27,534 nt of DNA from a virus, in IMG/VR virus record IMGVR_UViG_3300024518_000182, positions 1 through 27,534 of that record. The stretch is one strand, 5' to 3'. Below the pieces are notes generated by a model. The model ran no database searches and had not been told where the DNA came from. It worked only from the letters and a program-made list of their open reading frames with translations. Positions 1 to 27,534 of the stretch are shown here, one piece after another; positions within the stretch are counted from its first letter, which is position 1, and every line of letters starts with the position of its first letter. The position numbers were made by a program, and so were the translations under genes.

Positions 1-80
1 ACTTTATCTTTAGTAAGTCCAAAACACATTGTCTTAAATTTATCTCTTAGCTTTGATATTTCTAAGTAGATTTTATTCAC
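1..80 (-). CDS. Partial hypothetical protein cut by the window edge
   Basis: A reading frame opens with GTG at 80-78 and stays open to the window edge (about 26 codons). The GTG overlaps the end of the upstream gene (stop TAA at 75-73), the tight coupling seen elsewhere in this cluster. The visible N-terminus (MNKIYLEISKLRDKF...) is lysine-rich and probably helical. An in-frame ATG lies further in, at residue 18. No family can be named from this fragment. Confidence 0.45.
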   Translation of the reverse strand, partial: MNKIYLEISKLRDKFKTMCFGLTKDK

Positions 81-429
81 TTGGTTCTTTTAGGTTGTCT
101 ATCTTATCTACCACTTCTCCAACCATCTCGTTTAAAACTACTTTATAAGCTCTTATAACTGCTCTGTTCTTATTCGTCTCTACTCCTGCAAAGAAACCAT
201 TAGTCATAACTGATAAGTTTATAGGTATTATCATTAGCCAATCGTACCAATTATTCTCTCGTGTTCCTGTTCCGTAATTATTTGAATACTCCAAGATAGT
301 TTCTACTACATCTAAGTAGTTATAGTATCTACTTTTTGAACTAACGTCTTTAGCAAATTCTTGACACATTGTTAAATAGGCTTCAATTATAGCTTTGTGT
401 TCTTCACTTGCATAAATTGGCTTTATCAT
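73..429 (-). CDS. Hypothetical protein, 118 aa
   Basis: This is a complete frame beginning with MIKPIYASEEH and ending with TAA. The composition is that of a soluble, mostly helical protein. A moderately hydrophobic stretch around residues 62-80 (WYDWLMIIPINLSVMTNGFF) contains charged neighbours and is not a clear membrane segment. I recognise no family. It follows the NinG-like gene after a gap of about 20 bases and is last but one in the early-type cluster, so it is probably co-transcribed with replication and recombination genes. A role in DNA metabolism is inferred from position only. Confidence 0.7.
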   Translation of the reverse strand: MIKPIYASEEHKAIIEAYLTMCQEFAKDVSSKSRYYNYLDVVETILEYSNNYGTGTRENNWYDWLMIIPINLSVMTNGFFAGVETNKNRAVIRAYKVVLNEMVGEVVDKIDNLKEPSE

Positions 430-450
430 TTGCCAAATTTAAGAAAACTT

Positions 451-858
451 TTATTCTATTCCCTTTTCTTTTTTTAATTTATCAACAAGGTCTTTGTAAT
501 AACTTATCTTTTCTTCATAATCTATACGGCTAACTTTCATAATTGTTCGAGATAAGAACTCTAATTCTTCAGAAGTTCCTTCACCGTACTTATGATCTAA
601 CCCTATACCGAAACGAAACTGCTCCCCTTGTTCATACATATTACACTTAACACATTGTACTTGACAGTTGGTTTCGTTCCATCTTGTCGAGTGATGTCTA
701 CGACTTTGAAAGTGTCCGTTCTGCATACCTGACTTGTAATGACTAATCCTTGAGCAGGTAAAGCATTGTACAATACCTTCATTAGTAGATTCTCTAAGTC
801 TTATGAAAAGACTAAACCATTTGTCTAGTTCTTTTTTTAATTTACTGATTGTTTTCAT
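451..858 (-). CDS. ninG: NinG/Rap-like recombination protein
   Basis: A protein of 135 residues with the layout of the NinG (lambda Rap) family, which acts on branched DNA during phage recombination. From the ATG at 858 it shows a CxxC pair (C32, C35), the signature MQNGHFQSR (45-53), TRWNE and then QCVKCN (68-73), so four cysteines plus histidines are placed to hold zinc in an HNH-like fold. The start at 858 is preferred because ATGA overlaps the stop of the upstream PP-loop gene. The frame stays open to 882, but those extra codons lie inside that gene. Its neighbours (PD-(D/E)XK nuclease, ERF, ssDNA-binding protein) fit a recombination module. Family assignment is fairly sure; activity is inferred. 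Confidence 0.85.
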   Translation of the reverse strand: MKTISKLKKELDKWFSLFIRLRESTNEGIVQCFTCSRISHYKSGMQNGHFQSRRHHSTRWNETNCQVQCVKCNMYEQGEQFRFGIGLDHKYGEGTSEELEFLSRTIMKVSRIDYEEKISYYKDLVDKLKKEKGIE

Positions 859-1721
859 AGTCCACAAAATCCTGAATCGCACTCATAAAAATCATCAAAA
901 GATAATTCAGTTTGTGGTTTCCAATTCATTATCTCTCTATACGTAACATCTTTGCGAAATGTATTCGGTGAATTTTCTTCTTCAATTCTTGCAAACCATT
1001 CCATTTTATTCTTATGCTCTTGGCTCATTTTATTTAAGAAAAGAGGACTTCTATGAAAACACCCTACACAATTATTATAGTAACCTTTTTCAAACCCTAC
1101 CCACTTATTTTTATTCCAATAATTCTCAATGTCTATAGCTTTTAATCCATCCTCAATTAAAGGGAATCTTGGTACTCTCCATTCAACCAACCCCCACTTA
1201 TTATTTCCGTTATCGTGTTTACCTACAATTATTTTTATTTCTTCCGTTCCACTTTCATTAAGTTTTGCTTTCATTCTTTCAGCCCTTTTTTCTTCTCCTT
1301 TTCTAAACCCTATTCTCATTTCACAAATCTCGTTTAATTCCTTTTCCCACCATTCAAATATCGGTTTCATTTTCAAATGAGTAGTGCAATATCTCACCAT
1401 AATATTAGGTAGATAATGACTTCCGTTCTTGCCTTTATTCCAATCGCCATTAATTATATCTTCAAATGGTTTACCTGTAATCCAATCAATATCAACTTTT
1501 TCAGATAAGTCAAGCATAATTTTTATTATATTATCTTGCTCAGTTGTTCCTACAAATTCACAACCTATTAAATCAGATACAATTTGTCTAACTTTCTTAT
1601 CAGGATATTCACAAAGTTTATCATTAGTCCTCACTAAACTAAATACATTGTAATCAGCAGGATAGTTCACTGCTATATAACTTGATGTCTTGCCACCACT
1701 TAAACTATTAACTGTTTTCAA
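855..1721 (-). CDS. PP-loop / PAPS reductase-like protein
   Basis: A 288-residue protein of the adenine-nucleotide alpha-hydrolase (PP-loop) superfamily that includes CysH and DndC. The N-terminus carries the PP-loop SLSGGKTSSYIA (residues 6-17). Mid-protein YCTTHLKMKPIFEWW matches the cysteine-and-lysine motif typical of phage PAPS reductase-like proteins. The C-terminal part has NNCVGCFHRS and ends in CDSGFCGL, so several cysteines could bind a metal or an iron-sulfur cluster. Relatives activate sulfate or transfer sulfur to nucleic acids; which applies here cannot be told. It overlaps the nuclease gene upstream by 14 bases and NinG downstream by 4 bases, so it sits inside the DNA-processing operon rather than among metabolic genes. 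Confidence 0.8.
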   Translation of the reverse strand: MKTVNSLSGGKTSSYIAVNYPADYNVFSLVRTNDKLCEYPDKKVRQIVSDLIGCEFVGTTEQDNIIKIMLDLSEKVDIDWITGKPFEDIINGDWNKGKNGSHYLPNIMVRYCTTHLKMKPIFEWWEKELNEICEMRIGFRKGEEKRAERMKAKLNESGTEEIKIIVGKHDNGNNKWGLVEWRVPRFPLIEDGLKAIDIENYWNKNKWVGFEKGYYNNCVGCFHRSPLFLNKMSQEHKNKMEWFARIEEENSPNTFRKDVTYREIMNWKPQTELSFDDFYECDSGFCGL

Positions 1722-2130
1722 TTCTAATTAAGTTTTTAATTAATACCTTAACTAACATCTCTTGGTCAAATGTACTACCTTCTCTAACAGCACGACCTCC
1801 GTAATAAAAGATTCCCCTTAGGTTGTTTATTCTCTCATAGACTAAAGCGTTATTAAAAGCCCAAATTATAGCGACAATCTTTTCGCTTTGAACTTGTAGC
1901 ATTTGCCCTCTTACGATCTTACGCATTGAAACTATAACGTCATTAGAGTCTTCTATATTTTTATGAACTCCCTTTACTTCGGCGAACCCTATTAGTCTTC
2001 CTTTGTTATAAAGTGCTGCGTCTATATGTGCGTATTCAGGATGTTTGTCAAATGTTAAATCAAAGTGCTTACAAAAAGTTTGTAGAGTTTCTTTTTCTCT
2101 TAGCTTATTCTTTTTGTTTTCAAACTTCAT
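1708..2130 (-). CDS. PD-(D/E)XK nuclease-like protein
   Basis: A 140-residue protein with the core of the PD-(D/E)XK nuclease fold: an aspartate in AHIDAALY (D37), then GRLIGFAEVKG giving E51 and K53 on the second core strand. Such small phage nucleases act as Holliday-junction resolvases or VRR-NUC-like endonucleases, and the neighbourhood fits that role. The ATG at 2130 overlaps the upstream stop by 4 bases, and the 3' end runs 14 bases into the PP-loop gene. The N-terminus is very basic (KKNKLREK), which would suit DNA contact. The fold assignment rests on motif spacing only, so exact family and substrate are open. Confidence 0.7.
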   Translation of the reverse strand: MKFENKKNKLREKETLQTFCKHFDLTFDKHPEYAHIDAALYNKGRLIGFAEVKGVHKNIEDSNDVIVSMRKIVRGQMLQVQSEKIVAIIWAFNNALVYERINNLRGIFYYGGRAVREGSTFDQEMLVKVLIKNLIRIENS

Positions 2131-2495
2131 CTTATTTGTTTTAAAGGTTCTTGATAATATAAAGTTTGTTCTTTTGGTTTCCCTAAAGTGTGGACTTCAT
2201 ACCAAGCATTATCTATTACTTTCTTATGCTCATAAGTCCAACGATAAAAAGTTCTGATGTTTAAAAAAGGTTCTTCTTTACCGAACCTTACACCAAGTCT
2301 AAAGGCATCTTCAATTTGATTAAAGGTCATATTTCCGAAACGCTTTTCTTGTATTAAGTCCTGAGCAAATATCTTGCTTAGACTAGCTAAAGTTTTAGCA
2401 TCTGTTCTGTGTCCTATTTCTACTGAAGTTTTAGCTAATAAATTTAACACCTTTTTTTTAAGCTCTTCTATATTTTCTTGTTTTAGTGATTTCAT
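2127..2495 (-). CDS. Hypothetical replication-cluster protein, 122 aa
   Basis: The ATG at 2495 forms an ATGA overlap with the stop of the winged-helix gene and is preferred over an upstream in-frame start at 2519. The protein is helical and basic, with a conserved-looking middle (FGNMTFNQIEDAFRLGV, then FLNIRTFYRWTYEHK). I do not recognise a named family. Its place directly after a putative replication initiator is where many phages carry a helicase loader or replisome organiser, so that is a reasonable but unproven idea. No Walker A motif is present, so it is not a DnaC-type AAA+ loader. Confidence 0.7.
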   Translation of the reverse strand: MKSLKQENIEELKKKVLNLLAKTSVEIGHRTDAKTLASLSKIFAQDLIQEKRFGNMTFNQIEDAFRLGVRFGKEEPFLNIRTFYRWTYEHKKVIDNAWYEVHTLGKPKEQTLYYQEPLKQIR

Positions 2496-2920
2496 AATAA
2501 TTCCTTTGCTTCTTGCCAAGCATTTATTTGTGAATCTAATTTAGACATTGTTTGTTTCCCTTTATTACTATACGTAGTATTAGTATTATTATATACTTTA
2601 GTATTAGTATTATCTGTCGAGATATTTAGACTAGGGGTGTCAGTTAATTTGACTACCCTAGACAATATTTCTTTACTACCCTTTTTGTAAGTAACGCTGC
2701 GGCTAATATAATTATTATCCTCTAAGGATTTTAGCCAATTTTGAATAGAAGCTCTACTGACTTCATATAGCTTACAAAAGTATTGTGTGGACGCTGTGCA
2801 TTTTCCATTCATATTACACAGGGCTGTTATCTCTGCATAAAGAAGTTTAGCGTTAGGCGTTAGCTTTTTGTTGTATCTTACCTCAGCAGGAATAACAGCA
2901 TAGTAGTTAGGCTTCTCCAT
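2492..2920 (-). CDS. Winged-helix replication protein (O/DnaD-like)
   Basis: A 142-residue protein whose first 80 residues form a helix-turn-helix domain of the kind found in phage replication initiators (HTH_36-like): LTPNAKLLYAEITALC, then a recognition region around YEVSRASIQNWLKSLEDNNYI (residues 52-72) and a wing near 73-90. Residues about 95-122 are a threonine/asparagine-rich linker (STDNTNTKVYNNTNTT), followed by a short helical tail. The layout resembles lambda O, with a DNA-binding head, flexible linker and partner-binding tail. The linker DNA contains direct repeats that could be origin iterons. The start at 2920 overlaps the DnaA-C-like gene by one base. The domain is fairly sure; the initiator role is inferred. 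Confidence 0.75.
   Translation of the reverse strand: MEKPNYYAVIPAEVRYNKKLTPNAKLLYAEITALCNMNGKCTASTQYFCKLYEVSRASIQNWLKSLEDNNYISRSVTYKKGSKEILSRVVKLTDTPSLNISTDNTNTKVYNNTNTTYSNKGKQTMSKLDSQINAWQEAKELL
2575..2613. repeat. Two 15-bp direct repeats inside the winged-helix gene
   Basis: TAGTATTAGTATTAT occurs at 2575-2589 and again, identically, at 2599-2613, giving a 24-base period. Each copy is built from two AGTATT hexamers. The repeats lie in the coding sequence of the threonine/asparagine-rich linker of the winged-helix protein. They may be replication iterons, as lambda carries its origin inside gene O, or simply a by-product of low-complexity codons. Confidence 0.6.
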
Positions 2921-3429
2921 TAAATAATCTTAATTGTATAATGATAATCTTTCAGGACAAACTTAACATTTTCTAATTGATTAGAGAAGTCAAAAAAAGA
3001 AGTTTTTATTTCACATACAGCTTGACCACTTTTTACCTCTAGTACAACATTAAAATCTAAAGTTTCTTTAACTCCATTTTTAAGTAAGTAGCTTTTCATA
3101 AAATCCTTATCTAAAAAAAATTCTTTAGTTCCACCTATATCTTTATATGCTTTATAGATTATATTAAAGGCATTTCGATATACAGGGCAAGTAGCATAGT
3201 TTCCTTTATGTGTATGTTCATAATGATAGATAAGACTTCTGTCTCTGTTTAAGACCTTACCTATAATTGCCCTATGTATATCTTCTTCAGACCTTGCTAT
3301 ATACCCTGTTATGGCTCTAGCTACTTGTAGTTCTCTTTTCCTACTCTTTAAAGCAAGAGAGCCTTTAGGCAACCCCAAGACGCTAGTCGTGAGGTCGCAA
3401 AGGTTTTTAAAGTTATATTCTTCTGTCAT
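2920..3429 (-). CDS. DnaA C-terminal domain-like DNA-binding protein
   Basis: A 169-residue protein whose residues about 25-78 resemble DnaA domain IV, the part of the bacterial initiator that reads DnaA boxes: basic LKSRKRELQVARAI, then a helix ending YIARS, EEDIHRAIIGKVLNRDRS and LIYHYEHTHK, matching the usual R-D-H-S-T-V-x-H pattern loosely. No AAA+ ATPase domain is present, so it cannot be a full initiator. The C-terminal half (80-169) is unrecognised. It sits between the DUF3127 gene (TAATG overlap) and the winged-helix gene, so a role in origin recognition or control of early genes is likely but inferred. Confidence 0.75.
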   Translation of the reverse strand: MTEEYNFKNLCDLTTSVLGLPKGSLALKSRKRELQVARAITGYIARSEEDIHRAIIGKVLNRDRSLIYHYEHTHKGNYATCPVYRNAFNIIYKAYKDIGGTKEFFLDKDFMKSYLLKNGVKETLDFNVVLEVKSGQAVCEIKTSFFDFSNQLENVKFVLKDYHYTIKII

Positions 3430-3740
3430 TAGAACGGTGAGTTTTCATCTCCCAAGTCTCTCTGATTTGAAGATTGGTCTGTAAAGAGATAGCCGTCTAT
3501 GTTATGATAATACTTTCCGTTGTATTCTCTTGAATAAATATTACACATAATTGATACATCCATTCCTAGCTCTAATCTATTAAGCTTATCAATCTTATCA
3601 CCAAAAGCACTTACTGCTATTAAGTTGTTAAATTCACCACCATTGTCTATTACAATAGATTGTTTTTGCCAAGTCTTCCCTGCTTTACTTGTACCTTCTT
3701 CTAGGTCAAGTATCTTTACTAATTTACCTGTTACTTCCAT
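3429..3740 (-). CDS. DUF3127-like ssDNA-binding (OB-fold) protein
   Basis: A 103-residue protein that looks like DUF3127, a Bacteroidetes family with an SSB-like OB fold: MEVTGKLVKILDLEEGTSK at the start, then KQSIVIDNGGEFNNLIAVSA and the YSREYNGKYYHNIDGY strand pair. The C-terminus ends RDLGDENSPF, an acidic tail closing in Pro-Phe like the tip bacterial SSB uses to recruit partners. It lies two genes after ERF, and the pair would make a typical annealing set. The A-rich leader has no Shine-Dalgarno site. The OB-fold role is inferred from family knowledge; the tail is seen directly. Confidence 0.75.
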   Translation of the reverse strand: MEVTGKLVKILDLEEGTSKAGKTWQKQSIVIDNGGEFNNLIAVSAFGDKIDKLNRLELGMDVSIMCNIYSREYNGKYYHNIDGYLFTDQSSNQRDLGDENSPF

Positions 3741-3742
3741 TT

Positions 3743-3946
3743 TTATTTATTTATTTGATTATTACTTTTTTTAAACGCATCAATAGCATCCCAATCCTGT
3801 TTTTCTATTTCTTCTATTTTTACTAATCCTTTAAAGGCTAATTGATATTCTCTACGCAACCACATAGCTGTACTCATAGTTCTAGCTCTATCTATTTCTT
3901 CCCCTTTAAATATTAAAACATATTTATCTAATACAAAATCATCCAT
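3743..3946 (-). CDS. Small hypothetical protein, 67 aa
   Basis: A short frame (MDDFVLDKYVLIFKGEE...) lies between ERF and the DUF3127 gene with gaps of about 12 and 2 bases, so it is firmly inside the operon. The first 20 residues look like beta strands and the rest helical (AMWLRREYQLAFKGLVKIEEIE). I recognise no family. Continuous frame, ATG start and tight spacing make it likely real. Confidence 0.65.
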   Translation of the reverse strand: MDDFVLDKYVLIFKGEEIDRARTMSTAMWLRREYQLAFKGLVKIEEIEKQDWDAIDAFKKSNNQINK

Positions 3947-3958
3947 AATTTTATTTAT

Positions 3959-4522
3959 TTATTTAATTCGTGTATTTGTTATCATTTCAGAAAGTTTTTC
4001 TGATTGCTTAGTTGTCATTTTATAGTTATTCATCTTTTCATATACTATATTGCCCTTACCTATATTGATTGCTTCTAGCATAGCATTGTAAATGTCAGTA
4101 GTCATTTCAGGTTTTGCAATAGGTTCGTTTACCTTATTACTATCAGCATCTTTAGTGTCATCTAATAAAAAGAGATTACCTAAAGCATATTTCTTAGCAT
4201 AAGAACTACTTGATCCAAACGACTGAGCAATGTCCATTCCTTTTCGTTCAGGATTAATACCTGCTTGTGCTTCTACAGATATATTGGTTTCACCATCTGA
4301 TATTGAGACCTTAGAGTTTAATACTAAATACCCTGCAATCTCTTTGGTGGTTTCTGTTATAGTTAAGTAACAGTTGTACTTCTTTAAAAGTGGTTTAACT
4401 GCTTCTAAGATGTCTTCAGCACTTCTGTACTTATACTTCCCAAAACTGTTAAACTGATTCTTTGGAGCTTTAAGCTCACTTTGAATAGCTATTAAATAGT
4501 CTATCTTTTCTTCTGTTTTCAT
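3959..4522 (-). CDS. erf: ERF-family single-strand annealing protein
   Basis: A 187-residue member of the ERF superfamily, which anneals complementary single strands in phage recombination. Both hallmark regions are visible: NQFNSFGKYKYRSAEDILEAVKPLLKKY (residues 22-49, with the conserved Y-R-x-x-E-D) and GMDIAQSFGSSSSYAKKYALGNLFLL (95-120), which ends in the conserved aspartates DD. The C-terminal 60 residues are a variable helical tail. Length is normal for the family. The leader is a long A-rich run with no Shine-Dalgarno. It works logically with the DUF3127 protein, PD-(D/E)XK nuclease and NinG downstream. Confidence in the family is high. Confidence 0.88.
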   Translation of the reverse strand: MKTEEKIDYLIAIQSELKAPKNQFNSFGKYKYRSAEDILEAVKPLLKKYNCYLTITETTKEIAGYLVLNSKVSISDGETNISVEAQAGINPERKGMDIAQSFGSSSSYAKKYALGNLFLLDDTKDADSNKVNEPIAKPEMTTDIYNAMLEAINIGKGNIVYEKMNNYKMTTKQSEKLSEMITNTRIK

Positions 4523-4533
4523 AATTCTTTTTT

Positions 4534-4824
4534 TTATTTTAAATTAATTATTATTGGTTTCTTATTATTGTCTAAATACGCTTTAAGGTATTCAGGTAGC
4601 AGTTCATCTTGATAGTCTAAACGGATTTGCCACCCATCTTCTTTAAGCTTCTTAGTAAATAGGTTGTAAGCCTGTAGTTCAGTTCCTATGACTTTTACAT
4701 CAGGGTCATTCTTTAAAACCCAATACTCGCATAGTACTATTTTATTGTCTAATGGCTTTTTTGACCAATGACCAATCTGAGGTTCGTTAAACCATTCTTG
4801 ATATTCAGCGTCTTTTATATCCAT
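4534..4824 (-). CDS. Hypothetical protein, 96 aa
   Basis: The frame is open from 4887, but the first plausible start is ATG at 4824 (MDIKDAEYQEWF), which overlaps the stop of the upstream gene by 10 bases. Earlier codons fall inside that gene and give an unlikely N-terminus. The product is small, soluble and mixed alpha/beta, with several tryptophans (EWF, GHWSKKP, YWVL, DGWQIR). No family is recognised. It stands directly before ERF in the early cluster. Confidence 0.65.
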   Translation of the reverse strand: MDIKDAEYQEWFNEPQIGHWSKKPLDNKIVLCEYWVLKNDPDVKVIGTELQAYNLFTKKLKEDGWQIRLDYQDELLPEYLKAYLDNNKKPIIINLK

Positions 4825-5069
4825 TTCGTTACAATTTCGGTTACTAAAACAATTATTGCTAATCCTAAACAACCAAAGCCTAAGCACTCTAAGAATGTTT
4901 CTGATTGTGGTTTAACAGAACTGATTGCATAGTCAGTCCATTGATTCTTGTATTTGATTTTTTGTGTCTGCTTATCGTACTCGCAGTAGAAGAATGTTTT
5001 TAGTTCTTCTGAGTTAAAGATTTGTTCAACTCCTGTCGTTCTGTTGATTACTCTAAATTGATTTTTCAT
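4815..5069 (-). CDS. Small membrane-anchored hypothetical protein, 84 aa
   Basis: First gene of the early-type cluster. About 58 soluble residues (MKNQFRVINRTTGVEQIF...) are followed by one strong membrane segment near residues 63-80 (LGFGCLGLAIIVLVTEIV), ending in TKWI: a C-tail-anchored layout. The ATG is preceded by an A-rich leader and, about 26 bases upstream, by a good Bacteroidetes-type -7 box. The lead position suggests an early protein that modifies the host membrane or excludes other phages, but this is inference and no family is known to me. Confidence 0.65.
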   Translation of the reverse strand: MKNQFRVINRTTGVEQIFNSEELKTFFYCEYDKQTQKIKYKNQWTDYAISSVKPQSETFLECLGFGCLGLAIIVLVTEIVTKWI

Positions 5070-5094
5070 ATTCTTTTTTTAATTAAACTTAGGA

Positions 5095-5127
5095 CAAAGA
5101 TATAAAAATAAATAGATATAAACACAA
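5095..5127 (-). promoter_or_regulatory. Candidate Bacteroidetes-type promoter for the early cluster
   Basis: Read on the minus strand, TATCTTTG (5102-5095) fits the TAnnTTTG -7 box, with TTG at 5127-5125, 22 bases upstream. Transcription would begin near 5088, about 19 bases before the ATG at 5069. A second TAnnTTTG match, TAACTTTG (5142-5135), lies just upstream without a clear -33 partner. Confidence 0.5.
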
Positions 5128-5164
5128 TGATAAACAAAGTTATTAACAATTAAGGTATTTAACT

Positions 5165-5191
5165 CTAGGACAGACTTTAGGTGCTGTCTAG
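5165..5191. repeat. Imperfect inverted repeat, possible operator
   Basis: CTAGGACAG (5165-5173) and CTGTCTAG (5184-5191) are inverted copies with one missing base, around a 10-base centre. No T-run follows on either strand, so a terminator is unlikely. It lies upstream of the candidate early promoter, where a regulator could bind. Confidence 0.35.
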
Positions 5192-5202
5192 TATATAGGG
5201 GT

Positions 5203-5236
5203 TAAAAAGAAAAGAAAGTGCCTTAGAGGTGTAAGG
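5203..5236 (-). terminator. Weak candidate terminator of the late transcript
   Basis: On the minus strand CCTTA and TAAGG (5236-5221, loop of 6) form a 5-bp stem, followed by CAC and a pyrimidine tract TTTCTTTTCTTTTT down to 5204. The stem is short, so this is only a candidate. It lies where the late-type block ends and before the early promoter. Confidence 0.3.
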
Positions 5237-5243
5237 GGGGGTG

Positions 5244-5321
5244 CTATAAAGCGAAGGCTAGGACTACTATTATAATAAGGATATATATTAAACAGATTCT
5301 TAAGCCAATGTCTTCTTCCAT
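5244..5321 (-). CDS. 25-residue transmembrane peptide coupled to the phosphoesterase gene
   Basis: A very short frame starts at ATG 5321, whose A is the last base of the phosphoesterase stop (TAATG junction), and ends with TAG at 5246-5244. The peptide has a charged head (MEEDIGLR) and then one continuous hydrophobic helix (ICLIYILIIIVVLAFAL) to the C-terminus. The TAATG junction matches real gene junctions in this genome, which makes chance less likely. It could be a lysis accessory or membrane-acting peptide; function is inferred only from topology and the position next to the lysis-like block. Confidence 0.45.
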   Translation of the reverse strand: MEEDIGLRICLIYILIIIVVLAFAL

Positions 5322-6043
5322 TACAAAGGCATTAATAGGTTAATAGGTAGAGTGCCATTATTTAGAACGACTGAACAGCCGATTGATTGTTTCTTGAAGT
5401 TCTTTGCATAAGCTGCTGCATAAGTGGTACAGTCCACACCACAACCGACTTGCATTCCAAAGACTCTGTATTTCTTGCCGCAAAACCATTGTACATAAGC
5501 AAGAGTATGTGTATGACCACAGACTGAGGACATTAAGTTGTTCTTAGATTTGGCTGCTGCCTGTCCTCCTTCTCCGTGTTCATAAAGAACGTCATCATAA
5601 ACTACTGATTCTACCCAATTCCAATTAGGAGTTCCTAAGACTTCATTGTAAGACTTAATCCAAACAGCAGGTATTCCTCCTGACATTCCCTTTCTTGCAG
5701 CCATTCTATCGTGATTACCAATACAAACATCAGCATAAGGAAAAGCTTTGTACCATTGAGAAACTCTTTTGATTGATTTTTCTAATTCATCACCTGCTGA
5801 AAGTCCATCAGGATCAGGCTCGTGATAGCTAAATGCGTGATTATCAAGTATGTCTCCTATGAAAACGACTTGATTACAATTAAAGATGTCGTACTGTTCT
5901 AAACACCAATCAAGATAGCCGTCTAAACAGAAGGGTTCGTGCAAGTCTCCAATGACTAAGATGTTCCTAGTTTCAGATTCTCGCATTTTCTGTAAGGCAG
6001 CTACCTCGTGGGGTTTTAATCTGTATCTGTTATTTCTTTCCAT
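5321..6043 (-). CDS. Calcineurin-like metallophosphoesterase
   Basis: A 240-residue phosphoesterase with the full set of metal-binding motifs in order: GDLH (32-35), GDILDNH (63-69), GNHD (109-112), HGEGG (156-160) and GHTH (176-179). This dinuclear-metal fold hydrolyses phosphoesters in nucleotides, nucleic acids or proteins. The substrate cannot be told from sequence. The catalytic set is intact. It overlaps the holin-like gene by 14 bases and is followed by a tiny membrane peptide, so it belongs to the late-type transcript, not the replication cluster. Family assignment is secure; biological role unknown. Confidence 0.88.
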   Translation of the reverse strand: MERNNRYRLKPHEVAALQKMRESETRNILVIGDLHEPFCLDGYLDWCLEQYDIFNCNQVVFIGDILDNHAFSYHEPDPDGLSAGDELEKSIKRVSQWYKAFPYADVCIGNHDRMAARKGMSGGIPAVWIKSYNEVLGTPNWNWVESVVYDDVLYEHGEGGQAAAKSKNNLMSSVCGHTHTLAYVQWFCGKKYRVFGMQVGCGVDCTTYAAAYAKNFKKQSIGCSVVLNNGTLPINLLMPL

Positions 6044-6227
6044 TCATATCTGCAATTCCCTGTCCTAATACTAAGGCAATTAAAGAGTATAAAATTGATT
6101 GTGAAGTGGCAGGGTCAATTCCCCACTTATCACTTAAAAGCTGAACGATAATTCCTACTACTGTGTATAGAAATTTACGACTTGACACCATCTTTTTTAG
6201 TGTCTGATAGATAATCCATTTTTGCAT
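6030..6227 (-). CDS. Holin-like small membrane protein, 65 aa
   Basis: A short basic N-terminus (MQKWIIYQTLKKMVSSRK) is followed by two hydrophobic segments, near residues 18-33 (KFLYTVVGIIVQLLSD) and 44-58 (SILYSLIALVLGQGI), with a charged C-terminus MNGKK. Two membrane spans, small size and position right after the DUF5675 gene are what a class II holin would look like. Holins share no diagnostic motif, so the call rests on topology and context. Confidence 0.6.
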   Translation of the reverse strand: MQKWIIYQTLKKMVSSRKFLYTVVGIIVQLLSDKWGIDPATSQSILYSLIALVLGQGIADMNGKK

Positions 6228-6228
6228 T

Positions 6229-6789
6229 TTATTGATTTTTGATTATTAAATTTATATTTTCTCCGCCTAAATTAATTATTTCTTTCATTAATATTTCCAT
6301 AGCTAATGTTGAGTTCTTAACAAAGTCTTGTTCAGTTCCTAGTCCTACTAGAACACAGCCCCTTGTATCTTTAGCTGAGTTGCCTATATGGAATAAGATA
6401 TAATCTCTATCAGGAACGTCCTTAACTAATAGGTGTAGATAGTCTCTTGTTGCTGATTCTCTTGCTAGTCTTAGTCTTGCCTTATAATGTCCATCAGGAA
6501 TACAACTAATACTTCTTTGATTATCTTTAAAAGGAAGTTCTAAAGTATCACAGATTTCTTCTCCATTTAAATAAAGCTTACCAATAGTAGAAACCTTAGT
6601 AAAAGTATTTCGTATTATTAATAAGTTTATTGAAGCCAAATCAGAGGTAGTAGACTTTATAGACTTTGACTCCTTTCGCTTCTGAAATAAATTCTTTACG
6701 AACTTTAAGATCATTTTGATTTTGCTTTTGATACTTAGGATTCTTTGAATTAAGTTTACGCTTTTTATTAGTAGGGATGTCCATATCAT
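6229..6789 (-). CDS. DUF5675 family protein, putative lysis-related
   Basis: The C-terminal 130 residues match DUF5675: TKVSTIGKLYLNGEEICDTLE, then IPDGHYKARLRL, RDYILFHIGN and DTRGCVLVGLG, which places a histidine and a cysteine in a pocket reminiscent of L,D-transpeptidase/YkuD-like active sites. The family is common in phages, often beside holins, and is thought to act on the cell wall, but this is unproven. The N-terminus is basic and probably helical. The ATG at 6789 makes an ATGA overlap with the 56-aa membrane protein; an alternative start is M26 (6714, MILKFVKNLFQKRK). Confidence 0.72.
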   Translation of the reverse strand: MIWTSLLIKSVNLIQRILSIKSKIKMILKFVKNLFQKRKESKSIKSTTSDLASINLLIIRNTFTKVSTIGKLYLNGEEICDTLELPFKDNQRSISCIPDGHYKARLRLARESATRDYLHLLVKDVPDRDYILFHIGNSAKDTRGCVLVGLGTEQDFVKNSTLAMEILMKEIINLGGENINLIIKNQ

Positions 6790-6956
6790 CTATTCTTTTT
6801 ATGAAACCACCACTTGTCTACCGTGTAGACTATCGAGACTACTAACAAGAGTATCTTTAAAACTACTTCTAAGTTAGTGAAGGTCGTTACGCTTAGTATT
6901 ACACTGTTGAATCCTATCACTTCTCCTATCTCCTTTGTTATCTGTTTTAATGGCAT
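6786..6956 (-). CDS. Small membrane protein, 56 aa, in the lysis-like block
   Basis: The frame runs from ATG 6956 to TGA at 6788-6786, with ATGA overlapping the DUF5675 start. The product starts MPLKQITKEIGEVIGF, has a mildly hydrophobic segment (about 12-27) and then a strong membrane helix (residues 30-46, LEVVLKILLLVVSIVYT), ending in the basic tail KWWFHKKNR. This suits a holin, antiholin or membrane-anchored lysis accessory. An in-frame stop lies just upstream of the ATG, so no longer version exists. It overlaps another short frame in the region. Confidence 0.6.
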   Translation of the reverse strand: MPLKQITKEIGEVIGFNSVILSVTTFTNLEVVLKILLLVVSIVYTVDKWWFHKKNR

Positions 6957-7017
6957 CTTTTAAGTATGTCTTTAATTTAGTTATGTTTATTGGCTTTGTT
7001 TTATAATGCTTCTTCAT
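6874..7017 (-). CDS. Possible small basic protein, 47 aa, overlapping the membrane protein gene
   Basis: A frame opens with ATG at 7017 in a TAATG junction with the connector gene stop, preceded by GGAG five bases upstream, one of the few Shine-Dalgarno-like sites here. It encodes a lysine/arginine-rich peptide (MKKHYKTKPINITKLKTYLK...) ending at TAA 6876-6874. The last 83 bases overlap the 56-aa gene in another frame. Start context argues for translation, the overlap against. No family is recognised. Confidence 0.4.
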   Translation of the reverse strand: MKKHYKTKPINITKLKTYLKDAIKTDNKGDRRSDRIQQCNTKRNDLH

Positions 7018-7586
7018 TAATCTCCTGCGTTTAAGAAGTTTCTTAATGTCAGTCTAGTTCCTTGTCTTGGTCTTTCAAGATTCATATTCGAGTAGAAGGA
7101 GTTAATATCAGGTCGGACATCAGCTCCTGTGTTCGTTGAGTACTCAGGGAAACTACTTGTATTGTTTCTTATATAGTCAATCATTCTCTCCATATAATAC
7201 TCCCCTGTGTTAAGCACTTCATTTCTAAGGTGTTGTGCTTCTTCTGTAGATAAAGCTGTTCCTGTTTCTGAAGTCTTTGAATAGATGTTTCCATTCTCAA
7301 TCTTAAATCTTAAAAAAGGTAGTGCCATATACAGAGCAAAACTAGGAAGCATCTCAGATATATAATCGTTAAGTAAAGTTGCGTAAGCTTCATTTCCTAC
7401 ATTATTAACTGTTCCTGCTACGATTAAGTCTTTTAACTTTTGGTTTAAGTCTGTGCCAAGCTTAGTCTCTACATAAAGTTTTTGACTCTGTTTAATATAA
7501 GGGAGTAAAAGTGCAGGGTCTACATTAAGCCCTATAGTCGTAGAGTCCTTAAGTCGTTCTTCTGATATAAATAATACGTATGCCAT
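7017..7586 (-). CDS. Head-tail connector (DUF6712/gp6-like)
   Basis: A 189-residue, mostly helical protein resembling the DUF6712-type head-tail adaptors of Bacteroidetes phages. Clues are the start MAYVLFISEERLKDST, the segment LLPYIKQSQKLYVETKLGTDL, where neck proteins keep an I-x-x-A-Q-x-x-x-I-x-x-x-L-G pattern, and a long helix before a variable C-terminus. Such proteins dock on the portal ring in the virion neck. The portal gene lies immediately upstream (3-base gap), which supports the call. The C-terminal arginine-rich stretch RPRQGTRLTLRNFLNAGD resembles family ends. Confidence 0.75.
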   Translation of the reverse strand: MAYVLFISEERLKDSTTIGLNVDPALLLPYIKQSQKLYVETKLGTDLNQKLKDLIVAGTVNNVGNEAYATLLNDYISEMLPSFALYMALPFLRFKIENGNIYSKTSETGTALSTEEAQHLRNEVLNTGEYYMERMIDYIRNNTSSFPEYSTNTGADVRPDINSFYSNMNLERPRQGTRLTLRNFLNAGD

Positions 7587-7589
7587 AGT

Positions 7590-9452
7590 CTAGTTGTAAT
7601 ATCCGTTATTCTTCATTTTTCGTGGTGGTGTTGCTACTAACTTATCGTTCTTCTTAGCAGTAAAGCCTTCTGACTTAGCCTTAGTATAGCCTATCATATC
7701 AGCGTCTTCTATTTTAGTAGTCTTAGACTCGCCTATTACAGTCTTGAAAATTCTACGACTCCAAAAGTGGAAACATTGAGGTCCTCCTTTGTAAAGCCAA
7801 ATAGAATAAGTTGCTGCTCCATTAATTCCAAAACCTGCATTAACAGGCTTTTTACCCATATTAAGTATATCTTCTTTTCTATATAACTTATTAGCACCCA
7901 TCATTTGCTGACAGAATTTTCTTCTAGTTCCTGACTTGTTAGTTAAGAAATTATCATTTGAATAAACATACCTTACTCTAAAATAGTCATAAGACTTTTT
8001 AGATATACCATCTTGTTCAGACTTACGACTAGGAATAGCCCTTCCTGTTGAAGCTAGTTCTATCTTTTCTCCTGCTAGTTCATTCAAAACTTCTTCAAAG
8101 TCAAAGTCTTGGTGTTCTCCGTCTACTACTTCTTCTTCTACTAATTCCCAATCTTCATTAATGTCTTCACCGAACTCCTCAATGAAAGCATCTAACTCAG
8201 TCTTCTCAGTTGATAGTTCTGTATTAAAGTCTTCTGCTACATCTTGTCCGTCTAATGGAGCAAGTCCGATAGACTCACGAATTTCGTCTTGTGTCATAAC
8301 ATCTCTAATTGTTTCAGAATCGAATTGGATTGTAATTGGTTTAAGTTGTACAAACTGAACAGGCATATCCATATTATTAACTTGGAATATCTTGTGTAAT
8401 ACTTTTAGTATTTGCCCTTGAAACGGCTGAACAACTGTATTTAAGTAAAAATTAGAAGCGTTTAATAATTCGTCAGCCGAACTTGAGAACCCATTAGCAC
8501 TATCCAAGCCCATTAATGTTTTGCTCGTAATTCTATGACCGCTTAAAACGTTTTGAGTTAATAGTTCCTGAAGTGCTAAAAATTGTTTATCAAGTGAATC
8601 AGGTGTTATTGCTGTTATGTCAGGTGTTCTAGTCTTATCGTCTGAGAATGTCAAGACGAACTTTCCTGCGTTCTTTTCTCCTGTAAATTTAGCTTCTAAG
8701 CTTTGTTCTATCTGTCTACGTTCTTCAGCCGTTGGAACTCCGTTAGCGAAGCTAATCATAAAGCTTCCTGTGAAGCCATTAGATATATTATTTAAGTGAT
8801 ATTCCGAGACCTTAGAATCAATTAACGCCCAATTATTACAAGAAATATAGTCAGCTGTATAATAAGAGTTCATATTAGGACTGTAAAGCCCTGTGTAAAG
8901 GATTTGATTAGGTGAAGTCCTGTCGTTTACATTAAAAGCAGGAACTCTATAAGGCTTGTTCGCTCTTGTGTTTGACCAATCTCCTGAAACATAAAAAGCT
9001 CTAGTCTTTCCAAATTCATCAGGACGTTCACATCTTATTTTCTCAACAGGTATGTGGTAGACTTCAGCTATCTGAGTTCTGTCTTGAGACCATACAATAT
9101 TAAGTGCAAAAGCTCCTTGAAGTTTAAAGTCAAAGGCTACTTTTTTTAAGACTTCGTGTAATGTCTCGTTACTGTTAGCGTTATTTAAAAAGTTCTGTAG
9201 CTTTATTCTAGCTTCTTCATCTCTGTCGTCTTCATCTGTAATGACTAAGTCTTCACCTGAAACCATTTCAGCCGTAGCGTTCACGATTGCAGCCGTTATC
9301 GAACTTGAATAGTAAAGGTCAATTAAGAACTGTGGGTAAAGGTTTCTCCATTCGCCATTAGCGTCTCCGTATTCAATCCAATCCTTCCCCCTAACCTCTT
9401 GTACTAGAGGAGCTGTTGAAGTGCTTAAATCTACTGAAATTATATTTTCCAT
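7590..9452 (-). CDS. Portal protein with extra C-terminal domain
   Basis: A 620-residue protein whose first 430 residues fit phage portals: an N-terminal wing domain (SSSITAAIVNATAEMVSGEDL), a helical clip/stem region (DSLDKQFLALQELLTQNVL, then LMGLDSANGFSSSADELLNA) and the crown-side segment ETIRDVMTQDEIRESIGL. After an acidic linker (about 410-460), the last 130 residues form a separate domain with FRVRYVYSND, RRKFCQQMM, LYRKEDILNM and WLYKGGPQCFHFWSRR, a pattern I associate with C-terminal extensions in Bacteroidetes phage head proteins. Length exceeds a plain portal (about 450-500). Portal identity is fairly sure; the tail-domain function is unknown. Confidence 0.82.
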   Translation of the reverse strand: MENIISVDLSTSTAPLVQEVRGKDWIEYGDANGEWRNLYPQFLIDLYYSSSITAAIVNATAEMVSGEDLVITDEDDRDEEARIKLQNFLNNANSNETLHEVLKKVAFDFKLQGAFALNIVWSQDRTQIAEVYHIPVEKIRCERPDEFGKTRAFYVSGDWSNTRANKPYRVPAFNVNDRTSPNQILYTGLYSPNMNSYYTADYISCNNWALIDSKVSEYHLNNISNGFTGSFMISFANGVPTAEERRQIEQSLEAKFTGEKNAGKFVLTFSDDKTRTPDITAITPDSLDKQFLALQELLTQNVLSGHRITSKTLMGLDSANGFSSSADELLNASNFYLNTVVQPFQGQILKVLHKIFQVNNMDMPVQFVQLKPITIQFDSETIRDVMTQDEIRESIGLAPLDGQDVAEDFNTELSTEKTELDAFIEEFGEDINEDWELVEEEVVDGEHQDFDFEEVLNELAGEKIELASTGRAIPSRKSEQDGISKKSYDYFRVRYVYSNDNFLTNKSGTRRKFCQQMMGANKLYRKEDILNMGKKPVNAGFGINGAATYSIWLYKGGPQCFHFWSRRIFKTVIGESKTTKIEDADMIGYTKAKSEGFTAKKNDKLVATPPRKMKNNGYYN

Positions 9453-9453
9453 T

Positions 9454-9696
9454 TTATTCTATTATTAATTCTTCTACTGTTACATCAAATAATGATGGTT
9501 GTCCTAAGATAATCTCTATACTCTTGTCAAAAACTATATACCAAAATATAGGAGTATCTAAAGAAGCCTCTAAATAATTTACCCAATATAAAGTTATGTC
9601 TTCAGGGGTCTTTGGTAAACCATAATAGTCTGCACATTGTTTCCTTGCATCAATAGCTTCTTGCTCTGTTAGGTATTTATATCCGTTTATTTCCAT
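9454..9696 (-). CDS. Small hypothetical protein beside the adhesin-like gene, 80 aa
   Basis: A soluble acidic protein (MEINGYKYLTEQEAIDARKQ...) with a helix followed by aromatic, strand-like segments (ITLYWVNYLEA, IFWYIVFDKSIEIILG). It starts by a one-base overlap with the LamG-like gene and ends one base before the portal start. Small acidic genes after fibre or adhesin genes often encode dedicated chaperones, which is a possible but untested role. No family is recognised with confidence. Confidence 0.65.
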   Translation of the reverse strand: MEINGYKYLTEQEAIDARKQCADYYGLPKTPEDITLYWVNYLEASLDTPIFWYIVFDKSIEIILGQPSLFDVTVEELIIE

Positions 9697-10523
9697 TAGT
9701 ATATTGAATAAAAGTCGTTGATGTTTGTTTCCATATCGCTTAATTGACTAGACTTATCAGTTTGGTAAATTATAACTTCAGTTATGTTGTCAGGATTATT
9801 AACTGTTAAATTAGAACCTATACAACTAAATATAAAATCATTTGCTACTGCACCATCTGTTGATGTACCATAACTTGTTGCGTTTCTTTTTATAAACAAT
9901 TCATTAGAACTATCTACAATTAAACTCCATAATTTATTAGAGCCCCTATTTTCGCCTGTGCCTGATACATTGACTCCTGTACCCGGCTTATATCTCACCT
10001 TAGAACCATAAATAAGAATATGTTGTGTGGAGGTGTCAGTATCTCCAAGTATATCAGAGTAAACTTGAGTACTGTCTGCTTGAGCTACAAATAATATAGA
10101 TTTATCACTTGTTAAAGTTACATCACTTGCAAGTGATAATAAATCATTACTAGCATCATACTGTACGGTTGGCTTACTTAAATCAGATAGTATTAAAGAG
10201 CCGCTACTAACAATTTTAGGTTGATTGGCAGCAGTTGTATTAGACGCATCTCTACTATTTCCACTTTGGTCATACCAAGTAGTAACAAATCCGTCATTAG
10301 AGCCTGTAAAAGTTGTTAGTGTTCCATCTGTAATTTCAGAAGAAGTAAAATCTTGCTCTGCATTAGCACCACTTTCTCTAACTCTTATTACATTAGTAAT
10401 TGAAGATGATAGCTTTCTTAACGAATAAGCTACTGCTGCTCCACTATATTCATCTAAAAAAAAAGTCTCACCACCTCCTTTATTAGAAGAAACTAAACTT
10501 AGACCTAATTTAAGTGCTAACAT
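9696..10523 (-). CDS. LamG / concanavalin-like putative adhesion protein
   Basis: A 275-residue beta-rich protein. Residues 28-62 (GAAVAYSLRKLSS, VIRVRESG, EQDFTSSEI) match the opening of the arabinofuranosidase-B-like/concanavalin jelly-roll found in many phage structural proteins, and WYDQSGNSRDASN follows as in that family. The rest (TVQYDASNDLLSL, KSILFVAQADS, NITEVIIYQTDKSS) keeps the LamG strand order. Such domains bind glycans and commonly sit on heads or tail tips to help attachment. No catalytic residues can be confirmed, so binding is favoured over hydrolysis. It lies between two small structural genes and the portal. Confidence 0.72.
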   Translation of the reverse strand: MLALKLGLSLVSSNKGGGETFFLDEYSGAAVAYSLRKLSSSITNVIRVRESGANAEQDFTSSEITDGTLTTFTGSNDGFVTTWYDQSGNSRDASNTTAANQPKIVSSGSLILSDLSKPTVQYDASNDLLSLASDVTLTSDKSILFVAQADSTQVYSDILGDTDTSTQHILIYGSKVRYKPGTGVNVSGTGENRGSNKLWSLIVDSSNELFIKRNATSYGTSTDGAVANDFIFSCIGSNLTVNNPDNITEVIIYQTDKSSQLSDMETNINDFYSIY

Positions 10524-10807
10524 TATAGAGGCTGCTCATAGTAACATAAAGCCACTCCTGAAGTCAGGGTAATAGCTGTTACGTTTAAAAAGATAGTTGT
10601 TCCTGCTGCCATTGTCGTGTGTAGGTTAGCTATAGCCGAACCTGCTGCTGTAGTCGCATTAGCTGCTGTTATTGAAGCTATAACTGATTCAACAGGAAAG
10701 TGAACTGCATAATAGTCTTTACTTGTCATAGCAGTAGTTGCTATTACATCACATCTGTTTTTCCCCATTTGCTCAGTTAAGAGCTGTTGTACATTTTCTA
10801 TTGCCAT
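10523..10807 (-). CDS. Small structural protein, 94 aa
   Basis: An alanine/threonine-rich protein (SITAANATTAAGSAIANLHT, then GTTIFLNVTAITLTSGVA) with predicted short beta strands, typical of small virion decoration or head/tail accessory proteins. It begins MAIENVQQLLTEQMGKNR, a helix. It is coupled to the LamG-like gene by a TAATG overlap. No family is recognised; the structural role is inferred from composition and position. Confidence 0.65.
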   Translation of the reverse strand: MAIENVQQLLTEQMGKNRCDVIATTAMTSKDYYAVHFPVESVIASITAANATTAAGSAIANLHTTMAAGTTIFLNVTAITLTSGVALCYYEQPL

Positions 10808-10816
10808 AATTTTGTT

Positions 10817-11293
10817 TTATTGTCCGTAATATATTGTATTAGTAGAAGCAGGGGGTGTGTACTCTGTGTACTGCACTTCCTCACTTCCTGATTTTTCTGC
10901 TAAGTATAGTTTTCCTATTGCTACAAGTCCTTGTACTACTCCATTAGTATTCGCTACAGGCAAGACGTCTAGTTCTGTTGCAGGTGCTGTGTTTAAAGCT
11001 ACTGACACCGCTCCTATCCAACTTACTTCGTATAACTCGTACTTATAGTAACCTGCAGGGATTAACTTAAGATTGCCTGTATAAACGTCAACAACTCCAT
11101 AAGTAAACTCTAACTCTGTATATCTGTTATTGATAGTCTCCGTAGTTGCGTAAGCGTAAAAGACTGCACCATCTAAGTCGTTTATGAATTTAGCTAAGTG
11201 TCTTATATTAGCTGTAGCAACACTTGTATCTATTCTATTTGCTTTAGTTTCTATGTAAGCCGTGAAGTTAGTCTCTCGTATTGCTTGTATCAT
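10817..11293 (-). CDS. Hypothetical structural protein, 158 aa
   Basis: A protein with regular beta segments (GAVFYAYATTETINNRY, YTELEFTYGVVDVYTGNL, AGYYKYELYEVSWIG) and a C-terminus rich in Ser/Thr/Pro/Tyr. It resembles small virion proteins of marine flavophages, but I cannot assign a role. Its ATG at 11293 follows the conserved TCTATTATATA motif and, further upstream, a strong terminator after the tail tube gene, so it probably starts a new transcript carrying the small structural genes and the portal. Confidence 0.65.
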   Translation of the reverse strand: MIQAIRETNFTAYIETKANRIDTSVATANIRHLAKFINDLDGAVFYAYATTETINNRYTELEFTYGVVDVYTGNLKLIPAGYYKYELYEVSWIGAVSVALNTAPATELDVLPVANTNGVVQGLVAIGKLYLAEKSGSEEVQYTEYTPPASTNTIYYGQ

Positions 11294-11295
11294 AT

Positions 11296-11310
11296 TATAT
11301 AATAGAAAAG
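11296..11310 (-). promoter_or_regulatory. Copy of shared TCTATTATATA motif
   Basis: On the minus strand CTTTTCTATTATATA ends 2 bases before the ATG at 11293 and lies just downstream of an intrinsic terminator. One of five such motifs upstream of gene starts; possibly a phage-specific promoter or translation-start element. Confidence 0.45.
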
Positions 11311-11329
11311 TCTCTTATTTATTTGGTAT

Positions 11330-11356
11330 AAAGAAAAAGGTGGCAATAAAGCCACC
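11330..11356 (-). terminator. Intrinsic terminator after the tail tube gene
   Basis: On the minus strand GGTGGC-TTTATT-GCCACC forms a perfect 6-bp GC-rich stem (11356-11339) followed at once by TTTTTCTTTAT. It lies about 30 bases after the tail tube stop, the best minus-strand terminator in the window. Confidence 0.78.
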
Positions 11357-11384
11357 CTAATCAAGAATATATGAAAACTACTAA

Positions 11385-11966
11385 TTAAGAAGTCGTAGGG
11401 AATGTTGCAGCTTCATTTATAAACCCTGTTTGATCCCAAGGGGTTGTAGTATAGTCCTCTAAGAAAGCAAAAGGTAGTGCTTCCATTCCATCAAATGTCA
11501 AAGTATAACCATTTCTATCTCCAAAAGCAGCACCTGTATCCATAGTACCTGCATTTAATTCCATTCCATTAGACATTCCTAATGCAATAAATACATCGTG
11601 TCCGTTAGTTAATTGTTGGTTTAATTGAGCAAAAATTCTTACCTTAGTTTTTGCCAAGAGCTTAATTTCGTTTTGATCCTCTTTTGTGAGTTTATTTAAT
11701 ACAATATTTACAGAAGGTGTTTGATAGTAAGTTCCGTTTTCTCTAGAGCCTACAATAGTATCAGTAATACTAGCCACTCCAAGAGGCATAACATATTGAT
11801 AAATCGTAGTAGCGTTCCAATCTATTGCATCAATTTCTAAAGGGTTCGTTGCGTCATAAGTATAAGATACATCTTCATCATATACTGAAAAAAATATTTT
11901 TTTTACGCCCCCTGAAATTCGTGAGCAGTCTAACGACCTCCCCTTTGTAAGTGCTGTACAAGCCAT
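11385..11966 (-). CDS. Major tail (tube) protein-like
   Basis: A 193-residue beta-rich protein resembling the major tail proteins of Bacteroidetes siphophages: it opens MACTALTKGRSLDCSRISGGVKK, continues with IFFSVYDEDVSYTY, and near the C-terminus shows GMELNAGTMDTGAAFGDRNGYTLTFDG, the strand-turn region typical of tube subunits. The size suits a single-domain tube monomer. Hairpins lie on both sides (after the capsid gene and after this gene), fitting a highly expressed structural protein with its own mRNA ends. Assignment is by sequence feel plus context, not by a decisive motif. Confidence 0.7.
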   Translation of the reverse strand: MACTALTKGRSLDCSRISGGVKKIFFSVYDEDVSYTYDATNPLEIDAIDWNATTIYQYVMPLGVASITDTIVGSRENGTYYQTPSVNIVLNKLTKEDQNEIKLLAKTKVRIFAQLNQQLTNGHDVFIALGMSNGMELNAGTMDTGAAFGDRNGYTLTFDGMEALPFAFLEDYTTTPWDQTGFINEAATFPTTS

Positions 11967-11988
11967 TTGATTTTATTTTTTAAGTTAA

Positions 11989-12010
11989 GGGAGTGCTTTT
12001 ACACACTCCC
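11989..12010 (-). terminator. Hairpin between capsid and tail tube genes
   Basis: GGGAGTG (11989-11995) and CACTCCC (12004-12010) form a perfect 7-bp stem with an 8-base loop. On the minus strand only TTAACTT follows, so termination would be partial at best; it may instead protect the 3' end of the capsid mRNA. Confidence 0.45.
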
Positions 12011-12023
12011 ATTATTTTTGTTA

Positions 12024-12242
12024 TTACGATTGTCTTACAATATCAGCACCAACTCCTGATTGAACTCCTCCTGAGTAACGAGCTACTAAACGCATATTGT
12101 CGCTTCCGTCAAGAGCTGCCATATCCATCAAAGTAATTCTAGTAGCATCTGAAAGCAAGTCAGTTCCATAGTATAAGTTAGATTTTTGAGCTGCTACTAC
12201 TTGATTATCAACCATACCCGGACAAACTGCGATTCTGTAACC
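12024..12242 (-). CDS. Major capsid protein, C-terminal part (shifted frame)
   Basis: The second piece of the capsid gene, in the -1 frame relative to the first. Reading from GGT at 12242 gives GYRIAVCPGMVDNQVVAAQ..., which continues the first part naturally and ends at TAA 12026-12024 with YSGGVQSGVGADIVRQS, a typical HK97-fold capsid C-terminus. The ATG at 12215 inside it is probably just an internal methionine, not a true start. It contributes about 72 residues to a joined protein of about 308. Whether it is made depends on whether the base missing near 12241 is real. Confidence 0.75.
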   Translation of the reverse strand, partial: GYRIAVCPGMVDNQVVAAQKSNLYYGTDLLSDATRITLMDMAALDGSDNMRLVARYSGGVQSGVGADIVRQS

Positions 12243-12949
12243 TCAAAAACAGGCTCATAATCTCCCATTGTATTTAAACTTCCCCAAGGAGTTCCTGTGA
12301 ATGAAGAAATTGCTGAAATATAGTATGAGAAAGTTTTGTTATTCATATAAATATGTAAATCTTCTTTCCCTAATATTGTAGGAGCATTTGCAGCTATATC
12401 AGTAACTAAAGTTTGTAAGTTTGCTATAATATTAGCTGCTGAATAAGCTGCTGAAGCTGATGATTGAATAACTGTTGTATCAGCATTAGTACCTGTTGGC
12501 AGTAAATATCCGTTAGTATCTAAGAAGCCCTGAAAATCTCCTGTTGCCCCTGCTCCATTCCAAATACTATTCTCAGTTGCTTGTGCAATGATTTCTCCCA
12601 TATAAGAGATAACATAGTCGTCAAAACTTGCAGGTGGTGGTGCTCCTGCTCCTGCTCTCATTTGTAATGCTTCCCAAGAGTCAAGTAATGTAGATTTGCA
12701 AAGGTCTAAGTTGATTTGTAAGTTTCTAGGTTCTAAAACTTTTTCAGTAAGTGCTAATGTACCTGCATCTGTAAAATCACAAGTTGCATCAACAACTAAT
12801 GATGAACCTGCCATGCTCTGTATATTAGACTTATACTTGATATTCTCTATCATAGTTAAGAAGTCTAATGATTTCGCTTCTTTTAAACTAGCTGCAATAT
12901 AGAATCCTGCTGCCTTTCCTGCGAAATTTGATGTTGTAGTAAACGCCAT
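12197..12949 (-). CDS. Major capsid protein, N-terminal part (frame broken)
   Basis: A 250-codon frame of which the first 236 residues look like an HK97-fold major capsid protein: MAFTTTSNFAGKAAGFYIAA, a lobed middle (VLEPRNLQINLDLCKSTLLDSWEAL), ENSIWNGAGATGDFQGFLD and DLHIYMNNKTF as in many Bacteroidetes phage capsids. The last 14 residues (VTESQFVRVWLIIK) are not capsid-like. In the -1 frame the expected continuation GYRIAVCPG appears. The scaffold gene lies directly upstream and the XkdF-like protease before that, as expected for the capsid module. The leader is A-rich without a Shine-Dalgarno site. A loss of one base near 12241 explains the split. Confidence 0.8.
   Translation of the reverse strand: MAFTTTSNFAGKAAGFYIAASLKEAKSLDFLTMIENIKYKSNIQSMAGSSLVVDATCDFTDAGTLALTEKVLEPRNLQINLDLCKSTLLDSWEALQMRAGAGAPPPASFDDYVISYMGEIIAQATENSIWNGAGATGDFQGFLDTNGYLLPTGTNADTTVIQSSASAAYSAANIIANLQTLVTDIAANAPTILGKEDLHIYMNNKTFSYYISAISSFTGTPWGSLNTMGDYEPVFEVTESQFVRVWLIIK
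12241..12245 (-). other. Frame break in the major capsid gene
   Basis: The coding strand reads GTT TTT GAG GTT ACA; the natural continuation needs GAG GGT TAC or GAA GGT TAC. In the -1 frame a TGA stop (12245-12243) lies immediately before the usable GGT, so a -1 slip on the T run could not yield a full product. A one-base deletion or sequencing/assembly error is favoured. Confidence 0.7.
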
Positions 12950-12980
12950 AATTTTATTTTTTTATTTGTTAATTAATTTT

Positions 12981-13679
12981 TTATTTATTTAAGTTGTATA
13001 AGAACTTCTCCTGTTTAGTCATTCTTCTAAAGTCTTGCTTAGTAGGAGTTGGTCTTTCTGAACTAAATTTATTTGTGTTAATCGGAGCTTCAGCAGGTTG
13101 TTCTGCTAATTCCGTTTTAAGTTTTTCGTTTTCTTCTTTTAAAGTTTCATAATCTTCTGCTGAAAATTCTTTAACCTCTGTAGTCTTTATAGTCTTTGGG
13201 TTTACAGAAGGCTCAGGAGCTTCAATAGTTACTTCTTCAGCTACTTCTTCAGTCATTTCTTCTGCTTCGTCATCACCACCATCTTTGTCTTCTTTAAGGT
13301 CTGCAATTCCATCCTCTAAATTTTTGACTCTTTCCTCCATAGCTCTCCAATCGTCAATCGTAACATAGTTACCTTCATCTGCTGCTTCAACTTCTTCAGA
13401 CGCTTCTTCTTTTTCTTCTGTTTCACTTTCAGATACAGAGTCCACAACACCTTCTTCAGAAACTACAAATGTTACACCATCTTCTGTCTTGTACGTTCCA
13501 ATCGGTAAAGGGATTGTTGTTCCGTCTTCTGTGAGTACAGAAACATCAACTGATTCAGCTAAAGCATCTGCTGTAGATACGACAATAGTGCCGTCTTCCA
13601 ATTTTGACTGCCAAGCCAACTTTACTTCTTCGTCTTTATCAAGACCAAGTGCTACTAGTATTTGTTTTTTTAAATCCAT
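12981..13679 (-). CDS. Acidic capsid scaffold-like protein
   Basis: A 232-residue protein between the XkdF-like protease and capsid genes, the usual scaffold place. Residues 1-80 form a small domain repeating DGT-x-x-P/V motifs (LEDGTIVVSTADALAES, TEDGTTIPLPIGTYKTEDG). Residues about 80-150 are extremely acidic (SESETEEKEEASEEVEAA, DGGDDEAEEMTEEVAEEV). A coiled-coil-like segment follows (DYETLKEENEKLKTELAEQ), and the end is basic (RRMTKQEKFLYNLNK), as when a scaffold tail grips the capsid protein. Low complexity and charge pattern agree with scaffolds, which diverge too fast for motif-based proof. Confidence 0.7.
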   Translation of the reverse strand: MDLKKQILVALGLDKDEEVKLAWQSKLEDGTIVVSTADALAESVDVSVLTEDGTTIPLPIGTYKTEDGVTFVVSEEGVVDSVSESETEEKEEASEEVEAADEGNYVTIDDWRAMEERVKNLEDGIADLKEDKDGGDDEAEEMTEEVAEEVTIEAPEPSVNPKTIKTTEVKEFSAEDYETLKEENEKLKTELAEQPAEAPINTNKFSSERPTPTKQDFRRMTKQEKFLYNLNK

Positions 13680-13704
13680 TTGTAATTTTTTATAGTGTGT
13701 TTGT

Positions 13705-13719
13705 TATATAATAGAATAG
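13705..13719 (-). promoter_or_regulatory. Copy of shared TCTATTATATA motif
   Basis: On the minus strand CTATTCTATTATATA ends 25 bases before the scaffold ATG at 13679, in the short gap after the protease gene. The greater distance to the ATG would leave room for a leader if it is a promoter. Confidence 0.45.
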
Positions 13720-13723
13720 TTAT

Positions 13724-14440
13724 TTATTTATTTGATTTTCTGATAATTTCATTCAAAGCTTCTAAGATTTCTTGATCTGTTGGTTCTTTCTCTGACATCT
13801 TTTCCATCTTATCTGTGAAGTAGCCTTCAATACTTAACCCGCGTAAAGTTCCGCTTGTAATTTCAGACCATAGCTCCGAATTGGATATGCGCATAGAAAC
13901 CATCCAAGTCCCTTTTGGAAGTGAGAATCCGTAAAGAGTAGATTTATCCATTTTCGGATCGTCAATTATCCAAGACTCAACGGTTAAAACTCCTGATACT
14001 CTTTCAGAATGTTCGTGAGTAGCTTTATGATGGTTATTGTTTTTTAAGAATAACTCAGAACATTTACGGACTGTATCTTTTGAAAAATAAACATAATAGT
14101 CATCTTGAGTCTGCGGGTTATGTCGGAAAATTTGCTTATCGGGGATTAAAGCGGGAGAAATTAGAATATGCTTATCTTCATCTACTTTAGCGAAAGTCAG
14201 GTTGTTTTTCTCTTTACCAAAAAAGACGAAATCCTGTTGTATCGCAGGAGCTGACACTAAACTAATACAGTCGATAGCCAACTCCTCTGAGTCTTCATCT
14301 ATTACTAATTCAACTATAGAAGTGGTTTTCATTTCTTCATAGGTGCTATTAGCATCTTCACATTCTTGAAGGGTATCATATTTACAGTCTCCTGTTTCCC
14401 CCCATTTGTATTTTCCTTCTTTACATTGTGTACACGGCAT
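13724..14440 (-). CDS. XkdF-like phage capsid maturation protease
   Basis: A 238-residue protein resembling the XkdF/Peptidase_S78_2 family, prohead protease relatives. After a small cysteine-rich leader (C3, C6, C19, C27), the core shows ISLVSAPAIQQDFVFFG (59-75), ILISPALIPDKQIFR (92-106), HEHSERVSGVLTVESWII (142-159) and LRGLSIEGYF (199-208). The histidines at 142/144 and Ser203 are the likely catalytic residues, as in HK97-type proteases. It would cleave scaffold and capsid proteins during head assembly. It is followed by the scaffold and capsid genes in the usual order, though here it comes after the tape measure gene. The cysteine-rich leader recurs in Bacteroidetes phages. Confidence 0.8.
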   Translation of the reverse strand: MPCTQCKEGKYKWGETGDCKYDTLQECEDANSTYEEMKTTSIVELVIDEDSEELAIDCISLVSAPAIQQDFVFFGKEKNNLTFAKVDEDKHILISPALIPDKQIFRHNPQTQDDYYVYFSKDTVRKCSELFLKNNNHHKATHEHSERVSGVLTVESWIIDDPKMDKSTLYGFSLPKGTWMVSMRISNSELWSEITSGTLRGLSIEGYFTDKMEKMSEKEPTDQEILEALNEIIRKSNK

Positions 14441-14442
14441 AT

Positions 14443-14458
14443 TATATAATATATAAAG
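14443..14458 (-). promoter_or_regulatory. Variant copy of shared TATTATATA motif
   Basis: On the minus strand CTTTATATATTATATA lies 2 bases before the protease ATG at 14440. It keeps TATTATATA but not the TCTA head, and forms part of the perfect palindrome ATATTATATAATAT, so its membership is less certain than the other four copies. Confidence 0.35.
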
Positions 14459-14475
14459 TTAATTAATATTTGATT

Positions 14476-15975
14476 TTAGATTGTTGCTCTACGTCTTATA
14501 ATGGCAAGTTTGTTTTGATTGTTAGTTATATCGTCAGAGACAACATAAGCTTGTACAGGTTCTACTGCTTGACCTCCTGTTAGTTCAAAAGCTCCTGATA
14601 GCATTTGTGGTGCAGGGGTTTGTGCTGAAGCTGTAGGTGTTCCTACACTTGCTCCTGCTCCTGTAGGGCTTGTTGAAGCAATTTTTGCTAAAGCTGCTGC
14701 ACCCATTACACCTGCTCCAATAGCATTTGCTAATCTAATAGGGTAAGGAAGTAATTTATCAGCTACAGATGTTGCTCCCATAGCTGCCATTATAGCTTGT
14801 TGTGTTTGATAAACTGTTTGAGCCATTGCAACACCTTTAGACAATGCTACATTCTCTCCTGCTAAAGCATTTGCTACTCCAAAACCTGTTTTGACTAAAC
14901 CAATTTTAGCAGCTTCTTCTGCTTTTGCAATAGCCATCTTTTCATCTGCTACTTTTTTAGCTAGTGCTATTTCTTTATCTGCTGCAATCTTATCTAAAGC
15001 TGCTTGTTCTTTTCTTATTCTTTCCTGTTCTTTATTCCATTCATCATTTGCTTTTATCATAGCATCAAACTCAGCATCTATTATATCTTGCTTTTCTTTC
15101 ACTCTAGCTTTTTCTTCTGCTAGTATTTCACGTTCTAAAGCATTAACTTCTGTAACAACTCTCCTACGCATTTTGATAGAAGCAGTTTCAGTTTCTATTA
15201 ATGCTACTTTTAATTGAGCAAGTTTTTCTTCATCTTCAGCTGAATTTTCACTTAAAGCCATTTCTTCCTTCTGCACTTCCATTCTTTCCCTTGCTAAAAC
15301 TAATTCTTGCTTAGTTGTTTCTGCTTCAAGTTCTAGTGCCTTTTTTAAGTTCTCTAATCTTTCAGAAGCTGATTTAGTTTCATCTTCTGCTATTAATCTT
15401 GCTCGTTCTATCTCTTGTCTAGTAGCTGCTTTCTGAACCATAAATTCCATATCAGCATCTCTAAGTTCTTGTGTTCTTTTCTTTAAAGCAACCATACCTT
15501 TAACTTCTCTTTCTATTTCATCAGCAATTCCTGAAAAAGTACCTTTTAATGCTTCTCCTGCTTTTCTAAATTCTCCTGAGAAAACAAAACTAAGTGCTTC
15601 TCCTACTTTACTTAGTCTATCTTGTATTACAGATATAACTGCACCCATAGCAGTAAACGCTTGACTTAATTTATCAGCACCTCTTTTTGTATTTGTAAAA
15701 TATGAAACAAGTGAACCAATAAGAACTACAAAAGCACCTATACCTGTACTTATTAATCCTGCTTTAATAGAACCAAACATAGCTTTTGCCATTGGTATTA
15801 CTTTGCCGAAAGCTGCTTTAACACCATTCAAGGAAACGCCCATCATTGTAAAGTTGCCAATCCCTTCTTTTGCTTCCTTGTTTACATCATCAAGGCTATC
15901 TGCCATCTTATCAGTATCTTTCGTTGCTGATTTGATATTTGACTTTACTTCTAACTCTAATACTTCTTTTGCCAT
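14476..15975 (-). CDS. Tail tape measure protein
   Basis: A 499-residue protein with tape measure features: an N-terminal EVKSNIKSATKDTDKMADSL helix, a membrane-like hydrophobic stretch (about 63-91, GLISTGIGAFVVLIGSLVSYF), then a long lysine/glutamate/alanine-rich coiled coil (about 160-355, e.g. SASERLENLKKALELEAETT), a second hydrophobic alanine-rich segment, and the ending AYVVSDDITNNQNKLAIIRRRATI, a signature end in Bacteroidetes phage tape measures. At about 1.5 angstroms per residue it would set a tail of roughly 75 nm. It is unusually placed between the fibre-like gene and the capsid protease. Confidence 0.85.
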   Translation of the reverse strand: MAKEVLELEVKSNIKSATKDTDKMADSLDDVNKEAKEGIGNFTMMGVSLNGVKAAFGKVIPMAKAMFGSIKAGLISTGIGAFVVLIGSLVSYFTNTKRGADKLSQAFTAMGAVISVIQDRLSKVGEALSFVFSGEFRKAGEALKGTFSGIADEIEREVKGMVALKKRTQELRDADMEFMVQKAATRQEIERARLIAEDETKSASERLENLKKALELEAETTKQELVLARERMEVQKEEMALSENSAEDEEKLAQLKVALIETETASIKMRRRVVTEVNALEREILAEEKARVKEKQDIIDAEFDAMIKANDEWNKEQERIRKEQAALDKIAADKEIALAKKVADEKMAIAKAEEAAKIGLVKTGFGVANALAGENVALSKGVAMAQTVYQTQQAIMAAMGATSVADKLLPYPIRLANAIGAGVMGAAALAKIASTSPTGAGASVGTPTASAQTPAPQMLSGAFELTGGQAVEPVQAYVVSDDITNNQNKLAIIRRRATI

Positions 15976-15984
15976 AGTTTTATT

Positions 15985-16818
15985 TTAAAAAGTTCCCGTT
16001 CTTAATTTCTTTTCTGTTATTTGTACACTTGCCAACCATTCTAAACTTACATTTGCCAATCCTGTAACTTCTACTGTGATATAAGGGTCTGTTACTGCTA
16101 CTACTTGAGCTGTTATTGTTGAACCTATTTTAGCTAGTGTAGTAGAGCCTTGTGAGATAGCTAAGTTATATCCGTCATCTACTTGTATTGCTCCTATTAA
16201 CTCTAAGTAGATATAATCACCTGCTGTTCCTGCACTTCCCCCTGAACATAAGGCTATGACTTTAATTTCAAATCCAAATACTGAATTGTTTTGTACTTCT
16301 ATAAAAGAACTACCATCAGATTGAATCGTCAAGTTAGTAGGAGTTGCGTTTATTGTAGTACCCCCAAGCTGTACGGTAGACGTTTGACTTACACCTGATA
16401 ACACACCACCACCTATAACTATTTCACTATTCCTAATAGCCTTTCCATAAGTTCCACCTAAGACAGAAGCATTATTAACACCATTTGCTATTTCATTAAG
16501 ACTTCCGTTTATAAAACAGTTATTGTTGAAACCTCTTGCTGTATTCCTAGTTCCGTTGATCTGAACGGTATTTGAACCCACTTCAGTAGTATTTCCTGCT
16601 CCATTCAGACTGTTGTTGATATTACTTATATTTCTTTCTAAGTTTGTATTGTATCTAAAAGCTCTACAAGTTCCTGTAGTCTTGTCATAAGTATATCCAT
16701 AAGCTTCACAAGTAACTTGATTAGCTCCTAAGTCAGTATTAGTACCATCAGTAAACGTTACTTCACCTATTGCTGTTATTTGGTGAGGTTTTATTGTATA
16801 TCCTGTTAAGTATTCCAT
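15985..16818 (-). CDS. Tail fibre/appendage-like structural protein
   Basis: A 277-residue glycine- and asparagine-rich protein. Residues about 60-150 contain a string of short N-G turns (INNSLNGAGN, VQINGTRNTARGFNNNCFIN, NEIANGVNNASVLGGTYG) like the stacked loops of beta-solenoid or YadA-head-type fibres. The C-terminal 90 residues form a beta-sandwich-like part (SGGSAGTAGDYIYLELIG, LAISQGSTTLAKIGSTITAQ). It overlaps the baseplate-like gene by a single base. Such proteins form tail tips that touch the host surface. The fibre reading is based on composition and repeats, so it is tentative. Confidence 0.65.
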   Translation of the reverse strand: MEYLTGYTIKPHQITAIGEVTFTDGTNTDLGANQVTCEAYGYTYDKTTGTCRAFRYNTNLERNISNINNSLNGAGNTTEVGSNTVQINGTRNTARGFNNNCFINGSLNEIANGVNNASVLGGTYGKAIRNSEIVIGGGVLSGVSQTSTVQLGGTTINATPTNLTIQSDGSSFIEVQNNSVFGFEIKVIALCSGGSAGTAGDYIYLELIGAIQVDDGYNLAISQGSTTLAKIGSTITAQVVAVTDPYITVEVTGLANVSLEWLASVQITEKKLRTGTF

Positions 16819-19574
16819 TACGGTATTAAAATAAATTCAACTGTTGCCAAGTCGTTTGGCTTGTAGTCTATCTTATTCACTCTAAAGACTCTATTCTTGA
16901 TAAAGACTGTATCGTAGAATTTAAAAGCTGCTACATCTGAAGGATTAAGGTTTACCTTTAAAGTCATAGTCCTTGTATCAGGACTGTATAGCTCGTTAAA
17001 GTAGGGCTGCCAATACATAGAGTAAAGATTATCTGTTGGTGAGTCTCCTAGTCCTATTAGCTGTTCACTTGCAAAAACAAAATCGGTAGTAGTAGCTGAG
17101 ATACTTGGTATTGTAGACAAATGACTAAACTGTAGGAAGTTAGTTTGGTTTTCACTAGTCAGTCCGTTCTGTGGAGGTATATAATAAGAAGCCCCTGTAC
17201 TTTTAATACCATTGTTATAAAAGACTCTTGGGCTATTATCAAAGCCTTCATAAGTTCCGTCATCATTCTTAGAATATACATTAGGCACTACAAAACTAGC
17301 AAATTGAGTGTATAATGGTCTTGAGACGGTGGCAGCAAAAGGCTCTGCAATTATTTCTTTTTCTCCTTCTAATATAGTAAAGCCTGAAGCATCTAGTTCT
17401 TTACTTCCGTATAGATGTCCACTTGTACTATTTTTAATATTCCTAAAGGCATAGTCATCTTCATCTTCTACAAATTTAAAGATTGTATTTTTATTCAAGT
17501 CCGTTAAAGGCTTGAGTTCCATTTGTGAAACGTCTATCTTCTCTGTCCAATCGTGTTGTATGCTTCTAGCTGCTAAATTAGTTCCTGCTGTATTATTTAT
17601 AAATACATCCGAGTAAGGCTCTATTAATAAATTATCAGGATTTGATTCATCTACTAAGGAGACTAAGTTAAACATAGTCATAATTCCTTTTAAGAAATCC
17701 CATTGTCCTAATTCTCCTCTTAGAGTTTGTAGTAGTGTACCGTTTGCAATGGCAGCTGCATTTACATTAAAAGTAACAACAGACGTTGGTGTTAATCCTG
17801 ATTCATATTGTCTAACTGTGTTAGAACTAAGTGGATTACTTCTTTTAAATTGAGCTTCTAAAGTATCTCCTGTATTTAACACTCTAGTAAAATTAGAACT
17901 ATAATCTATATAACTTGAAGCAGGTATAGTGAAAGGAGGAGTTAAATTTATTGCAGTTGTTCCATTTAAAATCCATTGACATTCTATTGTTTGTGTAGCA
18001 GTTGTTGAGGTATTTTCTATTCTATAAGTTGCTGTTATATTATACTGTTCGTTAGTGGTAGTAGCAGTTATCTTATTTGTTGTAGTACTATAATTAGGCG
18101 GAAGCTGATTTGTAGCGTTATTGTAAAGTTCTAAATTTGTAAAAGTAGTTCCTGCATATACTGAAGGGTTTATTGTGCTTCCTATTTGTTTTGCCCATAT
18201 TCCTGAAAAAGTATTTGTAGCTCCTAAAGTTGGCACATCAGCACCTCCCCAATTAAAATCCATATAAAGTTTCTCAAAATCAGCAGAGTCAAAGAAGTCT
18301 GAAGTCCAACTAAAACCTGAGTCTGCAAAGATTCTGTTGATTAAATACTTTAATTGAATACAAGGTCTGAAGGCTTGTTCTAAGGTAGTTAGTTCAGGAT
18401 TGTTCGGTGTAGGTCCTGAAACCGTTGATGTGTTTGTAGTTATATCTGTATTTCCATCCCAAACTATAAAAGGGTATCTTAACGTTGTGTAAGTATCTCT
18501 AAAACCTGAAGTTCCTGAGTTAGTATAAGTTATACTAGCACCTGCATCATTCCAACTTCTTTTAATTTCTGTCTTATTATACTCGTGTTCAAGCTCTGTA
18601 AAGTCTAATACTGAGAATGTTTGGTCTTTTAATTTATCAGCTAAAGCAATTACTTCAGAATACAAATTGACGTTATAGCTTATTTCTCCCTCCTTGTCTT
18701 TAACGTCTATGAGTCTTAAATAGCCTTCAAATAAAATAAATCCATCTTCTTTTAGAACGCACTTAGTCTTTACATAAGGATTAAAGATTACAGACGAATT
18801 TCCTACTGATCTTGTTACTTCAAAAATATCATTAAAGATTTGATTGTTTCTTTTTGTTGCAGGTAAATTAAAGTCCTTAGAATACGACTTGACCTGTTCA
18901 GCTACATTCTTGAAGTCATCAATACTAAGGCTTAAGGGTATATCTTCTTCTTGGTAAAGGTCGCAAATAACTTGCCCATCTTGTAAGTCTGTATAAATCA
19001 AAGTAGGAGTCTGTACTGCTTCTTGAACTGAAATATTTTCAATCAATATAGAAGCAGCCGTTCCTGTATAGTCTATTAAGATAGTATCGTTAGTAGAACT
19101 TGCTGTAAAAGTTGTTGATATTAAAGTTGTATTTGAGCTAAAAGGTTGTGCTGACTGAATAACTGTACCTGAATACATTTCAATACTAAGAGTTCCTACT
19201 TGTCCTGTATTTATAAGTATTTTAACATCATACATAGCACCTACTGCTAGTCCTGATAACTGTTGATAGACTCCTGTACGTCCTGCTGTTACAGCATTTA
19301 CTGATAACAGAATTGAACTTGCTGCTAAGGCAGGAGCTGTAACTGCACCCCAATCACCACCTGTTGTTGTGTATCTATACCAATTACCTAAGATTGAAGC
19401 AGGACTATTAGTAATAGCGTCTTGTGAAGGGTGTGGTTGTGTCGTGTTATGAAGCGTAGTGCTATCAAGTCCTGTAAAATTAATACCATTAACTACATAT
19501 TGATTAAAGCTAGGATTAGCCGTAGAACTAAAGCCTTGATAATACTGAGGGTATAAAATTAGTTGTGTACTCAT
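16818..19574 (-). CDS. Large tail tip/baseplate protein with carbohydrate-binding-like N-terminus
   Basis: The largest protein here, 918 residues. After a short head (LILYPQYYQGF), residues about 60-185 look like a galactose-binding jelly roll (GVYQQLSGLAVGAMYDVKIL, LIDYTGTAASILIENISVQE). From about 190 comes a hub-like region known from Bacteroidetes phages: DIPLSLSIDDFKNVAEQVKS, YSKDFNLPATKRNNQIFNDI, FILFEGYLRLIDV and GEISYNVNLYSE. The C-terminal part has strand-rich tube/hub-like sequence ending MTLKVNLNPSDVAAFKFYDT and VFIKNRVFRVNKIDYKPND. This resembles a tail hub with receptor-binding additions. Overlaps of one base with both neighbours fit one polycistronic unit. Confidence 0.7.
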   Translation of the reverse strand: MSTQLILYPQYYQGFSSTANPSFNQYVVNGINFTGLDSTTLHNTTQPHPSQDAITNSPASILGNWYRYTTTGGDWGAVTAPALAASSILLSVNAVTAGRTGVYQQLSGLAVGAMYDVKILINTGQVGTLSIEMYSGTVIQSAQPFSSNTTLISTTFTASSTNDTILIDYTGTAASILIENISVQEAVQTPTLIYTDLQDGQVICDLYQEEDIPLSLSIDDFKNVAEQVKSYSKDFNLPATKRNNQIFNDIFEVTRSVGNSSVIFNPYVKTKCVLKEDGFILFEGYLRLIDVKDKEGEISYNVNLYSEVIALADKLKDQTFSVLDFTELEHEYNKTEIKRSWNDAGASITYTNSGTSGFRDTYTTLRYPFIVWDGNTDITTNTSTVSGPTPNNPELTTLEQAFRPCIQLKYLINRIFADSGFSWTSDFFDSADFEKLYMDFNWGGADVPTLGATNTFSGIWAKQIGSTINPSVYAGTTFTNLELYNNATNQLPPNYSTTTNKITATTTNEQYNITATYRIENTSTTATQTIECQWILNGTTAINLTPPFTIPASSYIDYSSNFTRVLNTGDTLEAQFKRSNPLSSNTVRQYESGLTPTSVVTFNVNAAAIANGTLLQTLRGELGQWDFLKGIMTMFNLVSLVDESNPDNLLIEPYSDVFINNTAGTNLAARSIQHDWTEKIDVSQMELKPLTDLNKNTIFKFVEDEDDYAFRNIKNSTSGHLYGSKELDASGFTILEGEKEIIAEPFAATVSRPLYTQFASFVVPNVYSKNDDGTYEGFDNSPRVFYNNGIKSTGASYYIPPQNGLTSENQTNFLQFSHLSTIPSISATTTDFVFASEQLIGLGDSPTDNLYSMYWQPYFNELYSPDTRTMTLKVNLNPSDVAAFKFYDTVFIKNRVFRVNKIDYKPNDLATVEFILIP

Positions 19575-20953
19575 TATACAGATTGTGTTCTTTTCATTTT
19601 ACTCTTTTCAATTTCTATTGTGTACTGCATAAGCTTGTCGTTTGCTATTGTCTTTTTAACATAGCTTGAAGTGGTCAAGACTACAGGGTCTATATACTTG
19701 TTAGTGATAGTATTAGATACATCTGTTGAAAAGCCATTTACTATATAGACCTCTGTTGAGTTTATTAGTTCTTCAAACCAAACACCTTCAGCTTCAGTAA
19801 CAAAGTCTGTATTTAGTCTAATCTTTTCTGTTGAATTTACTCTAAAGTTTTTCTTTCCACCTTTATAATCTGAAATCTTAAAAGTGCTTTCATTCCAAGT
19901 ACCACCAAGTTGAGTATAAGAAGTTCTATTAGTCGTTACAGACCTTGTAGACTTCATATTAAAAGTGTAGTAATCCCAAGTTCCCCATTGATTAAGCCAC
20001 GCTAGTCTTATTCCTTCATAACCTCTTTCATTAGGGCAAATGATATTGATAGTATAAACTTGACTTAATGAAGCAGTCTGAGCTTGTACCGTATAATAAT
20101 CTAGGTCATTAGCTACTGCTGTTGCAAAGTTTGCTGACCAATTTTGTAAATTAGCAGGAAAAGCTCCAAAATAATTTAACATTGTACTAGAATTTCCTAT
20201 ACTAGCAGTACCACCTGTAGAAGTTTGGTTTAAAATATTCTCACTAGCCGCTGCTGTTGAGCCGTCTGCCTTATAATATTTTATTGTTATCCAATCCACA
20301 TCATCACTACTTAATGGCACGAAATTTAAAAAAGGTAAAGTTCCATAGTCTGTCAGTCTTGCATACTGAGTAGTAGGAGCGTTACTTAGAAACTGAGAAT
20401 CAGAATCAGTAAGCTCAAAGTTCTGTAAGTTATAACCATAATCATTACCAAACAAACTTTTAGTAAGAACGTTGTCATACTGTAGCACTCCGTTAAACAT
20501 TGTGTATTGTACTGAATCCGTATCATCACTTGGAGCATTTACAGCTCCTGTTGCTGTATCTGCATATTCTATCTTAAATCTAATGGCAAAATACTTAATC
20601 GACCTATCACTTAGTGAAAACTTATCTGTCAAGTGAATAGGAAATGAAGTAATAGACTTTTGTATTCCTTTATATGTTGCGTAAAAGCTAGGCTCGTTAT
20701 CAGGACTTACAAATGATTCTAAAACAGGTCTTAGGTCAAATATACCTACTCCTGCATTATTTGGTGTAGTCTTGAAAGTCCCTGTTAGTTCATCAGCAGC
20801 CCAAGTAATTGACGCACTACTTACATATACTTCAGCTATAAACTTAACTTTAAATTTATTTGCTACTATTGTAGGCTCTGCTATTGAAAATATGATTTGC
20901 TGTCCTATCGGAAGCGTTTTATATAAAGGTTTTTGTTCTATTGATACTGCCAT
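19574..20953 (-). CDS. Tail protein, 459 aa (baseplate/distal tail-like)
   Basis: A large beta-rich protein opening MAVSIEQKPLYKTLPIGQQI, which leads into Ig-like strands (KFKVKFIAEVYVSS). It has many aromatic and Thr/Ser residues and regular segments such as GYEGIRLAWLNQWGTWDYYT, typical of tail proteins that begin with a phage-attachment region. It lies between the gp10-like neck gene and the 918-aa tail protein, so a distal-tail or baseplate role is likely. No diagnostic motif allows a firmer name. The start at 20953 is the first ATG and the gap to the gp10-like stop is a single base. Confidence 0.65.
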   Translation of the reverse strand: MAVSIEQKPLYKTLPIGQQIIFSIAEPTIVANKFKVKFIAEVYVSSASITWAADELTGTFKTTPNNAGVGIFDLRPVLESFVSPDNEPSFYATYKGIQKSITSFPIHLTDKFSLSDRSIKYFAIRFKIEYADTATGAVNAPSDDTDSVQYTMFNGVLQYDNVLTKSLFGNDYGYNLQNFELTDSDSQFLSNAPTTQYARLTDYGTLPFLNFVPLSSDDVDWITIKYYKADGSTAAASENILNQTSTGGTASIGNSSTMLNYFGAFPANLQNWSANFATAVANDLDYYTVQAQTASLSQVYTINIICPNERGYEGIRLAWLNQWGTWDYYTFNMKSTRSVTTNRTSYTQLGGTWNESTFKISDYKGGKKNFRVNSTEKIRLNTDFVTEAEGVWFEELINSTEVYIVNGFSTDVSNTITNKYIDPVVLTTSSYVKKTIANDKLMQYTIEIEKSKMKRTQSV

Positions 20954-20954
20954 A

Positions 20955-21488
20955 TTAATTTACTTTTATAGTTGATAAACTATCTGTTATGTCTGTCGTA
21001 ATTGCTCCTAATAAATCTTTGCCAAACTCTTTCATTCCAAGTCCTAATGGTTTCTGAAAGAAGCTAAGGCTTTTAATTCCATCTCTTTTTATTTTCTTAC
21101 CTATTAAAAAAGCTAAAGACATATTAGATATGAATCTTCCTGTCTTTTTATCTCTACCTTTAATCCCTTTTCTACTTATCCATTTTGCTAGGATATTAGC
21201 AGGGGGTTGTTTATTCGTGTAACTGTAAGGACTTGATTCAGTTTGGTTTTTATAATTTTTAAAAGATTGCTTCTTTTTATTTCCTGAGACTCCTTTGTCT
21301 AAAAAAGCTCCATAGTTATCCATATAGAATTTAACAACAAGCCCATTAGCATCAGGCTCTACTTCAAATCTAATTGACTGTGCTAATTTAGTATTACCTC
21401 CTTTTGCTTTGCCTAAGTTAGCCTTAGCCCTATTAACTACTTGCTTACCAAAAGAATTTAAATACCTTTCTATATTCTGAGTGTCCAT
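20955..21488 (-). CDS. HK97 gp10-like head-tail/tail completion protein
   Basis: A 177-residue basic protein of the gp10/virion morphogenesis type: an N-terminal helix (ERYLNSFGKQVVNRAKANL), a strand pair (IRFEVEPDANGLVVKFYMDN), the signature YGAFLDKGVSG (residues about 79-89), a basic insertion, and later ILAKWISRKGIKG. The Y-G-x-x-x-x-x-G-x-x-G motif and following helix are typical. In HK97-like phages gp10 helps complete the neck. It overlaps the upstream gene by a TAATG junction. Confidence in the family is good. Confidence 0.78.
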   Translation of the reverse strand: MDTQNIERYLNSFGKQVVNRAKANLGKAKGGNTKLAQSIRFEVEPDANGLVVKFYMDNYGAFLDKGVSGNKKKQSFKNYKNQTESSPYSYTNKQPPANILAKWISRKGIKGRDKKTGRFISNMSLAFLIGKKIKRDGIKSLSFFQKPLGLGMKEFGKDLLGAITTDITDSLSTIKVN

Positions 21489-21940
21489 TATACTGCCGCT
21501 ACAAAGACTGCTACTTGAGGATTGTAAACTGCACCATCAGGTCTTACTTGTAAAGACGTTATATCTTCCATAGTACCAAAAGCAGGAGAAGTATCTACTT
21601 CACCGATTGCTGATTCATTTGCTCTAGGTAGTATATGAGACGTTCCTGCTGTTAGTCTTACTTGATAGTTAGTAGTAGTAGTTACGATTGCTAACTCTAT
21701 TGTCGCATCTGCATCCAAGTTCGTTACTCTTACATAGCGTACATTGTCTACATCTATTGCTCCTGCTGAAGTATGAGGACTTGCAGCAAATACTGCTACA
21801 GTCGTTGTCTGAGAATGTGCACAAGTTACTATCCTTTCAAAGACGTTATTAATACCTGTCGTGGTTACTGAGTTTGTGTTACCTCTCAAAGCCCCATTCA
21901 AGACTACTGATTCGGTTACTGTTGTTGTTAAATCTGCCAT
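21488..21940 (-). CDS. Small beta-rich virion protein, 150 aa
   Basis: A protein rich in valine, threonine and alanine (TTTVTESVVLNGALRGNTNS, VTNLDADATIELAIVTTTTN, YQVRLTAGTSHILPRANES), giving regular strands of a jelly roll or tail-type fold. The sequence after residue 70 (VRYVRVTNLDADATIELAIV) is a pattern seen in many marine phage structural proteins of unknown role. It is flanked by TAATG junctions on both sides. Virion membership is inferred from composition and place. Confidence 0.65.
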   Translation of the reverse strand: MADLTTTVTESVVLNGALRGNTNSVTTTGINNVFERIVTCAHSQTTTVAVFAASPHTSAGAIDVDNVRYVRVTNLDADATIELAIVTTTTNYQVRLTAGTSHILPRANESAIGEVDTSPAFGTMEDITSLQVRPDGAVYNPQVAVFVAAV

Positions 21941-22038
21941 TATGTTATATTTTTATTGTTATTTTTATTATGTGGTATATGAATTGTTATTTTAAAAAAT
22001 CCTATTTCTATTATCCATTTACCTAGTTTAAATTTCAT
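21940..22038 (-). CDS. 32-residue basic microprotein between tail genes
   Basis: ATG at 22038 shares its A with the stop of the upstream gene (TAATG), and the stop TAA at 21942-21940 shares its last base with the next ATG. The frame therefore fills the gap exactly. The peptide starts MKFKLGKWIIEIGFFKITIH and ends in an asparagine/lysine-rich tail. Precise coupling at both ends is the main evidence. Function unknown. Confidence 0.5.
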   Translation of the reverse strand: MKFKLGKWIIEIGFFKITIHIPHNKNNNKNIT

Positions 22039-22568
22039 TACTTCCCTATTGGATTATTTGCAACAGGTATCGTACAAGTTTGAAAGTCATTCTGAACTAC
22101 TATTCCAATGGAGAATACCCACCCTGTTAAAAGGTTGTCGAATCTCTCAGTGAATGGTTCTATTGTATATTCTCCTTCCGTAAAGTAAACAGGATCATCA
22201 ATGTCTAGTTCTCCTGCTCCCTGCCATTTACTATGTCTCATTATACCTATAATGTCTACACAAATCTGTAAGCAACTAGACAAGACTTCTTGTTCGTTAC
22301 TTAGTCTGTCTGCTGATTGTATATTTGCTTCAGTCCAATTCTCTCTCTCACCTACAACATCCATTACAAATAGCTGAAAGTTATAAGTAAGCGAAGACTG
22401 ACCTGTAGAGACGTTTACAGGATTGATATGAAACAAAGGAAATAGAGTGTTCTTTTCTAAGTCTATGTCGTATATGTCTCCTGTAGTTGTGGTAGCTATC
22501 TGTTCGTGTTCACTACCCAAACTTTTGAGGGTATTTATACAATTATTGTACGTCTTATTATTTATCAT
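22038..22568 (-). CDS. Tail terminator/completion-like protein, 176 aa
   Basis: A protein of mixed alpha/beta type with a helix (MINNKTYNNCINTLKSLGSE), strands (LTYNFQLFVMDVVGERENWT) and the helical stretch LSNEQEVLSSCLQICVDIIG, ending in strands (DNLLTGWVFSIGIVVQN). The strand-helix order and the DVV-x-x-R-x-x-W pattern are those of the family that marine Bacteroidetes phages carry as a tail completion or terminator protein. Its place next to the tail assembly chaperones fits. Its 5' end overlaps the chaperone frame by 11 bases. The name rests on general pattern only. Confidence 0.6.
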   Translation of the reverse strand: MINNKTYNNCINTLKSLGSEHEQIATTTTGDIYDIDLEKNTLFPLFHINPVNVSTGQSSLTYNFQLFVMDVVGERENWTEANIQSADRLSNEQEVLSSCLQICVDIIGIMRHSKWQGAGELDIDDPVYFTEGEYTIEPFTERFDNLLTGWVFSIGIVVQNDFQTCTIPVANNPIGK

Positions 22569-22812
22569 CTCTTTTTACTGTTTTACTTAAATTTAAATCT
22601 GTCTCATAACTTAACCAAGTTAAGCACTCTAAAAGACTAAGGTTAGATATTCGTTCTAAGTTTACTATCTCACCATTAGTCAGTCTATACATTACTCCGA
22701 ACCATCCCCACCTTTCGGCAAAGTTTCCGTCTGTAATTCCTTCGCTATCTCCTGTGTCCGTTCCATCAAATATAATGGCAAAATCTTCAACAATTCGTTC
22801 CCTAAACTCCAA
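22558..22812 (-). CDS. Tail assembly chaperone, frameshifted C-terminal domain (gpGT-like)
   Basis: An 84-codon frame that begins inside a nine-T run (a TTG at 22812-22810) with no usual start codon. It overlaps the upstream chaperone gene by 121 bases in the -1 frame. The product contains FAERWGWFGVMYRLTNGEIV, NLERISNLSLLECLTWLSYE, the pattern of the second tail assembly chaperone in Bacteroidetes phages. It is probably translated only as a fusion: 174 residues of the upstream protein, then this domain, about 258 residues in all, as with lambda gpGT. Independent initiation at TTG is the alternative. The T may be unstable in sequencing. Confidence 0.75.
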   Translation of the reverse strand: MEFRERIVEDFAIIFDGTDTGDSEGITDGNFAERWGWFGVMYRLTNGEIVNLERISNLSLLECLTWLSYETDLNLSKTVKRDDK

Positions 22813-23333
22813 AAAAAAACCAAAGAACTTTGAACTTGATCTGCTGACATCTTCTTCATTTGTTCTGCTCTTATTGTTATGTCTCCATCATAAGCCTTTA
22901 TTGTATAAGCTGAGCCATTTCTTTCTTTAATCGGCCTAAATAGGACAGCCATTAACTCAGGCATATTCTTTTCTATTCCGTTCTTTATAAAAGTCTCTAT
23001 GTCTGCATACTCCCCTAAAGTAATATCGTCTAAATTAGGGTGCATACCATATTCAACTCCATCTATTTCAATTATCTTTTTTAAAGTCGTGTCCTGTTTA
23101 CTTTGTAACTCAGCTATCTTACCCATTATAACAGCCACATCTCTTAAAGACAATTCCTTTACTAAGTCTTTAGGCATATCAGATAAAGCCGCTATTGTTT
23201 CTTCTGCTTGTTTAGTCTTGCTTCCTGTTTCAAGGTCTACAATCTTAAGCCATTTTTCAAGCGTTACATCTGACCAAGAGTCAATAAGATTATAAGTTTC
23301 TTGCTTTCCTTCCTTTTTTACTTTAACTCTCAT
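22692..23333 (-). CDS. Tail assembly chaperone, first product (gpG-like)
   Basis: A 213-residue, mostly helical protein: MRVKVKKEGKQETYNLIDSW, then LEKWLKIVDLET, a middle ELSLRDVAVIMGKIAELQSK, GVEYGMHPNLDDITLGEYAD and KNMPELMAVLFRPIKERNG, a region seen in many Bacteroidetes phage tail chaperones. The last part SLVFFWSLGNELLKILPLYL follows the family's F-W-x-L-x-x-E-L pattern. Such chaperones coat the tape measure during tail assembly and leave before maturation. A nine-T run at codons 172-175 sits where a -1 shift would join it to the downstream domain. The gene directly follows terL and precedes a tail terminator-like gene. Confidence 0.8.
   Translation of the reverse strand: MRVKVKKEGKQETYNLIDSWSDVTLEKWLKIVDLETGSKTKQAEETIAALSDMPKDLVKELSLRDVAVIMGKIAELQSKQDTTLKKIIEIDGVEYGMHPNLDDITLGEYADIETFIKNGIEKNMPELMAVLFRPIKERNGSAYTIKAYDGDITIRAEQMKKMSADQVQSSLVFFWSLGNELLKILPLYLMERTQEIAKELQTETLPKGGDGSE
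22811..22819 (-). other. Nine-T slippery run for -1 frameshift
   Basis: The coding strand reads GTT TTT TTT TGG from 22820 to 22809. Slipping back one base after the second TTT gives TTG GAG TTT and enters the gpGT-like frame. Ribosomal or transcriptional slippage are both possible on this run. Confidence 0.65.
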
Positions 23334-23335
23334 AA

Positions 23336-23351
23336 TATATAATAGAAATAG
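23336..23351 (-). promoter_or_regulatory. Copy of shared TCTATTATATA motif
   Basis: On the minus strand CTATTTCTATTATATA ends 2 bases before the tail chaperone ATG at 23333, downstream of the hairpin that follows terL. Hairpin-motif-start repeats the arrangement seen at 11293. Confidence 0.45.
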
Positions 23352-23412
23352 TTGTTTTTTAGTTTAAAGTTTGTATTATTGCAGAGTTCTTCATATTCTT
23401 TCTTGTTTTGAT

Positions 23413-23443
23413 AAAGGGGTTGCTTATTAGTTGCAGCCCCTTT
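23413..23443. terminator. Hairpin after terL, possibly bidirectional terminator
   Basis: AAAGGGGTTGC (23413-23423) pairs with GCAGCCCCTTT (23433-23443), a stem of about 11 bp with one T-G pair on the plus strand and a 9-base loop. It begins right after the terL stop. The minus-strand T-run is short (CCCCTTTATC), so termination of the terL transcript is plausible but not certain. The pairing is slightly better for a plus-strand RNA. Confidence 0.55.
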
Positions 23444-23444
23444 T

Positions 23445-24755
23445 CTATTGAACGAAATACTTTCCATAGTTTGCATCTATCTCATAATAGCAACGCATAG
23501 CCATAGCGTCAGCGTAATCAGGACTCCTACCTATTATATCTTTTATAGTATCTTTAGGTATTATTTGTAGCTTATTATCTTTATCTGCGTCTTTCATTCT
23601 TACTTGCTCAAGCTCTTCTATGATTTGATTCTTAATAGTAATATCAGGACAATCAATTCCTACCTGTCCTTTGTTAATCAGATCAGATAACTTATAATAG
23701 CATTGTGTCTTTAGGTTTTGATAATTTTCACCTTTTAAAGCTCTAGCATTATTAGTAAATCCAATACATCTTAGGTAGTCTTTAACACCACCACCTACAC
23801 CATCTTCATCTACAATGATATTTCGTAATGGTACTGCCTGTTCTTGTTGTAAAGCTTTTACTTCGTCCACAACCTCGTTTACAGCCGTTTTAAGGATACT
23901 TCTTATCTTTTTAATATATAACCCCTCCCAATATATTATAACTGTTTTATCGCTTCCAAATCGTGCCACATCACAACTTATATATTTGTCACCTAAAACT
24001 CCTTTTTGAGTAAACATATTCAGAATAGCATCATAATCTATAAGACTATCATTAGTTGCATCATATTCCCAATTTCCATAAAGAAGCCTTTGTCTACTTA
24101 GTTCATCAAGCTCTGATAGTTGTTTCTCATAATGCTTACTTATGTATTCATTATCACCTACTAGACTTTGTATAAACTTCCTGTAAGGTCTTATAGTTCC
24201 TTCCTTTGATGGTTTGTAGTATTGAGTATAAGTCCAATTCTTAGCAGGGTTACAAGTCATTAGCATTTTAGGAATGAGTCCGTTCTCATCTAGCTTGTAT
24301 CTAAGTCTTGATCCTACCACATTCTTTGCTTTTTCAGTTACTTGATTTGCTTCATCTATAAAAGCTCCTGTTATTTCTAAAGAACCTAAGCTATCAAAGT
24401 TCCTGTCTGATGGATATAAGAACAAGTCTTTAAGTATTATCTCCGAGCCATTGTAAAAGGTTATCACGTTACTTGATCCATTAAAGGTATAGTCATCACC
24501 ACTCTTTAAGTTCCAAGCCTGACATACTTCAAAGAATGTATTTAGTGTAGTCTTTTTTAAAGCATCTAATTTAGACCTTCCCATTAAGTATCTAGTCTTT
24601 GGATATTGAAGGCACATAGTAATTAAGTAACTGACTCCTACCCAAGACTTGCCGCCACCTGCTGCCCCTCCGAATAAGACCTCTTTAGTTTTATTGTCAA
24701 ACAGATACTTTAAACATTCCTTTTGTGTTCTTGTAAATTCAGGATTAATCTCCAA
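23445..24755 (-). CDS. terL: Large terminase subunit
   Basis: A 436-residue packaging motor protein with all expected motifs: Walker A GGAAGGGKS (29-37), Walker B AFIDEA (131-136), the coupling motif TCNP (167-170), and the RNase H-like nuclease domain with D262 (ISCDVARFGSDKT), D316/E317/D318 (IIVDEDGVGGG) and D413/D416 (SPDYADAMAM). It cuts and translocates phage DNA into proheads, working with the small subunit. The start ATG at 24755 overlaps terS by 11 bases. The motif set is intact, so the protein should be active. Very sure. Confidence 0.96.
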   Translation of the reverse strand: MEINPEFTRTQKECLKYLFDNKTKEVLFGGAAGGGKSWVGVSYLITMCLQYPKTRYLMGRSKLDALKKTTLNTFFEVCQAWNLKSGDDYTFNGSSNVITFYNGSEIILKDLFLYPSDRNFDSLGSLEITGAFIDEANQVTEKAKNVVGSRLRYKLDENGLIPKMLMTCNPAKNWTYTQYYKPSKEGTIRPYRKFIQSLVGDNEYISKHYEKQLSELDELSRQRLLYGNWEYDATNDSLIDYDAILNMFTQKGVLGDKYISCDVARFGSDKTVIIYWEGLYIKKIRSILKTAVNEVVDEVKALQQEQAVPLRNIIVDEDGVGGGVKDYLRCIGFTNNARALKGENYQNLKTQCYYKLSDLINKGQVGIDCPDITIKNQIIEELEQVRMKDADKDNKLQIIPKDTIKDIIGRSPDYADAMAMRCYYEIDANYGKYFVQ

Positions 24756-25083
24756 GATTTATATTGATTTTAATCCTTTCGCCCCCTGAAGTTACATCTA
24801 GTCTATTTGTTTCATTCATTCCACAAATGTTCTTTGCTCCGTGTATTACAACAGAAGGCACTTTATCTTTTATACATTCATAGAATTTAGACATCACAAA
24901 GTCTTTTGCTATTAACTCAACGTCTTTTACTGCTTGAGCAAATACTTCATCTTCTTTTAACCACTTGTAATAGTTAGTTCTTGATAGGTCGCAAGACTTT
25001 AAAGCTGTTGTAACTATCCCTAGACTTCCCTCTAGTGCTTTTAACATTTGCTCCTTTGCTATTTTTGTTCTATTTTGTTCCAT
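24745..25083 (-). CDS. terS: Small terminase subunit
   Basis: A 112-residue protein directly upstream of terL (11-base overlap). Residues about 18-42 form a helix-turn-helix (LEGSLGIVTTALKSCDLSRT, NYYKWLKED), followed by a helical oligomerization part (FAQAVKDVELIAKDFVMSKF) and a C-terminal tail ending IKININLGD. Small terminases bind the packaging start site and load the large subunit. Length and HTH placement fit the family. A 29-codon frame upstream and a hairpin region precede the ATG, so the leader may regulate it or contain the packaging site. Confidence 0.85.
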   Translation of the reverse strand: MEQNRTKIAKEQMLKALEGSLGIVTTALKSCDLSRTNYYKWLKEDEVFAQAVKDVELIAKDFVMSKFYECIKDKVPSVVIHGAKNICGMNETNRLDVTSGGERIKININLGD

Positions 25084-25107
25084 ATTGAAATAAGTTTATT
25101 ATATTTG
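25074..25107 (+). promoter_or_regulatory. Candidate plus-strand Bacteroidetes-type promoter
   Basis: TTTG at 25074-25077 and TATATTTG at 25100-25107 fit the TTTG/TAnnTTTG form with 22 bases between them. It points away from terS into the methyltransferase-terminase gap, opposite to every gene. The -33 box overlaps the terS start codon. Chance matches are not rare in AT-rich DNA. Confidence 0.35.
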
Positions 25108-25131
25108 CTTAATCGTTCTTTATAACTATGG

Positions 25132-25160
25132 TACGATATTAAGCCCATCTTTTTATCGTA
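25132..25160. repeat. Perfect 7-bp inverted repeat
   Basis: TACGATA (25132-25138) and TATCGTA (25154-25160) enclose 15 bases. An extra ATCGT at 25112-25116 could pair with ACGAT (25133-25137) instead, so two exclusive folds are possible. May be an RNA switch or a terminase/packaging recognition site. Confidence 0.5.
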
Positions 25161-25165
25161 TAAAG

Positions 25166-25192
25166 GCATCTCCAAGTGGAGGTGCTTTTTTT
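25166..25192 (+). terminator. Intrinsic terminator, plus-strand orientation
   Basis: GCATCTCC-AAGT-GGAGGTGC (25166-25185) forms an 8-bp stem with one G-U pair when read as plus-strand RNA, followed at once by seven Ts. On the minus strand the same hairpin has a C-A mismatch and only CTTTAT after it. It touches the methyltransferase stop, so it may also end that transcript. Confidence 0.62.
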
Positions 25193-26360
25193 ATATCTTC
25201 TTTGATTTAAGTCCTGTAAATTGTTCCCATCTTTCTATTATTACATCACAATACTTTTCATCTAATTCCATACCATAACATTTTCTATTAAGTTTCTCTG
25301 CTGCTATTAGTGTTGAACCACTACCTAAAAATAAATCTAAAACTAATTGGCTCTTTATACTACCATCCTTTAACCCTTTTTCACAAAGCTCTATCGGCTT
25401 CATTGTTGGATGTAATTCATTTTTAGAAGTTCTTTTAATATCCCAAATATCCATACCATTATTTCCGCCATAAAAATTATGCTCATCCACCCATCCATAA
25501 AAAATAGGTTCATACTTACTCATATAATCACTATTACTTAGAGTATGGTTTCCTTTATTCCATATAACTAACGACCTACATTTTAATCCCACCCTATTTA
25601 AACTGTTATAAAATTTACTTATTCCTAATCTGTAAAAAGTTATATAAAAAGCACCTCTATTAAAATCTTTTATGTTGGTATTTATTTTGTCTAAAAAATC
25701 ATCTCCTGCCTGTTCAGACATTTTATCGTTTTTAATTTTCCCGTGTTTTGCATTATAGCTCTTAGAACCATCTGCGTGAATTCCTCCACTAAAATCCATT
25801 CCATAAGGAGGGTCTGTAAATACCATATCAGCTTTCTCCCCTTTCATTAGTTTAGCAACATCATCTGAGCTTGTACTATCTCCACACATAACTCGGTGTT
25901 CTCCTAACTGCCAAATATCTCCACGCTTTACTTTGCTTTCTTTTACTTCAGGAATTTCGTCATCTTCTATTAGTCCTTCCGTTACTTTGTCATCTTCATT
26001 TTCCCAAACATCTAGTCCCCATTCTGCAAGTTGTACGCTATCCCATTCGTTTGCTAGTATATCCCATTCCCATTCTCCAAATCCTACATTGTCCTTTACG
26101 ATAAACTCTTTCTTTTGTTCTTTAGTAAGTCCTTCAGCTACTTCAATCCATACTTCTTTTAGTCCTGCGTCTTTACTAGCCTTCAGTCGCATATTGCCAC
26201 CTAAGACAATCATATCTTCATCTACGACTATTGGTCTTAGCTTTAACATCTCAGGAAACTCCTGAATAGACTTGACTAGCTTTTTAAACTTATCATTCTT
26301 AATGATTCTTGGATTGCTAGGGTTTCCCTTGACTGTATGTAGCTTAACTTGTTGTTTCAT
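25191..26360 (-). CDS. ParB-like / DNA methyltransferase fusion
   Basis: A 389-residue two-domain protein. Residues 1-115 are a ParB/Srx-like domain (GNPSNPR at 12-18, VLGGNMRLKA at 52-61, where ParB has its GxxR motif). After an acidic linker, residues 145-389 are a beta-class amino-DNA methyltransferase: TDPPYGMDF (DPPY at 183-186, motif IV) and, C-terminal to it, DLFLGSGSTLIAAE (motif I, FLGSGS at 344-349), with HPTMKPIEL between. It probably methylates adenine (N6) or cytosine (N4) on phage DNA to evade restriction or mark it for packaging. The fusion is common in phages; the target is unknown. No restriction partner is visible nearby. Confidence 0.9.
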   Translation of the reverse strand: MKQQVKLHTVKGNPSNPRIIKNDKFKKLVKSIQEFPEMLKLRPIVVDEDMIVLGGNMRLKASKDAGLKEVWIEVAEGLTKEQKKEFIVKDNVGFGEWEWDILANEWDSVQLAEWGLDVWENEDDKVTEGLIEDDEIPEVKESKVKRGDIWQLGEHRVMCGDSTSSDDVAKLMKGEKADMVFTDPPYGMDFSGGIHADGSKSYNAKHGKIKNDKMSEQAGDDFLDKINTNIKDFNRGAFYITFYRLGISKFYNSLNRVGLKCRSLVIWNKGNHTLSNSDYMSKYEPIFYGWVDEHNFYGGNNGMDIWDIKRTSKNELHPTMKPIELCEKGLKDGSIKSQLVLDLFLGSGSTLIAAEKLNRKCYGMELDEKYCDVIIERWEQFTGLKSKKI

Positions 26361-26375
26361 AATGTAGTGTCTTAG

Positions 26376-26392
26376 TATATAATAGAAATTAG
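26376..26392 (-). promoter_or_regulatory. Copy of shared TCTATTATATA motif
   Basis: On the minus strand CTAATTTCTATTATATA ends 15 bases before the methyltransferase ATG at 26360, in the 42-base gap after the CxC protein gene. Confidence 0.42.
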
Positions 26393-26402
26393 TTTTATTT
26401 AT

Positions 26403-26651
26403 TTAAAAGTCCTCATTTATTCCTCTTTCACCTACAAGCTTTTCCTTAGCACCTGCCCAAAGTCTATCACCTTTCTTACTTAAAGACTCCTCAGTTCTTA
26501 TTTGACTAGGCATACCTTCAAGTGGTTCTGAGTCCATATACTTTCCACACTTACAAAGAGCTTCTTTAGTTTCCCAATCTCCGTCAATGTAAACTATTGT
26601 AGCTTTTGCAATGTCTTTAGTGTTTCCACACTTACATTTATATAGTGTCAT
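26403..26651 (-). CDS. Small CxC-type putative zinc-ribbon protein, 82 aa
   Basis: MTLYKCKCGNTKDIAKA opens with C6 and C8, and a second pair follows at C33 and C35 (EALCKCGKYMDSEP), making a compact four-cysteine zinc-ribbon-like unit. The rest is a charged helical tail (LSKKGDRLWAGAKEKLVGE). The ATG at 26651 makes an ATGA overlap with the DUF3310-like gene. Such small phage zinc proteins often bind nucleic acid or act as regulators; the role here is unknown. Confidence 0.68.
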   Translation of the reverse strand: MTLYKCKCGNTKDIAKATIVYIDGDWETKEALCKCGKYMDSEPLEGMPSQIRTEESLSKKGDRLWAGAKEKLVGERGINEDF

Positions 26652-26926
26652 TTCCTTACTCCTGTTGGTGCTAAAGCTCCTGTCCTAGTCTTTGAAGTCA
26701 AGACGTCTAGCTCAAAGTGTAAATGATGTATAGCTTTTCTAATATCTTCAAGCCCTCCGTCTTCGTGCTTGTTCTTTGATCGTAGCAAGTAGGTAACAGC
26801 CGTTCCGATATTATAGCTTAAGTCAAAATTAGACACTACATCTTTAGCCATATAGCCGTTCTTTCCTTTATAGTATTCAGGTATTTCTTTTGTCATAGTT
26901 TCATAGTGGTTAGTTGATATTGGCAT
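26648..26926 (-). CDS. DUF3310-like protein, 92 aa
   Basis: The pattern fits DUF3310 (phage small proteins also called SaV-like): the HY near the start (STNHYETM), a helix (NLSYNIG-type, here FDLSYNIGTAVTYLLRSKNK) and the conserved end GGLEDIRKAIHHLHFELDVL with the D-x-x-K-A motif. The start at 26926 keeps the HY and overlaps the previous gene by 17 bases; a later in-frame ATG (26896) would lose it. Function of the family is unknown, though it often lies near nucleotide metabolism genes. Confidence 0.7.
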   Translation of the reverse strand: MPISTNHYETMTKEIPEYYKGKNGYMAKDVVSNFDLSYNIGTAVTYLLRSKNKHEDGGLEDIRKAIHHLHFELDVLTSKTRTGALAPTGVRK

Positions 26927-27101
26927 CTTCTATTTCTTTTAATAATTGATTAGGAGTATAGATTGTTAGGTTATCATTGTAGTTTTTATATATACAAGTG
27001 AACTCCTCATTCTTCCCTGTTCTCCAAGTCCAAAGAGTTTTAGTTCCTGCATCAATTTGTTCTTTTAAAACCCATTTGATTGTTTTGTATTTTTTAGTCA
27101 T
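26910..27101 (-). CDS. Small hypothetical protein, 63 aa
   Basis: A basic protein starting MTKKYKTIKWVLKEQIDAGT with a tryptophan-rich middle (KTLWTWRTG) and an acidic end. Its ATG overlaps the upstream stop by 8 bases and its end overlaps the DUF3310-like start by 17 bases, so it is inside a tight operon. I recognise no family. Confidence 0.62.
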   Translation of the reverse strand: MTKKYKTIKWVLKEQIDAGTKTLWTWRTGKNEEFTCIYKNYNDNLTIYTPNQLLKEIEDANIN

Positions 27102-27495
27102 TGTATTTATTATATAGTTTTTTTATTCCATCAAAGCAAGTTGAGATACAAGAGCCACAATTAGTTCCTGTTCCATAGTTGGTGTTGTATATCGTGTTGT
27201 ACAGTTCTATCATTTTCTTTTTAGCTGCTACGTTTTTAGCCCTTCCTGTTTTTAAGTCTTTCCACAGGTCTAGGATTTCATCTATAATTTCTTGAGGTAA
27301 GTCATCAGGAGCTTCCATCTCAGTAGTCTTTAACCAATAGCCTTGTGGACACTCCATAGGGGCAATTCGTGCCTTCAGCCTTACGAAACACAAACACCTT
27401 TTACATTGCCCTAATATACTTGAATAGTAAACACATTCCTTACAGATAGCCATTCTATCTTCATAGACTTCATCAGGAACAAAGAACTTATTCAT
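27094..27495 (-). CDS. Cysteine-rich putative zinc-binding protein, 133 aa
   Basis: The first 60 residues carry six cysteines in zinc-ribbon spacing: C18, C21, C31, C34, C36 and C49 (ICKECVYY, QCKRCLCFV, MECPQGYW). A helical segment follows (DLPQEIIDEILDLWKDLKTG, RAKNVAAKKKMIEL), and the C-terminus has another cysteine group (GTNCGSCISTCFDG). The layout is typical of small proteins of unknown role in Bacteroidetes phages (the C-x-x-C, then C-P-x-G-x-W pattern). The ATG at 27495 overlaps the end of the previous, partly visible frame. Confidence 0.72.
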   Translation of the reverse strand: MNKFFVPDEVYEDRMAICKECVYYSSILGQCKRCLCFVRLKARIAPMECPQGYWLKTTEMEAPDDLPQEIIDEILDLWKDLKTGRAKNVAAKKKMIELYNTIYNTNYGTGTNCGSCISTCFDGIKKLYNKYND

Positions 27496-27534
27496 CTAGT
27501 TTCTTTTTAAGTATTTCTCTTACTTTATCTATTG
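27488..27534 (-). CDS. Partial hypothetical protein cut by the window edge
   Basis: A frame enters from the right edge and ends at TAA 27490-27488, encoding the C-terminal IDKVREILKKKLDE. The stop overlaps the start of the next gene by 8 bases, the coupling usual in this region. Only 14 residues are visible, so no family can be given. Confidence 0.4.
   Translation of the reverse strand, partial: IDKVREILKKKLDE

Follow-up and report, generated by a model that had tools for sequence, protein, structure and literature searches.

Described systems

Frameshifting in phage tail chaperone genes is of a long-established kind, and the slip site of lambda is G GGA AAG. In lambda, the G/GT genes specify a short and a -1 extended product; the shift lies close to where the first frame ends, and the pair is ahead of the tail genes (PMC5009743), an arrangement shared by the locus described here. 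In contrast to lambda, the present pair carries a run of nine Ts (T9) in place of G GGA AAG, and lies directly after the terminase gene instead of after the major tail protein. In the E/E+E' genes of P2 (NC_001895), the -1 shift likewise takes place at T-rich sequence, GG TTTTTT G, but this consists of six Ts and a G, whereas all sites of the present family have 9 or 10 Ts. The -1 extension of P2 contains a segment, MSLTELITW, that resembles LSLLECLTWL of the present family, though over 13 columns and with an E value of 0.056 this is not significant; P2 E and E' gave no significant match when profiles were compared either, and the proteins are thus not detectably homologous.

Nine A or T residues is a length at which slippage of bacterial RNA polymerase is documented and selected against (PMC1088944, PMC5009743). 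Thermus dnaX, IS elements and Shigella type III genes undergo transcriptional slippage at 9A/9T and share the run length of nine with our site (PMC1088944, PMC5009743). These systems are likewise devoid of a detectable downstream RNA stimulator. In the open-access literature we found neither a tail chaperone that uses transcriptional slippage nor a report on the chaperone family described below.

Isolated relatives are the Nonlabens phages P12024S and P12024L (Inhavirus), whose genes 38/39 have the same T9 site and -1 relation but differ in being annotated as two hypothetical genes. We estimate a probability of about 0.9 that the locus described here is a programmed frameshift pair, be the shift ribosomal or transcriptional. 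The family is without annotation, its slip run is unusually long and strict, and it would be clearly new only if the slip is transcriptional.

Slip site and reading frames

The window, a virus record of 27,534 bases from a marine phage, carries its structural genes on the minus strand. Features of the pair and its surroundings are as follows.

23445..24755, minus strand: terminase large subunit, directly upstream of the pair
22692..23333, minus strand: gpG-like frame, 213 aa, phrog_32199 family
22811..22819, minus strand: slippery nine-T run (U9 in the mRNA), preceded by a G at 22820
22692..22812, minus strand: overlap read in both frames, 121 bases
22558..22818, minus strand: -1 frame domain after the slip, FFLEFRERI...FAERWGWFGVMYRL...LLECLTWLSYETDL, stop codon at 22560-22558
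22038..22568, minus strand: following gene (phrog_30964-like, 176 aa), whose start lies within the last part of the -1 frame
14476..15975, minus strand: tape-measure match (PHROGs 9483, 3336), the expected client of a gpG-like chaperone
4980-5674 in P12024S/L (loci L082 and L083): genes 38/39, the corresponding pair, annotated as two genes

An earlier note on this DNA had described a gpG-like frame joined to a gpGT-like frame by a -1 shift. Re-reading the sequence confirmed the position of the first frame and the slip codons GTT TTT TTT TGG at codons 172-175 of the minus-strand ORF 23333-22692, as well as the -1 relation, the length of the overlap and the size of the fusion, 174 + 84 = 258 residues. 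Within the run, T TTT TTT sits in the phase required for a -1 ribosomal slip. As listed, the -1 frame ORF extends from a TTG at 22812 to 22558 and encodes a domain with a W-x-W motif. Upstream of the run this frame is open for 23 codons only, and the second domain therefore cannot be a long independent gene.

Within the window, T9 is not a rare event: codon-shuffled ORFs contain on average 0.5 such runs, compared to two observed (p = 0.07). The significance of the run thus derives from its conservation among relatives, and not from its rarity within the window.

Conservation of the run and of the -1 frame

A first search yielded 80 relatives that are 55-91% identical. With profile searches, and with the isolated phage P12024S as a further query, the set grew to ~380 related loci of roughly 25-91% protein identity, from which a site script tabulated 250 distinct homologous sites; many of the ~380 loci are linked by descent or recombination, and are not independent. 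All 80 relatives of the first search have 9 or 10 Ts and a W-x-W domain in the -1 frame. At the 250 distinct sites the run is exactly 9 Ts in 241 cases and 10 Ts in the other nine. The -1 frame holds the W-x-W domain at every one of them, and runs of eight or fewer, or of 11 or more, did not occur. The loci missed by the script also have 9 or 10 Ts, with the exception of L351, which is truncated before the site. The earlier note had suggested comparing related phage genomes, and had named a T count that places both domains in one frame as an observation against its reading; across the ~380 loci the run and both frames are conserved, and no relative with joined frames was found.

In the 60 bases upstream of the site, random pairs among the sites share only 56% on average. 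Within the run, the third bases of the codons for V/L/I, F and F are T in 100% of 231 sequences, as opposed to a median majority of 55% for the other upstream third bases, which exceed 97% only at the start ATG. Elsewhere in the gene, TTT accounts for 71% of the Phe codons and GTT for 35% of the Val codons.

Homopolymers are error-prone, but nothing else speaks for a sequencing or assembly error or for a decayed gene. We consider such an origin of the locus next to impossible and have rejected it, as independent metagenomes and two cultured phages agree on both the count and the frame relation, and both frames evolve as coding sequence.

The coding character of the overlap can be judged from the pattern of substitutions. 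These are lowest at the second position of the -1 codons, and those at the third -1 position are damped in the overlap relative to the part read in the -1 frame only (0.208 vs. 0.248 per codon). This pattern fits what is expected for two coding frames of which the -1 frame is the more constrained. By itself, the fact that the upstream frame stays open across the overlap is not significant for the window (P = 0.11). The previous observation that both frames look coding is supported in part.

The conservation of the -1 frame begins exactly at the T run (FFLxFRER), and continues to the W-x-W and LLECLTWL motifs. This bears on the possibility of two separate genes, of which the second starts at the TTG in the run or at an internal codon, as a mechanical ORF finder would have it and as P12024S is annotated, where gene 39 is given an internal ATG as its start, which overlaps with the gene 38 stop codon. 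However, the conserved FFLxFR lies upstream of any start, a TTG occurs at the run in only ~20% of the distinct sites, most relatives having TTA at the position of the TTG of the window, and an ATG between the run and W-x-W is absent in ~95% of loci. With ~80% of sites lacking the one codon and ~95% of loci the other, a separate start is untenable; no conserved start for the second domain was found in any group of relatives, and we regard the two-gene explanation as highly improbable. Of the original description, the lack of an ordinary start for the second frame holds, but the TTG as its opening does not, since it is not a start of the family. Together, the conserved run and frames and the lack of both joined frames and a conserved second start among the relatives support the gpG/gpGT-like pair with a -1 frameshift.

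P12024S and P12024L contain homologues of both domains (~24-29% identity between genes 38/39 and the pair of the window), a C followed by T9 at the site and the same -1 domain. Their records list genes 38/39 as two separate, unrelated hypothetical genes, and note no frameshift. The evidence from sequence comparison says that 4980-5674 is a candidate frameshifted pair in both phages, and not two genes. Both infect a marine Bacteroidota host, which suggests that the host of the window phage may be a marine Bacteroidota as well.

Slippage of the ribosome or of RNA polymerase

We agree with the earlier note that ribosomal and transcriptional slippage are not separable from DNA. The site has a sequence feature of each: a conserved homopolymer run of about 9 or more, as in transcriptional slippage sites, and an X XXY YYZ heptamer in phase, as in -1 ribosomal sites. 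On the basis of the comparative data, transcriptional slippage is a serious candidate. RNA polymerase would in this case insert one extra U on the T9 template, or leave out two.

The run occurs in several registers relative to the protein: the standard VFF(Y/W), a phase-0 register R-FFF-A/V in 9 sequences, and a T10 register L-FFF-S in 8. At least nine Ts are retained in each of these. Their distribution on the tree is scattered; 16 changes between registers are inferred, pointing to exchange or origin on more than one occasion.

A ribosomal heptamer needs 6-7 Ts. The shift in the same pair could be purely ribosomal, as it is in lambda and P2, if two Phe tRNAs slip in tandem by -1 on U UUU UUU, with the extra Ts resulting from amino acid constraint only. 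Consistent with this, all run variants have T TTT TTT in the correct phase. In the standard register the run is invariably preceded by V, L or I, and the residue after the run in the -1 frame is Leu in 229 of 232 sequences. The precedents among tail chaperones in a review (PMC5009743) are ribosomal, P2 uses TTTTTTG, and a low efficiency suffices for shifts of this type. Yet 7 or 8 Ts could suffice for the ribosome and are seen at none of the 250 sites. Moreover, the residues that follow FF (Y, W, S, C or F) are alike only in having a codon that begins with T, and the phase-0 register has Arg before FF, showing that V/L/I is not essential, but has two Ts downstream instead. No downstream RNA stimulator was detected among nested structures (mean folding z -0.02 to -0.25, 0 consensus pairs), but chaperone shifts of low efficiency may do without it.

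Transcriptional slippage is favored by a run that never has fewer than 9 Ts and keeps its length across registers, by residues after FF that are alike only in their T, and by the lack of a stimulator signal among nested structures. Nevertheless, the minimum of nine could be a by-product of the heptamer in combination with a conserved V/L/I before and a -1 Leu after it. As protein constraints could in this way yield the nine-T minimum, T9 is no proof of transcriptional slippage. Overall, we consider slippage of RNA polymerase on the T9 template to have about an even chance and to be slightly likelier than a purely ribosomal shift, for which we put the odds somewhat below even. The broader proposal is that RNA polymerase slippage, and not ribosomal frameshifting, determines the tail chaperone ratio in a large lineage of aquatic phages whose hosts are probably Bacteroidota. 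The slippage would take place on a conserved run of at least nine Ts, such that the short and long products come from different mRNAs. We give this proposal just short of an even chance.

Predicted function and gene neighbourhood

The gpG-like part is assigned to phrog_32199. Half of the sampled relatives have a -1 domain that matches phrog_38404; neither family has an assigned function. In the AlphaFold prediction (mean pLDDT 84), the gpG-like part consists of an alpha/beta portion and, after it, a single long helix (residues 164-203) across the slip site; the -1 domain modelled alone is helical, with low confidence (pLDDT 59). Fold searches with the gpG-like part matched gp38 of P12024S and many uncharacterised phage proteins. 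Matches in BFVD that are named tail assembly chaperone are weak (E 0.014, prob 0.97; E 0.13, prob 0.99), as is the match of two members to Pfam Phage_TAC_7 (E 0.012). Sequence and fold searches of the PDB with the gpG-like part gave nothing reliable, and it had no HMM match above the cut-off.

The terminase gene is also found upstream of the pair in the sampled relatives and in P12024S/L. Homologues of the next gene follow the pair in 234 relatives, and most start within the end of the -1 frame, with a median overlap of ~5 bases; translation of this gene (22038-22568) may be coupled to the frameshift product. The tape-measure-like ORF is located on the same strand ~6 kb downstream of the pair, with several genes in between.

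Considering the two-product architecture, the context of terminase and tape measure and the weak fold matches, a gpG/gpGT-type chaperone pair is the best reading. The assignment as a tail assembly chaperone follows from architecture, gene position and these weak fold matches instead of from sequence homology. A programmed frameshift pair with a function outside the tail, for instance in head completion, would agree with the proximity of the terminase, with two families that have no assigned function and with the lack of a significant match to P2 E. We consider this unlikely in view of the two-product architecture, the size and the long terminal helix of the protein, the weak fold matches that bear the name tail assembly chaperone and the tape-measure-like gene downstream.

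As a chaperone pair, the locus would be one tail assembly chaperone gene with two products. Most expression would stop at the stop codon of the upstream frame and give the short gpG-like protein, and a minority of decoding events would shift to -1 at the nine-T run, giving the 258-residue fusion with the W-x-W domain, the putative counterpart of lambda gpGT or P2 E+E'; this ratio of short form to fusion is one that we infer. If the analogy to lambda holds, the tape measure protein would be coated by the short form, with the fusion bringing in the tail tube subunits.

Two widespread unannotated families, phrog_32199 and phrog_38404, would thereby gain a likely function and a corrected model of their products, and so would genes 38/39 of the cultured Nonlabens phages. 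If the slip occurs at the step of RNA polymerase, the stoichiometry of a tail chaperone would be set by transcription, and an old regulatory trick would here be independent of the ribosome. The cultured relatives P12024S/L make the question of the slippage level directly testable.

Other related records

In Flavobacterium phage 6H, a structural relative of the gpG-like part is encoded on the minus strand (L382, 10040-10940; Foldseek E 3e-5). T9 is absent at this relative. Immediately after the stop of this relative, the -1 frame is open (HPIIFLYGFYLYF...), an extension that is unannotated, and phage 6H may use a different slip site.

A second mRNA-sense T9 is present in the window at 10456-10464, ~20 codons into the 275-aa protein of the minus-strand ORF 10523-9696. 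None of the fetched loci covers a homologue of this ORF. The protein matches a virion structural PHROG, and the run might be prone to slippage or serve as a second site of recoding.

The same phage module is also found on contigs filed as Euryarchaeota and Pseudooceanicola metagenome-bin genomes (L236-L238), which are probably misbinned viral contigs.
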